Made by a program: the position numbers and the translations under genes | Assembly (NCBI RefSeq): GCF_003369835.1 | Contig: NZ_QPMJ01000002.1 | Coordinates: forward strand, 806,001-870,000 | Direction of reading: 5' to 3' | Source of the DNA: Halorussus rarus | GTDB taxonomy: Archaea; Halobacteriota; Halobacteria; Halobacteriales; Haladaptataceae | Length of the DNA stretch: 64,000 bases | Notes under the pieces: generated by a model | Seen by the model: the letters and a program-made list of their open reading frames with translations, nothing else | Databases searched by the model: none | Told to the model about the DNA's origin: nothing | In this document: positions 1 through 64,000 of the stretch, in pieces | Layout of the letters: each line of letters begins with the position of its first letter | Numbering within the stretch: the first letter of the stretch is position 1

Positions 1-2
1 CC

Positions 3-1091
3 AGCATCGGGTTCACCGCGGCGTCGACCCAGAACCTCTTCGGCGGCCAGATTCCCCGGTGGGCCCAGGAGACCGCCGGGTTCACCGGGACGCTCACCGG
101 CTTCCTGATGCTCGCGAGCGCGCTCGGGATGCGCCGCGGCCTGCGAGCGGCGTGGTACTCGACCGCGCTGTTGCTCCCGCTGACCGCGGCCCAGGGACTG
201 ATCCAGTCGAGCCCGTACTCGCTGCCCCTCGTTGTCGCGTCGCTGGGGTCGCTCCCCGTGATCGCGCTGGCGCGCCGCCGGTTCGACCGGGAGGTCGACC
301 TGTCGACCACCCAGCTCGCGGCGGTGGCCGCGCTCGCGGGCGTGCTGGTGTACGGGACGGCGGGCACGTACGCGCTGGAGGACCACTTCCAGAACGTGGA
401 GACGCCGCTCGACGCCTTCTACTACACGCTGGTCACCGCCAGCACCGTGGGGTACGGCGACCTCACGCCGACGACCCAGACCGGCCGGCTGTTCGGCATG
501 ACGGTCGTGGTCCTCGGCACCGCGAGCTTCGCCATCGCGCTGGCCTCGCTGCTGGGGCCCGCCATCGAAGCCCGCCTCGCCACCGCACTCGGTAAAATGA
601 CAGAGACACAGCTCGAACTCCTCGAAGACCACGTCATCGTGCTCGGCTACGGCGACCTGACCGAACCCATCCTGACCGAACTCGACGGCCAGACCGAGTT
701 CGTGGTCGTCACGCCGGAACCGCAGCGAGCGACCGAACTCGGCGACAGGGGGTTCAAGGTCCTCAGGGCCGACCCCAGCGACGAGGAACCGCTCCGCCGG
801 GTCGGCATCGACGAGGCCCGCGCGGTCGTCGCCGCCACCAACAACGACGCCGAGGACGCGCTGGCGGTGCTGACCGCCCGGCAGCTGAACCCCGACATCC
901 GCATCGTCGCGGCCGCCACCGACCGCGAGAACGTCGACAAGCTCCGGCGCGCGGGCGCGGACTCGGTCATCAGTCCCGCGACCATCGGCGGCCACCTGCT
1001 GGTGCGGTCGGCGCTCGGCAACGACGGGATGGAGAGCGTCGCCGACCGGCTCTCCGGCGAGTCTCCGAGCAGTGAGTCTGCAAAGCGGTGA
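3..1091 (+). CDS. Potassium channel with RCK/TrkA-N domain (5' end outside window)
   Basis: The reading frame is open from the left edge, so the start codon lies upstream and this is a C-terminal part (about 362 codons visible). The visible N-terminal half has hydrophobic helices and ends in a pore loop with the potassium selectivity filter TVGYGD (around nt 445-465). It is followed by a pore-lining helix and then a cytosolic Rossmann-type TrkA-N domain starting near DHVIVLGYGDL, with the nucleotide-binding glycine pattern. This order (membrane pore, then RCK domain) is that of ligand-gated two-helix K+ channels; extra helices upstream suggest a longer membrane part, as in haloarchaeal NAD-binding channel proteins. 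It probably conducts K+ across the cell membrane, relevant to a salt-in osmotic strategy. An internal ATG at 108 is not the start, because homologous-looking membrane sequence continues upstream. Confidence 0.9.
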   Translation, partial: SIGFTAASTQNLFGGQIPRWAQETAGFTGTLTGFLMLASALGMRRGLRAAWYSTALLLPLTAAQGLIQSSPYSLPLVVASLGSLPVIALARRRFDREVDLSTTQLAAVAALAGVLVYGTAGTYALEDHFQNVETPLDAFYYTLVTASTVGYGDLTPTTQTGRLFGMTVVVLGTASFAIALASLLGPAIEARLATALGKMTETQLELLEDHVIVLGYGDLTEPILTELDGQTEFVVVTPEPQRATELGDRGFKVLRADPSDEEPLRRVGIDEARAVVAATNNDAEDALAVLTARQLNPDIRIVAAATDRENVDKLRRAGADSVISPATIGGHLLVRSALGNDGMESVADRLSGESPSSESAKR

Positions 1092-1247
1092 ATACGACCA
1101 GTCCGTCCGGGTTCCGGGCCGGGCATAGCGGCTGTCGGACCGCGGGCTCGGCGTCGAAGGAGGGTCCCGGGACGGGGCCGGAGCGCGTCCGTCGAGATTC
1201 CCGACCCGACCTCGCCGAGCGGCGGGTCCACGCCGCGTTCCCCAAGG

Positions 1248-1254
1248 TTATTTG
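1248..1254 (+). promoter_or_regulatory. TATA-like box for the DUF389 gene
   Basis: TTATTTG lies 23-29 nt before the ATG at 1277, the spacing expected for a leaderless haloarchaeal transcript. No Shine-Dalgarno sequence is present. Confidence 0.45.
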
Positions 1255-1276
1255 AGCCGGCGCGGGACCCCCAGAC

Positions 1277-2650
1277 ATGCGGCTGCTCCAGATCGCCGTG
1301 CCCGTCGGCAAGCGCGACGGCGTCGAGCGGGTGCTGTCGGACAACGACGTCGACTACTTTCTCACCGACGAGACCTCGGGGCGCGACTACGCGGCGCTCG
1401 TGTTCGTCCCGACGGGGCCCGAGGACGTGGAGGCCCTGGTGGACGAGCTTCGAGCGATCGGCATCGAGCGGAAGGGGTACGTGACCGTCGGCAAACTCGA
1501 AACGGTCCTGTCCGACCGGTTCGAGCGCCAGCAGCACGACGGACCGACCGCCGAGAGCACCGTCGAGGAGACCGACGGTCGGATCGCGCGGGAGGAACTC
1601 CGCGCTCGGGCCGCGGCGGTCGCGCCGATAACGCCGAACTACGTCGTCTTCACGGTCGTGAGCACGATCATCGCGACGGCCGGTCTGCTGATGAACAGCG
1701 CCGCGGTAGTCGTCGGCTCCATGGTGATCGCCCCGCTCATTGGCCCGCCGATAGCCGCGAGCGTCGGGAGCATCCTCGACGACGACGACCTCTTCCGGAC
1801 GAGCGTGAAAGCGCAGTTCGCCGGCCTGCTCGTCGCGGTCGCGAGCGCCGCCGCGTTCGCCGGCCTCCTCCGCGCGACGGTGATGCCCCACGCCGACCTG
1901 CACGTCGTCGAGCAGGTCGCCGAACGCATCAATCCGGGCGCGCTCGCGCTGGTGGTCGCGCTCGGCGCGGGCGTGGCGGGGGCGATGTCGCTCACGTCCA
2001 CGACGAGCGTCGCGCTGGTCGGGGTCGCCATCGCCGTCGCGCTCATCCCGCCGGCGGCGACCGTCGGTCTCGGAATCGCCTACGGCGACCTGACCGCCGC
2101 CGTGAGCGCCGGGATCCTCGTCCTCATCAACGTCCTGTCGATCAACGTCGCGAGCCTCGGGACACTCTGGGTCCAGGGCTACCGGCCGGAACACTGGTTC
2201 GCCGAGCAGGCGGCCCGGCGTGCGGTCGTTCGGCGCGCGGCACTGCTCTTCTCGGTCGTCCTCGTGCTCTCGTCGGCGCTCGTCGTCACGACCATCAACG
2301 TCTCGGAGAACGCGGAATTCGAACGAACGGTCACCGAGACGGTGTCCGAGGCGGACGCTCGCGTCCTCTCGACCGACGTGTCGTATCGGACGGAGCTCTT
2401 CCTCCGCCACCCCACCACGGTGACGGTTCGGACCGTCGGCGGGTCGGCGGGCGCGGCGGATGCCCTCCGGGAGCGAATCCGAACCCGAACGCGGCTGGAC
2501 GTGACGGTCATCGTGATCCGTGAGAGCGGGGAGGTCTCGACCGCGCGACCGGTCCGCTCGTCGTCGACGGACGAGTTCGCGCGGCCGGACTCGCCGACGA
2601 TCACCGCATCAGGCCTCGACGGTCGCCATCCGACCGCGGGAGTCGCGTAG
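1277..2650 (+). CDS. DUF389 / TIGR00341 family membrane protein
   Basis: 457 residues. A soluble ferredoxin-like N-terminal region (residues 1-110, MRLLQIAVPVGKRDGV) precedes a DUF389 membrane core of about six helices, with the family signature around NSAAVVVGSMVIAPLIGPP and repeated small-residue helices (residues about 125-310). A soluble C-terminal domain of about 130 residues follows. The function of DUF389 proteins is not established; they are common in haloarchaea. The start is set by the TATA-like box and by the conserved beginning of the family. The gene stands alone, 185 nt after the K+ channel. Family assignment is firm, role unknown. Confidence 0.88.
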   Translation: MRLLQIAVPVGKRDGVERVLSDNDVDYFLTDETSGRDYAALVFVPTGPEDVEALVDELRAIGIERKGYVTVGKLETVLSDRFERQQHDGPTAESTVEETDGRIAREELRARAAAVAPITPNYVVFTVVSTIIATAGLLMNSAAVVVGSMVIAPLIGPPIAASVGSILDDDDLFRTSVKAQFAGLLVAVASAAAFAGLLRATVMPHADLHVVEQVAERINPGALALVVALGAGVAGAMSLTSTTSVALVGVAIAVALIPPAATVGLGIAYGDLTAAVSAGILVLINVLSINVASLGTLWVQGYRPEHWFAEQAARRAVVRRAALLFSVVLVLSSALVVTTINVSENAEFERTVTETVSEADARVLSTDVSYRTELFLRHPTTVTVRTVGGSAGAADALRERIRTRTRLDVTVIVIRESGEVSTARPVRSSSTDEFARPDSPTITASGLDGRHPTAGVA

Positions 2651-2768
2651 CGCAGCGGGCGGACCAGCGAACGAAGCGGGCGACGGGGCGAACCCGGAGC
2701 GCTGTCCGGCGCACGAAGCGGGGTGGGGCTATCGCCACGTATTTCCAGCTCCGATTCCGGCGTGCGGT

Positions 2769-3809
2769 ATGGTCGCACCGATACGGGAACACCAGTCCCA
2801 GCACGACGCCATCGCTGACCTCCCGCTCATCACCGAGTCCGCGCGCGTCACGGACGTCACCAGGATGGACCGGAACCGGCGGTCGGAGGTCACCGCCGCA
2901 GTCGCTCGGTGGCTCGAGGAGCGCGGCGTCGCTCACGAGTACGGCCCGGTCGAGGGCCCCGACGACTGCCGGCGGCTCTCCGCCCGGCTCGGCCGCGACG
3001 GCCGTCCGGCGGTCGCCCGGCGCGTCGCGACGCTCGCCGAGCGGATCGAGCGACCTGAGCCGATGCTCACCCGCGTTCGGTTCCGAACGGAGGCGGACGT
3101 CGATTTTCTCGCCGGCCAGTACGTCGGACTCCGGTACGGCGGCACGTCACGGGCGTACTCGCTGGCGAGTTCGCCCACCGAGGACGAGCTCGAAATCTGC
3201 GTCCGGCGCATGCCGGGCGGGCGCCTCTCCCCGCGACTCTGCGACGAGCTGACCGTCGGCGACGAACTGACGATACGCGGCCCGTACGGCGAGCTGGTCC
3301 TCCAGGACCACTCCCCGCGGGACATGGTGTTCCTCGCCACCGGGACGGGAGTCGCACCGTTCAAGAGCATGATAGACCGCGTCTTCGAGACCGGCCGTGA
3401 CGAGCACGCGGGCGGCAGACGGGACGTCTGGCTGTTCCTCGGGGCGGGCTGGGAGGACGACCTCCCGTACCGGGAGGCGTTCCGTGAACTCGACCGAACT
3501 CGAGAGAACTTCCACTTCGTGCCGTGTCTGAGCCGCGAGCCCGTCCTCTCGGAGTGGGACGGCGAGACGGACTACGTCCAGCACGCGCTGCTCAAGCACG
3601 CCGACTCCGCGGCCGTGACCGCCGGAACGGGCGAGCGACTCGAGCGCTGGCTGCGGGCGCGTCCGCGGTCCGGCGTCGAGGCCCGCATCGACCCGGCGAA
3701 CGCCGAGGTGTACGCGTGCGGCATCAACGCGATGGTCCACGGCCTCGTCGAGGCCGTCGAGCGGCTCGGCGTTCCGGAGTCCCGAATCGAATCCGAAGGG
3801 TTCGGATAA
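2769..3809 (+). CDS. FAD-dependent ferredoxin/flavodoxin-reductase-like oxidoreductase
   Basis: 346 residues. After an N-terminal segment of about 95 residues unlike the flavin fold comes a ferredoxin-NADP+ reductase module: FAD-binding beta barrel with RAYS at 128-131, then the nucleotide domain with the glycine-rich LATGTGVAPF at 190-199, and the late CGINAMV motif near residue 317. These are the FAD phosphate, NAD(P) pyrophosphate and NAD(P) ribose/nicotinamide sites of the family. It should move electrons between NAD(P)H and a small carrier or partner oxygenase; the partner is not evident locally. The ATG at 2769 was chosen because a TATA-like box (about 2736-2742) lies 27-33 nt upstream; the frame is open further upstream by chance. 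No iron-sulfur domain is attached. Confidence 0.85.
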   Translation: MVAPIREHQSQHDAIADLPLITESARVTDVTRMDRNRRSEVTAAVARWLEERGVAHEYGPVEGPDDCRRLSARLGRDGRPAVARRVATLAERIERPEPMLTRVRFRTEADVDFLAGQYVGLRYGGTSRAYSLASSPTEDELEICVRRMPGGRLSPRLCDELTVGDELTIRGPYGELVLQDHSPRDMVFLATGTGVAPFKSMIDRVFETGRDEHAGGRRDVWLFLGAGWEDDLPYREAFRELDRTRENFHFVPCLSREPVLSEWDGETDYVQHALLKHADSAAVTAGTGERLERWLRARPRSGVEARIDPANAEVYACGINAMVHGLVEAVERLGVPESRIESEGFG

Positions 3810-3878
3810 GCGCTCCCCCGGAGAGCGATGGCGCCCGTCGAGAGAATCGCGAGACAGTGGAGCGGCGGTCAAGCGGCC

Positions 3879-5756
3879 CTACGAGCCGCCGTCTCCCGTC
3901 CGCTCCCCGTCACCCGGGTCGTAGAGCCAGATCATGTTGTTCTCGTGGAACTCGCTGTCCTCGCCGATGATCACGCGGTCGTCGCTCGTCACCAGTAAAT
4001 TGTCCGGGTTGGCGACGGCGTTCTCGGGGTCGACCTGCCCCTGCATCGGCGCGGTGCCGAGCAGCGCCGCGCCGGTCCCCTCCGTGCTCCCGGCCGCGCC
4101 GCCGCTCTCGGCCGGGCCCTCGCTCTCCTCGTCGTGCGTCGGATTGAACGCGCAGGACCGGCAGACGGTGCTGGCCGAGTCGGGCCGCGCGTCGTACGGA
4201 CAGCCGCCGCAGATGTTGGCGTTCGGGCCGCCGGTGACGACCGGCTCCATCCGACTCACGTCGAAGCTCTCGTCGAGTTCCATCCGGTAGACCGCGCCGT
4301 AGTCGTTGCCCTGCAGCCGGATGGTCCCCTCGCCGTCGGCCATCGTCTCGTTGACCTCCGACATCGCGACGTAGACGTAGTCGCCGGGCTCGGCCGCGCC
4401 GGCCTGCGGGAACTTGACCGTGATCCCCTCCATCTTGCGGAACTCGTCGGTCGCGCCCTTTGCGCCCGCCGCCTTCCGGGACTCGAGGAAGGCCACCCGG
4501 TCGTCGGCGGCGTCGCCGTTGGCCCACCGCCGGACCTCCTGCTCGGTGATGTAGTTCGCGTCCGTGCTCTCCTCCTGGCCGTCGTACTCGGCGATCCACG
4601 ACTCGATCTCGTCCTCGTCGCCGTGGGCGAGCTCCACCCACTCGATGTCGAAGGCGACGTTCGCCGGGTCGTTGCCCCGGCCGGGCTTCGCCCTGGCGGC
4701 GTACAGCGTGCCCGACGAGAGGTCGCCCGCCTCGTCGGCGACGAACTTGAACAGCACCGTGCCGGTCCCGTCGTCGCTCATGTAGGCGGTCCGCCGGTCG
4801 GGCATCACCACCGAGTTCTCGTGGGAGAACCGGCCCATGGCGAACCGCTTGTCGGGCGTCGGGTCGTCGGACTTCGGTTCGGTTATCTCGACGATGTAGC
4901 CGTAGCGGTAGGGGTTGCCCCAGTAGCCGAGGTACTCGGCCATCCGGCCGTCGCCGTTGCCGTAGGTCTCCTGCTCGGGGTCGTACCAGACGTCGGCGGG
5001 CGGCTCGTACTCCTCGGAGGTCAGCGGCGTCCCCCACGGCGAGACGGTGCCGAAGCAGTTGGTCCAGGTCCCCTCGACCGGCCGGAAGTCGACGTTCATC
5101 GCGTCGGTGACCTGCCAGGCGGCGGCTCCCGGCCGACCCCGCCGCTCGACGCGGAGCCGGCTCACCAGGCCTGGCGAGCGCTCCCAGTTGGTGAACAGGT
5201 AGCCCGCCGAGGGGCCGTCGCGGACGAACCCGTTGAAGTCGGGCCACATCCCGTCGGTCATCGGTTCGCCCGCGGCCGAGTAGACCACGCCGAACTCGTC
5301 GCCGGAGTTGGGCACCTGGTCGCCGCCGTTCATCAGCGGCTGGTAGGTGCCGGCCGCGGTCCGGACCCGCTCGTGCTCGATCCGGGTGTCGGGCACCTGC
5401 ACACTCTCGAAGTCCGAGGGGAGGTCGTCGATGCGGGCCCCGACGAGCGCGCCGACGGTGCCCTCGTCGTAGGGCAGCACGTTGTCCGGGTCGGGGTGCT
5501 GGACGTTGAAGAACAGTTCGCCGTCGGTGGTGAGGAACAGGCCGGTTATCTCGGCCCCGAGGACCGTCGTCGCCAGCCGATTCAGCGTGGGGCCGGTCTG
5601 GGCGCCGTCTCGTCCTCCCGGTCCGTCCCCGTCGCCGCCGTTTCGGTCGCCGTCGCCGTCCTCTCGTGCCGCGGCCGCGGTCGCGCTCGCCCGACTCCCC
5701 AGCGCCAGCGTCGTCAGGAGCGCCACCGCGTCGCGCCGGTCGTAGCCCTTGCGCAT
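3879..5756 (-). CDS. PhoX-family (DUF839) exported phosphatase
   Basis: 625 residues. The N-terminus (KGYDRRDAVALLTTLALGS) looks like a twin-arginine leader, so the protein is probably exported folded. The body carries PhoX-type sequence: repeated beta-propeller blades, WTNCFGTVSPWGTPLTSEEY in the middle, a later GRFSHENSVVMPD block, and a C-terminal DNLLVTSDDRVIIGEDS block. Bacterial PhoX enzymes are Ca/Fe alkaline phosphatases; activity here is inferred from family only. Unusual is a CGGC...CRSC cysteine cluster near the C-terminus followed by an acidic Glu/Ser/Gly-rich linker. A GTG at 5765 is an alternative start. A TATA-like CTTAAG (5793-5798) fits transcription beginning near 5768. No phosphate-uptake genes are adjacent. 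Confidence 0.85.
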   Translation of the reverse strand: MRKGYDRRDAVALLTTLALGSRASATAAAAREDGDGDRNGGDGDGPGGRDGAQTGPTLNRLATTVLGAEITGLFLTTDGELFFNVQHPDPDNVLPYDEGTVGALVGARIDDLPSDFESVQVPDTRIEHERVRTAAGTYQPLMNGGDQVPNSGDEFGVVYSAAGEPMTDGMWPDFNGFVRDGPSAGYLFTNWERSPGLVSRLRVERRGRPGAAAWQVTDAMNVDFRPVEGTWTNCFGTVSPWGTPLTSEEYEPPADVWYDPEQETYGNGDGRMAEYLGYWGNPYRYGYIVEITEPKSDDPTPDKRFAMGRFSHENSVVMPDRRTAYMSDDGTGTVLFKFVADEAGDLSSGTLYAARAKPGRGNDPANVAFDIEWVELAHGDEDEIESWIAEYDGQEESTDANYITEQEVRRWANGDAADDRVAFLESRKAAGAKGATDEFRKMEGITVKFPQAGAAEPGDYVYVAMSEVNETMADGEGTIRLQGNDYGAVYRMELDESFDVSRMEPVVTGGPNANICGGCPYDARPDSASTVCRSCAFNPTHDEESEGPAESGGAAGSTEGTGAALLGTAPMQGQVDPENAVANPDNLLVTSDDRVIIGEDSEFHENNMIWLYDPGDGERTGDGGS

Positions 5757-5879
5757 GGCTCGCACGGACCACCGAGAACGTAATCATCTTTCCTTAAGTA
5801 TGCTGGTACCGACGTGGCACAACGAAGATGTGACTGCTGTCGTATGTCGAGGGTTCCCTCGACACGGCGCGGAGCGTGG

Positions 5880-7385
5880 TCAGCTCCGGTGGACGACCGC
5901 CACGTCGCACTCGAGGTCGTGGATGCGCTCGAACGTCGGCGGCGAGACGAACCGCGAGGCGGCCGACCGGTCGGTGCTCGCGCCCACGATGATCAGATCG
6001 TAGTACTCGTCGTTGGCCGCGAGGAACGACTCGATGGACGCCCGCGACACCCGGGTCTCGAACGACCCCTCGAACGTCTCGACCAGGTTCGCCAGCGTCG
6101 TCTCGGCCGACCGGCGCTCGTTCTCGCGGTCGATGCAGGTGCAGACGCTGATGGACCCGGCGAGGCCGGTGAGCCGCTGGGCGAAGTCGATCATGGCGTG
6201 GGCGGTGTCGCCGGGGCGTCGGATCGGGACCATCACCCGCTTCCAGCGCTCGCGCGACTCGCTGCCCGACCGGAACGCGATCGTGTCGACGTCGCTCCGG
6301 AACAGCCCCCGGACGAACCCCGACAGGCTGCCGCGCTCCTCCTCGTACGGCGTGACCACGAGGTCGCAGTTCGTCTCGCGGGCGGTCTTGAGCACCGTGC
6401 GGGCGGGGTCGTCTCCGTCGCCGACCACGACCACCTGGCAGGGGACGCCGACCCTGGTCTCGATGCGGTTGGCCTCGGTCTCCAGGCGCTGGGCCGACTC
6501 CTCGGCGACCTGGACCTCCTCGGTCTCGGCGCCCTCGGCCGCGGCCGCCGCCGAGTCGACGAGTTCGGTGTCGGCGTCGCGGGTCGGCACCTCCATGGTG
6601 CGCTCGGCCTCCTCGATGGCCGACTCGTCGACCACGTCGAGCAGGACGACCTTGCCGGCGTCGTGGGCCGCGGCGAGTCGCGCGCCGAACATGGCGGCGC
6701 TGCGGCTCTCCTCGTCGCGCATCGGGACGAGCACGTGATCGTCGCCCTTCGTCGACTGGTAGAGGAGCCGCGACCGGCGCTCGTAGAACTGCTCGCGCCA
6801 GACGTGGAACGCGCCGGCCACGATGGTGCTGGCGACGAACACCGACACGACGAACTGGAGGAAGAACTCGTCGAAGCCGACCGGGCTGCTGAACGCGGGC
6901 GCGATGAGCGCGAGCAGCGCGGTCGAGAACGCCGAGGGCTCCTCGAAGTCGAGCGCCCAGGTCACGCCGCCGGTGAGGAAGACTGCCAGCGCGGCCTCTA
7001 GCGGGGAGACGAGCAGCCCGCTCGCGCCCAGCGGGTCCCGCATCGACGTGTGGAGGCCGACCCAGATGGCGACGGTCCCGCAGAGCGCCCCGGCCGTGAG
7101 GCCGCCGACGAACTTGGTCGGCGAGGCGTACTTGCCCTCCGGCTCGGCGAACAGGGTGAACGTGCCCGACGCCAGCGGCGGGAACAGGACGAACGGCAGC
7201 GCCTCGAGCGAGTTGGCGACGGCGGTCACGGCCGCGATGAGCAGCGGGACCAGCAGCAGCACCGAGAGGTGGATGAGGTTGGCGGTGTGCTCGATCCACC
7301 GGCGGAACTCCCGCACCTCGCGCCGCTCGAACCGGCGCACGCGCCGGAGCGCGGCGTGATACCGCGAGCGCAGACCGTCCGACAT
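5880..7385 (-). CDS. HPP-family membrane protein fused to two universal stress protein domains
   Basis: 501 residues. The first 190 residues hold an HPP-type membrane domain: several helices and a segment resembling the family signature (LPFVLFPPLASGTFTLFAEPEGKYASP). Two tandem UspA-like alpha/beta domains follow: one from about 210 (DDHVLVPMRDEESR) with a long acidic insert, the other from about 370 (WKRVMVPIRRPGDTAHAM) to the end (DVAVVHRS). HPP proteins have been linked to nitrite or anion transport in chloroplasts and cyanobacteria; substrate here is unknown, and the USP domains could sense nucleotide. The ATG at 7385 is preferred over a GTG at 7394; a TATA-like AGATACTTGAG lies just upstream on this strand. 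Confidence 0.85.
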   Translation of the reverse strand: MSDGLRSRYHAALRRVRRFERREVREFRRWIEHTANLIHLSVLLLVPLLIAAVTAVANSLEALPFVLFPPLASGTFTLFAEPEGKYASPTKFVGGLTAGALCGTVAIWVGLHTSMRDPLGASGLLVSPLEAALAVFLTGGVTWALDFEEPSAFSTALLALIAPAFSSPVGFDEFFLQFVVSVFVASTIVAGAFHVWREQFYERRSRLLYQSTKGDDHVLVPMRDEESRSAAMFGARLAAAHDAGKVVLLDVVDESAIEEAERTMEVPTRDADTELVDSAAAAAEGAETEEVQVAEESAQRLETEANRIETRVGVPCQVVVVGDGDDPARTVLKTARETNCDLVVTPYEEERGSLSGFVRGLFRSDVDTIAFRSGSESRERWKRVMVPIRRPGDTAHAMIDFAQRLTGLAGSISVCTCIDRENERRSAETTLANLVETFEGSFETRVSRASIESFLAANDEYYDLIIVGASTDRSAASRFVSPPTFERIHDLECDVAVVHRS

Positions 7386-7492
7386 TACGGTCACGTCGGC
7401 GGTCCCGCCTCAAGTATCTGTTCGCTCGCGATCGAGGGCGTTGGGCGCCGACGAGGAGGAGTCGAACCGTCTACGCCGCGATACCTGCGTGG

Positions 7493-8224
7493 CTACGCCG
7501 CGAGGTCGACCACGGCGTCGAGCGAGATGCGGATGGCGCGCTCGACGTTGTCCTTGGCCTTCTCGGGGAGTTCGTCGTCCTCGGTCTCGCCCTTCTGGGT
7601 CCCTTCGACGAGGTTGCCGTCGACGGTGCAGATGGCGCCGGCCCGCATGTCGCGGCGCCGGGTCAGCGAGAACACCGCGGCGGCCTCCATCTCGACCGAG
7701 AGGATGTTGGCCGCCTCCCAGTCCTCGACGTACTCGTCGGTCTCGGCGTAGAAGGCGTCGTCGCTCGCGATGGGACCGACGTGGACGTCCTCGTCGTTCG
7801 CTTCCGCGGAGTCGACCAGCGCGGACAGGACGCCGTAGTCGGGCACCGCGGGGTACTCGACCGACTCGTAGCGCTTGCTGGTCCCCTCGTTCTTGGCCGC
7901 GCCGGTGGCGACCACCATGTCGCCGATCTCGATGCCCTCCTGGAGCGCGCCGGTCGTCCCGACCCGGATGACGGTCTCGACGCCGACCTCGTGGAGTTCC
8001 TCGACCGCGATGGCCGCCGAGGGACAGCCGATGCCGGTCGAGCAGACGGTGAGGTCGGTCCCCTCGTAACTGGCGTTGACGACCTTGTACTCGCGGTTCT
8101 CCGCGACGACCGCCGAGTCGTCGCAGAGGTTCGCGATGCGGTCGACCCGGCCAGGGTCGCCGGGGATGAGCGCGATGTCGTTCACGTCGCCCTCCTCGAC
8201 GAGGAGATGGGGTTGTTTCGCCAT
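7493..8224 (-). CDS. udp: Nucleoside phosphorylase (uridine phosphorylase family)
   Basis: 243 residues, the usual length for the PNP/UDP family. Motifs: IALIPGDPGRV (16-27, phosphate site), the STGIGCPSAAIAVEEL block, VIRVGTTGALQ (phosphate/ribose), and SVEMEAAAVF (ribose-binding MEAA motif). It should split nucleosides with phosphate to a base and ribose-1-phosphate. The next gene downstream on the same strand region is a PfkB sugar kinase (transcribed before it; 54 nt between), so the two are likely co-transcribed. In haloarchaea a phosphorylase plus ribose-1-phosphate kinase has been described as the entry to a pentose bisphosphate route; that link is inferred here from neighbourhood. Uridine versus other nucleoside specificity cannot be read from the sequence. 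Confidence 0.88.
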   Translation of the reverse strand: MAKQPHLLVEEGDVNDIALIPGDPGRVDRIANLCDDSAVVAENREYKVVNASYEGTDLTVCSTGIGCPSAAIAVEELHEVGVETVIRVGTTGALQEGIEIGDMVVATGAAKNEGTSKRYESVEYPAVPDYGVLSALVDSAEANDEDVHVGPIASDDAFYAETDEYVEDWEAANILSVEMEAAAVFSLTRRRDMRAGAICTVDGNLVEGTQKGETEDDELPEKAKDNVERAIRISLDAVVDLAA

Positions 8225-8278
8225 GGGCGTGGATTCTCCCGAGCGGGAGAAAAAGCGTGGGGATTCGGAACGGCAGGG

Positions 8279-9187
8279 TCAGAACTGCTCGTCGAGGAAC
8301 GCCTCGACATCGCCGAACGTCGGGGCGGTCCGGGCGCCCTCCTCCGTCGCCGCGAGCGCGCCGCAGGCGTTGGCGAACTCCAGGGCGCGCTCGTAGTCGG
8401 CTCCTTCGGTCGGACCCCCGCCGTCCCGGAGCAGCACCGCGAGAAATCCCGCGGCGAAGGCGTCGCCAGCGCCCGTGGTGTCGACCGCCTCGGCGTCGAA
8501 GCCCGGGTGGTCGAAGGAGGCCCCGGGCGTGTCGACCCGGGCGCCGTCCTCGCCGTGCTTGATGACGACGACACGGCCGTGGAGCTCCGAGGAGGGGTGG
8601 TCGAGGTCCTTGTCGAGCAGCGCGCGGGCCTCGCGGTCGTTGAGGAAGACGACGTCGGCGTAGGCCAGCGCCTCGGCGAAGTCCCGCTCGGCGAGGCGCC
8701 GGCCGGGGTCGAAGCTCACGCCGACGCCGGCCTCGGTCGCGATCCGGGCCAGTTCCGCGGCGGTGTCCGGTCGCTGGCTGGTCAGGTGGAGGTGGTCGGC
8801 GGTCGCGACGTACTCGGGGTCGACGTCGTCGGGCCCCACGGCCTCGTTGGCGCCCTCGTTGCCCAGCACCATCACCTCGCCGCGCTCGTCGACGATGAGG
8901 TACTTCGTCGTCGTCTCGGCGTCGGGGACCTCCAGCAGGTGCGAGCAGTCGACGCCGGCGGCCTCGAGCCCCCGCCGGGCGAACTCCCCGGTCTCGTCGT
9001 CGCCGACGCTGCCGACCAGACCGGCGTCGAACCCCATCCCGGCCAGCGCGACCGAGACGTTGGCGGCGCTGCCCCCGCCGGACCGGATCTGGGAGTCGAT
9101 GCGGGCCTCGCCGTCGGGCGTCGGGAGGGCGTCCACGCGGAGGGTCACGTCCCAGTTGACGTGGCCGGCGGCGACTACGTCGACCAT
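8279..9187 (-). CDS. PfkB-family carbohydrate kinase (possibly ribose-1-phosphate kinase)
   Basis: 302 residues. Ribokinase-fold signatures: the N-terminal RSGGGSAANVSVALAGMG (PfkB signature 1) and the C-terminal DTTGAGDAFAAGF (signature 2 with the catalytic Asp of GAGD). The start MVDVVAAGHVNWD at 9187 is the typical PfkB beginning; the frame upstream is fortuitous. It lies upstream of the nucleoside phosphorylase on the same strand with a 54-nt gap, which suggests a shared transcript and a substrate made by that enzyme. Ribose-1-phosphate kinase is the most attractive reading; adenosine kinase or another sugar kinase remains possible. Confidence 0.85.
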   Translation of the reverse strand: MVDVVAAGHVNWDVTLRVDALPTPDGEARIDSQIRSGGGSAANVSVALAGMGFDAGLVGSVGDDETGEFARRGLEAAGVDCSHLLEVPDAETTTKYLIVDERGEVMVLGNEGANEAVGPDDVDPEYVATADHLHLTSQRPDTAAELARIATEAGVGVSFDPGRRLAERDFAEALAYADVVFLNDREARALLDKDLDHPSSELHGRVVVIKHGEDGARVDTPGASFDHPGFDAEAVDTTGAGDAFAAGFLAVLLRDGGGPTEGADYERALEFANACGALAATEEGARTAPTFGDVEAFLDEQF

Positions 9188-9325
9188 GGCTGGCGACCGT
9201 GGCGGCGGTTTACGCGCGACATACCGCCACGGTACGCACCCGGCCGTCAAAACGCTGGCGGGGACGCGAGTTGGGAGCTTGAGTCAGCATAGGAAGTCTC
9301 GCGAGTTGGGTGGAAACAGCGTAGC

Positions 9326-9570
9326 ACTAGCTACTGCCGTCACCTCTGAGTTTCCGCCCACCACCGCACGGCCCTCACGCCTCCCCAGCCTCCTCGCTCA
9401 CTCCGTTCGCTCGTCCCTCGCGCGGCCTGGCGGACCACCGGAAGACTCACTGCGTTCGTCTTCCGAGCCCTGTCGCCCGAAAATCGGAGATTTTCGGGAT
9501 CACGAAAGGCTTCGCCTTTCGAACGACTTCGCTTCGCTCAGCAGGACACGAGGGTCCGCCAGCGCGCGCC
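9326..9570 (+). repeat. Dispersed hairpin repeat, copy A
   Basis: Longest of five related intergenic copies. It begins with CTAGCTACTGCCGTCACCT, runs through CCTCCCCAGCCTCCTCG and TCGTCCCTCGCGCG, and ends in CCAGCGCGCGCC. Its terminal stem is CTGGCGGACC (9427-9436) with GGTCCGCCAG (9553-9562). Inside are three further hairpins: 9440-9446/9458-9464, 9476-9485/9489-9498 and 9503-9510/9514-9521. No ORF is convincing in it. It fills the gap between the PfkB kinase start and the DUF63 stop. About 14 nt upstream of the conserved head are also shared with copy C. Confidence 0.85.
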
Positions 9571-9624
9571 AGACGTAATTCAAAGTTCGGGCAAACCGGT
9601 AGATTGCGCGATAAATCACCCGGA

Positions 9625-10431
9625 CTACCCCGCCACGACGAAGAGTATCAGATTGTGCGCGCCCGGGCCGAGGCCGACCGCGGCCACGGCCCCGAGCAGC
9701 AGGAACCCCTGCCGGGGGTCCTCCCGGACGAAGTCGGCGAACAGCACCACCACGACCTCGGCGATGACGAGCTTCACGAGCACGAACAGCCAGCCGACGC
9801 CGAGGGTCTCGGCGGTCGGCAGCGACGCCGCCAGGTCGAGCACCGCCCGCGAGATCGGGGTCCGCTCGCCGAACCCGAGCAGGTCGACGCCAACCGCGGT
9901 CGAGACCGCGTCGAGCGCGTGGCCGAACAGCGCCAGCGCGCCGACCGCACCGGTCGCGGCGGTCACGCCGGGGTAGGTCCGTCGGGTCGCGGCCCAGAGC
10001 GCCGCGGCCAGCACCGTCGCGACGACCAGGCCGACCAGCGGCCAGAACAGCCTGAGGCCGTCCGGCGCGCCGCGGGCGAGCGCGTAGCCGACCGCAGCGA
10101 GCGCAGCCAGCGTCCCGGCCGCGGCCAGCGGACGCTCCGGGGCCGCGCCCGAGCCCATCGCCGCGAGCCAGACGACGCCGGCGACGGCGAACGTCGAGAA
10201 GTAGACCGCGGGCGTGCCGAGCAGCGGCTCGACCGCCGCGGGGACCCAGCCGAGCACGAACAGCACGTGGAGGCTCGACCCGACGACCACCCACGGCGCG
10301 AGCGCCAGGACCGTCCGGTCGGAGACGGCCGGGTCGGTCCGGACCAGCGCCGCCCCGACCAGCCCTACCGCGGCGAGCAGGCCGACCAGGTACGGCAGCG
10401 GCGGGAGCGCGAACCCCTCTGGAAGCACCAT
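9625..10431 (-). CDS. DUF63 family membrane protein
   Basis: 268 residues with about seven hydrophobic helices. The polar GHALDAVSTAVGVDLLGFGERTPISR segment and the Gly/Pro-rich start (MVLPEGFALPPLPYLVGLL) match the archaeal DUF63 integral membrane family. No catalytic chemistry is known for this family. The ATG at 10431 gives the standard family N-terminus; the frame continues upstream but without membrane character. Divergent from the lipoprotein gene at 10598, with 166 nt between them. Confidence 0.8.
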   Translation of the reverse strand: MVLPEGFALPPLPYLVGLLAAVGLVGAALVRTDPAVSDRTVLALAPWVVVGSSLHVLFVLGWVPAAVEPLLGTPAVYFSTFAVAGVVWLAAMGSGAAPERPLAAAGTLAALAAVGYALARGAPDGLRLFWPLVGLVVATVLAAALWAATRRTYPGVTAATGAVGALALFGHALDAVSTAVGVDLLGFGERTPISRAVLDLAASLPTAETLGVGWLFVLVKLVIAEVVVVLFADFVREDPRQGFLLLGAVAAVGLGPGAHNLILFVVAG

Positions 10432-10569
10432 GGCCGAGACAGCGGAGCGCGGGGCCGAAAGGCTTGCGGTACGCGTGACGGCGACTCCGGACGGAGTACG
10501 GGGAAATCGGGAGGGCCGAATCGGAACCCCGGAACACCGGAACACCGGGCTCGTGCCCGACAGAAGACA

Positions 10570-10574
10570 TTTAT
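10570..10574 (+). promoter_or_regulatory. TATA-like box of the lipoprotein gene
   Basis: TTTAT centred 26 nt before the ATG at 10598; leaderless spacing. Confidence 0.45.
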
Positions 10575-10597
10575 CGGGACCGGCGGAACCGTCGGCC

Positions 10598-11512
10598 ATG
10601 CGACGCCGCACCCTCCTCGCCCTGACCGGGTCCTCCATCGCGGGTCTCGCCGGCTGTCTCGGCGGCACGCGCTCCGACGGGACGGCCGGCACGACCGCCG
10701 ACGCGACGATGGGAACGACCGGCGGTTCGGGCGGAACGACCGAGCGCTCCGGCGCGACCACGACCACCGCGAACGCCGACGTCTCGGTCGCGCTCGACGC
10801 CCTCCAGCCGGGACTGGTGTCGATGAACTCGCCCGACTCCATCGGGGTCCACCCGACGGACGGCCAGTACCTCCTGCTCGAGGTGGCCGCGGAGGGGCCC
10901 GCGCCGCCGGCGGCCGACGACTTCGCGTTCCGACTCGGGGAGACGACCCGCCCGCCGGTGACGGAACAGCAGTGGCGCATCTGGCGGTTCTACGGTGAGA
11001 AGGACTGGCGTTACGACGCCGACTCCGGCGAGGGACTGCTGCTGTTCGAGCTACCGGAGTCGGCCCACGACGGCGAATCGGCCGCAGCCGCGCTCGCGTG
11101 GCCCGGCGGCGAGTGGCGGCCCGACGAGGCGCTCCGACGGCGGCTGGCGACCCCGGAGCCGCCGCTCTCGGTCTCGGTCGAGATTCCGGAGGAGGTCCCC
11201 GTTACGGACCACCCCACCGTCAGCGTGAGCGTGACGAACGACGGCGACGTGCCGGGGCGGTTCGTCGCCGGACTGAACCGCTCGGGCCCGATGGTCGCCC
11301 ACACGCCGGTGTCGCAGGTCTCGGTGCTGGTCCCCGCGGGCGAGACCGAGACCTGGGAGCTGGACGACGACTCCATCATGGGCGGCTACCAGGACGAGCG
11401 GGTCGGTGACGGCGACCCGGACATGACCTACTACCTCGTCTGGGGCGACGACAGGGCCGAGCGCGAGGTCCGGTACGTTCAGACGCCCGCTTCGACGACC
11501 GACACCGCGTAG
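10598..11512 (+). CDS. Exported lipoprotein of unknown function
   Basis: 304 residues. MRRRTLLALTGSSIAGLAGC is a Tat-like leader with a lipobox ending at Cys20, followed by a Gly/Thr/Ala-rich low-complexity linker typical of haloarchaeal surface lipoproteins. The rest is probably beta-rich; residues about 190-300 look like an immunoglobulin-like domain (VSVSVTNDGDVPGRFVAGLN, then PAGETETWEL). No enzyme motif is seen. The 3' end overlaps the convergent gene at 11479 by 34 nt. I do not recognise a named family. Confidence 0.75.
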   Translation: MRRRTLLALTGSSIAGLAGCLGGTRSDGTAGTTADATMGTTGGSGGTTERSGATTTTANADVSVALDALQPGLVSMNSPDSIGVHPTDGQYLLLEVAAEGPAPPAADDFAFRLGETTRPPVTEQQWRIWRFYGEKDWRYDADSGEGLLLFELPESAHDGESAAAALAWPGGEWRPDEALRRRLATPEPPLSVSVEIPEEVPVTDHPTVSVSVTNDGDVPGRFVAGLNRSGPMVAHTPVSQVSVLVPAGETETWELDDDSIMGGYQDERVGDGDPDMTYYLVWGDDRAEREVRYVQTPASTTDTA

Positions 11513-12045
11513 CGGCTGGCCTCGCTCGGCACCTCAACGTCGACGTGGATGCGCTCCTCGACGCCCGCCGGGAGGTCGAACGCCGGCCCCCGGACCGACT
11601 CGACCTCGTCGCCGTGCTCGTCGTAGAACGCGGCGACGGGGACGACCTCGGCGTCGTCGCCGGTGTTGGCCACGGTCACGGACAGCGTCACCTCGCCGAC
11701 CGGGAGCACCCCGTCGGCGGCCGGTTCGTCGGACTCGTCGACCGACGAGTCGACGACCGCGAAGTCCTCGGCGGTCTGCTCGCGGCTCTCCCGGTAGATG
11801 TGGATGCGGTTTCGCGCCGACTGGATCGCCCGCGACGCCTCGTCGTCGTCAAGCAGCTCCTCGACCCGGAGCAGTTCGTTGTCGATCTCGTCGACGACGC
11901 CCTCGCGGTCGGCCAGGTCGCGTTCGCCGAACGCGTCGAGCCGGTCGCGCACCGTCTCGAAGTCGTCGCGCACGTCCGCGTCGGCCGCCTCGCGGGCGCG
12001 CCGCAGGTCGTCTCGGATGTCGAGTATCGGTGGTATCGAAGCCAC
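11479..12045 (-). CDS. Haloarchaeal hypothetical protein (DUF7553-like) with C-terminal beta domain
   Basis: 188 residues from a GTG at 12045. No ATG exists in the frame between the stop of the upstream SPW gene and this point, so the start is uncertain; the frame is open back to the SPW gene. Residues 1-90 are highly charged and helical (DIRDDLRRAREAADADVRDD, DRLDAFGERDLADREGVVDE), resembling a haloarchaeal DUF I recall as DUF7553. Residues about 105-188 look like a beta-sandwich (VGEVTLSVTVANTGDDAEV, then PAGVEERIHVDVEV). Combined, this is an unusual cytosolic-looking protein with a CARDB-like tail. The gene ends 34 nt inside the convergent lipoprotein gene. Confidence 0.55.
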   Translation of the reverse strand: MASIPPILDIRDDLRRAREAADADVRDDFETVRDRLDAFGERDLADREGVVDEIDNELLRVEELLDDDEASRAIQSARNRIHIYRESREQTAEDFAVVDSSVDESDEPAADGVLPVGEVTLSVTVANTGDDAEVVPVAAFYDEHGDEVESVRGPAFDLPAGVEERIHVDVEVPSEASRYAVSVVEAGV

Positions 12046-12176
12046 GGTCTCCCCCGTCCGACTTCCGGCCGCGACGGGGAAGTGTGCTCCGGCCGTCGCG
12101 TCGGCCCGTGCGCTGAGGGACGCAGCCGTCGCTCCGAGAACGATGGATGCCGCGAAAAACGACCGGCCGAACTCGG

Positions 12177-12581
12177 CTACCGGGTCTCGGCGTCGGCGGT
12201 CGGCGCGCGGCGATCGACGCCCCGGGACCGGTACGCGTTGTAGCCGGCGAGGACGGCGACCAGCGCGCCGCTTATCACGTCGCTCCAGAACGAGGCCGCG
12301 CCGGTCGTCTCGAAGACGAACGGCGCGACGACCATCCAGAGGCCGAGCAGCGCGACCAGCGACGCGGCGCCGGTGTTGATGCCCTCCGGGTCGTCGGCCC
12401 GGAACGCGTTGTAGCCGGCGATGAGGCCGACGGCGGCGCCGACCACGATGTCGTTCCAGAAGTCGGCCACGGGTATCGGTGCGAAGACGAACGCTCCGAC
12501 CACGATCCAGCCGCCGAGCAGGGCCGTCGCCGCCGACACGTATCCCCCGATGTCGTCGTCGCTCCGTGCCGTTTCGCTCAT
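12177..12581 (-). CDS. SPW-repeat membrane protein
   Basis: 134 residues, four hydrophobic helices arranged as two SPW repeats. Each repeat has a Leu/Gly-Trp-hydrophobic segment (ALLGGWIVVGAFVF and ALLGLWMVVAPFVF), then a FWNDIVVGAAVGLIAGYNAFR or FWSDVISGALVAVLAGYNAYR helix. Function unknown; small SPW proteins are common in haloarchaea and bacteria. A short acidic N-terminus and a basic then acidic C-terminus are cytosolic. Confidence 0.85.
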   Translation of the reverse strand: MSETARSDDDIGGYVSAATALLGGWIVVGAFVFAPIPVADFWNDIVVGAAVGLIAGYNAFRADDPEGINTGAASLVALLGLWMVVAPFVFETTGAASFWSDVISGALVAVLAGYNAYRSRGVDRRAPTADAETR

Positions 12582-12691
12582 GCCTGGACCCCCGTTCGAG
12601 GTTGGTACGGGAAGTCGATAAATCGAACGGGCGGGGCGAGCAAGCCGGGCGAATGATACCTTTTTTCGCGCTCGCCGCGCGACTCACGGGT

Positions 12692-13285
12692 ATGACCGAC
12701 GAACGCACGTCAGGGGAGCGACCCGCCGACGAGCAGCCGACCGACGACCCGCTCGCGTGGGACCTGCTCGACTCGGAAGTCGCCTACTCCTGTCCGGGCT
12801 TCGACGTCCGGCGCGAGCAGGTCCGACTGCCCGACGGCACCGAGACCGACTTCGACTACCTCGCCGAGCCCGAGAGCGTCGTGATCCTCCCGTTCACGCC
12901 CGACGGCGACGTGGTCGTCATCGAGGAGTGGCGCCAGCCCGTCCGGCGGGTCAACCGGAGCCTGCCGGTCGGCGGGACCGAGCCCGACGACGAGGACCTC
13001 GCCGCCGCGGCCCGCCGGGAACTCCGCGAGGAGACCGGCCACGAGGCCGACAGCGTCAAGCTGCTCACCAGCATCGAGCCCGCCAACGGCGTGGCGAACT
13101 CGGTCCTGCACTTCTTCGTCGCCCGCGGCTGCACCCCGACCGCCGAGCAGCAGCTCGACCACGACGAGTCCATCCGGGTCGACACCGCGACGTTCGAGGC
13201 GCTGCGCGACCACGTCGCGAGCCGGGAGATCCGCGACGGCCGGACGACGCTGGGCGTGCTCTACTACGAGGCGTTCGCCGACTGA
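12692..13285 (+). CDS. NUDIX hydrolase, ADP-ribose pyrophosphatase-like
   Basis: 197 residues. A complete Nudix box runs from Gly95 to His117 (GTEPDDE...RRELREETGH), with the REUXEE metal-binding glutamates at 110, 113 and 114. The upstream beta strands (VVILPFTPDGDVVVIEEWRQPVRR) match the ADP-ribose pyrophosphatase subgroup, where the Arg after GluTrp helps bind substrate. It probably cleaves ADP-ribose or a related nucleoside diphosphate derivative. The acidic 20-residue N-terminal extension is haloarchaeal style. Gene stands alone. Confidence 0.85.
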   Translation: MTDERTSGERPADEQPTDDPLAWDLLDSEVAYSCPGFDVRREQVRLPDGTETDFDYLAEPESVVILPFTPDGDVVVIEEWRQPVRRVNRSLPVGGTEPDDEDLAAAARRELREETGHEADSVKLLTSIEPANGVANSVLHFFVARGCTPTAEQQLDHDESIRVDTATFEALRDHVASREIRDGRTTLGVLYYEAFAD

Positions 13286-13438
13286 ACGTCGGCCCGTTCC
13301 TCGACTGAGCGTCGAAGCGCTCCCCGACCGACCGTCGAGGCGTTCGGACAGCGGAAAGGAACGTCGGCAGACCGGAATTATAGACGGCCAAACCGGTCGA
13401 AGGCGGGAATTAATGCGCGAAACCATAGCTCGTAAAAC

Positions 13439-13445
13439 ATTTAAG
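13439..13445 (+). promoter_or_regulatory. TATA-like box upstream of exported protein
   Basis: ATTTAAG about 93 nt before the ATG at 13538, implying a 5' leader of roughly 65-70 nt, unlike most genes here. Confidence 0.35.
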
Positions 13446-13537
13446 GCCAACCTGAGAAACGTCAGACGAGCAACTCCGCCACCGCGACTGCCCTCCACTT
13501 CCGGGAGCCGTCCGTGAGCGCGAGTTGCGGTAGAAAC

Positions 13538-14860
13538 ATGAAACTACGAACCCTAGCCCTCGTCGTGCTGGTCGTCGGTTCAGTGCCCGCCGCCACGGCG
13601 CTGACGCCGTCGGCCACCGACTCGACCGCCCTGACGGACTCGACAGTATCGGCAGCACAGGACGACGCGAACGAGACCACCGCGACCGACTCGGACGCGG
13701 GCTCGGACAGCAGTTCGGCGTCCGAGTCGTCCGATTCGGACTCGACGTCGACCGACTACACCAAGCTCTACGTCGAGAGCGACTACGACTATCCGGAGCT
13801 CAAGCCCGGCGAGTCGACGACGTTCAACGTCACGGTCGCCAACCGCGAGGACTCCGAGGTCGAGCTCGACCCGCACGTCTACGTGCCCCCGGTCGGCGAG
13901 AACCTCCTCGAGAAGTCGTGGGTCTCCATCGAGGGCGACTCGACGGTCGCCCCCGGCGGTGAGACCAAGTTCACCGTCACCGTCTCCGTTCCCGAGAGCG
14001 CCGAGATGGGCCACTACAGCGGCCAGGTCGCGTTCACCAACGAGACGGTGACGTACCCCGGCCGGCCCGCCCGTCCGGTCCACGCCGCGGGCGTCAACGT
14101 CCGCGTCTGGAAGCAGCCGACGGTCGACATCGTCTCCGGCACCTACCTGCGCGGGCAGGTCGAGGCCGGTGACACCACGACCAAGCAGATCGTCATCGAG
14201 AACAAGGGCGACCAGGCCGTCCCGCTCAGCCCGCAGTTCCAGTCCGAGCGCAACCGGTACGGCAGCAGCTCCTCGCAGGTCGACCCTGCGTGGGTCGACA
14301 TCGACGCGCCGTCGAGGATCGGCGCCGGCGAGACCGCGACCGTGACCGTCACGTTCTCCCCGCCGGAGGACGCCGACAGTAACCGCTACCGCGGCGAGCT
14401 CGACCTCGGCCTGAAGGACCCCAACCGCGACGACGACAACAACTACTGGCAGCGCGTCAGCATGAACTTCGACGTCTGGAACCAGCCCGACGAGCCGTTC
14501 GAGACGTCGTTCGACGTGAGCGAGGACGCCCAGAACGTCACGCTCACGCTCTCCCCGCGGTCGGGCTACGGCACCAGCGGCGACTCCGACCCCGCGAACT
14601 TCGACGTGACGTTCGTCAAGCCCGACGGCACCACGGTCGACGCCGAGCGCGTCCGCGTGTCCGACAGCGGCTACGTCGACCTGAGCGAGTCGAACAACCC
14701 CAACACCCAGAAGCAGGGCGAGTACTCGTACCGCAGCGGCGGCCAGCAGTTCGTCTACCGCATCGACGACCCCGAGGCCGGCAGCTGGGACCTCCAGGTG
14801 ATGCCCGAGGACGTCATCGGGTTCAGCTACGAGATTACGCGGAACGAGACCGCAGAGTAA
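13538..14860 (+). CDS. Exported beta-sandwich protein, haloarchaeal hypothetical
   Basis: 440 residues. MKLRTLALVVLVVGSVPAA is a Sec-type signal peptide; an Asp/Ser/Thr-rich linker to residue about 75 follows. Two consecutive NEW3/CARDB-like domains come next (about 85-190 and 195-315), each with the pattern KPGESTTFNVTVANR or EAGDTTTKQIVIENKG and a later Gly-Glu-Thr turn. Residues 325-440 form another beta-rich unit ending near MPEDVIGFSYEITRNETAE. No membrane anchor is evident at the C-terminus, so it may be released or held by partners. The start MKLRT is preferred over an in-frame ATG 24 nt upstream because it opens the signal peptide. Confidence 0.75.
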   Translation: MKLRTLALVVLVVGSVPAATALTPSATDSTALTDSTVSAAQDDANETTATDSDAGSDSSSASESSDSDSTSTDYTKLYVESDYDYPELKPGESTTFNVTVANREDSEVELDPHVYVPPVGENLLEKSWVSIEGDSTVAPGGETKFTVTVSVPESAEMGHYSGQVAFTNETVTYPGRPARPVHAAGVNVRVWKQPTVDIVSGTYLRGQVEAGDTTTKQIVIENKGDQAVPLSPQFQSERNRYGSSSSQVDPAWVDIDAPSRIGAGETATVTVTFSPPEDADSNRYRGELDLGLKDPNRDDDNNYWQRVSMNFDVWNQPDEPFETSFDVSEDAQNVTLTLSPRSGYGTSGDSDPANFDVTFVKPDGTTVDAERVRVSDSGYVDLSESNNPNTQKQGEYSYRSGGQQFVYRIDDPEAGSWDLQVMPEDVIGFSYEITRNETAE

Positions 14861-14875
14861 GCGATTCGCTGACCG

Positions 14876-14884
14876 TTCTTTTTT
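14876..14884 (+). terminator. T-rich terminator
   Basis: TTCTTTTTT begins 15 nt after the stop codon at 14860, the oligo-T type of archaeal terminator. Confidence 0.5.
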
Positions 14885-14999
14885 ATCGGCGTCGTGCCGT
14901 CGGCTGCAACGACGTGCAGTTGCTCGGACGAGCTTCGTCACCTACTGGCGAGAAAGAGCAGCGTTTTACCGCCGATTCACCGACCCACGGTCGACGGTC

Positions 15000-15431
15000 T
15001 CAGTCGCCCGTCTCGACCGCGAGCGAGTAGTCCGCGACGGCGCGGGCGTCCTCGCCGGTGCCGGGGTAGACGAGCTCGAACGACCACGTTCGGTCGGGCG
15101 AGAGGTCCGAGGTGTTCGCGCTCGCCCGGTCGAGCGATTCGCCGTCGGCGTCCTCGAACGTCGCGGTCACCGTCGCCTCCGGGACCGTCTCCTCGGAGAC
15201 GTTGCGGACGGTCCCGGTCACCCGGGCCAGTTCGCTCTCGGACCCCTCGTTCGACCGGACGAGCTCGCCGCTCGCCAGTTCGAGCCGGGGCGCGGGGTCG
15301 GCGGTGGTGGTTCGGTCGGTCGTCTGCGATTCGGTCGGGGAGTCTGCGTCCGTCGGGTCGCCGCCGAGGCGACCGCCGCAGCCGGCGAGGGCGGTCGCGC
15401 CGACGACGCCGAGGAGGGCGCGGCGTCGCAT
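15000..15431 (-). CDS. Small lipoprotein with FxLYD-like domain
   Basis: 143 residues. [18 protein letters not shown] is a short leader ending in a lipobox Cys18; a Ser/Thr/Asp-rich linker follows. The single domain (about 50-143) has the pattern of FxLYD/DUF3426-like immunoglobulin folds: [20 protein letters not shown], then [10 protein letters not shown]. Probably a surface-anchored structural or binding protein; no enzyme motif. Divergent from tgtA with 89 nt between starts. Confidence 0.72.
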
Positions 15432-15520
15432 GGTCTCACGTCGGACAGCCCACAGATAAACGTTCTGAGTGGCGACCGCGAACGGAACCCTTACCCGGCC
15501 CCTCGGGCAATAGCGCGCCA

Positions 15521-16990
15521 ATGAGGGACCACTTCGAGGTACGCGACCACGACGGGCTGGGTCGCATCGGGGAGCTCTCGGTGCCCCGGGCCGGCGTCAC
15601 CGTCGAGACGCCCGCGCTCCTGCCCGTCGTCAACCCCCACGTCCGGACCGTCGAGCCGTCGCGGCTCGCCGCGGAGTTCGGCGCCGAGATACTCATCACC
15701 AACTCCTACATCTTCTACGGGAGCGAGGACTACCGCGAGGCGGCGCTCGACCGGGGGCTCCACGACGTGCTCGGGTTCGACGGCGCCATCATGACCGACT
15801 CGGGGTCGTTCCAGCTCGCCGAGTACGGCGAGATCGACGTGACCACGCCCGAGATTCTCGAGTTCCAGCGCGACGTCGGGAGCGACATCGGGACGCCGGT
15901 CGACATCCCGACGCCGCCGGACGTCCCGCGCGAGCGGGCCGCGGAGGAGCTGGCGACCACGCAGGAGCGGCTCGAAGTCGCCGAAGGCGTCGACGTGGGC
16001 GAGATGCTGGTGAACGCGCCGGTCCAGGGGTCGACCTACCCCGACCTGCGGGAGGAGGCGGGCCGCCACGCCGAGGCCACCGACCTCGACGTGTTCCCGG
16101 TCGGCGCGGTGGTCCCGCTGATGAACGACTACCGGTACGCCGACATGGTCGACGTGGTGGCGGCGGCCAAGCGCGGGCTGGGCGCCGACGCGCCGGTCCA
16201 CCTGTTCGGCGCGGGCCACCCCATGATGTTCGCCCTCGCGGTCGCGATGGGCTGCGACCTGTTCGACTCGGCGGCCTACGCGCTGTACGCCCGCGACGAC
16301 CGCTACCTGACCGTCAGGGGCACCGAACAGCTCGACGACCTCGACTACTTCCCCTGCTCGTGTCCGGTCTGTACCGACCACGCGCCGGCGGAGCTCCGGA
16401 CCCTCGGCGACCGCGAGCGCGAGGAGCTGCTGGCCGAGCACAACCTCCACGTCACCTTCCGGGAGATGCGGACGGTCAAGCAGGCCCTGCGGTCGGGGAA
16501 CCTGCTCGAACTGGTCGAGACCCGAGCCCGGGCCCATCCCGCGATGCTCGACGGCTACCGCGCGCTGGGCGACCACGCCGCCCAGCTCGAGCGCGAGGAC
16601 CGGACCTCGAAGGGAGCCTTCTTCTACCTCTCGGGCGAGAGCGCCCGTCGGCCCGAGGTCGTGCGCCACCACGACCGACTGGCCCGGCTGGATCCGTCGG
16701 GGTCGGTCCTCCTCACCGAGGGCGGGCCCAGCGACCGCTACGACGAGTCGTGGCGCGTGGTCGCGCCGTTCGGCCCGTTCCCCCGGGACCTCTCGGAGAC
16801 CTACCCGCTGACCGCCGAGGTCCCCGAGCGCATGGACGCCGAGGGGTACCGGTCGGCCGCCGAGGGGGTCGCCCGGCTCGACGAGGCGAACCCCGACACC
16901 GAATTTACGCTGGCCCACCGCGGCTGGCCCGCGCACGCGCTCTCGCTGGTTCCCGAGCGCGTCGAGACGGTAGACATCAGCGAGTCGTAG
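15521..16990 (+). CDS. tgtA: tRNA-guanine(15) transglycosylase (archaeosine)
   Basis: 489 residues. Replaces guanine 15 of the tRNA D-loop with preQ0, the first tRNA-level step of archaeosine synthesis. Visible TGT features: the early [16 protein letters not shown] segment, [14 protein letters not shown] with the catalytic Asp, the substrate-pocket region [14 protein letters not shown] and [16 protein letters not shown], and the zinc site CSCPVC...H (residues about 281-289). A C-terminal archaeal extension of about 200 residues follows. The start at 15521 gives the family N-terminus [12 protein letters not shown], which resembles the beginning of ArcS (18294); the two are paralogues. No PUA domain is obvious at its end, whereas ArcS seems to have one. 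Confidence 0.93.
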
Positions 16991-17006
16991 AAGAAGTGCG
17001 CTCCCG

Positions 17007-17399
17007 TCAGCCCGACCGTATCTCCCGCCACAGCGCGACCGCGGCGAGGCCGACCATCCCGCCGAGCACGAAGCTGTCGACCGCGACCGCCGGCGGGTCG
17101 ACCGCGGCGTGGAACGCCCACGCCGCGCCCGCGAAGCCGAAGATGACGAGGGCCCGACCGATGGCACCGACTGACCGGAACCACGCCCCGACCCGCCGGC
17201 CGTAGCTGCTCGCCGCGGCCGGTCCCACAGCCGTCCCCCACGCGACGGCCCCGACCGCGAGCCAGCCCCACGAGACCGTTCCGGCCTCGTAGAGGTCGTA
17301 GGCGGGCGAGACGGCGACCAGCGCGGCGAGCGCCAGCGACCACGCCAGCGACAGTCCGCGCGACCGCGACTCGCCGCGGTCGGTCGCGTCCGATTCCAT
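17007..17399 (-). CDS. Small membrane protein, unknown
   Basis: 130 residues with a charged N-terminus and four likely helices (about 18-35, 42-60, 78-97 and 105-125). No family recognised. It is convergent with tgtA (16 nt between stops) and divergent from the HTH gene at 17553. Confidence 0.6.
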   Translation of the reverse strand: MESDATDRGESRSRGLSLAWSLALAALVAVSPAYDLYEAGTVSWGWLAVGAVAWGTAVGPAAASSYGRRVGAWFRSVGAIGRALVIFGFAGAAWAFHAAVDPPAVAVDSFVLGGMVGLAAVALWREIRSG

Positions 17400-17552
17400 T
17401 TGTCGAGCGATTTCACCTCTGTCGGATAATGACTTCGGTCCGACGGACGGCCGAGGCGGATTCGGACGGCCCGGACGGGACCCGCGATCTCCGCCGACGC
17501 CGCCGAGCGCTCGGCTACAACGCATATCCGTGTGTGCGTGGTACCGGGGTGC

Positions 17553-18245
17553 ATGAGCACAATCGCGCAACTCGGCGTCCCGGCCGAGGCGTTCGCGCTC
17601 CGGGAGACTCTGCCCCGGGTCTCGGACGTGGCGGTCGAGGCCGAGCGCGTCGTCGCCCACGACGACGGCCGCGTGATGCCGTTCGTCTGGGCGTCGGGCG
17701 ACGACCTCGGGGAGTTCGAGGACGCGCTCGCCGACGACCCCTCGGTCGAGAACGAGCAGCGGCTCACCGAGCTGGCCGACGGCCGGTTCTACCGGATGGA
17801 GTGGGTCGAGTCGGTCGAGGTCCTGCTCCACTCGATGACCGAGCACGGCGCCGCGGTGCTGAAGGCCCGCGGGAAGGGCGACAGGTGGCACCTCCGCATC
17901 CTGTTTCCCGACCGCGAGGCCGTCTCCCAGACGGAGGACTTCTCGCGGGACCGCGAGCTCGGCATCGACGTCGAGCAGATACACGAGCTCGACCGGCGCG
18001 ACACGCAGGGGCAGTTCGGGCTGACGACCCAGCAGTACGAGGCGGTCACGACCGCGCTGGAGACCGGCTACTACAACGTGCCCCGGGGGACGTCGGCCCG
18101 CGACCTGGCCGACGACCTCGACATCTCCCACCAGGCGCTGTCCGAGCGGCTCCGGCGGGGCCACGGCAACCTCGTCGCGAACGCGCTGACCGTCCGGATG
18201 GAGCCCGGCGAGGGCGAGGACGAGCCCGAGCGGGTCGTCGAGTAG
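17553..18245 (+). CDS. Bacterio-opsin-activator-like HTH transcription regulator
   Basis: 230 residues. The C-terminal part (LTTQQYEAVTTALETGYYNVPRGTSARDLADDLDISHQALSERLRR, about 155-205) is an HTH_10 domain of the haloarchaeal Bat type. The N-terminal part is a sensor-like region with no PAS or GAF motif I can name, of the type usually described as a bacterio-opsin activator/HTH protein. The ATG at 17553 (MSTIAQLGVPAEAF) is the usual start of this family; an ATG 21 nt upstream is less likely. It sits between tgtA and arcS on the same strand, 48 nt before arcS, so it may share their transcript, but its targets cannot be read from the sequence. Confidence 0.82.
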   Translation: MSTIAQLGVPAEAFALRETLPRVSDVAVEAERVVAHDDGRVMPFVWASGDDLGEFEDALADDPSVENEQRLTELADGRFYRMEWVESVEVLLHSMTEHGAAVLKARGKGDRWHLRILFPDREAVSQTEDFSRDRELGIDVEQIHELDRRDTQGQFGLTTQQYEAVTTALETGYYNVPRGTSARDLADDLDISHQALSERLRRGHGNLVANALTVRMEPGEGEDEPERVVE

Positions 18246-18293
18246 CCAGTCCGTCTCGCAAGATAGTTGCCCGTCGGCCCCCGACCCGGAGGT

Positions 18294-20045
18294 ATGACCG
18301 ACTACTTCGAGGTCCACGAGCGCGACGGACCGGCGCGGATCGCCGAGTTGCGCCTCGCAGACTCGGTGACGACGCCGGCCGTCGCCGACGGCCTGCTGGC
18401 CGACGCCGGCAGCCTCTGGACCGCCGACCGCGAGCTCCCGGAGGGGAGCGACGACGTGCTCACCATCCTGCCCCACCGCGGCTTCCCGAGCGGGACCGAC
18501 GAGGAGGTGATGGAGTCGTTCGCGGTCGAGTACCCCGACGTCGACTACCCGAGCGCCGCCGTCGTCGCGCCCGAGACCGCCGACGACTACGGCGCCGACG
18601 CCTACGTCCTCTCGGGCGCGCAGGGGTTCGTCGGCCACGGCGCGGGCTTCAGGGACGCTATCATCGAGACCCGCGAGGCGATTCCGGGCGACAGCGCGCT
18701 CTACCTGCCGGGCGTCGCCACCCCCGCGAACGTCGCCACGCTGGTCTACGCCGGCGTCGACCTCGTCGACACCGACCGCGCGGTGGTTGCGGGGACGCAG
18801 GGCAAGTACCTGACGAGCGAGGGGACCCACTACCTGGAGGACCTCTCGGAACTGCCGTGCGCCTGTCCGGCGTGTCGGCAGCCCGTCTCGGAGTTCACCC
18901 GCGAGGACTGCGCCGACCACAACGTCAACGCGCTCCGCGCGGAGCTCGGCATCGTCCGCGAGCGCGTCCGGAGCGGTCGGCTGCGGGACTACATCGAGGG
19001 CCAGGCCCGCCACGACCAGTGGCTCACCGCCGCGTTCCGGGAGTTCGACCAGCAGTGGTCGTACCTCGAGCAGCGCACGCCCGTGCTCCGGGACGCCGAG
19101 CTCTCGGCCGCGACCGAGGACACCATCCGCCGGGTCGAGATCCAGCGGTTCGCCGAGCGCGTGACCACCCGGTACCGCAGCCGGTTCGACAACCCGCTGG
19201 TGCTGGTGCCCTGCTCGGCCACCAAGCCGTACAGCGAGTCCCAGAGCCACGGCCAGTTCCACGACGCCGTCCAGTTCCGGGGGCACACCGTCTCGATGAC
19301 CTCGCCCATCGGCGTGGTGCCCCAGGAGCTCGAGCTCACCTACCCCGCCCAGCACTACGACTCGGTGGTGACCGGCCGGTGGTCCGAGGACGAGAAGCAG
19401 TTCGTCGCCGAGGTGCTCCGGCGCTACCTCGAGCGCAACGACTACCCGCGGGTCGTCGCCCACGTCCCGCCGGAGGGGTACCGCGACGTCTGCGAGCGCG
19501 TCGAGGTCGACCTCGGAATGGAGTTCGAGTACACCGTCGAGGACCACCCGACGACCACCGAGTCGCTCGGCAACCTGATGCGGACGCTCGACGGCGAACT
19601 CAAGTTCGGCAAGCGCGAGCGCCAGCACAACACCGTCAAGGCCATCGCCGACTACCAGTTCGGGGACGGTGCGGGCGACGCCCTCTTCGAGGACGTGCAG
19701 ACCGAGGCGCGCTACCCCAAGCTCCGGGTGCACGACCGCGAGGGGGAGCAGCTCGCGGCGATGGTGCCACAGTACGGCGTGCTCTCGTTCACCCTCGCCG
19801 GCGCGCGCCGGTGGGTCGAGTCGGACGCCCCGACCAAGCGCGTCGAGATCGACAGCTTCGCGCCCCACGGGAGCGTGCTCGCGCCGGGCGTGGTCGACGC
19901 CGACGACGACATCCGGGTCGGCGACGAGGTGGTCATCGAGGGACCGAAGGCGTTCGCCGTGGGTCGCGCCGAGATGTCCGGCCCGGAGATGGCCGAGAGC
20001 ACCCGCGGCATCGCGGCGTCGGTCCGGCACGTCGAGGAGAAGTAG
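18294..20045 (+). CDS. arcS: Archaeosine synthase subunit alpha (ArcS)
   Basis: 583 residues. A TgtA paralogue that acts on preQ0-modified tRNA at position 15; in the euryarchaeal scheme ArcS adds lysine and RaSEA finishes archaeosine. Seen: a degenerate TGT-like N-terminal half with a zinc-like PCACPAC (about 195-201), the ArcS central motif VLVPCSATKPYSESQSHGQFHD (about 303-324), and a C-terminal PUA-like RNA-binding unit (KRVEIDSFAPHGSVLAPGV, then GDEVVIEG and FAVGRAEMS). The start MTDYFEVHERDGPARIAEL aligns with the start of TgtA. raSEA lies at 30404. Confidence 0.93.
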   Translation: MTDYFEVHERDGPARIAELRLADSVTTPAVADGLLADAGSLWTADRELPEGSDDVLTILPHRGFPSGTDEEVMESFAVEYPDVDYPSAAVVAPETADDYGADAYVLSGAQGFVGHGAGFRDAIIETREAIPGDSALYLPGVATPANVATLVYAGVDLVDTDRAVVAGTQGKYLTSEGTHYLEDLSELPCACPACRQPVSEFTREDCADHNVNALRAELGIVRERVRSGRLRDYIEGQARHDQWLTAAFREFDQQWSYLEQRTPVLRDAELSAATEDTIRRVEIQRFAERVTTRYRSRFDNPLVLVPCSATKPYSESQSHGQFHDAVQFRGHTVSMTSPIGVVPQELELTYPAQHYDSVVTGRWSEDEKQFVAEVLRRYLERNDYPRVVAHVPPEGYRDVCERVEVDLGMEFEYTVEDHPTTTESLGNLMRTLDGELKFGKRERQHNTVKAIADYQFGDGAGDALFEDVQTEARYPKLRVHDREGEQLAAMVPQYGVLSFTLAGARRWVESDAPTKRVEIDSFAPHGSVLAPGVVDADDDIRVGDEVVIEGPKAFAVGRAEMSGPEMAESTRGIAASVRHVEEK

Positions 20046-20211
20046 ACCGGGCGTGGGGCGTCCGTCGGCTCCGGTCGGGGACGGACCGGCACCGGCGCGA
20101 CGTTCGATTCAGTTTTCACTCGGCAGTCAGTAAATGCTCGGACGTATCCGTCGCATACCCCGCCGTATCCGGTGAATAACCTTGGTCCCGGACGGCGTAC
20201 CCACGGCCGAC

Positions 20212-21087
20212 ATGGGCACACCGCAACTGGAGTTCGAGAGCGACGTCACCGACCGCGTCTACCGGTACGTCGAGCGCCACGGGTCGGCGACCCGCGAGGA
20301 GGTCCGCGACGCGGTCAGGGTCGAGGAGACCGTCGGCGCCAAGCCCCCGCGGTCGGGCACCGAGCCCGAGGGCCGGCTCTCGGTCCCGGAGTTCGGCGAG
20401 CACGTCGAGGAGCTGCTCGCCGACGGCCTGCTGACCGAGCGCGACGGCCGGCTCTGCGTCTCGCCCGACGCCGAGGAGCGGACCCACGGGGCCGAGGAGT
20501 TCGAGTACGTCACGCGACCGGCCCGCGAGGACGACCGCGAGGCGGTCGCCGGCCTCATCCGCGAGACCGCCGACGAGGGCGCCATCGTCGTCGACGAGCG
20601 CGTCGCCGACGTCGTCGGACGAACTCCGACGGGCAATCGGACGCAGTCCGATGACGCCATCGAGGGGGACGGCGCGCTCGTCCGGCTCAACGACCGCGAG
20701 TCCCGGATGTTCTTCGTGGCCGAGCTCCGGCGCGAGAACGACGGGGGCGCGAGCGAGGACGGGCGCGCCGACCGCGAGATAATCGGGTGGGTCCACCTCC
20801 AGGGGTTCGAGCTGCCGGCCCGGAGCCACACCGCGGAGCTGACCGTGGGCGTCGCCCCCGAGAACCGCGAACGGGGGGTCGGCGGGACGCTGCTCGAGCG
20901 CGGCATCGAGTGGGCCGAGGAGGAAGAGTGCATCAAGGTCTACCAGAGCCTGCCCGCGACCAACGAGGACGCGCTCGAGCTCCTCGACGAGCACGGCTGG
21001 GAGCGCGAGGCGACCCGGGCCGACCACTACGAGATCGACGGCGACCTCGTCGACGAGGTCCAGCTGACGACGCGGCTCGACGAGTAG
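20212..21087 (+). CDS. GNAT acetyltransferase with N-terminal winged-helix-like region
   Basis: 291 residues. Residues 1-95 look like a small helical DNA-binding-type unit (VTDRVYRYVERHGSATREEVRDA, then HVEELLADGLLTERDGRLCV, the usual winged-helix wing pattern). Residues 103-291 form a GNAT domain, with acetyl-CoA motif A at VGVAPENRERGVGGTLLERG (about 222-241) and motif B at LPATNEDALELLDEHGWER. A 15-25 residue acidic insert splits the GNAT core. The internal ATG at 20212 was chosen because it matches the HTH start. Substrate unknown; a regulator-acetyltransferase fusion is plausible. Confidence 0.78.
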   Translation: MGTPQLEFESDVTDRVYRYVERHGSATREEVRDAVRVEETVGAKPPRSGTEPEGRLSVPEFGEHVEELLADGLLTERDGRLCVSPDAEERTHGAEEFEYVTRPAREDDREAVAGLIRETADEGAIVVDERVADVVGRTPTGNRTQSDDAIEGDGALVRLNDRESRMFFVAELRRENDGGASEDGRADREIIGWVHLQGFELPARSHTAELTVGVAPENRERGVGGTLLERGIEWAEEEECIKVYQSLPATNEDALELLDEHGWEREATRADHYEIDGDLVDEVQLTTRLDE

Positions 21088-21127
21088 CGACCGGGCCGGC
21101 TCGCGGGCGGAAAGCCCCGAGCGACCG

Positions 21128-22336
21128 TCACCGCTCGGCGAACACGCCGACGACCAGCCCGGCGAACAGCGCGGCGCCGGCGAGCGCGCTCGCTCGCCCG
21201 ACCAGGACGACCGCCTCCGCCCCGGCCAGGGCGCCGCCGAGTTCCGCGACGAGGCCGGCGCCGACCAGCGCGATCGAGGCCAACGCAGTCCGGTCGGAGG
21301 CCCCGGGGAACGTCCCGACCGTCGGCGGGTAGAACTGGTAGGTCGCGCCGACGATGGTGAGGCCCAGGAACCCGAGGACGTTGAGCCGGAAGTGAGTCTC
21401 GATCAGCTCGAACCCCCTTCCGGCGAACGCGAAGTGAAGCCCGACGGCCACGCCGAGCGCGCCGGCCGCGACCCCCGTCAGGACCGCGTAGAACCCGACC
21501 CGGCGGCGCTCCGACCGGACGAACAGGACGGCGTAGGCCGCCCCGAATCCCAGGACGGCGAGGGCCTCGAGCGCCGCGCCGGCGCGGAACCACGTCCCGC
21601 CGTAGAGGTCGCCCGCGAGCAGCGCCGGGCCGACCGCGCCCGCGGGCAGGACGACCCCGACCAGCGCCCGGGGCGGCGATGCGACGAGAAACCGGGGAAA
21701 CAGCCGGAACCCCACCGCGAAGACGAGGAGCGCGGCCGCGCCCGCGGCCAGCAGGTGGGCCGTCCGCGCGAACCCGAGCGAGGCGAACCCGGGGAGGCCG
21801 AGGGAGGGCGCCGCCGTGGCGTAGGCGCCGGCGAGCAGGTACGCCAGCACGACCGGCACGAAGGCGTTGGCGGCCCGGTCGACCGGCCGGCGCTCCGCGT
21901 TGGCGTCGCTCGTCCCGGTCTCCCGACCGGTGGGGTCGTCCCGGACGGTCCAGGCCAGCGCCGCGACGAAGACGGCGGCGCCGGCGGCCCAGAGGACCGC
22001 GCCGACCCCGGCGGCGAGGTCGGGGACCCCGGCAAGCGGCCCGGCCGCGAGCCCGAGCGCGCCGACCGTCGTGAGGGGGAACTGGACCGCCGGCGCGCGC
22101 GGGACAGCGAGCGACCGGTCGAAGTACGACGGCACCAGCGAGTAGGCCTTCCCGAAGACGGCGTGGAGCACGAACCCGTGGACCGCCAGCGCGACCCGGG
22201 TCTGGCGGGGGACCGCCGCGGCGCTCGTCGTCCCGGAGACGGTCGCGGCCAGCGCCGCTATCTGCCAGGCGACCAGGAAGAGCGCGCTCGCGGCGACGAA
22301 CCGCCGCGCCCACCGGGTCACTGCGCCCGCGCCCAT
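21128..22336 (-). CDS. Polytopic membrane protein with heme-copper-oxidase-like His motifs
   Basis: 402 residues, about 11-12 helices. Three helices repeat the pattern His...Gly...Gly-x-x-[YF]-x-x-x-Pro: HGFVLHAVFGKAYSLVP (53-69), HLLAAGAAALLVFAVGFRLFP (about 190-210), and HFRLNVLGFLGLTIVGATYQFYP (about 316-338). This is the style of cytochrome-oxidase-subunit-I-like and NnrS-like proteins, where such His residues bind heme or copper. Not all six ligands of a real oxidase are visible, so an NnrS-like or quinol/NO-related sensor or carrier is more likely. It begins 2 nt after the stop of the MoaD-like CC-tail gene, so the two are one transcript. Confidence 0.65.
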   Translation of the reverse strand: MGAGAVTRWARRFVAASALFLVAWQIAALAATVSGTTSAAAVPRQTRVALAVHGFVLHAVFGKAYSLVPSYFDRSLAVPRAPAVQFPLTTVGALGLAAGPLAGVPDLAAGVGAVLWAAGAAVFVAALAWTVRDDPTGRETGTSDANAERRPVDRAANAFVPVVLAYLLAGAYATAAPSLGLPGFASLGFARTAHLLAAGAAALLVFAVGFRLFPRFLVASPPRALVGVVLPAGAVGPALLAGDLYGGTWFRAGAALEALAVLGFGAAYAVLFVRSERRRVGFYAVLTGVAAGALGVAVGLHFAFAGRGFELIETHFRLNVLGFLGLTIVGATYQFYPPTVGTFPGASDRTALASIALVGAGLVAELGGALAGAEAVVLVGRASALAGAALFAGLVVGVFAER

Positions 22337-22337
22337 C

Positions 22338-22742
22338 TCAGCAGCAGAAGATGAACGGGTACATCAGCGAGACCCGGTCGCCGTCGCGGAGTTCCGTGTC
22401 GAGACCGTCTAAGTGCTCGTTGAACTGGCCGTCGACCGCGACCCGGGCGTACGTCCGGGTCTGTTCGCCCTCCGGGTTCTTGGCCCATTTGCCCGGGAGT
22501 TCCTCGGGCGGTTCGGCCCACCCGCGGGTAGTCGCCTCGTCCTCGGTCTCGGCGATGAGCAGGTCGGCCACGTCGTACTCGGCGAAGAACGCGTCGAGGA
22601 ACGCCCGGAGCGTGGTCCCCTCGAAGGTGAACTCCTGGGTCGGCTCCCCGACCGCGGTCCGGACGTGACCGGTGCACCTGACCTCGACCGTGGTCTCGGA
22701 CTGGCGACCGCTCGGCTCGGCGCCTCTCGCAGTGGTGTCCAT
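22338..22742 (-). CDS. Beta-grasp MoaD/ThiS-like protein with C-terminal CC
   Basis: 134 residues from the ATG at 22742. After an acidic lead-in comes a MoaD/ubiquitin-like region: VEVRCTGHVRTAVGEPTQEF, LRAFLDAFFAEYDVADLL, then YARVAVDGQFNEHLDGLDTELRDGDRVSLMYPFIFCC. The strand-Asp-Gly-Asp-Arg-Val-hydrophobic ending is exactly where MoaD/SAMP proteins have their Gly-Gly tail, but here the last residues are FCC. An ATG 54 nt upstream (22796) would place the palindromic operator inside the gene, so the downstream start is preferred. It is co-transcribed with the heme-copper-like membrane protein. Function unknown; a metal- or thiol-linked role is possible. Confidence 0.65.
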   Translation of the reverse strand: MDTTARGAEPSGRQSETTVEVRCTGHVRTAVGEPTQEFTFEGTTLRAFLDAFFAEYDVADLLIAETEDEATTRGWAEPPEELPGKWAKNPEGEQTRTYARVAVDGQFNEHLDGLDTELRDGDRVSLMYPFIFCC

Positions 22743-22775
22743 ATCCGTCGGTACGGCGTCCGCCGCCGAAAGAGG

Positions 22776-22793
22776 TGTTCCGAACATGTTCGG
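22776..22793. promoter_or_regulatory. Overlapping palindromic operator
   Basis: TGTTCCGAACATGTTCGG contains two overlapping palindromes: TGTTC-C-GAACA (22776-22786) and CCGAACATGTTCGG (22780-22793). It ends 33-50 nt upstream of the CC-tail gene start on the minus strand, where a leaderless promoter would place it near -40, and about 90 nt upstream of the divergent gene at 22884. Half-sites resemble CGAAC/GTTCG elements I recall for the haloarchaeal nitrate regulator NarO, but spacing is 2 instead of 4. Confidence 0.45.
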
Positions 22794-22883
22794 CAAGTTC
22801 CGGTCGAGCGAGTGATGCGGTCGGTCCGGGTCGCGGGAGACCGCGACCGTAGGTATTTGGGCCGCGACGGCAAAGGCCCGGGC

Positions 22884-23267
22884 ATGGACGAGATCTCACT
22901 GACGGTGCCCGACCCCATCGCGGAATCGCTGCCGGCCGACGGCGACGACGCCGCCCGCGACATGGAGCGGGCGGTCCAGGGCTGGGAGCGCCGGCTCAAC
23001 CGCGCGTTCGAGGAGGCCGAGAGCGACGACGCCGCCGCGGGCGCGGTGGTCGACGCCCTCGAGCGCTTCGAGGACCGGTGGGAGCAGTACGACGACTTCG
23101 TGGCCGAACTCCGCGCCTGGGGCCAGTCGCCCATCTACGCGATGGCGTGGCGCGACCTGATGGGTGCGCTGATGGGCCAACTGTACGACCACGAGGACCT
23201 CGGCGAGCGCATCGACCGCGAGCGCCACGCCCGCATCGTGAGCGACGGCATCCGTCCGGGCCGGTAG
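22884..23267 (+). CDS. Haloarchaeal hypothetical protein
   Basis: 127 residues, acidic, mostly helical. MDEISLTVPDPIAESLPADGDD opens like many haloarchaeal orphan proteins. No membrane segment or metal motif is seen. A TATA-like stretch (about 22850-22857, GTATTTG) fits a leaderless start at the ATG of 22884. Family not recognised. Confidence 0.65.
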   Translation: MDEISLTVPDPIAESLPADGDDAARDMERAVQGWERRLNRAFEEAESDDAAAGAVVDALERFEDRWEQYDDFVAELRAWGQSPIYAMAWRDLMGALMGQLYDHEDLGERIDRERHARIVSDGIRPGR

Positions 23268-23298
23268 GACGAGAGCGGCGGTATCTCCCCGAATCCAG

Positions 23299-23760
23299 AT
23301 GAGCGACGACAGGTCCGACGCGCTCGACCGGGTTCGCCGGGCGAAGGCCGGCCAGCGCAGCGACCGGTGGCTCGACGGCGGCGCGGTCGCGGCGGGCGTC
23401 GTCGCCGCGCTCGGCCCGCAGGCGATTCCCGCGTTCGGGGTCGCGATCAGCGTCCCCGACTCGGTGGCGGCCGCGCTCGCGGCGGCGACCCTGCTGACCG
23501 TCCCGCTCGGCGCGTACGTCGCGGGCTACCTCGGCGGGCCGGGCGGTCGCCGGGGCGCGCGCCACGGCGGCGTCGCGATCGCCGCCGCCGCGGTCCTCGG
23601 AGCGGCCGCGAGCGTCTGGCTCGCCGGCGGCGACGTGGCGGGCTACCTCGCCGGCGCGTCGTTCCCGGTCGTCGCGGCGTCGGCGGTCGCGGTCGGGTCG
23701 CTCGTCGGCGCCCTCGCGGGCGCGATCGGCGGGCGTCGCCGCGGCCCCGACGCACGATAA
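23299..23760 (+). CDS. Gly/Ala-rich membrane protein (DUF5518-like)
   Basis: 153 residues. A charged N-terminus is followed by four to five small-residue helices with GAYVAGYLGGPGGRRGARHGG in the middle, a glycine-rich cytosolic turn seen in DUF5518-type haloarchaeal membrane proteins. Function unknown. It ends 30 nt before the GTG start of the SAMP3-like gene, whose TATA-like box overlaps this gene's stop codon. Confidence 0.6.
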   Translation: MSDDRSDALDRVRRAKAGQRSDRWLDGGAVAAGVVAALGPQAIPAFGVAISVPDSVAAALAAATLLTVPLGAYVAGYLGGPGGRRGARHGGVAIAAAAVLGAAASVWLAGGDVAGYLAGASFPVVAASAVAVGSLVGALAGAIGGRRRGPDAR

Positions 23761-23765
23761 TTTAT
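23759..23765 (+). promoter_or_regulatory. TATA-like box of the SAMP3-like gene
   Basis: AATTTAT lies 26-32 nt before the GTG at 23791, fixing that GTG as the probable leaderless start rather than the in-frame ATG at 23764 that sits in the box itself. Confidence 0.5.
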
Positions 23766-23790
23766 GCTCCGGGCGTCCCTAGGTGGTGGC

Positions 23791-24099
23791 GTGACGCTCG
23801 AACTTCGCTTCTTCGCCAACTTCCGGGAGGCGGTCGGCCAGAAGACCCTCGAACGCGACTACCCCGACGGGACCACGGTCGGCGAGGTGCTGACCGACCT
23901 CCGCGAGGAGTACGACCTCGACGTCCTCGAGGACGGCGACATCCGGCCCCAGCTGTCGGTGATGAAGAACGGCAAGGACGTGGTCCACATCGACGGCCGG
24001 GACACTCCCCTCGACGACGGCGACACGCTCAGCGTCTTCCCGCCGGTCGCGGGCGGCGCGGGCGACCAGGCGACGGGGACGGTAGAGACGAATCGATGA
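23791..24099 (+). CDS. SAMP3/MoaD-like ubiquitin-like protein with tail beyond GG
   Basis: 102 residues. VTLELRFFANFREAVGQKTL, QLSVMKNGKDVVHIDG and DGDTLSVFPPVAGG closely resemble Haloferax SAMP3 as I remember it. SAMPs are beta-grasp proteins attached to lysines, or used as sulfur carriers for tRNA and molybdopterin, through a C-terminal Gly-Gly. Here GG is at 88-89 and is followed by 13 more residues (AGDQATGTVETNR), so a protease would have to trim it, or it acts uncleaved. The stop codon overlaps the next start as ATGA, so translation is coupled. E1-type UbaA is not in the window. Confidence 0.8.
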   Translation: MTLELRFFANFREAVGQKTLERDYPDGTTVGEVLTDLREEYDLDVLEDGDIRPQLSVMKNGKDVVHIDGRDTPLDDGDTLSVFPPVAGGAGDQATGTVETNR

Positions 24100-24368
24100 C
24101 CCGGGTCGAGAAGTCCTACCGGGGCATCTCCGAGCGTCTGGCCCGCCGGTACCTCTCGAACCTCGGCGGCGAGATCGCGGACGGCGACGAGGAGGGCGAC
24201 GCCGACGTGGTCGCCGACGACTGGCGGGCCAGCGTCTCCTCCGAGAAGGTGAGCGTCGGCCCCTCGGTCACGCTGACCGAGGTCACGGTGGCCTTCGAGG
24301 GCGAGGAGGCGACGCTGGACTCGCTGGTCGAACAGTTCTCCCAGAAGGCGATGCGGGCCGGCGGATGA
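24096..24368 (+). CDS. Stand-alone MoaD-related C-terminal domain protein ending in GG
   Basis: 90 residues. SYRGISERLARRYLSNLGGE, then WRASVSSEKVSVGPSVTLTE and VAFEGEEATLDSLVEQFSQKAMRAGG. This resembles the Pfam domain found at the C-terminus of some fused MoaD-related proteins (for example from Thermus), here as its own gene directly after the SAMP3-like gene with an ATGA overlap. The two genes look like a split form of that fusion. It ends in Gly-Gly, which could itself be a conjugation or thiocarboxylate tail. Probably works with the upstream protein in pterin cofactor or sulfur transfer. Confidence 0.68.
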   Translation: MTRVEKSYRGISERLARRYLSNLGGEIADGDEEGDADVVADDWRASVSSEKVSVGPSVTLTEVTVAFEGEEATLDSLVEQFSQKAMRAGG

Positions 24369-24429
24369 GCCCGGTCCGACCGACGACGCGGCGGCGGACG
24401 ACCGCGCGTCCCCCGACTCCCTCACCAGG

Positions 24430-24816
24430 ATGACCGAGAACAACCCCATCGAGGGCCAGGTGCTGGTCCTGACCGCGGCCAAGGCGAGCGTGGCCGGCGA
24501 GCGCGTCCCGGACCTGGTGGCCGAGGGGCGCCGGGCCGCGGAGGTCCGGGCCGACGACCTCCGGCGGCGCTACGAGTGCGTCCACGAGGACGACGTCCGG
24601 ACCGTGCTGCTCGCGCCCGAGGGGTTCTGGGCCGAGGTGGGTGACGACCTCGGCTGGTCGGAGCGCGAGCGCGAGGCGGTGGCCCGCGCGAACGCCGAGC
24701 AACTGCTCCGGGTCGGCCGGCGCGAGGACCGCCGCGAGGAGTTCGAGTCCGCGCTCGAACTGCGCGATGCGGTCGTCGTCGGGAGCGACCGCGAGAGAGA
24801 AGAGCAGAGTCGGTGA
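24430..24816 (+). CDS. Haloarchaeal hypothetical protein
   Basis: 128 residues, charged and helical. MTENNPIEGQVLVLTAAKASVAGERVPDLVAEG starts like a conserved haloarchaeal family, with a middle Glu/Arg-rich stretch (HEDDVRTVLLAPEGFWAEV). No known motif. 61 nt after the GG-tail gene on the same strand, so it may be the last gene of that transcript. Convergent with the PLP gene (20 nt). Confidence 0.6.
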   Translation: MTENNPIEGQVLVLTAAKASVAGERVPDLVAEGRRAAEVRADDLRRRYECVHEDDVRTVLLAPEGFWAEVGDDLGWSEREREAVARANAEQLLRVGRREDRREEFESALELRDAVVVGSDREREEQSR

Positions 24817-24836
24817 CAGAACTGGAACGACCGAAG

Positions 24837-26105
24837 TCAGTCGCTGACCGCGGTCCCGGCGTCGGTCGCCGAGACCTCCGCCTCCTCCATCGCCGTGAAC
24901 CCGCGTTCGAGGTCCGCGACGAGGTCCTTCGGATGTTCGATGCCCACCGAGACCCGGAGCAGCCCGTCGGTGATGCCGAGTTCTGCCCGCTCCTCGGCCG
25001 GCAGCGGTGAGTGGGTCATGCTCGCGGGGTGTTCGATCAGGCTCTCGACGCCGCCGAGGCTGACCGCGAGCGTGAACTCCTCCAGCGCGGCGACGAACCG
25101 CTCGACCGCGGCGAGGCCGCCGTCGAGTTCGAAGGAGAGGACGCCGCCGTGGCCGTCCATCTGCTCGTTCGCGAGGTCGTGCTGGGGATGGGCCTCGAGG
25201 CCGGGGTAGTGGACCGCCGAGACCCGCTCGTGGGCCGCCAGGTACGCGGCGACCTCCGCGGCGTTCGTCTCGTGCTGGCGCATCCGCAGCGGCAGGGTCT
25301 TCAGCCCCCGGAGCACCATGTAGGCGTCGAACGGCGCCATCACGTTGCCCATCCCGACCTGCTGGAGGAAGCCGATCTCCCGCGCGAACTCGTCGTCCGA
25401 GGTGACCGCGACGCCGCCGAGCGAGTCGCTGTGGCCGTTGATGTACTTCGTGGTGCTGTGGACCACCGCGTCGGCGCCGAGTTCGAGCGGGCGCTGGAAG
25501 TACGGGCCCATGAAGGTGTTGTCGACGCCGAGCAGCGCGCCGTGCTCGTCGGCGATCTCGGCCATCGCCTCAACGTCGCAGAGCTTGAGCAGCGGGTTCG
25601 TCGGCGTCTCCATCCAGAGCAGCGCGGTGTCGTCGGTGGTGGCGTCCCGGACCGCCTCGGGGTCGGTCGCGTCCACGAACTCCACAGCGACGTTCAGTTT
25701 GTCGCGGAACAGCTCCTTCAGCATCGTGTTGGTGCCGCCGTAGAGGTCCTCGAAGGCGACGATTCGGTCGCCGGGTTCGACCGCGGCCGTGATGGTCGAG
25801 ACCACGGCGCTGGTCCCCGAGGCGAACGCCATCGCGTGGTCGCCGCCCTCCAGTGCCGCGACGCGCTTCTCGACGGCGTGGCGGGTCGGGTTCGAGAGCC
25901 GGGTGTAGAGGAACTCGTCGGCGTCGGGATCGAGGTCCTCCAGCGCGGTGTCCATGTCGATGCCGTCGACCGCGTAGGTCGAGGCCAGGTGGATCGGCGA
26001 CGTGACGTCGCCCACCCCGTTGTCGAGGTCGGGTTCCTCGCCGTGGGTCACCGCGAGGGTCTCGAAGCGCCTGCCGCCGGGACCGGTCGAGTCGTCGGAG
26101 GACAT
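24837..26105 (-). CDS. Cys/Met metabolism PLP enzyme (cystathionine gamma-synthase/lyase type)
   Basis: 422 residues. The Cys/Met PLP family fold: the early HGEEPDLDNGVGDVTSPIHLAST segment, YTRLSNPTRHAVEKRVAALEGG, WMETPTNPLLKL, and the PLP lysine at 220 in HSTTKYINGHSD. The C-terminal SLGGVESLIEHPASMTH matches cystathionine gamma-synthase, gamma-lyase and O-acylhomoserine sulfhydrylase alike, so the exact reaction is open. An inverted repeat 36-67 nt upstream of the start (26141-26172) may control it. Confidence 0.88.
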   Translation of the reverse strand: MSSDDSTGPGGRRFETLAVTHGEEPDLDNGVGDVTSPIHLASTYAVDGIDMDTALEDLDPDADEFLYTRLSNPTRHAVEKRVAALEGGDHAMAFASGTSAVVSTITAAVEPGDRIVAFEDLYGGTNTMLKELFRDKLNVAVEFVDATDPEAVRDATTDDTALLWMETPTNPLLKLCDVEAMAEIADEHGALLGVDNTFMGPYFQRPLELGADAVVHSTTKYINGHSDSLGGVAVTSDDEFAREIGFLQQVGMGNVMAPFDAYMVLRGLKTLPLRMRQHETNAAEVAAYLAAHERVSAVHYPGLEAHPQHDLANEQMDGHGGVLSFELDGGLAAVERFVAALEEFTLAVSLGGVESLIEHPASMTHSPLPAEERAELGITDGLLRVSVGIEHPKDLVADLERGFTAMEEAEVSATDAGTAVSD

Positions 26106-26140
26106 ACGTAACCACCTGAAATCCGGTAGTCTCCCACATC

Positions 26141-26172
26141 ATTCCTTCGACTGTCTAATGCGTCGAAAGAAT
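26141..26172. promoter_or_regulatory. Inverted repeat upstream of the PLP enzyme gene
   Basis: ATTCCTTCGAC (26141-26151) and GTCGAAAGAAT (26162-26172) are inverted with one mismatch and a 10-nt spacer. The position is just upstream of the minus-strand gene starting at 26105, consistent with an operator. Confidence 0.45.
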
Positions 26173-26310
26173 ATCTCCTCGCGAAAGATTACCGGACAGA
26201 ATACCGGCAGAAGTTGCCAGCCGGTCGGCGGAAATTTCATCGCGGCGAGCCGCCGGACGGAACTCGCGCGCGGCCCCGGCCGACGATTGGGCGGGCGAGC
26301 CCGGACCGGC

Positions 26311-26856
26311 TCAGTACGCCTTGGCGTAGACGTTCTCGGTCCTGGTCGTCCCGTCGAGTTGGGTCTCGGCCTCGCCGGCCTTCTCGAAGCCGCGGTCCTC
26401 GTAGAAGGCGTTGCCCATCTCGTTGTCGGCCAGCACCATCGCCCGGATGCGCTCGGCGCCCATCGCGGTCAGACGGTCCTCCACCGCCTCGAGCAGAGTC
26501 GACCCGATACCCTCGCCCCACCGGTCCGGGCTGACCGACAGCCTGAGGACGTCGCCCTCGGTTCCGGAAGACTCGGTTCGCTCGCCTTCCGACGTTCGCG
26601 TCGCTTCGCTCCGCTCGCCCCCTTCCGTCGCGCCGTGCGCGAACCCGACGACCGCGCCGTCCTCGTCCGCTGCGACGAGACACACCTGCTCGTCGTCGCC
26701 GATGAACCGGTTCATCGTCTCCTCGGCGTACCACTCGGAGACGGCGTCGTCGATGACCGATTCGGGTACGACGTCCGCGTACGCTTCCGACCACGACTCG
26801 CGGGCGACCGACCGGATGGCCGGGACGTCGTCGTCGGTGGCGTCTCGAATGTCCAT
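26311..26856 (-). CDS. GNAT family N-acetyltransferase
   Basis: 181 residues. MDIRDATDDDVPAIRSVARES is the GNAT N-terminal strand-helix; the acetyl-CoA site is LSVSPDRWGEGIGSTLLEAVEDRL (about 105-128), and the C-terminal NEMGNAFYEDRGFEKAGEAETQL is motif B. A Glu/Arg/Ser-rich insert (residues about 77-98) interrupts the fold, a frequent haloarchaeal feature. Substrate unknown. Confidence 0.85.
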   Translation of the reverse strand: MDIRDATDDDVPAIRSVARESWSEAYADVVPESVIDDAVSEWYAEETMNRFIGDDEQVCLVAADEDGAVVGFAHGATEGGERSEATRTSEGERTESSGTEGDVLRLSVSPDRWGEGIGSTLLEAVEDRLTAMGAERIRAMVLADNEMGNAFYEDRGFEKAGEAETQLDGTTRTENVYAKAY

Positions 26857-27002
26857 GAGTCACGTTAGCACGAGAAGCCGTTAGCCGTAGCGGTCGGATT
26901 CGTCGGCGGTCGTGGCAGAAGGTGGAGAGTTGCGGAGCTCGAAACGGCTAGCGGCCGCCGAGGGCCGCGCGCGACCGCGGAGGAACCCCCGGGCGACGGA
27001 AT

Positions 27003-27009
27003 CACTTAT
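27003..27009 (+). promoter_or_regulatory. TATA-like box of the small membrane protein gene
   Basis: CACTTAT ends 25 nt before the ATG at 27035 and overlaps an alternative in-frame ATG at 27008, which argues for the later start. Confidence 0.4.
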
Positions 27010-27034
27010 GACGGTTCGGCAACGAGTCGGAGCG

Positions 27035-27382
27035 ATGAACGACACCCTGGAGTTCGCCGCCCTCCTCCTGTTCGCCGCCGCGCCGCTCGCCGCGGTTCTC
27101 ACCGGGTACGCGGTCTTCCGCGCCCACCGCCGGGCGGGCGGTGCCCGGCCGGTCCGGCGGGGCGTCGGCGTCGCCGTCGGACTGCTGGTCGCCGCGCCCG
27201 CCGCCTTCCTGCTCGTCGGGCGACTGCTGGTCGGCGGGGGACTCGCGGGCGGGCCACTCGCCGGCGGGCCGGCGGCCGGGCTCGTCGCGCTCGGTCCGCT
27301 CGCGCTGCTCGGCGTCGGAGTGTATCTCCTCGCCGGCGGTCGCCGGCCGGCGCTGTCCGAGCGAGCGCGAAAGAAACGGTGA
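27035..27382 (+). CDS. Small Gly/Ala-rich membrane protein
   Basis: 115 residues with three hydrophobic stretches (about 5-27, 43-63, 67-100), a basic loop in the middle and a basic C-terminus (RARKKR). No family recognised. Start chosen by the TATA-like box. Convergent with the AOR gene (24 nt between stops). Confidence 0.6.
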   Translation: MNDTLEFAALLLFAAAPLAAVLTGYAVFRAHRRAGGARPVRRGVGVAVGLLVAAPAAFLLVGRLLVGGGLAGGPLAGGPAAGLVALGPLALLGVGVYLLAGGRRPALSERARKKR

Positions 27383-27406
27383 TTCGGAATCGACTGCGAG
27401 TGCGGT

Positions 27407-29338
27407 TCAGTCGTCGCCGGAGGCGGCCGCGCCGCCGGAGCTCACGCCGGTTCCGGGGCCGGCGTCGATGCCGAGCTCCTCGAGCTTCTCGTCGGGGACG
27501 ACGCCGTCCTCCCAGCCGCGGACCTCGTAGTACTCCTCCTTGAGCTGGTCGAGCTCGACGAGCTGGCCCTCCGAGCCGCCCTGGCCCGGGATGGCCTTCT
27601 CGTCGCCCTCGACGAACCGGGCGGGCAGGTCGTCGTCGCTGCCGTCGAAGCCAGCGAGGTTGTTGTAGTAGCGCTCGAGGTTGTAGATGCGCTCGCCGGC
27701 CTCGAGCAGCTCGTCCTCCGAGAGGTCGAGCCCGGTCATGCCGTTGTACTGCATGATGTACTCCTCGATGCCCTCCGCGAAGGCGTTGAACTTGCAGATG
27801 TCGAACGAGTCGCTGATGGCGTGGAGGTCCTGGAACGTCGCACAGAGCTCGCCCTTCCCCTCGGGCTCCTGGGGGTCGACCTTCTCCGGAATGCCCAGAA
27901 TCTCGGCCGCCGGGGTGTACCCCCGGAGGTGGCAGGCGCCGCGGTTCGAGGTGGCGTAGCCGATGGCCATCCCCTTCATCGAGCGGGGGTCGTAGGCGGC
28001 CATGGTCTGGCCCTTCACGTCGAGGGACATGTCGGCGTCGCCCAGCTCCTCGGCGGCCCGCATCGAGCCCTCGGCCAGCAGGTCGGCCAGGTCGTCCTCG
28101 CGGTTGGCGACCCGCTCGATCATCTCGATCATGGTGTCGGCGTCGCCCCAGTCGAGCCCCTCGTCGAGGCGGCCCTCCTCGGAGGCCTCCATCGCCATGG
28201 CCATCGTGTTGCCCATGTCGATGGTGTCGACGCCCATGTCGTTGCACCGGTCGATCATCATCGCGATCTTGTCCCGGTCGTCGTTCATCGAGTTCGGGCC
28301 GAGCGCCCACGCCGACTCGTACTCGTAGGACTCCATCCGGATGTTGTGGTCCTCGCCCTTGTGGCGGACGTTGACCTCGACCTCCTTCTTGCACGCGACC
28401 GGGCAGGAGTGGCAGGTCGGCTCGTCGACCAGAATGTTCTCACGGACGTTCTCGCCGGAGACGTTCTCGGCGTCGATGTTGGGCTCGCTGGGGTCCTCCT
28501 CGGCCTCGCTGTGGGTTGAGGTGTTCCTCGCGTTCCGGGTCGGCAGGCCGTCCATCTCCTCGGTGAGGTTCATCAGGACGTTCGTGCCGTACATCGAGAG
28601 GCCGCCCTCGTTCGGGGCGGTGACGTCCGACTCCTGGATGACCTGCATCGCCTGCTTGTGGCCCTCCTGGAACGTCTCCTGGTCGGCGGGCTTGGGCATC
28701 TTGGTCGAGGACTTCACGACGACGGCCTTGAGGTTCTTCGAGCCCATGACGGCGCCGGTGCCGCCCCGGCCCGACGCCCGGTCGTCCTCGTTCATGATGC
28801 AGGCGTACCGCACCTGGTTCTCCCCGCCCGGCCCGATGGCCATCACCGAGAGGTTCTTCCCCACCTCACCGTCGACCTCGTCGCCGAGCTCCTCGATGGT
28901 GTCGTGGACGCCCCATCCCCACACGTGGGAGGCGTCGCGGAGTTCGACCTCGCCGTCCTCCACGACGGCGTAGACGGGCTCCTCGGCCTTCCCCTCGAAG
29001 AGGAGGCCGTCGAAGCCTGCCCACTTGAGTCGCGCCCCCGACCACCCGCCGTGGTGGGAGTCGGTGACGGTGTCGGTGAGCGGCGACTTGGTGCAGACCG
29101 CGATCCGGCCGCTCATTACGGTCTGGGTCCCCGTCAGCGGCCCGTTCATGAACGCCAGCAGGTTGTCCGGGCCGAGCGGGTCGACGTCCGGTCCGTTGTC
29201 GAACACGTACTTCACGCCGAGGCCGCGCGCGCCGATGTACTTCTTGGCGTCCTCGTCGTCGATGCTCTCGTAGTCTACCTTGTCGTCACCGAGGTCGATC
29301 CGGGCGACGTGGTCTTGAAATCCGCCGAGGTCAGTCAT
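27407..29338 (-). CDS. aor: Tungsten-dependent aldehyde ferredoxin oxidoreductase
   Basis: 643 residues, family length. The N-terminal pterin domain (YIGARGLGVKYVF, SGRIAVCTKSPLTDTVTDSHHGGWSGARLKWAGFDGLLFEG, then GGENQVRYACIMNEDDRASGRGGTGAVMGSKNLKAVVVK) and the iron-sulfur cysteines THSCPVACKKE (CxxxC type, about 311-321) plus a later Cys at CKFNAF are typical. The enzyme oxidises aldehydes, passing electrons to ferredoxin through a 4Fe-4S cluster and a bis-pterin tungsten site in the cytosol. Two MoaD-like genes for pterin or sulfur chemistry lie at 22-24 kb. C-terminal Gly/Ser/Ala tail. No neighbour gene on the transcript. Substrate not predictable. Confidence 0.92.
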   Translation of the reverse strand: MTDLGGFQDHVARIDLGDDKVDYESIDDEDAKKYIGARGLGVKYVFDNGPDVDPLGPDNLLAFMNGPLTGTQTVMSGRIAVCTKSPLTDTVTDSHHGGWSGARLKWAGFDGLLFEGKAEEPVYAVVEDGEVELRDASHVWGWGVHDTIEELGDEVDGEVGKNLSVMAIGPGGENQVRYACIMNEDDRASGRGGTGAVMGSKNLKAVVVKSSTKMPKPADQETFQEGHKQAMQVIQESDVTAPNEGGLSMYGTNVLMNLTEEMDGLPTRNARNTSTHSEAEEDPSEPNIDAENVSGENVRENILVDEPTCHSCPVACKKEVEVNVRHKGEDHNIRMESYEYESAWALGPNSMNDDRDKIAMMIDRCNDMGVDTIDMGNTMAMAMEASEEGRLDEGLDWGDADTMIEMIERVANREDDLADLLAEGSMRAAEELGDADMSLDVKGQTMAAYDPRSMKGMAIGYATSNRGACHLRGYTPAAEILGIPEKVDPQEPEGKGELCATFQDLHAISDSFDICKFNAFAEGIEEYIMQYNGMTGLDLSEDELLEAGERIYNLERYYNNLAGFDGSDDDLPARFVEGDEKAIPGQGGSEGQLVELDQLKEEYYEVRGWEDGVVPDEKLEELGIDAGPGTGVSSGGAAASGDD

Positions 29339-29501
29339 AGTAACGGTCTATCATTGTATTAGGCCGGTATCCTGTTAGTCGTTGTCGTGAGCGCGTAACC
29401 GGGACCGGTTACGTCGACAGGCTTCCCGGCGGCTCGCGCGGGGCGGGCCCGGCCGCCGCCGACCGTCGGCTTTTACACCCCCGGGCGAGAATCTCGACGG
29501 G

Positions 29502-29933
29502 ATGGTCCTCGCCGACGTCCGACCGCCGCGCTGGCTGCGCTGGGCGACCGTCGTCCTGATCGCGGGCGGCATCCTCTACGCCTCGGTGCTCGACTCGCCG
29601 TCGTCGGGGCTGCCCGCGCTCGGCCCGCTCGGCCTCGTCGAGATCGACAAGTGGCTCCACGCGCTGGCGTACGCCGCGCTCGCCGGGTCGCTCGCGGTCG
29701 CCCTCGCGCCCGGCCGGAGCCCCGCGGTCGTGGCCGGCGTCGCGGCCCTGCTCGCGGTCGGCTACGGCGTCGGCGTGGAGTTCGTGCAGGCCCCGCTGGC
29801 CGCGCGCCACTTCTCGGTCGCGGACATGGTCGCCGACGCTGTGGGAGCGGGTATTGCGGTTCTGGGCTACCGCGTGCTGGTAGGGCTGATGGGCGGGTCT
29901 CGAACGGAGTCGCGACCCGAGTCGGACGTGTGA
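29502..29933 (+). CDS. VanZ-like membrane protein
   Basis: 143 residues with three or four helices. EIDKWLHALAYAALAGSLAVAL and VGYGVGVEFVQAPLAARHFSVADMVADAVGAGI are the VanZ family motifs (His in DK-x-x-H; Glu-x-x-Gln with a late Asp). Named for a teicoplanin-resistance protein, but the family's role in archaea is unknown. The repeat copy B begins 51 nt after its stop. Confidence 0.8.
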   Translation: MVLADVRPPRWLRWATVVLIAGGILYASVLDSPSSGLPALGPLGLVEIDKWLHALAYAALAGSLAVALAPGRSPAVVAGVAALLAVGYGVGVEFVQAPLAARHFSVADMVADAVGAGIAVLGYRVLVGLMGGSRTESRPESDV

Positions 29934-29983
29934 TACGGTCTCAGTAGGTCACGGCGCGCGGGACACTGACTTCTGGGTTTTCT

Positions 29984-30108
29984 GGTGCGCGTGAGCAACG
30001 CGCGCGAGGGACGACTGAGCGACCGAAGGGAGCGAAGGAGGAGGCTGGGGAGGACGAGGGTCGGTCTAATAGCGGTGCGGAAATTCACAGGTGACGGCAG
30101 TAGCTAGC
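29984..30108 (-). repeat. Dispersed hairpin repeat, copy B
   Basis: Minus-strand copy. Head GCTAGCTACTGCCGTCACCT at 30108 reading down, then CCTCCCCAGCCTCCTC and TCGTCCCTCGCGCG, ending with a short GCGCG/CGCGC stem near 29985-30005. About 65 nt in the middle are identical to copy D at 31553-31677. Its head faces that of copy C across 29 nt. Confidence 0.85.
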
Positions 30109-30137
30109 GCATTCTCGGCCTGGAAAAACAGCGTGAC

Positions 30138-30293
30138 GCTAGCTACTCCCGTCACCTATGTACAGCACAGCCCCGCAACCGCCCTGCGACAGCCACACAC
30201 CTCCCCAGCCTCCTGCGTTGCTCGGCCAAAGGCCTGCGCTACTCGTCCCTCGCGCATAACGGCGCGACCACGAGGGTCGCGCCAGCACGCGCC
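30138..30293 (+). repeat. Dispersed hairpin repeat, copy C
   Basis: Plus-strand copy: GCTAGCTACTCCCGTCACCT head, CCTCCCCAGCCTCCTG, an internal GGCC/GGCC hairpin, TCGTCCCTCGCGC, and a terminal stem GGCGCGACC (30261-30269)/GGTCGCGCC (30275-30283) before CAGCACGCGCC. It sits upstream of raSEA. Confidence 0.85.
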
Positions 30294-30403
30294 TGAGCAC
30301 AGATTTAGCTCTGCGTACGGTGACAGTCATCACCGCTTAACGGGGAACACCCAGCATATCGGACCCGAAGCCGATTTACGCGCCGGGCCGCTACCCGCCG
30401 GTA

Positions 30404-31489
30404 ATGAGCAAGCCGACGCCCGAGGTCTACGAGCAGGGCCGGGGCATGGACGCCCACAACAAGGTGATGCGGGACATCCGGGCCCAGAAAGACAAGACGT
30501 ACGACCCCCACGAGCCCACCCGGGTCTGGATCGACGAGGACCGGACGCCCGGCGGGGTCTACCAGAGCCTCACCATCATCCTCAACACCGGCGGCTGTCG
30601 GTGGGCCCGGGCCGGCGGCTGCACCATGTGCGGCTACGTCGCCGAGTCGGTCGAGGGCGGGTCGGTCGCCCACGACGCGCTGATGGACCAGATCGAGGTC
30701 TGCCTCGACCACGAGCGCGAACAGATAGAGGCCGGCGAGGCCGACGGGGAGTCGGGCCTGATCAAGATCTACACCTCCGGGTCGTTCCTCGACGAGCGCG
30801 AGGTCGGCGCCGAGACCCGGCGGGCCATCGCCGAGACGTTCGGCGACCGCGAGCGCATCGTGGTCGAGAGCCTGCCCGACTTCGTCGACCGCGAGAAGCT
30901 CGAAGACTTCACCGAGCAGGGCCTCGACACCGACGTCGCCATCGGCCTCGAGACCGCGACCGACCGGGTGCGCCACGACTGCGTGAACAAGTACTTCGAC
31001 TTCGAGGACTTCGTCGCGGCCAGCGAGCAGGCCGACGAGGCGGGCGCCGGCGTGAAGGCCTACCTCCTGATGAAGCCGCCGTTCCTCAGCGAGTCCGAGG
31101 CCGTCGAGGACATGAAGTCCTCGGTCCGGCGGTGCGCCGAGTACGCCCACACCGTCTCGATGAACCCGACCAACGTCCAGCGCTACACCATGGTCGACGA
31201 GCTCTACTTCCGGGACGGCTACCGCCCGCCGTGGCTCTGGTCGGTCGCCGAGGTGCTCGAGGACACCGCGGACGCCGACGCCATCGTGGTCTCGGACCCC
31301 GTGGGCCACGGCAGCGACCGCGGCCCGCACAACTGTGGGGAGTGCGACGACCGGGTCCAGACCGCCATCAAGGACTTCGACCTCCGGCAGGATCCCTCGG
31401 TGTTCTCGGAGGTGTCCTGCGAGTGCGAGGCGACCTGGGAAGCGGTCGTCGAGCGCGAGACGAGCTTCAGCCTGCCGCTGGCGCGGTAG
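30404..31489 (+). CDS. raSEA: Archaeosine biosynthesis radical SAM protein RaSEA
   Basis: 361 residues. The radical-SAM cluster motif is CX7CX2C (Cys65, Cys73, Cys76) in NTGGCRWARAGGCTMCGYV, the unusual spacing of RaSEA and related Elp3-like enzymes. Further family blocks: IKIYTSGSFLDEREVG, VESLPDFVDREKLEDFTEQG and VAIGLETATDRVR. In euryarchaea RaSEA works with ArcS: it cleaves the lysine adduct left by ArcS on preQ0-tRNA to give archaeosine (G+) at position 15. The C-terminal CGECDDRVQ and CECEATW cysteines may bind zinc. It lies between repeats B/C and D. Confidence 0.92.
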   Translation: MSKPTPEVYEQGRGMDAHNKVMRDIRAQKDKTYDPHEPTRVWIDEDRTPGGVYQSLTIILNTGGCRWARAGGCTMCGYVAESVEGGSVAHDALMDQIEVCLDHEREQIEAGEADGESGLIKIYTSGSFLDEREVGAETRRAIAETFGDRERIVVESLPDFVDREKLEDFTEQGLDTDVAIGLETATDRVRHDCVNKYFDFEDFVAASEQADEAGAGVKAYLLMKPPFLSESEAVEDMKSSVRRCAEYAHTVSMNPTNVQRYTMVDELYFRDGYRPPWLWSVAEVLEDTADADAIVVSDPVGHGSDRGPHNCGECDDRVQTAIKDFDLRQDPSVFSEVSCECEATWEAVVERETSFSLPLAR

Positions 31490-31552
31490 GTCGGGGGCGT
31501 TAATTCTCTCGCGATTGCTCGGCTTTTCATCGTCGGCGCGTCTTCCATCGTC

Positions 31553-31677
31553 GGCGCGTGCGAGTAACGCGCGCGAGGGACGACTGAGCGACCGAAGGGA
31601 GCGAAGGAGGAGGCTGGGGAGGACGAGGGTCGGTCCAGTTGCGGTGGGGAAATTCAGAGGTGACGGCAGTAGCTAGC
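31553..31677 (-). repeat. Dispersed hairpin repeat, copy D
   Basis: Same orientation as copy B and nearly identical to it over the CGCGCGAGGG to GAGGGTCGGT core (about 65 nt). B and D therefore form direct repeats about 1.57 kb apart on both sides of raSEA. Head GCTAGCTACTGCCGTCACCT faces the lipoprotein gene at 31742. Confidence 0.85.
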
Positions 31678-31741
31678 TTCTCTCGTTCTTCCGCCATCGG
31701 AACCGCCCGTATTGATTTACCCAGTTCCGACAATACACCGC

Positions 31742-32290
31742 TTACAGTCCGCCGCACGCCATCGACGTCGAGATCGACCGGCTCTCGATGCCGTCCTCCC
31801 GGATCGCCACGTCGGTCGCCGAGTTGTTGCAGTCGAACCGTGATTTCGGAACGTCGACCGTCTTCGACCGCTCACCGACGCGGACCGTAACCGCGTAGTG
31901 TCGCGGGTCCCGCAGGTCGACGATGAGATTCGTGTCGGCGTCGAGGGCGTACTCCCCGCGGAACCACGGCTCGGCGTCGCCTTCACCGGCGATTTCGAGC
32001 GCGACGTCGCGGCTCCGGTCGGTCACGTTCCAGGCTGTGACCGGGTGGTTGTTCCCACCGCGGCCGACAGCGAGCGTCGTGAGCGTCGACTCCGCCGAGA
32101 GTGTAGGCATGGCCGACGGCGCGCTACTGTCGGGACGCAGACCCGGCACCTCCCTGACGTCGGGCGGTCCGTCGTCGACCGACAGCGACGACGTACACCC
32201 GGCGAGCGACCCGACCAGCGCCGACCCGCCGAGCGCGAGCAGGCGCCGTCTGGCGGGCCGCGCCGCGTCGTGACAGTCGTCCGGTCGCAT
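31742..32290 (-). CDS. Lipoprotein, paralogue of the upstream gene
   Basis: 182 residues. RRRLLALGGSALVGSLAGC is a Tat-like leader with lipobox. The mature part has a beta-rich domain (TLAVGRGGNNHPVTAWNVTD, YAVTVRVGERSKTVDV) and ends KSRFDCNNSATDVAIREDGIESRSISTSMAC, with two cysteines that may form a disulfide. The next upstream gene encodes a clear paralogue, separated by only 2 nt. Function unknown. Confidence 0.72.
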   Translation of the reverse strand: MRPDDCHDAARPARRRLLALGGSALVGSLAGCTSSLSVDDGPPDVREVPGLRPDSSAPSAMPTLSAESTLTTLAVGRGGNNHPVTAWNVTDRSRDVALEIAGEGDAEPWFRGEYALDADTNLIVDLRDPRHYAVTVRVGERSKTVDVPKSRFDCNNSATDVAIREDGIESRSISTSMACGGL

Positions 32291-32292
32291 CG

Positions 32293-32928
32293 CTACCCTC
32301 CTCCCGAGGCATCCGAAGTGCTCTCAGTCCCGGGCGTCGTCGTGCAGGCCATGTCGGTCGTGACCGTCCCGGTCTCGACGTCGTCCGGTTTCACGATAAC
32401 GTCGGTCCCCGTGGCGTTGCACCGGAAGCGGTCCTGCCCGACCTCGACCGTCCCCTCGCGGTCGCCCGTCTCGACCGACAGTTCGTAGGCGCCGCGGTCG
32501 CGGAAGACGACCGCGAGGGGCGCGTCCGCCGGGAACTCGGCAGTCGTCCGCCGGAGTTCCGTGCCGCCGGTCGACACCGTCACCGTCATCGTCGCCGACT
32601 CGCCGGTGAGGTTCCAGACCCAGACGTGGGGCGTCTGGTAGAGGCTGCCCGGCGAGTCCGGTCGCTCGCCGACGACGAAGGCGCGGAAGGGTTCGTACGT
32701 GTCCGAGTCGATGGTCGGCGAGCGCGGGACGCCCCGGTCGGCGACCCCGGCGGGGTCGACCTCGCGGACCTCGGGCGGGCTCTCCGCGGTCGTCTCCGTT
32801 TGGGCGGTCGTACTGCCGGTTACGCCGGTCGTTCCGCCCGGCGAGCCGCCGCCGGCACCGAGACAGCCAGCGAGGCCGAGCGACACGCCTGCTCCGCAAA
32901 CCCGGAGGAGTCGGCGTCTGGAGGGCAC
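32293..32928 (-). CDS. Lipoprotein, first of a paralogous pair
   Basis: 211 residues from a GTG at 32928 (VPSRRRLLRVCGAGVSLGLAGC, twin-arginine-type leader and lipobox). Mature part: Thr/Gly-rich linker, TPHVWVWNLTGESATMTVTVSTGG, FRDRGAYELSVETGDREGTVEVGQ, and C-terminal QDRFRCNATGTDVIVKPDDVETGTVTTDMAC, which aligns with the end of the downstream gene. Two conserved Cys flank a beta-hairpin-like segment. Upstream ATG at 33039 would give a non-signal N-terminus and is rejected. Confidence 0.7.
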   Translation of the reverse strand: MPSRRRLLRVCGAGVSLGLAGCLGAGGGSPGGTTGVTGSTTAQTETTAESPPEVREVDPAGVADRGVPRSPTIDSDTYEPFRAFVVGERPDSPGSLYQTPHVWVWNLTGESATMTVTVSTGGTELRRTTAEFPADAPLAVVFRDRGAYELSVETGDREGTVEVGQDRFRCNATGTDVIVKPDDVETGTVTTDMACTTTPGTESTSDASGGG

Positions 32929-33199
32929 GCCCGAGCAGAGAACCCCGGCTGCCAAGTGCTTTCTGTCGCGCCCCGGACCGTCAGCGACCGCCGAGCTGTT
33001 GGACCGTCGACACGGTAAGCGGCCGCGGACGGCGTTCAATGCGGCGTTCGCGCGGCTAAGGCCGACCTACGGCCGCGCTACTCACCGGATAACAAAGTCC
33101 GCACCGACCCACTGGTTCGACCGGGGGTGGCACATCGAGGGCGGCGCCCGGCGACCCGGGGAGTTCGCCGGACGCCGCCGACCCGGTGTGTCGGGCACA

Positions 33200-33325
33200 A
33201 TGTCCGAGGGTTGGGGCGACTACGAAACGATCTTCTGTTCGAACGGCTGGATCGAGATCCGGAACAGCGACGAGACCGACGACCAGTGGATCGCCAGCGA
33301 CACGCCCGTCTCGATAGAGCGATGA
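33200..33325 (+). CDS. Very small protein (DUF7331-like)
   Basis: 41 residues. MSEGWGDYETIFCSNGWIEIR...DQWIASDTPVSI resembles a short haloarchaeal family with a Trp-Ile-x-Ser-Asp ending that I recall as DUF7331. Its TGA overlaps the next ATG (ATGA), so the pair is translated together. Confidence 0.55.
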   Translation: MSEGWGDYETIFCSNGWIEIRNSDETDDQWIASDTPVSIER

Positions 33326-33453
33326 CGGTGACCGCAGGACCGCTCACGCCGTGGTCGGTGGTGGCGGTCGTCGGCTGGCTGGTCTGCGTCGTGGTCGTCT
33401 GGGTGCTGTTCTACGCCTACGGTCGGAGCCAGAAGCGGGGTTCGCGGTACTGA
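33322..33453 (+). CDS. Very small single-helix membrane protein
   Basis: 43 residues with one transmembrane helix (about 11-33, VVAVVGWLVCVVVVWVLFYAY) and a basic C-terminus (GRSQKRGSRY) pointing to the cytosol. ATGA overlap with the preceding 41-residue gene implies coupled translation. No family recognised. Confidence 0.55.
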   Translation: MTVTAGPLTPWSVVAVVGWLVCVVVVWVLFYAYGRSQKRGSRY

Positions 33454-33510
33454 CCGAGTACCACGGTGCCGTGCGACGGTAGTGTCCGAACGGATTTCCG
33501 CGCCGAGCCG

Positions 33511-34188
33511 TCAGGCCTCGAAGCCCCGCAGGATACCCTGGCCGTCGGTCCCGCCGACGTCGGGCAGCGAGATGCGCTCGGGGTGGGGCATCAGCACCGC
33601 CACGTTCTCGGCCTCGCCGGCGACGCCCGCGACGTTGTCTTTCGAGCCGTTGGGGTTGGCCTCGTCGGTGACGTTGCCGTCCGCGTCGCAGTACCGGAAG
33701 AGCACGCGGTCCGCGTCCGTCAGTTCCGCGAGGCGATCGTCGGCGATCTCGAAGCGGCCCTCGCCGTGGGCGATCGGGAGTTCGACGACCTCGCCCTCGT
33801 CGTAGGACGCCGTCCACGGCGTGTCGGCGTTCTCGACTCTGACGTGGACGCGCTCGCACTGGAACCGGGCGGAGGCGTTGGTGGTGAACGCGCCGGGAGT
33901 CAGCCGCGACTCCGAGCCGATCTGGGCGCCGTTGCAGACCCCGAGGACCGGCGTGCCCGCCGCGGCGGCCTCCCGGACCTCGGCCAGTACGGGGCTGTTG
34001 GCCGCGATGGCGCCGGCCCGGAGGTAGTCGCCGTAGGAGAACCCGCCGGGCAGCATCACGCCGGTGGTGTCGTCGGGCAGGCCGTCCTCGTGCCAGACGA
34101 GTTCGGCGTCGATGCCGAGGTGGTCGAGCGCGCGCCGGGCGTCGCGGTCGCAGTTGCTCCCGCCGAACTGGACGATGGCGACCGTCAC
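33511..34188 (-). CDS. purQ: Phosphoribosylformylglycinamidine synthase subunit PurQ
   Basis: 225 residues. The glutaminase subunit of FGAM synthase, which makes ammonia from glutamine for the fourth step of purine synthesis, in complex with PurS and PurL. The Cys nucleophile is in VLGVCNGAQIG (about 85-95) and the His/Glu of the triad are near LMPHPERISLPDVGG. Start is a GTG (VTVAIVQFGGSNCDRD), matching the family, with GGAGG about 8 nt before it. The first 15 nt are repeated exactly in the spacer between purS and purQ, in a hairpin. purS lies 111 nt upstream. Confidence 0.93.
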   Translation of the reverse strand: MTVAIVQFGGSNCDRDARRALDHLGIDAELVWHEDGLPDDTTGVMLPGGFSYGDYLRAGAIAANSPVLAEVREAAAAGTPVLGVCNGAQIGSESRLTPGAFTTNASARFQCERVHVRVENADTPWTASYDEGEVVELPIAHGEGRFEIADDRLAELTDADRVLFRYCDADGNVTDEANPNGSKDNVAGVAGEAENVAVLMPHPERISLPDVGGTDGQGILRGFEA

Positions 34189-34247
34189 GCCGACCGCCTC
34201 CCGTGGCGTCGGCAGACGGTCGGTATCGTCGAGATGGCGACCGTCAC
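34185..34247 (-). other. Possible 20-codon leader ORF before purQ
   Basis: A GTG-started frame in the purS-purQ spacer encodes VTVAISTIPTVCRRHGRRSA and its TGA overlaps the purQ GTG as GTGA. Its first five codons copy those of purQ. It may be a translated leader that couples or tunes purQ translation, or a chance frame. Confidence 0.3.
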
Positions 34248-34283
34248 TGGAGCCACCTCCAGTGGTGGCGAACGGTCGCCATC
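34233..34283 (-). promoter_or_regulatory. Long hairpin between purS and purQ
   Basis: Outer stem ACGGTCGCCATC/GATGGCGACCGT (34272-34283 with 34233-34244, 12 bp) plus inner stem CACTGGAG/CTCCAGTG (34245-34252 with 34257-34264, 8 bp). The same ACGGTCGCCATC is also at the purQ start (34174-34185), so the outer arm can pair with either site. Confidence 0.55.
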
Positions 34284-34299
34284 AGAGATATCGCAACAG

Positions 34300-34554
34300 T
34301 CATTCTCGGGGCTCGACCTCGACGTCGTAGTCGTGGATGGTCGGGTTCGCCAGGAGGCGCTCGGCCATCTCGCCGGCGCGGTCGGCGGCCGAGTCGGCCG
34401 AGTCGGCGTCGACGTCGAGCTCGAACCGGTCGGCCGACCGCAGGCCCTGGAGCTCGAAGCCGAGCCGCTCCAGCGCCCGCTTGGTCGTCGCTGCCTCGGG
34501 GTCGAGGACGCCCTCCTTCAGGCGGACCGTGACCGTGGCGGTGTAGGCGGTCAT
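34300..34554 (-). CDS. purS: Phosphoribosylformylglycinamidine synthase subunit PurS
   Basis: 84 residues, normal PurS length. MTAYTATVTVRLKEGVLDPEAATTKRALERLGFE is the PurS signature (ferredoxin-like strand, then conserved Lys-x-Gly-Val-Leu-Asp-Pro). It binds PurQ and PurL to form the FGAM synthase complex. First gene of a purS-purQ transcript; the 111-nt gap to purQ contains the hairpin. Confidence 0.92.
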   Translation of the reverse strand: MTAYTATVTVRLKEGVLDPEAATTKRALERLGFELQGLRSADRFELDVDADSADSAADRAGEMAERLLANPTIHDYDVEVEPRE

Positions 34555-34718
34555 CGGGTGAAGGTGGTCGTCCGTGCTCAAAAGCACTTTCGGAATCCGC
34601 GTTCGCACCACGAACGTGCATACCGAAGCGTCGGTGCGGCCCGGACGAACCGGCGGTGCTCCCCGAAAGTGTGCCACGAATCGGCACGCACTCGGGAATC
34701 TTGCACGGAAGCAGTAGC

Positions 34719-34725
34719 TTTTATC
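34719..34725 (+). promoter_or_regulatory. TATA-like box of the purU transcript
   Basis: TTTTATC lies 27-33 nt before the ATG at 34752, so transcription likely begins at the leader ORF rather than at purU. Confidence 0.5.
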
Positions 34726-34751
34726 TCCGAGCGTCGTCCAGACATACGACT

Positions 34752-34778
34752 ATGTCCTCCGCGCAGGTGAGACGATGA
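34752..34778 (+). other. Eight-codon leader ORF of purU
   Basis: ATG at 34752 encodes MSSAQVRR and its TGA overlaps the purU ATG as ATGA. AGGTGA (34765-34770), a good Shine-Dalgarno match, sits inside it 4 nt before the purU start. Thus the leader would be leaderless-translated and purU SD-translated. Confidence 0.4.
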
Positions 34779-35752
34779 GCGAGCGCGAACTGACCGAGAT
34801 CACCGTCATCGGCGACGACGACACCGGACTCGTCGCCAGGGTCACGAGCCTGCTGTTCGAGCGCGGAATCAACATCGAGGACCTCGACCAGGCGGTCCGC
34901 GACGACCTGTTCCGGATGACGATGCGGGTCGACGCCGCCGAGATGGAGACGACCCGTGAAGCGCTCCGGGACGACCTCGACGAACTGGGCGACGACCTCG
35001 GGGTCGACGTGCGGGTCCGGTTCCCGTCGGACCGCGAGACCCGGCGGGTCGCGGCGCTGGTCACCAAGGAGAGCCACTGCCTCCGGCGGCTCTGCGAGGC
35101 CGACGCCGCCGGCGAGCTCGACGCCGAGCTCTCGGTCGTCATCGGCAACCACCCCGACCTCCAGCCCGTCGCCACGGAGTACGGCATCCCCTTCCACGAC
35201 GTGGGCGACGCCGACGGCAACCCCGACGAGGACGAACTGCTCGACCTGCTGGCGCAGTACGACATCGACCTCGTGGCGCTGGCCCGGTACATGCGCATCC
35301 TCGGCCCGAACGTCGTCTTCCGGTACGAGGGCCGCATCATCAACGTCCACCCGAGCCTGCTGCCGGCGTTCCCCGGCGCGAAGGCCTACCGGCAGGCCAA
35401 GGAGGCGGGCGTCCGCATCGCGGGGGTGACCGCTCACTACGTCACCACCGACCTCGATCAGGGACCCATCATCGCCCAGCGGGCGTTCAACGTCCCGGAC
35501 GGCGCTCCGGTCGAGACCCTCAAGGAGCGGGGCCAGCCCCTCGAGGCCGAGGTGCTGCTGGAGGCGGTCCGGCTCCACCTCGCCGACGACGTCGCAATCC
35601 ACCGCGGCCGGACCGAGCTCCGGGACGACGCCGCAGAGGAGCGCGAGGACTCCGACGGCTACCGGCTGGGGATGGGCCCCGAACTCGACCGGGCGACCCC
35701 CGACGAGCCGACCGACGGGAGCGTCGTCGCGCCGCCGGACGCCGGCAACTGA
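34775..35752 (+). CDS. purU: Formyltetrahydrofolate deformylase
   Basis: 325 residues. An N-terminal ACT domain (TEITVIGDDDTGLVARVTSLLFERGINIEDL, 1-80) is followed by a formyltransferase-type domain with VALARYMRIL, the NVHPSLLPAFPGAKAYRQA segment and the HYVTTDLDQGPIIAQ motif, whose His/Asp/Asn residues are catalytic in PurU. It hydrolyses formyl-tetrahydrofolate to formate for purine synthesis. A haloarchaeal C-terminal acidic tail of about 45 residues is extra. The start is fixed by the SD and leader overlap; neighbours purS/purQ and purC agree. Confidence 0.9.
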   Translation: MSERELTEITVIGDDDTGLVARVTSLLFERGINIEDLDQAVRDDLFRMTMRVDAAEMETTREALRDDLDELGDDLGVDVRVRFPSDRETRRVAALVTKESHCLRRLCEADAAGELDAELSVVIGNHPDLQPVATEYGIPFHDVGDADGNPDEDELLDLLAQYDIDLVALARYMRILGPNVVFRYEGRIINVHPSLLPAFPGAKAYRQAKEAGVRIAGVTAHYVTTDLDQGPIIAQRAFNVPDGAPVETLKERGQPLEAEVLLEAVRLHLADDVAIHRGRTELRDDAAEEREDSDGYRLGMGPELDRATPDEPTDGSVVAPPDAGN

Positions 35753-35842
35753 CGCCCGACCGGCGGAATGCCGGGAGCCTATCGGCTCTCGACTGCTTCT
35801 GCTGCCGTAGTAACGAGAAACGGGGCGACGTCCGTCGACGAC

Positions 35843-36868
35843 TCAGAGGTCCCGGACCGCGGCCACCGCGTCCACGAGCGCGGGCGCGTCGAACAGGTCG
35901 CGGCCGACGTAGGCGTTGGTGCCGGCCGTGTAGAGGTCGCGGGCCGCCCGGACCACCTCGGCGTCGAGCGGTTCGGGCTCGGCCTCGCACAGCGACTTCC
36001 AGTCGGCGACGTCGCGCTCCTTCGCCTCTCGCTTGGCGGCCTCGACCGCCTCGACCCACTCGGGCTGGGTTCGCTTGTGGTACTGCCGGACGAACTCCTT
36101 GCTGACCTGCTGGCCGTGGAACGTGAAGCGGTTCTCGTCGAACGTGCCGACCACGTCGGCGACCCGGACCTCGCCGTCGACGTAGAGGCACTCGATCTTG
36201 CCGTCCTCGTGGACCAGGTCGGCCTCGGCGGCGCGCTCGGTCACGACCCGGTTGACCTCGCGGGCGACCGCCTCCAGCTCGTCGACGTCGGCCAGCCCGG
36301 CGATGCCGTCGGCCTCCTCGCGGTCGAGGTAGCGGTCGCTCTCCTCGAACTTGGTGGAGAACTCCACGATGGGCTCCTCGAGCTGGACGACGCCGTCGGG
36401 CCACTCCGCGAAGTCGAGCGCGTGGTCTGCGGGGTCGGTCCGCCTCCGGAGGCTCGACCCGACGGGGACGCTGTTCCGGAAGACGACCTCCAGGGGAACC
36501 AGGTAGTTGTCACCCGCCGCGGCGTGGAACGCCTCGTAGTCGTACGCCCGGCCCTCGTGGGGCAGGTCGGGCACCTGGGTCAGGTCGATGGCCATCTCGA
36601 CCGGCGGCGCGTCTGCCTCGGCGAGCGGGACGACCTCGTCGGTCCGAGGGTCGACGACCCCCCGGTAGTGGGTCGGGACGCCCTCGTCGGCCAGCAGCTC
36701 GAAGTTGAACGCGCCCATCGCGCAGAGGCTCGCGCCCTTGTCCGGGATCTCGTCGGGCATCTTGCCCCAGTCGAACACCGAGTAGTCGTCGGTGAACACG
36801 AACGCCCCGCGGCCCGGGGTGGTCGCGGTCGGTTCGCGTTCGACCCGGAACTCCTTGACGCTCGTCAC
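35843..36868 (-). CDS. purC: SAICAR synthetase
   Basis: 341 residues from a GTG at 36868 ([45 protein letters not shown]), the known haloarchaeal PurC beginning. It joins aspartate to CAIR with ATP in purine synthesis. Recognisable: Lys-Gly-Ala-Ser near residue 50, [14 protein letters not shown], and the ending [21 protein letters not shown]. About 100 residues longer than the common bacterial enzyme; long forms are usual in haloarchaea. The frame is open upstream of 36868 by chance. Confidence 0.9.
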
Positions 36869-37097
36869 CGCAACCACCTCGACGCCGTCGCGCGCGCCCC
36901 GTCGCTGTCGGACATGTGGGAGGGGTGGCCACGGTGAGACTAAGGCGTTTCCATTCCCGTGAGCACTTCCGCGAAGCACCGGGGAGAAATACGCATGTTC
37001 GTGCATCAAGCAGTCTCCGAATCGGCGCCAGTGATGCCCGATACTGCTCATCCGGCGCACCCCGCCGCCGGACGGCCGCCCTGCCGTAACCCGTCGG

Positions 37098-37103
37098 TTT
37101 TTA
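37098..37103 (+). promoter_or_regulatory. TATA-like box of cofH
   Basis: TTTTTA 26-31 nt before the ATG at 37129; leaderless spacing. Confidence 0.45.
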
Positions 37104-37128
37104 CCGCTGCCGGTCCTCGTACCGGGTG

Positions 37129-38526
37129 ATGGAAGACGCGGCCCGGACGAACGTCCCGCGGGGACGGTTCGACTTCGAGTGCGTGCCCGAGACCGACCAG
37201 TCGTTCGAGAATGCGCTGGCGAAGGCCCGCGACGGCGAGCGACTCACCGTCGCCGACGGGGTCGAACTCATGACTACCGGCACCGACCGCGAGGGCGTCG
37301 ACCTCGCGCGCAAGGAGCGGGTGCTGGAGGCCGCCGACCGCAGGCGCGCGGAGGTCGTCGGCGACGACGTCACCTTCGTCGCCAACCTCAACAACAACGT
37401 CACCACCGCCTGCAACACGGGCTGCCTGTTCTGCAACTTCAAGGACACTGCACAGCACTTCGAAGTGAAGAACGGCGAGGACCACGCCGGCTTCACGAAG
37501 ACGCCCGAGGAATCGCGGGAGATCGTCGAAGCGGCCCGCGAGACGGGCATCTACGAGGTCACGTCGGTCAGCGGGCTCCACCCCGCGCTCGCGCTCGACG
37601 ACGAGCACGTCGAGATACTGGAGGCCAGCGACCGGGGCGATCTCAACTACAAGCCCGCCGACGCCTACGAGACCGACCCGGGCACCTACGTCGACCAGAT
37701 GGAGGCCATGGACGTCGACGGCATCCACCTCCACTCGATGACCCCCGAGGAGGCGTACCACGCCCGCCGGGGCACCGACTGGTCGTACGAGGAGGTCTAC
37801 GGCCGCCTGAAGGACGCGGGCCTCGACAGCGCGCCCGGCACCGCCGCCGAGATTCTGGTCGACGAGGTCCGGTCGGTCATCTGTCCCGGCAAGATCGGCA
37901 CCGACGAGTGGATAGAGGCGATGGAGGCCGCCGCGGAGGTCGGGCTCGACACGACCGCGACCATCATGTACGGCCACGTCGAGAACGAGGCCCACCGCGT
38001 GCGCCACCTGAAGCGCGTCCGGGACCTCCAGGACCGGACCGGCAACATCACCGAGTTCGTCCCCCTCTCGTTCGTCCACCCGAACACGCCCCTCGCGGAG
38101 CGCGGGATGATCGACGCGGGCGCGACGACCCACGAGGACGAACTGATGATCGCGGTCTCCCGCCTGTTCCTCGACAACGTCGACAACATCCAGTCGTCGT
38201 GGGTCAAGTACGGCGACGAGCAGGGGCTCAAGATGCTCTCGTGCGGCGCGAACGACTTCATGGGCACCATCCTGAGCGAGGAGATCACCAAGCGCGCCGG
38301 CGGCGAGTTCGGCGAGGCCCGGTCGTTCGCGGAGTACGTCGAGATGATAACGGCGATCGGCCGGACCCCGGTCGAGCGCTCGACCGACTACCGCGAGACC
38401 CGCGAGATAGACCCGTCCGACCCGCCGTTCGGCCCCGAACTCGGTCCCGCGGCCGACGGGACGCCGCTGGTCGACGCCGCCACGGGGCCGGCCGCCGCCG
38501 AGGACCGCTCGCCGGCCGACGACTGA
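37129..38526 (+). CDS. cofH: FO synthase subunit CofH
   Basis: 465 residues. Radical SAM enzyme with CX3CX2C (Cys95, Cys99, Cys102 in [11 protein letters not shown]). CofH joins a 4-hydroxybenzyl unit from tyrosine to 5-amino-6-ribitylaminouracil; CofG then closes the ring to FO, the deazaflavin of F420. Family blocks: [55 protein letters not shown]. Start chosen by TATA spacing (a GTG 3 nt upstream is in frame). cofG and cofC lie at 43-45 kb. A C-terminal Asp/Ala-rich tail is haloarchaeal. Confidence 0.93.
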
Positions 38527-38538
38527 GGACTCGCCGCC

Positions 38539-39096
38539 ATGATGAACACCACCCACGCCGCGATGGGCGTCGCGTTGGCGACCCCGCTCGCCGTCCTCGC
38601 GCCCGAACTCGCCCCCGCGGCCGCGCTCGCCGGGTTCGCCGGCGGCGCGTTCCCCGACCTCGACCTGCTGTCGGGCCAGCACCGCCGGACGCTCCACTTC
38701 CCGGTGTACTACTCGGTCGCCGCGATTCCGGCGGGCGCGCTGGCGGCCCTGTTCCCGACCGCGGCCACGGTCGCCGCGGCGTTCTTCCTGCTGTCGGCCG
38801 GCCTCCACTGCGTCGCCGACGCGGCCGGGGGCGGCCTCGAACTCCGGCCCTGGGAGGCCACCGACGACCGCGGCGTGTACGTCCACCCGAAGGGGGCGTG
38901 GATTCCGCCCCGCCGGTGGATCCGCTACGACGGCGCGCCCGAGGACCTCGTGCTCGCGGGGGTGTTCTCGCTGCCGGGGCTGCTGGTGTTCGACGGCGCG
39001 GTCCGGACGCTGACGGTCGTCGGCCTCGCGGTGTCGGTGGTGTACGTCGCGGTCCGGAAGCGACTGCCGGAGGTCGAGACCCGGTACTTGCGGTAG
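38539..39096 (+). CDS. DUF457/YdjM-like metal-dependent membrane hydrolase
   Basis: 185 residues, several hydrophobic helices. MNTTHAAMGVALATPLAVLAPE has the N-terminal His, GGAFPDLDLLSGQHRRTLHFPVYY has the Pro-Asp-x-Asp pair and later His, and SAGLHCVADAAGGGLELRPWE the third His/Asp set; these metal ligands define the DUF457 (membrane metal-dependent hydrolase) family. Substrate unknown. Lies 12 nt after cofH on the same strand, so likely on its transcript. Confidence 0.78.
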   Translation: MMNTTHAAMGVALATPLAVLAPELAPAAALAGFAGGAFPDLDLLSGQHRRTLHFPVYYSVAAIPAGALAALFPTAATVAAAFFLLSAGLHCVADAAGGGLELRPWEATDDRGVYVHPKGAWIPPRRWIRYDGAPEDLVLAGVFSLPGLLVFDGAVRTLTVVGLAVSVVYVAVRKRLPEVETRYLR

Positions 39097-39210
39097 CGTC
39101 CGCCCGTCCGGGCCACTCGACGTTCCGCCGGAGCGCCAACCGACGCCGTGATCGCCCGTTCAGCCGCGTAGTTTCAAAGATAAACAAGATTGTGGGCGAG
39201 TTCAGTACAC

Positions 39211-39218
39211 TTATAAAA
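39211..39218 (+). promoter_or_regulatory. TATA box of the phosphorelay operon
   Basis: TTATAAAA ends 24 nt before the ATG at 39242. It overlaps an in-frame ATG at 39218, which is therefore unlikely to be the start. Confidence 0.6.
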
Positions 39219-39241
39219 TGAGATACGAACCTGCCAGACAC

Positions 39242-40693
39242 ATGGACACCTCTATAAGGGTGTTGGTAGTCGACGATAGCAGTTTCTACGCGCAGATCGT
39301 CGCCGACACGCTCGCGACAGACTACGACATGACGACGATGAAGGCGAACGACGCCCGCAATGGCCTCGACCGCCTCGACTCCGCGGACGTCGACTGCGTC
39401 GTCACCGACTACCAGATGCCGGAGATGAACGGGATCGAGTTCCTCGAAGCGGCGCGCGAGCGCGGCTTCGAACAGCCGTTCATCCTGTTGACCGGTACCG
39501 GGAGCGAGGCAGTAGCGAGCGAAGCCGTCGCCGCCGGTGTCACCCACTACTTCCAGAAGGAGGAAGGCGAACAGCAGTTCGAGAAACTGGCGAACCAGAT
39601 AGACAACGCGGTCGAACAGCGCCGCACCGAGCAGAAGTACGAACTGCTGGTGAACAACTCCCCGGACCTGATCGCGCAGTTAAACGCCGACGGGGAGTTC
39701 GTGATGGCGAACGCCGCGATGGCGGAGGCGCTCGACTCGACGCCGACGGCGTTGACGGACCAGTCGCTGTTCGACGTCGTTCCCGAAGACGTGGCCGAGC
39801 GGCGACTCGAAATCGGCCGAGAGGTCATCGAGACCGGGGAGACCAGGCGGTTCGAGGACGGCTACGAGGGCGAGTACTTCCACAACGTCTTCGCATCGGT
39901 GGACCTGCCGGGCGAGCGCGAGACCTTCCAGGTCATCACGCGGGACATCACCGACCGCAAGGAGGCCGAGATAGAACTGAAGGAGACGGTGGAGAAACTG
40001 GAGGAGTCGAACGCCCAGTTGGAGCAGTTCGCCTACGTGACCTCTCACGACCTCCAGGAACCGCTCCGGATGGTGTCGAGTTACATGCAGTTGCTCGAAC
40101 GCGGGTACAAGGACGACCTCGACGAGGACGCCCAGGAGTTCATCGACTACGCGGTAGACGGGGCCGACCGGATGAAGGAGATGATAAACGACCTCCTGAA
40201 GTACTCCCGAGTGGACTCCCGCGGCGGCGAGTTCGAGCGGACCGACTTCGAGTCGGTCGTCGAACAGGCGACCGACAATCTCCAGATGGCAGTTCACGAG
40301 AGCGGTGCCGAGGTGACCCACGACCCGCTCCCGTCGGTAGTGTGCGACGAGAGCCAGATGGTCGTGTTGCTCCAGAATCTCGTGGGCAACGCCATCAAGT
40401 ACTGCGACGAGGAGACGCCCCGGATTCACGTGTCGGCCGAACGCGACGACGAGGAGTACGTGTTCTCGGTGAGCGACAACGGTATCGGCATCCCCGAGGA
40501 CGATGCGGACGAGGTGTTCCGCATCTTCTCGCGGCTTCACGGCAACGACGAGTACTCCGGCACCGGCATCGGACTCGCCATGTGTCAGAAGATACTCGAC
40601 CGCCACGAGGGCGACATCTGGCTCGAATCCGAGGTCGGCGAGGGTTCGACGTTCTACTTCGCCCTCTCCGCCGGAGGTGCGGGCGATGAGTAG
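39242..40693 (+). CDS. Response regulator-PAS-histidine kinase
   Basis: 483 residues, soluble. A receiver domain (1-115) with Asp56 ([10 protein letters not shown]) and Lys106, then a PAS domain (about 128-240), and a histidine kinase: H-box [14 protein letters not shown] with His269, N-box LVGNAIKYC, and G boxes [11 protein letters not shown] and [10 protein letters not shown]. The Ser-His-Asp-Leu-x-Glu-Pro-Leu box is the phytochrome-type HisKA form. It overlaps the next gene by 8 nt, so three signalling genes share one transcript. No membrane segment; the PAS domain may sense a ligand. Confidence 0.9.
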
Positions 40694-41138
40694 CGAACCG
40701 CCCGGAGAGGCGATTGAGATACTGCTAGTCGAGGACAACCCCGGCGACGTTCGGTTGACCGAGGAGGCGCTCAAACGGGGCGACGTCATCAACAACCTCC
40801 ACGTGGTCAAGGACGGCGTGGAGGCGATGCGGTTCCTCCGTCGCGAGGGCGAGTACGAAGACGCCCCGCAACCCGACCTCATCCTGCTGGACCTGAACCT
40901 CCCCCGGAAGGACGGCAAGGAGGTCCTCCGCGACATCGACGAGGACCGCGAACTCCGGCGCATCCCGGTCGTCGTGCTGACCAGTTCCGAGGCCGAGGAG
41001 GACATCGTGAAGAGCTACGAGCTCCACGCCAACGCCTACATCACGAAGCCGGTGGACATCGACCAGTTCATCGACGTGGCGCAGAACCTCGAACAGTTCT
41101 GGCTCTCGATAGTCAAGCTTCCCCCGAACGATGAGTGA
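40686..41138 (+). CDS. Single-domain response regulator (Rcp1 type)
   Basis: 150 residues. A receiver domain with Asp69 ([12 protein letters not shown]) and Lys121 (AYITKPVD), and acidic pair at VEDN near 16. The long loop between strands and the Pro-Val-Asp-Ile ending are typical of Rcp1-type regulators that accept phosphate from phytochrome-type kinases. It starts within the end of the upstream kinase gene (8-nt overlap). No output domain, so it probably relays phosphate. Confidence 0.88.
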
Positions 41139-42252
41139 ACAGGACAAGACGACGGTGCTGCTGATCGAGGACAACCCGGGCGACGCCCGGCTCTTCGAGG
41201 AGATGCTCCAGATGAAGGGGAACATCCTGGACGACAGCGACAACCTCTCGCCGAACCTCTCGCTGGTCCACGAGGAGCGCCTCGAAGACGGCCTCGAACG
41301 CCTCGAATCCGAGCCGGTCGACATCGTCCTGCTCGACCTGATGCTCCCGGACAGCAGCGGCGAAGCGACGTTCGACGCGGTCCTCGACCGGACCCGCGAG
41401 GTTCCCATCGTCCTGCTCACCGGACTCAACGACCGCGAGTTCGGGGTCAACGCGGTCCAGCGCGGCGCCCAGGACTACCTCATCAAGGGGGAGATCGACG
41501 GCGAGCTCCTCGTCCGCACGATGCGGTACGCGATAGAGCGCAAGAAGAACGAGCGCGAACTCGCCCGCCGGACCGAGCAGCTCGCCATCATGAACCAGAT
41601 CCTCGAACACGACATCCGCAACGACATGAACGTCATCTCCGGGATGGCCGAACTCCTCCGGGAGCGAGTCGACGACCCCGACCACGAGGAGTACCTCGAC
41701 CGGATGCTGGAGAACAGCGACCACGTCGTCGAGCTCACCGAGACCGCCTCGACGCTGCTGGAGACGGTCGCCGGCGAGGAGGACCCCGACCTCGAACCGG
41801 TGGACGCCGCCCGAGTCCTCGAGAGCGAGGTGCGGAAGGCCCGGACCTCCCACGACGGCGCGACGTTCGTCGCGCCCGACGACCTCCCCGAGATACGGGT
41901 CCGGGCGAACAGCATGCTGTCGTCGGTGTTCGGGAACCTCCTCAACAACGCGGTCCAGCACAACGACGCCGAGGAGCCGCGGGTCGAGGTCGACGTCGCG
42001 ACCCGCGACAACGCCGACAACGACGCCGGCGACGGCACCGCCGAGATCCGCATCGCCGACAACGGACCGGGGGTCCCGGCCGACCAGCGCGACGCCGTCT
42101 TCGGGCGAGGCGAACAGGGTATCGACAGTTCGGGGACCGGTATCGGACTGTACCTGGTAGACACGCTGGTGGGCCAGTACGGCGGCAGCGTCCGAATCGA
42201 GGACAACGACCCGCGCGGCGCCACCTTCGTCGTCGAACTGGCGGAAGTGTAG
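41131..42252 (+). CDS. Response regulator-histidine kinase hybrid
   Basis: 373 residues. A receiver (1-130) with Asp69 ([13 protein letters not shown]) and Lys119 ([10 protein letters not shown]) is followed by a coiled linker and a kinase: H-box [15 protein letters not shown] with His160, N-box [13 protein letters not shown], and G boxes [10 protein letters not shown] and [10 protein letters not shown]. The His-Asp-Ile-Arg-Asn-Asp box differs from the first kinase, so the two may take different partners. It overlaps the preceding regulator by 8 nt. Confidence 0.88.
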
Positions 42253-42356
42253 ACGGGTCGGAACCGCGGGGCGCCGTCGGGCGTCTTCGCGTCGACAGGC
42301 GCAGCCCGTCAGATGACCGACTGATTTTAACAGCGTGGACCGAGTACGCCCACTCG

Positions 42357-43007
42357 ATGTCCGAGGCCCTCCGCGACGAACTCCGGGACCGAATCGGCCT
42401 CCGCCCGCTCCTCTTTAGCGCAGGACTGTTCGCGGTGCTGCACGTCCTGTTCGACGCGTCGGTCGCGCAACTCGCGGTCACGGCGATTACCGGCGCCGTG
42501 GTCGGCCTGTCGGAGGCCGTCGAGGAGGCGTACGACCTCCAGGCGGGCGTCCGGTCGCTCGGACTCGCCGTCGTGACGCTCGTCTCCGGGGTCGCGCTCC
42601 TGGCGTTCGAGGACGGAATTTGGTGGCTTCCGGCGGCGTTCCTCGTCGTCGGCGGGTGGCTCCTGCTCGACTCTGTCCAGACGCTGCGCCACGACGGCCT
42701 CGCGGCGGACGACGACGACGTCCGCGACGGCGAGGCGGTGTACCGGAGCTACGTCGAGCGGCGCGTCCACGAGACGCTGACCGAGCGGCCGCGGACCCGC
42801 CGGGAGCTGTTCGGGGCGCTCGACGCAGACGACCGGGACATCGAGCGCGCCCTCGACGCGCTCCGGGAACGCGGCGTGCTCGACCGCGAGGGCAGTGAAC
42901 TCCGCGTCTCGTCGTTCGAGAAGGGACGACTCGCGGCCGCCCGCGAGCGTCTCGGCGACGGGACCAGGCGGCTGGCCCGACCGCTCGCGCTGGAGCGGGA
43001 GAAGTAG
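42357..43007 (+). CDS. Membrane protein with cytosolic winged-helix tail
   Basis: 216 residues. Four helices (about 17-115) and then a charged cytosolic domain. It includes VHETLTERPRTRRELFGALDADDRDIERALDALRERGVLDREGSELRVSSF, a winged-helix pattern that could bind DNA from the membrane. No named family recognised. It follows the phosphorelay operon by about 104 nt and faces cofG convergently. Confidence 0.6.
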   Translation: MSEALRDELRDRIGLRPLLFSAGLFAVLHVLFDASVAQLAVTAITGAVVGLSEAVEEAYDLQAGVRSLGLAVVTLVSGVALLAFEDGIWWLPAAFLVVGGWLLLDSVQTLRHDGLAADDDDVRDGEAVYRSYVERRVHETLTERPRTRRELFGALDADDRDIERALDALRERGVLDREGSELRVSSFEKGRLAAARERLGDGTRRLARPLALEREK

Positions 43008-43037
43008 CGGGAGCCGTCCGGCCGAGAGACAACCGAT

Positions 43038-44135
43038 TCAGTCCCCGACCACGGCGTGGTACTGTTCGTCGGTCTCGATGGCCTCCCGGATTCGTGCCGA
43101 GACCCACCCGTCGTCGGCGTCGCCGTCCGCTTCTTCGTCGATGTACCGCCGGTACACCGGGAGTCGCTCGCGCAGCGGGACGCCCGCCTCGTCGGCGATG
43201 TCCTCTAGCTCCCGGAGCGCGGGCCACGCGTAGTCGGGATTGATGTGGTCGTCGGTGACCGGCGAGACCCCGCCCAGGTCGTCGACGCCGCAGTCCAGCA
43301 GGTCGCGGGTCGGCGAGAGGTTCGGCGGCACCTGCACCGACACCTCCTCGGGGAGGGAGTACCGGGCCATCGCCACGGCCCGGCGCATGGTCTCGACCGA
43401 GGGCCGGTCGAACGACGACCGCTCGTTGGGCACGACGTTCTGGACGATGACCTCCTGGACGTGACCGTACCGCTCGTGGAGGTCGCGGATGGCCAGCAGG
43501 CTCTCGGCCCGGTCGCGCCAGTCCTCGCCGATGCCGACCAGGATGCCCGTGGTGAACGGGACGCCGAGTTCGCCGGCGTTCTGGATGGTGTTCAGCCGCT
43601 GACCGGGCGACTTCACCCGCGGGCCGGCGTGGGCGTCGACGTCGGCGGTCGTCTCGAGCATCACGCCCATCGAGGCGTTGACGTCCGCGACCAGTTCCAT
43701 CTGCTCGCGGGTCTGGTCGCCGGGGTTGCTGTGGGGCAGCAGCCCCTCGTCGAGCGCGATCTCGCAGACCTCCCGGAGGTAGCTGTGGATGGAGTCGTGG
43801 CCCCACTCGGCGAGCTGGTCGTGGACCGCCGTGTACCGGTCGTCGGGGTCGTCGCCGAAGGTGAACAGCGCCTCGGTGCAGCCGGCGTCGACGCCGGTCC
43901 TGACGATATCGCGGACCTCCTCGGGCGAGAGCAGCGACGCCTCGCCGGGCGCGTCGAAGTAGGTGCAGTAGGTGCAGGTGTACCGGCAGGCGGTCGTCAG
44001 CGGCACGAACACGTTCTTCGCGAAGGTGAGCTCGTCGGCCGGGTCGACGTCCGCGGGCTCGACCCCGAACAGTCGCTCGACCTCGTCCTCGTCGACGGTG
44101 ACGTCAACGCCGTACTCGTCGGCCCCCGGAATCAT
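43038..44135 (-). CDS. cofG: FO synthase subunit CofG
   Basis: 365 residues. Radical SAM with CX3CX2C (Cys50, Cys54, Cys57 in TTACRYTCTYCTYFD). Partner of CofH in FO synthesis. Blocks: SNPGDQTREQMELVADVNASMGVMLE, FTTGILVGIGEDWRDR, VSVQVPPNLSP. It follows cofC on the same strand with a 52-nt gap, so cofC and cofG are probably co-transcribed, apart from cofH at 37 kb. Confidence 0.93.
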   Translation of the reverse strand: MIPGADEYGVDVTVDEDEVERLFGVEPADVDPADELTFAKNVFVPLTTACRYTCTYCTYFDAPGEASLLSPEEVRDIVRTGVDAGCTEALFTFGDDPDDRYTAVHDQLAEWGHDSIHSYLREVCEIALDEGLLPHSNPGDQTREQMELVADVNASMGVMLETTADVDAHAGPRVKSPGQRLNTIQNAGELGVPFTTGILVGIGEDWRDRAESLLAIRDLHERYGHVQEVIVQNVVPNERSSFDRPSVETMRRAVAMARYSLPEEVSVQVPPNLSPTRDLLDCGVDDLGGVSPVTDDHINPDYAWPALRELEDIADEAGVPLRERLPVYRRYIDEEADGDADDGWVSARIREAIETDEQYHAVVGD

Positions 44136-44187
44136 CGTTCCCTCGTTTCCCCGCGGCGCGGAAAACGGTTGCTACTCCGGAACCGCG

Positions 44188-44808
44188 TCACTCCGTCCGG
44201 ACCACGCCGACTCTGCTCTCGTCGCCCGCCAGTTCGAATCCGGCCTCCCGTAGCCACCCGTAGGACGCCGACGAGCATTCCCCGTGGATCAGCACCTCCG
44301 CGAGGTCCGCGCGTTCGTCGACGTCGGTCGCCAGCCGGTGGGAGTCGACCACCGCGACCGACGCGCCGACCCCGCGGGCGGCGGCGAGGTGGTCCAGGAA
44401 CGAGGTCCCGTGGTAGTCGACCCGGAACTCCGGGTGGCGGACCGCCAGGGCGTTGGTGCCGCCGCCGCGGCCGGGCGCGACGACCACGTCGCCGTCGCCG
44501 TCGAACAGTCGGCCGAGCGCGTCTGGCGTCGCCAGCGCGAGGTCGGCCATCACGACCGCGACCGGTCCGTCGGTCCCGGCGAGCACCGCGTTCACCGCCT
44601 CGGTGAGCGGGCGGTCGTCCACCGTCACCGACGCGTCCGCGTCGACCGGCGCGGTGGCGAGGACCTCCGGCTCGCGACCGGTGGCTCGCACCGCGGCCAG
44701 CACGTCGGTCAGCATCGCCTCGGCGAATGCGGTCCGCTCGTCGGCCGACAGCGCGTCTGCCAGTCGCGTTTTGGGCTCGGCCGCGGCGTACGGGACGACG
44801 ACTCGCAT
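44188..44808 (-). CDS. cofC: 2-phospho-L-lactate guanylyltransferase
   Basis: 206 residues. MRVVVPYAAAEPKTRLADALSADERTAFAEAML is the nucleotide-binding start of CofC, and VVMADLALATPDALGRLF plus VVAPGRGGGTNALAVRHP are its catalytic loops. It makes the activated lactyl (or phosphoenolpyruvyl) part used to build F420. A TATA-like CTATAG (44834-44839) sits about 26 nt before the start, so the transcript is leaderless. Confidence 0.9.
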   Translation of the reverse strand: MRVVVPYAAAEPKTRLADALSADERTAFAEAMLTDVLAAVRATGREPEVLATAPVDADASVTVDDRPLTEAVNAVLAGTDGPVAVVMADLALATPDALGRLFDGDGDVVVAPGRGGGTNALAVRHPEFRVDYHGTSFLDHLAAARGVGASVAVVDSHRLATDVDERADLAEVLIHGECSSASYGWLREAGFELAGDESRVGVVRTE

Positions 44809-45117
44809 ACCTGCGTATGCTCGCGCGGCGCGGCTATAGGCCCTGTGGAATCGGGTTCGCTCGCGGCAGTCGACCTGGGTCCGCGAGGGTTTAAATCCGG
44901 GGAGGCGACGAACCCGGTCCGTGACCTGAACCGCGCCGCGAGGGCGTCGAGGCGGAAGCGCGGCCCACCCCTCGCGGTCGACCGCGGGCCGCCTGTTCGC
45001 TCAACTCGAAGCCGCGGCTCCGCGTCGTCGCGCAGCGATGTCCGGACCGAGTCGCGGTCCGGTAGAACGTCGAAGAACCCCTGCCCCCGGAATACGGTCC
45101 GGAACGACGGGACGCCG
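44809..45117. other. Intergenic stretch without a gene
   Basis: 309 nt between the cofC start and the stop of the surface-protein gene. I see the cofC TATA-like box (44834-44839), a TTTAAA at 44889-44894, and no convincing ORF, tRNA fold or repeat. The rest looks featureless. Confidence 0.5.
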
Positions 45118-45906
45118 TCAGCGGAGCTTGTCGTAGCTGTCCTGCTGGGAGCGGTACCAGAGCGCGCCGCCCACCACGACGACCAGCGCGAGCAGGCCGG
45201 CGCCGCCGTAGAGCAGCATCTTCGTCTGCTGGCTCGACTGCTGGGACGAGCTGGCGCTCTCGGCGGCCTTGCCGGCGAGGTCGTTGGCCAGGCCGAAGTT
45301 CTCGCCGTCGAACGCCGAGATGGCGTCGGCGAGCGTGCTCTCGGCCTCGTCGACGTTCGCCCCGCTGTCCGCGGCGTCCTGGACGGTCGCCTCGGCGTCC
45401 TCGATCGCCGCGCGGGCGTCGCCGCTCTCCTCGGTGTACGGGCGGAACGTCCACGGGTCGGCGATGGAGTCGCTACTCCCGCCCTCTCGGACCTGGTCCA
45501 GTTCGGCGAGCAGCAGCGACTGGGCCGGGTCGTAGGTGAAGTTCTCGACCTCGGGGACGGTGCCCTCGAGCTTCACCTCGACCTCGTAGGCGTCGCTCTT
45601 CTCCAGCGCGTGGTCGAACGACTGGCCGTCGTACGACTGCTGGCCGATCTTGTCGCCGCCCTGGTCGTAGAGCTTGACGGTCCACGTCACGTCGGTCAGT
45701 CCGGTCGTCCCGTTCAGCGTCCACGAGTCGTACTCGCTGAACGGCTTCTCTACCGTGAACGTCGTCGTCACGTCCGATCCGACCTTCGCCTCGTCGGGCG
45801 CGCCGCTCGCCGACGCCGAGATGGCCGCGGCGGGACCGACCGCCGAGACGACCAGCGCGGCCGCGAGCAGCAGCGTCAGGAGCCTAGAACAGTGGTTCGA
45901 GTTCAT
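45118..45906 (-). CDS. Secreted or surface protein with C-terminal membrane anchor, next to CetZ
   Basis: 262 residues. MNSNHCSRLLTLLLAAALVVSAVGPAAA is a Sec signal peptide; residues 40-130 are beta-rich (VTTTFTVEKPFSEYDSW, YEVEVKLEGTVPEVEN); 150-230 is an acidic helical, Ala-rich region; KMLLYGGAGLLALVVVVGGALWY (about 232-254) is a transmembrane helix, then a short basic tail. It starts 23 nt inside the end of cetZ, so the two are one transcript. I recognise no family; the layout suggests a cell-surface partner. Confidence 0.68.
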   Translation of the reverse strand: MNSNHCSRLLTLLLAAALVVSAVGPAAAISASASGAPDEAKVGSDVTTTFTVEKPFSEYDSWTLNGTTGLTDVTWTVKLYDQGGDKIGQQSYDGQSFDHALEKSDAYEVEVKLEGTVPEVENFTYDPAQSLLLAELDQVREGGSSDSIADPWTFRPYTEESGDARAAIEDAEATVQDAADSGANVDEAESTLADAISAFDGENFGLANDLAGKAAESASSSQQSSQQTKMLLYGGAGLLALVVVVGGALWYRSQQDSYDKLR

Positions 45907-47062
45907 CGTCGTCGTCCTCCACGAGTTCTTCCAGATTCTCCTCGCTCTCCTCCTGAATCTCGTCGATGTTGTCCTGGGCCTCGATGGCGACCTCCTGGAG
46001 CTCCTTGATGCGCGGGACGTTGTTGACGCCCGACAGGAGCACGACGCTGGCGACGTACTGGGAGTCGGCCACCGGGTAGTCGCCGCCCCGGACCTCCATC
46101 GAGCCGGTCTGCTCCTCGAGCCACTTCCGCCCGCGCTCTATTCCCTTCCGATTGAGGTGCCGCGGCGGCCCGCTGAGAACCAGCAGCGCGCGCTCGGTGC
46201 CCTCGATCTCGCAGGGGAGGGTGAGCCGGCCGAGCGCGGCCTTCCGAACGAGACTGGTGATGCGGTTCGTGGTGTTGGCGGTGTCGGTCTGGCTCTCCTC
46301 GCCGCCGGTGAACCGCGAGAGCAGGCCGCTCGAGGAAGCGTCGTTCTCGACCTCCTCGGCGGCGTAGCCGATGGTCGAGACCCCGCCGCCGGCGAGCGTG
46401 TTGATGATCTCGCTGGAGTCGACCACGCTCTCGGCGACCTCGTCGTCGCCGCCGACCTCCCCCGCGCCGAACAGGATGCCGAACCGCCGGACGATCTCCT
46501 CGTTGATCTCGGCGTAGCCGCCCTCGATGGACTCGCCGGACTGCCGCCAGGCGTCGTTGTCGAACACCATCAGGTTGTCGACCTCGCGGACGAACGTCTG
46601 GAACGACCGGGCGGCGTTCAGGGTGTAGATGCCGCCCTCGTCGCTGCCGGGCAGGATGCCGAGCCCGTAGACGGGTTCGGTGTAGATGCGCTTGAGATGC
46701 TTCGCGAGCACCGGCGCACCGCCCGACCCGGTCCCACCGCCCATGCCGGCGACGATGAGGAACGCGTCGACCTCGTGAACCGGGATGTTGTCGATGGCCC
46801 CCTGCACCTCGTCGATGTCCTCCTCGGCGATTTCCGCGCCGAGCTCGTTGTCCGCGCCTACGCCGTGCCCCTTCACTCGGGACTGGCCGATGAGGACCCG
46901 ATTGTCCTGCGGGACGTTATCGAGTCCCATGAGGTCGGCCTTCGCGGAGTTCACCGCGACCGCCGACCGCACTATTGCGCTCCCAGTTCGCTGGTCGTAC
47001 TCCAGGAACTGGTCCACGATCTTCCCACCGGCCTGCCCGAAACCAATCATTGCGAGCTTCAT
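45884..47062 (-). CDS. cetZ: CetZ tubulin-like GTPase
   Basis: 392 residues. The tubulin/FtsZ signature GMGGGTGSG (107-115), the MKLAMIGFGQAGGKIVDQF start and SQYVASVVLLSGVNNVPRI point to the haloarchaeal CetZ family, which polymerises with GTP and controls cell shape and motility. The long acidic tail (NIDEIQEESEENLEELVEDDDDELEPLF) is usual. Start 47062 was chosen because MKLAMIGFGQAGGK is the family N-terminus; the frame extends upstream by chance. Downstream, overlapping 23 nt, is the membrane-anchored surface gene. Confidence 0.92.
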   Translation of the reverse strand: MKLAMIGFGQAGGKIVDQFLEYDQRTGSAIVRSAVAVNSAKADLMGLDNVPQDNRVLIGQSRVKGHGVGADNELGAEIAEEDIDEVQGAIDNIPVHEVDAFLIVAGMGGGTGSGGAPVLAKHLKRIYTEPVYGLGILPGSDEGGIYTLNAARSFQTFVREVDNLMVFDNDAWRQSGESIEGGYAEINEEIVRRFGILFGAGEVGGDDEVAESVVDSSEIINTLAGGGVSTIGYAAEEVENDASSSGLLSRFTGGEESQTDTANTTNRITSLVRKAALGRLTLPCEIEGTERALLVLSGPPRHLNRKGIERGRKWLEEQTGSMEVRGGDYPVADSQYVASVVLLSGVNNVPRIKELQEVAIEAQDNIDEIQEESEENLEELVEDDDDELEPLF

Positions 47063-47324
47063 TTTCCGGACCGTACTCCGTTGGGAGAAATACAACCACG
47101 TAGGGGTGATAATCCTTTTGGTCCATTCCACGCCGACCCGAAACGTCTCGTTACGGGAAATCGCAAGACAGTAAGCCGACGTTTATCGTGAGCTCGAAAA
47201 CAACACCAGAAGTCGAACATGTCCCTTTAAGTTTATCGGTGAGTGGAGGTGTCGCAGATCGGGAGGAGTGCGGCCGCGTCCGACGACCGTCTGACGGACG
47301 TTTCGGCCGGTTCGGCGGTGACGA

Positions 47325-48209
47325 TTACTCGGGGAGGTCGAGATACGACCGGAGGGTGATCAGATCGGCTTCGTCGACGCCGAACGCGTCGACGTCGTTG
47401 TGAGATACCGTGTTGTCCACGTTCAGCGAGCGGTACTGGTCGGTTCCGAACGGGACGAACGGCAACGGGTCCGCGACGGCCAACCCGAGACGCGCCAGCG
47501 GCATCGGCAGCGGCAGAACCGTCACCGGCTTGCCCTCGGCGCGGTAGGCCAGCTTCGCCACGTCGGCCATCGTCAACACCTCCGGGCCGCCGAGTTCGTA
47601 GGTCTCGCCGTCGTGTTCCGCCTCGATCGACGCCGCGAGCATCGGCGCGAGATCGCCGACCCAGATGGGCTGGAAGCGGGTGCGTCCGCCGCCGGGAAGC
47701 GCGGCGACGTACGGGGTCGTCAGCAGTTTCGTGAACCCGACGAACTCGTCGCCCTCGCCGAACACCACCGACGGGCGGATGATGGTCGCCGCCAGGTCGG
47801 ACTCCGCGACGATCCGTTCTGCGAGTCCCTTCGTGCGGAGGAACGAGGTCGGGGCGTCCGGGTCGGCCCCCAGGCCGCTCATCTGGACGATCTTCCGCAC
47901 GCCGTGGCTCTCCGCGGCCTCGACTACGTTCCGAGTACCCCCGAGATGAACTTCCTCGTGGCTCAGCCCGCCGGTGGGTTTGAACAGCGGGGAGAGCGAG
48001 ACCAGATTGACGACCACGTCCTGGTCGTCGAACGCCGCCTCGATGGAGTCGTAGGCGGTGACGTCGCCCCGCGCACGGTCGACTTCGCTCGGAAGGTCCG
48101 ACTCGTCGGGGTCCCGAGCGAGCACGGTCACGTCGTGGTCCCGCTCGACCAGTTCGGCCACGAGGTTCGTCCCGATGAACCCGGTTCCGCCGGCGACGAG
48201 CACGTTCAT
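47325..48209 (-). CDS. NAD(P)-binding SDR/complex-I NDUFA9-like protein
   Basis: 294 residues. A Rossmann motif GGTGFIGTNL (7-16), the extended-SDR VVNLVSLSPLF segment and RPSVVFGEGDEFVGF. The catalytic Tyr-x-x-x-Lys of true SDR enzymes is not seen where expected (a Thr-Lys-Gly instead: FLRTKGLAE), as in the NDUFA9/atypical-SDR branch. These proteins bind NAD(P) in respiratory complex I-related or quinone roles. The start MNVLVAGGTGFIG is set by the family. Confidence 0.82.
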   Translation of the reverse strand: MNVLVAGGTGFIGTNLVAELVERDHDVTVLARDPDESDLPSEVDRARGDVTAYDSIEAAFDDQDVVVNLVSLSPLFKPTGGLSHEEVHLGGTRNVVEAAESHGVRKIVQMSGLGADPDAPTSFLRTKGLAERIVAESDLAATIIRPSVVFGEGDEFVGFTKLLTTPYVAALPGGGRTRFQPIWVGDLAPMLAASIEAEHDGETYELGGPEVLTMADVAKLAYRAEGKPVTVLPLPMPLARLGLAVADPLPFVPFGTDQYRSLNVDNTVSHNDVDAFGVDEADLITLRSYLDLPE

Positions 48210-48306
48210 GTAACGAACACGGGACGCGCGCAAAGTAAAGGTACGTGCTCGTCGGCGTCCGCCGCGACTCGCAGGGCTTTATACCGCGGCGAAACCACCT
48301 CCGAAC

Positions 48307-48933
48307 ATGCTGATAACCCTGGAGGGGCTCGACGGGAGCGGGAAGACGACCGTCTGGGAGGTGCTCCGCGAGGAGTTCCCCGAGTTCGTCTACACCCGCG
48401 AGCCGACCGAGTCGTGGTACGGCGAGGCGGTCGAGCGCTCCATCTCGGACGACGACGCCGACCCGGTGGCCGAGCTGTTCCTCTACACCGCCGACCACGC
48501 CGCCCACCTCTCGGAGACGGTCCGGCCCGCGCTGGCCGACGGCGAGGTCGTCGTCTCGGACCGCTACTCCGACTCCCGGTACGCCTACCAGGCGGTGAGC
48601 ATCGAGGACCGGGTCAAGCGACCGCTGGAGTACATCCGCGGGGTCCACGGCCCCTGGACCCGGCCGCCCGACGCCACCCTCTACTTCGACGTCGACCCCG
48701 AGACGGGCGCGGCCCGGAGCGGCGCGACCAACAAGTTCGAGCAGGCCGCGTTCCTGAGCCGGGTGCAACAGAACTACGAGCGACTCGTCGACGCCGAGCC
48801 CGAGCGGTTCGTCCGCATCGACGCCACCCGGTCGCCCGAGGCGGTCATCGAGTCGGCGGTCGAGGCGGTCGAGCGACTGCTCGACGACCGCGGGGACGAG
48901 TCGCCCGCGGACGGGCCGGAGCGCGACGAATAG
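48307..48933 (+). CDS. tmk: Thymidylate kinase
   Basis: 208 residues. P-loop GLDGSGKT (7-14), then [25 protein letters not shown] (the DRY/H-type substrate site) and a lid-like [16 protein letters not shown] region. It phosphorylates dTMP to dTDP for DNA synthesis. ATG at 48307 opens the P-loop strand directly. The C-terminal tail is acidic. Confidence 0.9.
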
Positions 48934-48963
48934 CCTTTGGCGCTCGGTGACGTACTCCGGGGC

Positions 48964-49431
48964 ATGGCAGACGAGGACGCCGGACGGACTCGACGCCGGG
49001 ACCGGACCGGAGGCCCCGAGAGTCCGCGCGAGCGCGACCCCGCCGACCGGGGCGACTCCTCCGGGTTCAGCTTCTCGCTCCCGCCGATCTCCCTCCCGGA
49101 GATGCGCCTGCCGGAGCGCATCCGCCTGGTGTTCCCCGTTCCCGAGCCGCCGGAGAGGGTCACGCACCCGACCCGCGTCAGGGTCTCGTGGGTCCTGCTG
49201 GCCGTGGTCCTCGCGGACGTGCTGGACGCGCTCGCGGTGCTCTGGGCCGGCCCCGAGACGCTGGCCTGGGTGCGCGCCGCGGTCGGCGTCCTCGTCGGGG
49301 TCGTCCTCGTCGGCGGCCCGGGGCTGCTCTACGCGTGGGAACTGTTCGCGATTCTCGGCGGATTCGGCGCGCTCTCGTTCGCGCCGACGCTGGCTGCGCT
49401 GGTGCTCGCGCGACTCGTCCTGTCGGAGTAG
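48964..49431 (+). CDS. Small membrane protein with charged N-terminus
   Basis: 155 residues. The first 40 are charged and Arg/Asp-rich, then SFSLPPISLPEMRLPERIRLVFPVPEPP, then about three helices. No family recognised. The ATG at 48964 is preferred over a TTG at 48937. Confidence 0.6.
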   Translation: MADEDAGRTRRRDRTGGPESPRERDPADRGDSSGFSFSLPPISLPEMRLPERIRLVFPVPEPPERVTHPTRVRVSWVLLAVVLADVLDALAVLWAGPETLAWVRAAVGVLVGVVLVGGPGLLYAWELFAILGGFGALSFAPTLAALVLARLVLSE

Positions 49432-49500
49432 CGGAGCCGGGACACAGACACCGCACCCCGGACAGCCGGCTTTTTACTCCCGCGACGTCTCGGGTCGGGT

Positions 49501-50142
49501 ATGGACGAGGCAACGCTCGCCGCGAAGATCGACCACACCGTCCTCGGGCCCGAGACCGCGATGACCGACGTCGAGCGCGTCCTCGACGATGCCGCCGAGT
49601 ACGGCATGAACGCCTGCATCCCGCCGTGCTACGTCGCGGAGGCCGACGAGTACGCGCCGGACACCACTCTGGCGACCGTCATCGGCTTCCCCCACGGTCA
49701 GCACGCCACCGCGGCCAAGCGCGAGGAGGCGATCATCGCCGAGGACGACGGCGCCGACGAGCTCGACATGGTCATCAACGTCGGCCGCCTGAAGGCCGGT
49801 GACCGTGAAGCCGTGCGCGAGGACATCGAGGAGGTCGTCGCCGCGGTGCCGATTCCGGTCAAGGTCATCGTCGAGACCGCGCTGCTCACCGACGAGGAGA
49901 AGCGCCGCGCGTGCGAGGCCGCGAGGGACGCCGACGCCGCGTTCGTCAAGACCGCCACCGGGTTCGCCGACGGCGGCGCGACGGTCGCGGACGTGGAGCT
50001 GATGAGCGAGTACCTGCCGGTCAAGGCCAGCGGCGGCGTCGGGAACTACGAGCAGGCGAAGGCGATGCTCGACGCCGGGGCCGAGCGCATCGGCGCGAGC
50101 TCGGGCGTCGACATCGTCGAGGACTTCCGGCGGAACTACTGA
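49501..50142 (+). CDS. deoC: Deoxyribose-phosphate aldolase
   Basis: 213 residues. Schiff-base Lys150 in FVKTATGF and the second Lys175 in PVKASGGV, with [12 protein letters not shown] before, are diagnostic. DeoC cleaves 2-deoxyribose-5-phosphate to acetaldehyde and glyceraldehyde-3-phosphate; a related role in ribulose-1-phosphate cleavage has been discussed for archaeal nucleoside breakdown. ATG at 49501 gives the family start [15 protein letters not shown]. Confidence 0.92.
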
Positions 50143-50432
50143 CCGGTCGACCGATTCCAGCAGCCACCGGAACGTCCGGACGGGGTCGGTCGCTCCGACC
50201 GTCTCCAGCAGGGACCGCCCGACGAGCGTCGCGGGAGTCGCCAACAGCCAGTCTGTCTCGACAGCTTCGAGTCACGAACTTCCGGCCAGATGACGCCGGT
50301 CGAGACGGCGGCCACGCCCGATGGCCGCGCGAGCAATGGGGAAAGTGTCGAACGCCGCCGGAAAGGTCGGTCGTGTGCGCGGTCGAAGTCCCGACGGAAA
50401 ATGCTAAACCCCTCGACAGTAAACGTCCGGAC

Positions 50433-50648
50433 ATGGTTGGCGCTTCTGTCGCCGGGGCGGTCGAATCGATGTCGGACGACGTGGTCGGCGTCTCGGCGGT
50501 CATCGCCGGGCTCGCGTTCCTCGCCATCGGCTACGCCGCCGGGAGCGTGCTCGCCGGCGAGTCGGTCGAATCGCAGACGAGGCTGATTCCGGTCGTCGTC
50601 GGGTCCGTGGTGTCGCTGTCGTTGTACGCGCACGCTGACGAGGAGTAA
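50433..50648 (+). CDS. Small two-helix membrane protein
   Basis: 71 residues with two helices (about 18-40 and 50-66) and a short acidic tail. An in-frame ATG at 50469 is an alternative. The 290 nt before it, from the deoC stop, show no other gene. No family recognised. Confidence 0.5.
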   Translation: MVGASVAGAVESMSDDVVGVSAVIAGLAFLAIGYAAGSVLAGESVESQTRLIPVVVGSVVSLSLYAHADEE

Positions 50649-50779
50649 GGGCCGTGGAACCGACTGTCGGCCCGGCGGCGACGTACGACCCGGACCCGTC
50701 GAGAGGCCGCGGTCCGACGGTCGTCCTGCGTTCAATCCGTCGCGCTTTTGCCCGCGTAACCGAAAGGAACCCACAGCGA

Positions 50780-52030
50780 ATGGCCCGCTACCACATCGAG
50801 ACCTACGGTTGCACGTCGAACCGGGGCGAGAGCCGCGAGATCGAGCGGCGGCTCCGCGACGCGGGCCACCACCGCGTCGACGGTCCCGAGGCGGCCGACG
50901 TCGCCATCCTCAACACCTGCACCGTGGTCGAGAAGACCGAGCGCAACATGCTGCGCCGGGCCGAGGAACTCGAAGACGAGACCGCCGACCTCATCGTGAC
51001 CGGCTGCATGGCGCTCGCGCAGGGCGAGGAGTTCCGGCAGGCCGGCGTCGACGCCGACGTGCTCCACTGGGACGAGGTTCCCACGGCGGTCACGAACGGC
51101 GAGTGTCCGACCACCACGCCCGACGCCGAGCCGGTGCTCGACGGCGTCATCGGCATCCTCCCCATCGCCCGGGGCTGCATGTCCGACTGCTCGTACTGCA
51201 TCACCAAGCGGGCGACCGGCAAGATCGACTCCCCGCCCGTCGAGGAGAACGTCGAGAAGGCCCGCGCGCTGGTCCACGCCGGCGCGAAGGAGATCCGCAT
51301 CACGGGCCAGGACACCGGCGTCTACGGCTGGGACGACGGCGAGCGCAAGCTCCACGAGCTGCTCGACCGCATCTGCGACATCGACGGCGAGTTCCGGGTC
51401 CGGGTCGGGATGGCCAACCCCAAGGGCGTCCACGGCATCCGCGAGGAGCTGGCCGAGGTGTTCGCCGAGAACGAGGAGCTCTACAACTTCATCCACGCGC
51501 CGGTCCAGTCGGGGTCGAACGACGTGCTGGGCGACATGCGCCGCCAGCACCAGGTCAGCGAGTACGTCGACATCGTCGAGACGTTCGACGAGCGCCTCGA
51601 CTACTGGACGCTCTCGACCGACTTCATCGTCGGCTTCCCGACCGAGACCGACCGAGACCACGCCCAGAGCATGGCGCTGCTCCGCGAGACCCGCCCGGAG
51701 AAGATCAACGTCACCCGGTTCTCGAAGCGGCCCGGCACCGACGCCGCCAAGATGAAGGGGCTAGGCGGCACCCTGAAGAAGGAGCGCTCGAAGGAGATGA
51801 CCGACCTCAAGATGGACGTGGTGGCCGAGGCCTACGACGCGATGGTCGGCGAGACCCACGAGGTGCTGGTCGTCGAGGAAGGTACCGGCGACTCAGTGAA
51901 GTGCTACGACGAGGCCTACCGCCAGGTCATCGTCCAGAACGCCTCCGAGCGCGGCGTCGAGCCCGGCGACTTCCTCGACGTCGAGATCACCGGCCACAGT
52001 ACGGTGTACGCGTTCGGCGAACCGGTGTGA
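50780..52030 (+). CDS. tRNA t6A methylthiotransferase (MtaB/e-CDKAL type)
   Basis: 416 residues. Three-domain methylthiotransferase: N-terminal UPF0004 domain with Cys11, Cys47 and Cys76 holding one iron-sulfur cluster, radical SAM motif RGCMSDCSYC (Cys133, Cys137, Cys140), and C-terminal TRAM domain. It adds methylthio to t6A37 of tRNAs, giving ms2t6A. The start MARYHIETYGC fixes residue numbering. Gene alone on its strand. Confidence 0.92.
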   Translation: MARYHIETYGCTSNRGESREIERRLRDAGHHRVDGPEAADVAILNTCTVVEKTERNMLRRAEELEDETADLIVTGCMALAQGEEFRQAGVDADVLHWDEVPTAVTNGECPTTTPDAEPVLDGVIGILPIARGCMSDCSYCITKRATGKIDSPPVEENVEKARALVHAGAKEIRITGQDTGVYGWDDGERKLHELLDRICDIDGEFRVRVGMANPKGVHGIREELAEVFAENEELYNFIHAPVQSGSNDVLGDMRRQHQVSEYVDIVETFDERLDYWTLSTDFIVGFPTETDRDHAQSMALLRETRPEKINVTRFSKRPGTDAAKMKGLGGTLKKERSKEMTDLKMDVVAEAYDAMVGETHEVLVVEEGTGDSVKCYDEAYRQVIVQNASERGVEPGDFLDVEITGHSTVYAFGEPV

Positions 52031-52064
52031 CGGCCCGCCGGCCGGCCCGCGGCGCGCACTGCGA

Positions 52065-52916
52065 CTACTTCTCGTCTTTCTCCCCGACCACGATAGCGCC
52101 GACCATACCGACCGACCGATGGGCCAGGCAGTAGAACCAGTAGACGCCGGGCGTCTCGAAGGTGTGGCCGTGCTCGTGGCCCTCGTCGTACATCTCGTCG
52201 GCGTCGCCGGTCGTCCCCGTCCAGTCGGCCCCTTCGGGCCGGTCGCGGACCCTGATATTGTGGGTGTCGGAGTCCCAGACGAACTTCACCTCGGTCCCGG
52301 TCGGGACCTTCAGCGGCCGGACAGTGCCCGGCGAGAAGGTGAGGGCGCCGCCCGGCCCGACGGTCACCGGGAGGCCGTCCTCGGTGGCGTACTCCGGGGT
52401 CACGCCCTCGGGAGTAACGAATATCGCGCCCGTCATCCCGACCGTCTCGTGGGCCTCGCAGTGGAACTCGTAGATTCCCGGCTCCTCGAAGGTGTGCGAG
52501 AAGGAGTACCCCTCGTCGTAGACCTCGCCCGCGCCGCCCGGCGACCCCTGCCAGTCGGCGTGGCCGGGCTGGCGGTCGACCACGACGCTGTGGGAGTCGG
52601 ACTTCCAGACGAACTCGACGGTCGTTCCCGCCCCGACGACCAGCGGCCGGTCGCCGCTCGGCTCGAAGGCGAGTCGACCGCCGGGGCCGACCTCGACCGT
52701 CACGGACTCCCCCGAGGAGGCGGTCGTCTCGGCGTCGGTCGGCTCCTCAGCGTCCGTAGTGGTAGCGTCGCCGGCCGGGGTGGTACCGGAGCCGCTCGTG
52801 GGCTTCCCGGGGCTGTCCTGACCGCCCGCGGTACAACCGGCGAGCCCGCCGGCGACGAGGACTGCACCGCCGGCCTTCAGCATCGCGCGTCGGTCGGAAC
52901 GGAAGTCGCGTGACAT
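52065..52916 (-). CDS. Twin-arginine lipoprotein with two cupredoxin (halocyanin-like) domains
   Basis: 283 residues. SRDFRSDRRAMLKAGGAVLVAGGLAGC is a Tat leader with lipobox Cys28. Then a Ser/Thr/Asp linker and two cupredoxin domains, each with the copper set His...Cys-x-x-His...Met: SDSHSVVV with FHCEAHETVGM, and SDTHNIRV with FYCLAHRSVGM. It is probably an electron carrier at the outer face of the cell membrane; two domains in tandem suggest electron relay. No respiratory gene is adjacent. Confidence 0.88.
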   Translation of the reverse strand: MSRDFRSDRRAMLKAGGAVLVAGGLAGCTAGGQDSPGKPTSGSGTTPAGDATTTDAEEPTDAETTASSGESVTVEVGPGGRLAFEPSGDRPLVVGAGTTVEFVWKSDSHSVVVDRQPGHADWQGSPGGAGEVYDEGYSFSHTFEEPGIYEFHCEAHETVGMTGAIFVTPEGVTPEYATEDGLPVTVGPGGALTFSPGTVRPLKVPTGTEVKFVWDSDTHNIRVRDRPEGADWTGTTGDADEMYDEGHEHGHTFETPGVYWFYCLAHRSVGMVGAIVVGEKDEK

Positions 52917-53083
52917 GGGGACCACGGTCGAACGTGTTCGCCAAGATGTATAAGAATCCCAATCAGTTCTCAGCGACTGAAAACGATGCCGACCGCCATT
53001 CGGTCCGGACGGTGACGACCGGCGGCACTTCGGCGGTACGACCGGAAAATCTCCGCGGAGTGCAACCGACGACGCGCCCGATA

Positions 53084-54010
53084 TCACCGCGCGGGCGGCT
53101 CGTCGCCGACCAGTTCGTCGACCGTCTCGTCGGCCTTCCACTCGCCGAGCTCCTTCGGGTCGATGTGGACGAACACGTCGTCGACCTCGTCGAGCTCCCG
53201 GATCGACTCCACCACGTCGGTCTCGATGTCGTGGGCCTCGAACAGGGTGCGGTCGCCCTCGACCTCGATGTGGAGGCTCACGTCGATCTCCGGGCCGACG
53301 TAGTGGGCGATGACGTCGTGGGCGCCCTCGACGTCGGGGTGGTCGAGCGCGCGACGGACGATCTCGGCCCGGAGCCCCTCCGGCGGGGCGCTCCCGACCA
53401 GGTAGTCGACGTTGTCCTGGACGATCTCGTAGCCGGTGTAGAGGATGCCGACCGAGACGACGCCCGCGGCGATGGGATCGAGCACCGGCAGGCCCACGCC
53501 CGACCCGAGGACGCCGACCAGCGCCGCGGCCGCGGTCAGGATGTCGTTGCGGTTGTCGAGCGCGGTGGCGGTCAGCGCCGGCGAGAGCGTCCGGTCGGCC
53601 GCCCGCAGGCAGTACCGGTAGAGGCCGAACTTCACGCCCGCGGTGGCGACCAGCACGGCGACGGCGGCCGGGGAGACGCCCGCGGCCGCCACATCGCCCG
53701 AGAGCACCGAAGTGGTCGCCCGCCAGAGCACCGCCCCGCCCGCCGCGAACACGCCCACGGCGATGAACAGCGAGACGAACGGCTCGATGCGCTCGTGGCC
53801 GTGCGGGTGGCTGAAGTCGGGCGGCCGAGTCGTCAGGTAGAGGCCCGCGAGGATGACGACGCTGTAGGCGACGTCGGCGAGGCTGTTGACCGCCTCGGAG
53901 CCGACCGCGAGGCTGCCGGTCGTCCACCAGACGGCGCCCTTGGCGACCACCAGCAGCACGTTGACCGCCAGAACGACCGCACCGACCCGGCGGACCGCGC
54001 GTTTGCTCAT
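53084..54010 (-). CDS. Cation diffusion facilitator (metal efflux)
   Basis: 308 residues. Six-helix CDF domain with GSLAVGSEAVNSLADVAYSV and ATALDNRNDILTAAAALVG carrying the Asp/Asn metal ligands, plus a C-terminal cytoplasmic domain (DVSLHIEVEGDRTLFEAHDIET). Expected to export a divalent cation such as Zn, Co or Mn; which one is unclear. DFSHPHGHERIEPFVSLFIA is a His-rich loop. ATG at 54010 (MSKRAVRRVGAV) chosen; the frame is open further upstream. Confidence 0.85.
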   Translation of the reverse strand: MSKRAVRRVGAVVLAVNVLLVVAKGAVWWTTGSLAVGSEAVNSLADVAYSVVILAGLYLTTRPPDFSHPHGHERIEPFVSLFIAVGVFAAGGAVLWRATTSVLSGDVAAAGVSPAAVAVLVATAGVKFGLYRYCLRAADRTLSPALTATALDNRNDILTAAAALVGVLGSGVGLPVLDPIAAGVVSVGILYTGYEIVQDNVDYLVGSAPPEGLRAEIVRRALDHPDVEGAHDVIAHYVGPEIDVSLHIEVEGDRTLFEAHDIETDVVESIRELDEVDDVFVHIDPKELGEWKADETVDELVGDEPPAR

Positions 54011-54065
54011 CGCGTAGGTGTTCGACTTCCGGGATGAAGGCAGTGTCGTTCGCGGACGGGGAAGG

Positions 54066-54608
54066 TCAGAACCGGAGGCGAACCGCGCCGTCCCCGTCGT
54101 CCGGAATCTCCGCACCGTCCTGGTCGGCGAACGCCTCGCGCGTCCGGTCGTACGTCTCGTCGACGGCCTCGACGATGACCTTCGTGTCCGAGATGACCGG
54201 CATGAAGTTGGTGTCGCCCTCCCACCGCGGGACGACGTGGGTGTGGAGGTGGTCGTCGATGGAGCCGCCGGCGCCCCGCCCGAGGTTGAGGCCCGCGTTG
54301 AAGCCGTCGGGCGAGAGCGCCGACTCCAGCGCGTCGAAGGTCCGCTGCTTGAGCCGGGCGTGGTCGAGCAGCGTCTCCTCGGGGAGGTCGCGGTAGTCGC
54401 CGGTGTGTTCGCGGGGGATGACCATCGCGTGACCGGGGTTGTAGGGGTAGTTGTTGAACATGACGAAGGCGCGGTCGCTCCGGGCGACCACGAGGTTCTC
54501 CCGGTCGTCGTCGCGCTCCGGCAGTTCGCAGAAGACGCACCCCTCGACGTCGTCGTCCCCGTCGCGTTCGACCCACTCGATGCGCCACGGCGCGAAGACC
54601 TGGTCCAT
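54066..54608 (-). CDS. HIT-family nucleotide-binding protein
   Basis: 180 residues. Histidine triad HLHTHVVPRW (HxHxH with His nucleophile), NNYPYNPGHAMVIPREHTGDY before it, and an N-terminal zinc-type CVFCEL. Most HIT proteins hydrolyse adenylylated small molecules or nucleotides. Start MDQVFAPWRIEWVERD is the family N-terminus. It lies 55 nt upstream of the CDF transporter start on the same strand. Confidence 0.88.
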   Translation of the reverse strand: MDQVFAPWRIEWVERDGDDDVEGCVFCELPERDDDRENLVVARSDRAFVMFNNYPYNPGHAMVIPREHTGDYRDLPEETLLDHARLKQRTFDALESALSPDGFNAGLNLGRGAGGSIDDHLHTHVVPRWEGDTNFMPVISDTKVIVEAVDETYDRTREAFADQDGAEIPDDGDGAVRLRF

Positions 54609-55325
54609 GTGTCGTCGTTGGGAGACCGCGGGTTTATACTGTCGGCTGACGGTGGACGGTCCGCGCCCGCTCGCGGCGCGGACGATGCGTCCGCGACTGT
54701 CCGACCCCGGCGCTCCGAACGCGAACCCCGGCCGATTCCGGAATCGACGAGATCCCGGGCGGTCCCGGAACTCTCGAGCCAGCCGCGGCCGAGCGTGCTC
54801 GGAACGACTCGTTACCGGCGCGCGTCCGCAGGTAATGGAGCGTTGGCACGTCAACACCGGCGAGTCACCGACGGCGTAACGACGCGGAACCGTCGGCGAC
54901 GGATCGCGGAGCCGCCCCACGACGACGGCGCCGACGATACTTCCCGACTCGGGTCGGAGTGGCGCTCGCGGACAGACTCGCGTTCGAGCGCGTCGCTCGC
55001 AGTCCGGTCAGTTTCCCGAGGTCGACTGGTCGGCCGACTCCGCCGAGGCGCCGGCGACTTCGGCGTTCGTTTCGCGCCTGGTGTTCCGTGAGTTACAGTA
55101 CTGCGGCGGTGACACCATCGGAGAGTGGGCGACACGAAGGTCGGCAGACGTCGCCGAGAACGGATGAAGCGGACGACCCGGACGCCCCTTCGCGATGGGG
55201 CTCGTCGGTTCTGTAGTTGGGTCTGAACGCGGGAACCGGCGCGCGGCGACGTCGGCACACCGCTCGTCGTCCCGACGTTCTCCGCGCCGGCGTTCGACGA
55301 TAGCCGATTACGGAGCGGCAGAAGC
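54609..55325. other. Long gene-poor stretch
   Basis: Between the HIT gene start and 55325 I see no convincing coding frame. Open frames here lack known motifs, initiation signals and the acidic bias. No repeat or tRNA-like fold was recognised. The AT content rises after 55310. Confidence 0.5.
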
Positions 55326-55414
55326 TATATTTAACTGTTCCGGCCGTTGCAGGCAGTTTTCGTTTCATTACTCCCGCAAACGAGTCTATAAACGGTTTCG
55401 GGCGATTTCCACCA

Positions 55415-55485
55415 GGTATTCGGTAAAATCGCAAGACGCGGGCCGAATGAACGGTTCGAACGCCCCCCAACGGATTGGGGTTTTT
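55415..55485 (+). ncRNA. Possible small RNA ending in a T-tract hairpin
   Basis: Two TATA-like boxes (TATATTTAA 55326-55334; TCTATAAAC 55385-55393) precede an AT-richer stretch that ends with hairpin CCCCAA (55465-55470)/TTGGGG (55475-55480) and TTTTT. From the second box a transcript would begin near 55415 and be about 70 nt. The T-tract also overlaps the promoter-like TTTTTATG of the next gene. Confidence 0.25.
55465..55485 (+). terminator. Hairpin plus T-tract
   Basis: CCCCAA-CGGA-TTGGGG followed by TTTTT, the shape of an intrinsic terminator. Confidence 0.4.
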
Positions 55486-55527
55486 ATGCTCCTATCAGCG
55501 CAAGGAGAAAGCGAGAGGAAGGTCACG

Positions 55528-55728
55528 ATGGCTACACAAAACCAGAGTTTCCAGGCGATTACGGAAGCGTGCGAGGAATGCGGACGCGAGACGCCACACG
55601 ACGTCTCCGTCCAGATCCGGACCGAGAGCCAGAAGCGGGAGAACGCCGAGTTCTCCCGGGAGCCCTACCGGGTCACCGAGTGCCAGATCTGCGGCTCGGA
55701 GTCGAGCCAGCGGATGAACAACGCGTAG
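55528..55728 (+). CDS. Small zinc-ribbon protein (DUF7835-like)
   Basis: 66 residues. Two CxxC pairs (ACEECGRET, near residue 15; CQICGSES, near 54) form a putative zinc beta-ribbon, with conserved haloarchaeal text between (SVQIRTESQKRENAEFSREPYRVTE). Possibly a nucleic-acid or protein-binding ribbon; exact role unknown. ATG at 55528 chosen because the family begins MATQNQ; an in-frame ATG at 55447 lies before the terminator-like hairpin. GGAAGGT sits 5 nt upstream. Confidence 0.78.
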   Translation: MATQNQSFQAITEACEECGRETPHDVSVQIRTESQKRENAEFSREPYRVTECQICGSESSQRMNNA

Positions 55729-56010
55729 CGCCGCCGTCTCCTCGCGTCCGACGGGGGTGGACCGGCGCGCGACCTGCCCGTGCGAACTATCGTCCTCTCT
55801 TGCGTTCGGGGACGGGGGCCGGGGACGCACCGTTTCTTCTTCTGAGCGCCGGAGTGTCGGGATGCGAGACGAACCGGAGCATCGTTCCGGTCGTCGCTCG
55901 ACGTCGAAGCCGGACCGAGAGGAGAACTGTACACGGTCTACAGCGCCGATACGCGCCGGTGTCCTCCGATACGAGTCGGTATCGTGCGATACGCCGCTCG
56001 GTTCCGAGCG

Positions 56011-56910
56011 CTACCGCTCGGTCGTCACTTCGCAGCCGTCCTCGGTCACGATGAGGGTGTGCTCCTTCTGACTGACGAGGTTGCCGTCGTCCTCTTTGAG
56101 CACCGGGTAGCCGTGGACGAGGTTGTTCATCTTCAGCCGGCGCAGCGCCATCCCGGCCCGGGAGGCGTCGAGCCACCGGGTGGCGAACGGGAGCGTCTTG
56201 AACTCGTCGGTGATCTGGTCGAGCACCTGCCGGGCCGACCGGTCGCGGACCGACCCCTCGCGCTCCAGCGCGAAGATCTCCTCGTCGTTGCCCTCGTGGA
56301 CCTTGCCCGTCCCGTCGGTGGCGAACGGTTCGATGGCGACCACGTCGCCGACTTCGAGCTCGACGCCCTGGGAGACGGCGCGGTTCGGGATGTTGGGCGC
56401 GACGTGCTGCTGGTACTGGTCGAGGCCGTGGCCGGTGAGGTTGACCACGGGGTTGAAGCCGTAGCCGTCGATGACCGACTCGATCTCCGCGCCGATGTCG
56501 CCGGTCTCGACGCCGGGCTCGACGGCGTCGATGGCGGCCTCCAGCGCCTCCGCGCTGGCCTCCTGGAGCTCGGGGTTGCCCGAGAGGTCCACCGTGATGG
56601 CGGTGTCGGCGATCCACCCGTCGACGTGCACGCCGATGTCGAGGTTGACCATCTCCTCGCCGAACTCGGCGTCGTCGTCGGCCGCGGGCGTGGCGTGGGC
56701 GGCCTCCTCGTCGACGCTGATGTTGACCGGGAAGGCGGGCTCACCGCCGAGCTCCCGGATGCGGTCCTCGGCGTACTCCGCGACCTCGAGCTGGGACGCG
56801 CCGACCTCGACCCGGTCGGCCGCCTCCTCGCGGACCTGGGCGAGGATCTCGCCGGCCTCGCGGTGCTTCTCGTACTTTTCGGCGTCGAGGTCCACGTCGG
56901 TGCTGCTCAT
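56011..56910 (-). CDS. map: Methionine aminopeptidase, type II
   Basis: 299 residues, right for an archaeal type II enzyme. Metal ligands: NLDIGVHVDGWIADTAITVD (two Asp), GHGLDQYQQHVAPNIPN (His), VVAIEPFATDGTG (Glu) and SQKEHTLIVTEDG (late Glu/His). It removes the N-terminal Met from nascent proteins. Downstream (55930-56010) is a stretch with four GATACG motifs and an inverted CGATAC/GTATCG. Confidence 0.92.
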   Translation of the reverse strand: MSSTDVDLDAEKYEKHREAGEILAQVREEAADRVEVGASQLEVAEYAEDRIRELGGEPAFPVNISVDEEAAHATPAADDDAEFGEEMVNLDIGVHVDGWIADTAITVDLSGNPELQEASAEALEAAIDAVEPGVETGDIGAEIESVIDGYGFNPVVNLTGHGLDQYQQHVAPNIPNRAVSQGVELEVGDVVAIEPFATDGTGKVHEGNDEEIFALEREGSVRDRSARQVLDQITDEFKTLPFATRWLDASRAGMALRRLKMNNLVHGYPVLKEDDGNLVSQKEHTLIVTEDGCEVTTER

Positions 56911-57145
56911 GGTCCCACGTTGGCCTGAGTCCCGGAAAGAGTTTGCGTCTCGGGTGCCGACCGTGCGACCGCGCGCAGGCCGGGAGATACGTGTTTAAGT
57001 TCTTTCACTTTCTGACCGTCGATTAGGGGTGTCGTACCCGCGAGACAACTCCGTGGTAACGGCAGTAATAGCCCGTCAAAACCCCAAACGATGCGAAACG
57101 GTTGGTCCCGTTTATTGGCGACTCCGCCGATATGATTGGCTGCAT

Positions 57146-58759
57146 ATGCAACGAGAAACCGGCGCAGTGCTGATCATGACAGCCCTCGTTCTCGCCAGCG
57201 TCCCGCTGGCGACGCTCGGGGGGACGTCGGCATCCGCGCCCGACGCAGGGACGACGAACGGCGTAACGCTACAGGACGTGCAAGTCGACCAGCTGCAGGT
57301 CGGTAACGTCACGGTCGAGAACGCACAGATCCAGTCGATGCACGCCAGCAGCATCGAGGTCGAGGCCCAGAACCGGACGCTGGAGAACGCGACGCTCCAG
57401 AACGTCCGGTTCGAGCGCCTCACGCTCTCGAACCTCTCGGTCGCGGGGCTGGAGACCGACGACCAGGCGCTCGCGCAGGCGCTGAGCGGGAGCGCGTCGG
57501 CCGGGAACGTGACCGTCCAGGACCTCACCGTCCAGCAGATGAACGTCTCGCAGCTGACCGTCCAGAACTTCCGCGTCCAGACCAGCGCGGGCCAGCAGGA
57601 CGGCGCCGCGGCCCAGCAGACGACGACCGAGGAGGCCGCGTTCCAGGAGGAGACCACCACCACCGCGATGGGTGAGGAGACCACCGCCGCGGAGGAAGAG
57701 ACGACCGCCGCCGCGGAAGGGGAGACCACCGCCGCCGAGGCGGAGGCACAGGAGACCACGACTACGACGACGGCGGAGCAGACCCAGGTCGGTGACGTCA
57801 GCATCGACAGCGCCACCATCCAGACCGTCGACGTCCAGGAGCTGGAGATCGGGACCCTCGTCCTGATGAGCGTGAACACCGGCGGCGTCTCGACGCCGAC
57901 CCAGGAGACCACCACCGAGGCAGCCGAGGAGACCACGACGGAGGAGGCTGCCGAGGAGACTACCACCGAGGCCGCCGAGGAGGAGACCGAGATGGCCGAA
58001 GAGACGACGGCGGCTGCGGAGGAGACGACCGCGATGGCCGAGGAGACGACGACCGAGGAGGCCGCGTTCCAGGAGGAGACCACCACCGCGATGGGTGAGG
58101 AGACCACCGCCGCGGCCGAAGAGGAGACCGAGATGCAGGCCGAGGAGACCACCGTCGCAGCCGATGAGGGCGCCCAGGAGACCACGACCGCCGCGCAGGC
58201 CGGCGACGGGACGACCGTCAGCAGCGTCTCCGTCGAGAGCGCGACCGTCAACCGCGCCACCGTCGGCGGCCCGACGGTCGGGTCGCTCCAGGTCGGCGAC
58301 GGCCAGCTCGCCATCGTCGCCATCCAGAACCTCGACGCTCCCGCGGAGGTCCAGCAGGGCGAGGAGTACAACGTGAGCGCGACCCTCGTCAACCTCGGTA
58401 ACGCGGGCGCCACCAAGCAGGTGTCCTACCGCATCGCCGGGAACGTCATCGAGGCCAACCTCGTGGAGGTGCCCGCCCAGGGCGCCGCGACCGTGACCTT
58501 CGAGGTCAGCTTCGGTCAGTTCCCCGAGGGCACCTACACCCACGGCGTCTACACCGACGGCGCGCGGGCCACGGGCGAACTCACCATCGCCGCGGGCAAC
58601 CAGACCGACGGCGAGATGAACGTCGAACAGGAGACGACGACCGCGGCCGGTCAGCAGACCACGACCGCCGCGGCCGAGGAGACCGAGATGGCCGAGGAGA
58701 CCACCGCGATGAGCGAAGAGACGACCGCGAGCGAAGAGACCACGACGTCGGAAGCGTAA
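57146..58759 (+). CDS. Repetitive Thr/Glu-rich surface protein
   Basis: 537 residues. MQRETGAVLIMTALVLASVPLATLGG is a Sec signal peptide. Residues 40-150 show repeating short strands (VQVDQLQVGNVTVENAQIQS style, every 5-6 residues) like a beta-helix. Two Thr/Glu/Ala-rich blocks (about 155-210 and 255-350) contain almost identical units EEAAFQEETTT-AMGEETTAA (see repeats at 57622 and 58048). A CARDB-like domain (about 390-480, NVSATLVNLGNAGATKQVSY) precedes a final Thr/Glu-rich tail with no membrane anchor. Probably a secreted or S-layer-associated protein; Thr-rich regions could carry O-glycans. Confidence 0.7.
   Translation: MQRETGAVLIMTALVLASVPLATLGGTSASAPDAGTTNGVTLQDVQVDQLQVGNVTVENAQIQSMHASSIEVEAQNRTLENATLQNVRFERLTLSNLSVAGLETDDQALAQALSGSASAGNVTVQDLTVQQMNVSQLTVQNFRVQTSAGQQDGAAAQQTTTEEAAFQEETTTTAMGEETTAAEEETTAAAEGETTAAEAEAQETTTTTTAEQTQVGDVSIDSATIQTVDVQELEIGTLVLMSVNTGGVSTPTQETTTEAAEETTTEEAAEETTTEAAEEETEMAEETTAAAEETTAMAEETTTEEAAFQEETTTAMGEETTAAAEEETEMQAEETTVAADEGAQETTTAAQAGDGTTVSSVSVESATVNRATVGGPTVGSLQVGDGQLAIVAIQNLDAPAEVQQGEEYNVSATLVNLGNAGATKQVSYRIAGNVIEANLVEVPAQGAATVTFEVSFGQFPEGTYTHGVYTDGARATGELTIAAGNQTDGEMNVEQETTTAAGQQTTTAAAEETEMAEETTAMSEETTASEETTTSEA
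57622..57692 (+). repeat. Internal direct repeat, copy 1
   Basis: 71-nt unit of the surface-protein gene, differing from copy 2 (58048-58115) only by an extra ACC triplet. Encodes TTEEAAFQEETTTTAMGEET. Confidence 0.8.
58048..58115 (+). repeat. Internal direct repeat, copy 2
   Basis: 68-nt unit nearly identical to copy 1 426 nt upstream, minus one codon. Encodes TTEEAAFQEETTTAMGEET. Confidence 0.8.
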
Positions 58760-58781
58760 CGCGGCCCGCCGGTTCCGACTC

Positions 58782-58787
58782 TTTTTT
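58782..58787 (+). terminator. T-tract terminator
   Basis: TTTTTT about 22 nt after the surface-protein stop codon, after a short GC-rich stretch. Confidence 0.45.
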
Positions 58788-58825
58788 CGAGCGCGACCGG
58801 AGGTCGGGCGGTCCTGACCGTCGAA

Positions 58826-59773
58826 CTACTCGCCGGCAGTCCGCCCGTCGACCGCGGTCTGCATCGCGTCGCTGTTGTAGGCGCTCCCGGCGTTCCCGTC
58901 CCGGTCGAGGACGATGACGCCCGCCGACGAGCCGGTGAGTTCGGCGAACTCCTCGATCGCCAGGTCGGCGGCGGCCGAGGCGTCCCGACCAGATTCGAGG
59001 TGGCGGACCGCCCGACGGGTCAGCGTCGCCTTCGCGATGTCCTCGCCCGCGCCGGTCGCGCTCGCGGCGCCGGCAGGGGCGGCGTAGAACCCGCTGCCGA
59101 TCTGCGGGACGTCGCCGACCCGACCCGCCAGCGCGAGCCACCGGCCGCCGGTCGAGGTGGCGGTCGCGAACGCCTCGCCGTCCGTGGCGACAGCGCCAAC
59201 CGTGTCGTGGTCCTTCGGGTCGCGGTTCGGGGCGTCGTCGCCTGCCGCCGCGCCGTCCCCGGACGCGCCGTCCTCCGCGCTGTCGGGGCTCCCGCCGAAG
59301 CGGTCCCGAAGCCAGTCGAGGTGCTCGCGGGGCGTCCCCTCCGGCCTGTCGTCGAGGTCGGCCCACTTCTCGCGGGTCTTCGCCGACCAGAGGTCGACGC
59401 CGGTCTCGACCCCGTAGTCGCCTGCGAGGTCCGCCGCGTGCTCGCCCGAGACAAGGACGTGGGGCGTCTCCGCCAGGACGACCCGGGCGGCGCTCACGGC
59501 GTGCTCGACGCCCGGCATCGAGCAGGCCGCGCCCGCCTCGCGGTCGTCGGTCATGACGCCGGCGTCGGTCCGGATCACGCCGTCGCTCTGGACCGCGCCG
59601 CCGACCCCGGCGTTGAACCGGGGCGAGGACTCCAGCACGCGCACGGCGGCCTCGACCGCGTCGAGCACCGTCGACTCGGCCGCGCCGGTCGCCGCCGCCT
59701 CGTCGAGCACTGCCTGCCTGGGTTCGGGTTCGTCGGGGGCGCCGCCGGCCCCGCCGTGGACGATGACCTTCAT
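58826..59773 (-). CDS. Plant-type asparaginase/isoaspartyl peptidase
   Basis: 315 residues. Ntn-hydrolase family: the precursor is cleaved before the nucleophile Thr191 (KDHDTVGAVATDGEAF), giving alpha and beta chains. IVHGGAGG at the start and ASATGAGEDIAKA late in the chain are family blocks. It hydrolyses isoaspartyl peptides or L-asparagine. A Gly/Ala/Asp-rich insert of about 25 residues (159-186) precedes the cleavage site and would form the flexible alpha-chain tail. Confidence 0.88.
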   Translation of the reverse strand: MKVIVHGGAGGAPDEPEPRQAVLDEAAATGAAESTVLDAVEAAVRVLESSPRFNAGVGGAVQSDGVIRTDAGVMTDDREAGAACSMPGVEHAVSAARVVLAETPHVLVSGEHAADLAGDYGVETGVDLWSAKTREKWADLDDRPEGTPREHLDWLRDRFGGSPDSAEDGASGDGAAAGDDAPNRDPKDHDTVGAVATDGEAFATATSTGGRWLALAGRVGDVPQIGSGFYAAPAGAASATGAGEDIAKATLTRRAVRHLESGRDASAAADLAIEEFAELTGSSAGVIVLDRDGNAGSAYNSDAMQTAVDGRTAGE

Positions 59774-59945
59774 GCCCTGGGGTGGTCCGCGCGGGTCCTT
59801 AACTTCCGGTCAAACGGGCGGGATTCGACGGGGTCGGTGTGGTTGCGGGGCCGGTCGGACGGCACCGAACTGCCTATCAGTGGTTCGCGTTCACAAACTA
59901 GGAATTTAAGGTCGTTTATCGCGTGCCGCGGCCAAACGGCAGGCC

Positions 59946-59952
59946 TTTTATC
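59946..59952 (+). promoter_or_regulatory. TATA-like box of icd
   Basis: TTTTATC lies 26-32 nt before the ATG at 59978; a second AT-rich box (AATTTAAG, about 59912) is further upstream. Confidence 0.5.
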
Positions 59953-59977
59953 CCTCTCTCTCGCACGTTCGACTGTT

Positions 59978-61252
<1,275 letters not shown>

Positions 61253-61351
61253 AGCCCACTCGACGACGCACACTCTTCTTTCGCGAGCGATCCCCGACTG
61301 CCGAATCTGCGCGAAATCTCTCCGCTCTACCGCCCGGGCGAGACCACCCAG

Positions 61352-61690
61352 TCAGTCCTGCCAGTCCGGGTTCGTGCGAGGCGGACTGAAGATGTCGACG
61401 CCCTCCACGGGCACGTCGCCGCGGTTCTCGGCGGCGTGGGGTTCGTCGGCGGGGACGGCGTAGGAGTCGCCCGCGCTCACGTCGATCTCCTCGCCGCCCA
61501 CGATGAACGTCAGCGTGCCCCGCGTGATGTAGCCGGTCTGCTCGTTGTCGTGGCTGTGCTCGGGCACCTCCGCGCCGGGTTCGATGTCGAAGTGCTGGAC
61601 GTTCATCCGCTCGTCGCCGGCCAGCAGCGAGAGGTGGACGCCCTCGACCGCCTCGGTGGACTCCTCCGCGTCTTTGGGTACGACTTCCAT
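61352..61690 (-). CDS. Cupin-domain protein
   Basis: 112 residues. Cupin metal-binding box: EPGAEVPEHSHDNEQTGYITRGTLTFIVGGEEIDVSAGDSYAVPADEPHAAEN, with two His and one Glu/Gln in the first half and a late His. Single-domain cupins may be enzymes or regulators; substrate unknown. Start MEVVPKDAEESTEAVEG. Confidence 0.85.
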   Translation of the reverse strand: MEVVPKDAEESTEAVEGVHLSLLAGDERMNVQHFDIEPGAEVPEHSHDNEQTGYITRGTLTFIVGGEEIDVSAGDSYAVPADEPHAAENRGDVPVEGVDIFSPPRTNPDWQD

Positions 61691-61796
61691 GACCGGTCGT
61701 ACCGAAGGCGGCGAGGTACCTAAAGGTTCGACCGGCGGTAAGAACGTCCGGCGCGGACGGCCGGACGTTTTTGTCGAACCCCTGCGAGTGGCGAGT

Positions 61797-62276
61797 ATGG
61801 ACGAGGACGTGCGGACCGAGGGTGAAGAGCACCCCGACCGCCCGAGAACTAACGGCGGCGCCCCGGCCGGACTGCTCCACCACGTCGAACTGTACGCCGC
61901 GGACTTCGAGGCCGCAGTCTCGTTCTGGGAGTGGTTCCTCGGCGACCTCGGCTACGAGCGCCATCAGGACTGGGCCGACGGCCGGTCGTGGAAGCTGGGG
62001 CCGACGTACCTCGTGGTTGCGCGCGCTCCCGAGGAGTACGCCGACGAAGGATTCCATCGTCGGCATCCGGGGCTGAACCACCTGGCGTTCCACGCCGAGT
62101 CGCGGTCCCACGTCGACGAGACGACCGAGAAGTTGCGAGCGCGCGGGATGAAGATTCTCTACGAGGACGACCACCCCCACGCGGGCGGCCCGGACCACTA
62201 CGCGGTCTACTTCGAGGCGCCCGAGCGCGTCAAGGTCGAACTGGTCGCGCCGACGGAGAGTGGAGTCGAGGAGTAA
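61797..62276 (+). CDS. VOC (glyoxalase-like) family protein
   Basis: 159 residues. Vicinal-oxygen-chelate fold: LLHHVELYAADFEAAVSFWEWFLGDLGYERHQDW, then HPGLNHLAFHAESRSHVDETTEKLRARG and DHYAVYFEAPERVKVELVAP. The His near the start and the Glu near the end are metal ligands. Glyoxalase, dioxygenase or resistance roles occur in this family; which is not evident. Repeat copy E begins 43 nt after its stop. Confidence 0.82.
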   Translation: MDEDVRTEGEEHPDRPRTNGGAPAGLLHHVELYAADFEAAVSFWEWFLGDLGYERHQDWADGRSWKLGPTYLVVARAPEEYADEGFHRRHPGLNHLAFHAESRSHVDETTEKLRARGMKILYEDDHPHAGGPDHYAVYFEAPERVKVELVAPTESGVEE

Positions 62277-62318
62277 TGCTGTGGAGGAACCCGAGGAAGG
62301 GAATGACGACTCGTCAGA

Positions 62319-62523
62319 GCTAGCTACTGCCGTCACCTCTGTCCCGCACAGCCCCGCAACCGCGCCGCGAGCGCGGGCCTCATCCCTCCCCAGCCTCGGC
62401 GGTCGCCTGAACGCCGTCGGACAAACCGCGTCCGACGAGCCTGCGCTCACTTCGCTTGCGCAGACGCGACCGCCTCCCTCGCGCGGCCGGTGCGACGAAC
62501 GAGCCGTCGCACCGGCGCGCGCC
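62319..62523 (+). repeat. Dispersed hairpin repeat, copy E
   Basis: Head GCTAGCTACTGCCGTCACCT, CCTCCCCAGCCTC, then an insert enclosed by a 9-bp stem GGCGGTCGC (62398-62406)/GCGACCGCC (62466-62474) that itself holds two hairpins (62416-62422/62430-62436; 62441-62446/62458-62463). CCTCCCTCGCGCGG follows, and the terminal stem CCGGTGCGAC (62487-62496)/GTCGCACCGG (62506-62515). Confidence 0.85.
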
Positions 62524-62610
62524 GATTCGGAACCTCGGGACAGTGCGAGACCGAACGTCGAGAACGCGCGAGTCCGAACATTCACGTACGAACGAGCCCG
62601 ACCCGGGAGT

Positions 62611-63141
62611 ATGTACGCCGTCGTTGGGTGTAGCGACTGTCAGGCGCTCAAGATCGTGGAGGGGCGCCCCGAGACCACCCAGTGTCCCCGGTGCGGCAAG
62701 CGCCGGAAGTTCGAGAAGCTCAAGAAGTTCGTGGAGACCGACGACGAGGACCACGCTCGCGAGGTCCGGTCCTCGATGCTCGCCAACCGCCAGGGCGAGG
62801 GCGAGGCGTTCGCGGAGCTCGACTCCTTCACCGAGATGGAGGCGCGGGTCGACGACGCGGGCGTCTCCGACGAGGAGTTCCTGGAGGCCTCGGGCATCGA
62901 CACCGAGGAGGTCGAGGCCGCCGCCGAGCGCGTCGAGAACCGGTCGGCCAGCACGCGCGGCACCTCGCGGAAGGACACCGTGCTGGCGGCGCTTCGCGAC
63001 CTCGACCGGCCGACCGAAGACGAGGTGGTCGAGTACGCCGGGGAGCGCGGCGTCCCGGGCGACTACGTTCGGTCGGCGTTAGAGAAGCTGACCCGCCGGG
63101 GCGAGGTCAGCGAGAGCCGCGGTCGGTATCGATTGCTGTGA
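62611..63141 (+). CDS. DUF5817-type zinc-ribbon and winged-helix protein
   Basis: 176 residues. An N-terminal zinc ribbon (VVGCSDCQALKIV...TQCPRCGKRRKF), a charged middle, and a C-terminal winged-helix-like region (DTVLAALRDLDRPTEDEVVEYAGERGVPGDYVRSALEKLTRRGEVSESRGRYRLL). This arrangement is the haloarchaeal DUF5817 family; it may bind nucleic acid, but no partner is seen. ATG at 62611 gives the family N-terminus. Confidence 0.82.
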   Translation: MYAVVGCSDCQALKIVEGRPETTQCPRCGKRRKFEKLKKFVETDDEDHAREVRSSMLANRQGEGEAFAELDSFTEMEARVDDAGVSDEEFLEASGIDTEEVEAAAERVENRSASTRGTSRKDTVLAALRDLDRPTEDEVVEYAGERGVPGDYVRSALEKLTRRGEVSESRGRYRLL

Positions 63142-63168
63142 GGGCCGCGCCGTCTCGGTCGCCGGCGC

Positions 63169-63303
63169 TCAGGCCAGTCCCAGCGCCTTCAGCAGCGAGA
63201 CGGCCAGCGTCAGGACGGTCAACAGGAGCTTCAGCAGGCGGAGCGCGCGGGCGAACCGCGAGTCGGTGAGCGACTCCTCGCTCTCGGATGCTGTCGCGGT
63301 CAT
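63169..63303 (-). CDS. Very small membrane protein
   Basis: 44 residues: a charged Glu/Ser-rich start (MTATASESEESLTDSRFARALR) and one hydrophobic helix (LLKLLLTVLTLAVSLLKALGLA). ORF is short and unsupported by a family; start is the only ATG before the helix. The 301 nt upstream of it (63304-63604) hold no other gene I can see. Confidence 0.4.
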   Translation of the reverse strand: MTATASESEESLTDSRFARALRLLKLLLTVLTLAVSLLKALGLA

Positions 63304-63604
63304 GGCTGACGGCCCCCGGCGCCGCGGCGCGGCGTCGGGTAGGGGTGACAGGCCACGAGTCCGGGGTGGAGACCGAATCGAACTCGTCGCCGCGCCGGAA
63401 CGGAGGCGGGCGGTCGGGGCGGGAGTCATCCACCGGCTCCGTCGGCCGCTCGGGGGCCGAGTACGACTATGCGCGAGAGCGCAATAAACCTCGGCCAGAC
63501 GCGCGGTGAAACTAAAAGTGGTCGGAACGGGGGTCACCCCGGCGCGGGAGCGTCGGTCGGCCCGAATGGGAACTGTTAGGGGCCGCCCGGCAAACCGTTC
63601 GGAC

Positions 63605-64000
63605 ATGAGCGACGATGCCGGCTCCGCCGACCCGGACGCCCTCGCCGAGGCAGTCCGGGCGGGCGAACTGCGACTGCACGAACTGGACGACTGCGCCGAC
63701 GCCGAGACCGCCGCGGCGGCCCGGCGGCGCCTGCTAGCGGCCGAGACCGGCGCCGACCTCGACGCCGTCGGCGACCACGCGATCGACGCCGAGCAGGCCG
63801 CCGACGCCAACGTCGAGAACATGGTCGGCGCAGCCCAGATTCCGATGGGCGTCGCCGGTCCCGTCGAGGTCTCGGGCGGCGCCGCGGACGGCGAGTACTA
63901 CCTCCCGCTGGCGACCACCGAGGGCGCGCTGGTCGCGAGCGTCAACCGCGGGCTGTCGGTCGTCACCTCGGCGGGGGGCGCGGACGCCCGCGTCACCAAG
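63605..64000 (+). CDS. hmgA: HMG-CoA reductase (3' end outside window)
   Basis: 132 codons visible before the edge. RLHELDDCADAETAAAARRRLL, then ENMVGAAQIPMGVAGPVEVSG and the LATTEGALVASVNRG block are the start of a class I HMG-CoA reductase, with the catalytic Glu in TTEGALVAS. It makes mevalonate for archaeal lipids. Upstream of the ATG is a TATA-like region without a clear SD. Confidence 0.92.
   Translation, partial: MSDDAGSADPDALAEAVRAGELRLHELDDCADAETAAAARRRLLAAETGADLDAVGDHAIDAEQAADANVENMVGAAQIPMGVAGPVEVSGGAADGEYYLPLATTEGALVASVNRGLSVVTSAGGADARVTK

Follow-up and report, generated by a model that had tools for sequence, protein, structure and literature searches.

What can a small protein of the MoaD/SAMP type do when its tail ends in two cysteines and not in the C-terminal Gly-Gly of the MoaD, ThiS and SAMP carriers? 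This question is raised by one ORF in the window, by which we mean the whole 64,000-nucleotide stretch of haloarchaeal DNA that was analysed. A first-pass annotation had recognised a MoaD/SAMP fold with the ending FCC, and had suggested that the two terminal cysteines bind a metal or form a thiol-linked carrier in place of a thiocarboxylate. The features needed first are the following:

22338..22742, minus strand: MoaD-CC (the name used here), a MoaD/SAMP-like beta-grasp protein of 134 residues with the tail YPFIFCC; based on the ORF, Pfam, homologues, an AlphaFold model and Foldseek
22338..22346, minus strand: tail codons for Cys133, Cys134 and stop; Cys133 lies at the terminal-Gly position of MoaD and Cys134 is one extra residue, by an extrapolated HMM register
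22781..22792, no strand assigned: perfect palindrome CGAACATGTTCG, a motif reported from haloarchaeal denitrification promoters, in the MoaD-CC promoter region before the ATG

Fold and tail of MoaD-CC

The MoaD-CC ORF runs on the minus strand from an ATG at 22742 to a stop codon at 22338-22340, and its product ends in LMYPFIFCC. An alternative upstream TTG start is possible at 22796; the ATG is the likely start, because the palindrome sits at 22781-22792. The MoaD/SAMP fold proposed in the annotation is borne out: Pfam ThiS scores 29 bits with a cut-off of 22.5, the AlphaFold model (with a 90-sequence alignment as input) has a mean pLDDT of 82.8, with values below 50 for the final three residues, and the top Foldseek matches are the SAMP1 homologue 2l52 and HVO_2177 (2m19). 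VIA-align places the model on a Thermus MoaD-related protein (Z 13.1, 1.7 Å over 84 residues), on 2l52 (Z 12.8, 3.4 Å over 96 residues) and on Haloferax SAMP1 (Z 12.2, 2.3 Å over 87 residues). When solved structures were searched by sequence, weak SAMP1/MoaD matches alone were returned (E 0.011 to 0.019), and the two narrower family models stay under their cut-offs, NF041918 (SAMP1) at 22.5 bits with a cut-off of 60 and TIGR01687 (archaeal MoaD) at 29.6 bits with a cut-off of 49.5. MoaD-CC shares with SAMP1 and archaeal MoaD the fold, the second-half motif NG..-G-DT.L.DGD and a proline in the tail, whereas it lacks GG, carries an insertion of about 27 residues and ends one residue later. It is a haloarchaeal beta-grasp (MoaD/SAMP1) paralogue without the E1-activated Gly-Gly end.

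The unusual tail is real. The family of the window has a match in 19 of 28 genomes and all 19 end in CC, which rules out a sequencing error or a frameshift, the concern raised in the annotation, as the source of the tail. In a wider set of 108 distinct homologous ORFs the tail reads [FY]C-x in 98 and CC in 79, and GG closes none (0/108); as 3 of the 108 have their last 60 residues identical to another row, counting by distinct last 60 residues gives 95/105 and 76/105. The individual endings are FCC in 67, YCC in 12, FCL in 8, FCF in 3, YCV in 3, FCV in 2, YCF in 2, FCY in 1 and FRC in 1, with 9 others that are fragments, frameshifted, read-through or broken copies, or tandem paralogues. The penultimate Cys is therefore near-constant, while the final residue may be C, L, V, F or Y. 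The observation of the tail is confirmed, and the interpretation given to it is partly supported: a thiol tail is present and thiocarboxylate chemistry is unlikely, but the vicinal pair varies among relatives, as the annotation had foreseen it might, and is not the conserved element. These frequencies come from the unselected 108-ORF set; the rows of the separate alignments (95 rows; 90-sequence) were ORFs with an [FY][CR]x tail and E <1e-40, so that a Cys133 frequency taken from them is biased by the choice of rows by tail.

The register of the tail was read from profile alignments in a 152-residue numbering, in which Cys133 is residue 151. PF02597 puts residue 147 on model position 72 of 76, TIGR01687 puts residue 147 on 84 of 88, and NF041918 puts residue 146 on 86 of 91; extrapolated without a gap over the last 4-5 residues, all three bring Cys133 onto the last Gly. 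Alignment by hhalign to nine SAMP1 proteins from the loci of MoaD-CC homologues (probability 97.1) ends with F130 on V88 of a 91-residue SAMP1 and, continued without a gap, agrees with the three HMMs. In the structure alignments the aligned ends scatter over residues 130 to 134 and do not settle the register. By the HMMs and hhalign, whose register is extrapolated across the last 3-5 residues, a Cys in place of the terminal Gly with one residue appended describes the change better than a switch from GG to CC.

Some copies depart from this pattern. The second MoaD-CC copies of three tandem pairs (L067 1041-1715, L070 1936-2373, L088 2007-2405) have no tail Cys and end in LLYPFLFAP(RS) or VELVEPLTV. 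L089 (G134:C1:1941566-1941952) is the sole homologue with Arg for Cys133 (FRC), and it also has neither the first-strand Cys nor the promoter palindrome, as if it were decaying.

A metal carrier is the main rival of a persulfide carrier. The terminal thiols, together with the strand-1 Cys/His where present, would hold a soft metal such as Cu(I) or tungsten and hand it to anaerobic respiratory enzymes, for instance to NirK before export, or to AOR. The vicinal cysteines in 79 of the 108 tails speak for it, as do the first-strand motif C-T-G-H, with Cys in 77 and His in 91 of 95 aligned rows (rows chosen for an [FY][CR]x tail), and the tendency of the strand-1 Cys and the last Cys to co-occur among 94 homologues (both in 67, strand-1 alone in 9, last alone in 10, neither in 8; Fisher p 0.003, ignoring kinship), and NirK, halocyanin and COX1-like genes lie near some loci. 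However, one Cys alone is near-invariant: the last Cys stands in 78 of the same 95 tail-selected rows, and the 94 homologues include 9 that miss only the last Cys, 10 that miss only the strand-1 Cys and 8 that miss both. We consider a metal carrier unlikely. An obligate two-Cys metal site, or one that needs the strand-1 Cys too, finds no support, given the variation at those positions; a thiol-linked carrier, also suggested in the annotation, appears from the sequences to fit better.

A lipidated tail can also be imagined. Rab proteins carry CC tails as a lipidation signal, and Halobacteria have diphytanylglyceryl proteins; the hydrophobic tail YPFxFC[CLVFY] would suit a C-terminal signal of this kind. 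Nevertheless, we know of no transferase for such a C-terminal lipidation, and the MoaD-CC tail aligns with a functional MoaD tail. Even with a second CC-ended family reported from Halobacteria, arCOG08988 (PMC2948915), we give this explanation almost no weight.

The CC tail itself is already in print. MoaD-CC is very probably arCOG00539, the Halobacteria beta-grasp family for which Makarova and Koonin (2010) reported the ending CC and, in the sections consulted, gave no function (PMC2948915); both are beta-grasp families of Halobacteria with a CC end. Those sections contain no promoter motif, no AOR dependence and no constancy of the penultimate Cys alone (PMC2948915). A literature search for arCOG00539 found no further paper, and a search that was not exhaustive, on partly accessible texts, found no function in print for the CC-tailed family. 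The family is not named in the portions consulted of PMC11218638, PMC11323500, PMC6365974, PMC11237513, PMC6650914 and PMC8305020, and the word MoaD is absent from the main text of PMC11218638.

Promoter palindrome and gene neighbourhoods

The locus offers two further lines of evidence, the promoter and the neighbours. The latter are:

21128..22336, minus strand: 402-residue protein with several membrane segments, which no Pfam family matched at E ≤1
22884..23267, plus strand: divergent conserved 127-residue protein, family unassigned, which shares the intergenic region and the palindrome with MoaD-CC
23791..24099, plus strand: SAMP1-type Ubl in which 13 further residues come after FPPVAGG, tail GGAGDQATGTVETNR
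24096..24368, plus strand: small protein ending in MRAGG; all 11 clustered relatives end in GG
24430..24816, plus strand: cluster gene for 128 residues; no family scores over its cut-off, and the gene is conserved next to the GG-terminal one
27407..29338, minus strand: AOR-family (tungsten aldehyde:ferredoxin oxidoreductase) gene; PF01314 match G000:C2:833467-834657, E 6.9e-124
52929-52940: second palindrome site of the window, with one mismatch, CGAACGTGTTCG, beside the ORF 53084-54115 on the minus strand

The same 12-mer as CGAACATGTTCG occurs in the nosZ and nor promoters of Haloferax mediterranei, with variants in nirK and nar (PMC10062603). When its first base is altered, the activity of nosp and norp is significantly lower, that of nirp not significantly, and narp is not affected at all (PMC10062603). 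The palindrome has been proposed as the operator of a denitrification regulon and lies in 83 promoter regions of H. mediterranei (PMC10062603); the regulators of haloarchaeal denitrification are described as largely unknown in the parts consulted of PMC10062603 and PMC11218638.

In the 4.37 Mb genome CGAACATGTTCG has 4 perfect sites, of which that before MoaD-CC is one, and 32 sites with at most one mismatch; the reversed control pattern gives 1. With at most one mismatch it lies in the 260 bases before the conserved domain in 88 of 94 MoaD-CC homologues, a set that includes many close relatives, and in the controls it appears in 10 of 94 downstream regions, some of which are promoters of other genes, and in 34 of 1500 random stretches of long loci. 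From these sequences, MoaD-CC is probably induced under denitrification.

The motif is not confined to MoaD-CC. In the same loci it lies near the starts of the divergent gene in 9/13, COX1-like in 9/18, CGCGG in 7/15, HTH_10 in 5/11, halocyanin in 4/7, radical SAM in 5/25, the 210-residue protein in 4/17, NirK in 2/10 and NnrS-like in 1/16. It was found near the starts of none of 13 ACC, 12 AOR, 11 SAMP1, 11 GG-terminal and 8 USP genes of these loci. Because start codons were called mechanically, all these counts, the zeros included, may be too low. For the AOR gene of the window the nearest site of this type has 2 mismatches and lies 483 bases upstream, inside another ORF. The spread over neighbouring families (loci L054-L065, L096-L155) hints at a shared regulon with unnamed members. 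The ORF adjoining CGAACGTGTTCG matches a halocyanin profile built here.

As for the neighbours, MoaD-CC and the 402-residue membrane protein are probably co-translated, because the start of the latter lies only 1 nt past the stop of the former (TGA-G-ATG); from its histidine pattern we take the membrane protein to be NnrS-like. Homologues of the divergent protein lie near MoaD-CC in 15 of 71 loci, and one of them matched nothing in Pfam at E ≤0.01. In the window, the SAMP1-type Ubl continues after FPPVAGG with AGDQATGTVETNR. That of Halorussus aquaticus (L054 5133-5426, minus strand) continues with SDAVTAEG, and the other clustered relatives (10/11) end directly after GG. Judged from sequence, the two extended proteins would need trimming before use. 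The MRAGG protein probably belongs, by our own assignment, to arCOG06308, a TBP-like family with GG ends described by Makarova and Koonin.

Across 71 loci, each taken with about 6-8 kb of flanking sequence and with families named from one member per cluster, two kinds of neighbourhood recur. At least one listed nitrite/NO-type family lies within 7 kb in 37 loci (NirK in 9, the CGCGG rSAM-modified peptide in 17, radical SAM in 21, COX1-like in 18, NnrS-like in 20, the 210-residue protein in 18 and halocyanin in 7), and an AOR/SAMP1-type neighbourhood is present in 15, with AOR itself near in 14. One or the other is found in 47 loci, both in 5 and neither in 24; the window belongs to those with both, as the membrane protein begins 1 base after MoaD-CC ends and the AOR cluster flanks MoaD-CC on the opposite side. 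In Halorussus halophilus, MoaD-CC (annotated as a pterin cluster protein) lies amid nirK, cbb3-type oxidase, halocyanin and radical SAM genes; in Haloprofundus it adjoins CGCGG, with nirK about 4 kb off; and in Halobaculum CBA1158 it is directly upstream of an operon of molybdopterin oxidoreductase, Fe-S subunit and TorD. Among 20 neighbouring genes scanned from 18 loci, the 18 taken from 16 of the 24 loci of neither type are unrelated to Mo/W or sulfur; of the remainder, from L133 and L152, one is a molybdopterin oxidoreductase beside MoaD-CC in L152, and no common theme joins the others. L131, one of the 24, does hold a molybdopterin oxidoreductase.

These data bear on two further explanations. 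First, MoaD-CC may be an NO- or redox-responsive thiol protein, in which Cys133 would be nitrosylated or oxidised and would thereby switch a partner enzyme (AOR, MPT synthase) when NO appears. The denitrification palindrome in 88 of 94 promoters, and also in 19 of the 24 loci of neither type, is in keeping with this, as are the NirK, CGCGG, radical SAM and NnrS-like genes near other loci. However, the motif regulates many kinds of gene, as its distribution in H. mediterranei indicates (PMC10062603), and induction by NO is not the same as sensing NO; we hold this explanation to be improbable. Second, MoaD-CC may be a dead-end MoaD decoy, which docks on MPT synthase or E1 and tunes the supply of Mo/W cofactor, with a structural role for the Cys. 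The core and the tail shape are retained (YPF versus FPP) while GG is lost, and SAMP1 is encoded nearby in 15 of 71 loci. A near-invariant Cys, though, would not be expected to be kept in a decoy, and we regard this as quite improbable.

Distribution and co-occurrence

MoaD-CC was found in 227 of 392 genomes of the order. The family profile gave 29 matches in 246 genomes of the phylum, all inside the order, and no match among the phylum genomes outside it, which number about 203 of the 246 as inferred from row order.

A search for AOR (PF01314) covered 281 genomes out of the 392, namely 141 of the 227 carriers and 140 of the 165 non-carriers. AOR is present in 141/141 carriers and in 55/140 non-carriers. 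The association persists when stratified by genus (chi-square 33.0, p 9e-9; 4 non-carriers left out), and it is weaker once genera with linked AOR and MoaD-CC, judged on one to three loci each, are left out (chi-square 7.0, p 0.008); tests at the level of genomes are not free of shared ancestry. The dependence runs one way: AOR does not need MoaD-CC, being present in 55 genomes of the 140 that lack the latter.

The associations with nitrite/NO-type genes are weaker than that of AOR and non-exclusive. NirK occurs in 143/227 carriers and 56/165 non-carriers (odds ratio 3.3, ignoring kinship), and CGCGG in 176/227 and 66/165. The absence of NirK from 84 of the 227 carriers rejects MoaD-CC as a strict denitrification gene tied to NirK, and it also counts against the metal carrier. 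Likewise, the CGCGG rSAM-modified peptide is rejected as an obligate partner, being absent in 51 of the 227. NarG-like genes do not differ significantly (13/61 carriers versus 6/60 non-carriers); TIGR01580 exceeds its cut-off in 0/121 genomes and is a poor probe here.

A possible thiol-arm carrier

A MoaD body, a tail of MoaD-like shape, a thiol at the place of the thiocarboxylate, a nitrogen-oxide-type motif and the one-way co-occurrence with AOR together suggest a thiol-arm carrier for W/Mo-pterin enzymes. Our tentative preference, held with less than even confidence, is that MoaD-CC is a thiol-arm relative of MoaD, probably denitrification-induced, which would act as a persulfide carrier for these enzymes; its chemistry is inferred. 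With Cys at the former terminal Gly and one further residue (C, L, V, F or Y) behind it, the Cys133 thiol would stand on the flexible arm by which MoaD enters its partner's active site. It may carry sulfur as a persulfide, putatively received from a cysteine desulfurase or a different carrier with no need of adenylation. The sulfur would be delivered in the making or repair of tungsten/molybdenum-pterin enzymes, with the AOR family as the first candidate acceptor. The protein would probably be made on the switch to nitrogen-oxide respiration, by way of CGAACATGTTCG.

There is a working precedent for this reading in DsrC, in which the persulfide forms only on the penultimate Cys, and the other Cys is often Ala, Ser or Thr in homologues (PMC3397948). 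In DsrC/TusE the penultimate Cys, borne on a flexible arm at the C-terminus, is strictly conserved (PMC3397948), and in MoaD-CC it is nearly so. The likeness is an analogy only, with no sign of the DsrC fold: DsrC is neither among the Pfam matches of MoaD-CC at E up to 1 nor among the fold matches listed. MoaD-type proteins in the service of tungsten enzymes have been described elsewhere. UblB and UblC of Thermococcus kodakarensis are MoaD-type Ubls that serve the tungsten cofactor and, unlike MoaD-CC, end in di-glycine (PMC11323500). The bacterial AOR operon of Aromatoleum holds the MoaD-like aorD and aorE, whose products are MoaD-type with a suspected tungsten-enzyme role, as we suggest for MoaD-CC (PMC6365974).

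Several observations stand against the thiol-arm carrier. The theme is missing from 24 of the 71 loci, AOR genomes without the gene exist, and the palindrome is missing before AOR and SAMP1; even the neighbouring NirK genes show it in just 2 of 10 with mechanical start calls. The adjoining SAMP1 could already supply sulfur, and the second copies of the tandem paralogues L067, L070 and L088 have lost the Cys. A more specific form of the proposal seems to us rather doubtful: the E1-made thiocarboxylate would have been swapped for a Cys persulfide at the same spatial point, so that the MoaD body would bear a DsrC-like sulfur arm independent of E1, which nitrogen oxides turn on and which is reserved for the tungsten/molybdenum-pterin enzymes of haloarchaea.

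New here, beyond both the printed record and the first-pass annotation, are the conserved promoter palindrome, the one-way co-occurrence with AOR, and the nitrite/NO or AOR-SAMP1 neighbourhoods of the relatives. Because the co-occurrence is one-way and the operator-like motif is conserved, the proposal is testable in genetically tractable haloarchaea. If true, MoaD-CC would exemplify in nature the move of a ubiquitin-fold carrier from acyl to thiol chemistry at its C-terminus, and the making of tungsten/molybdenum enzymes in haloarchaea would be tied to nitrogen-oxide respiration.
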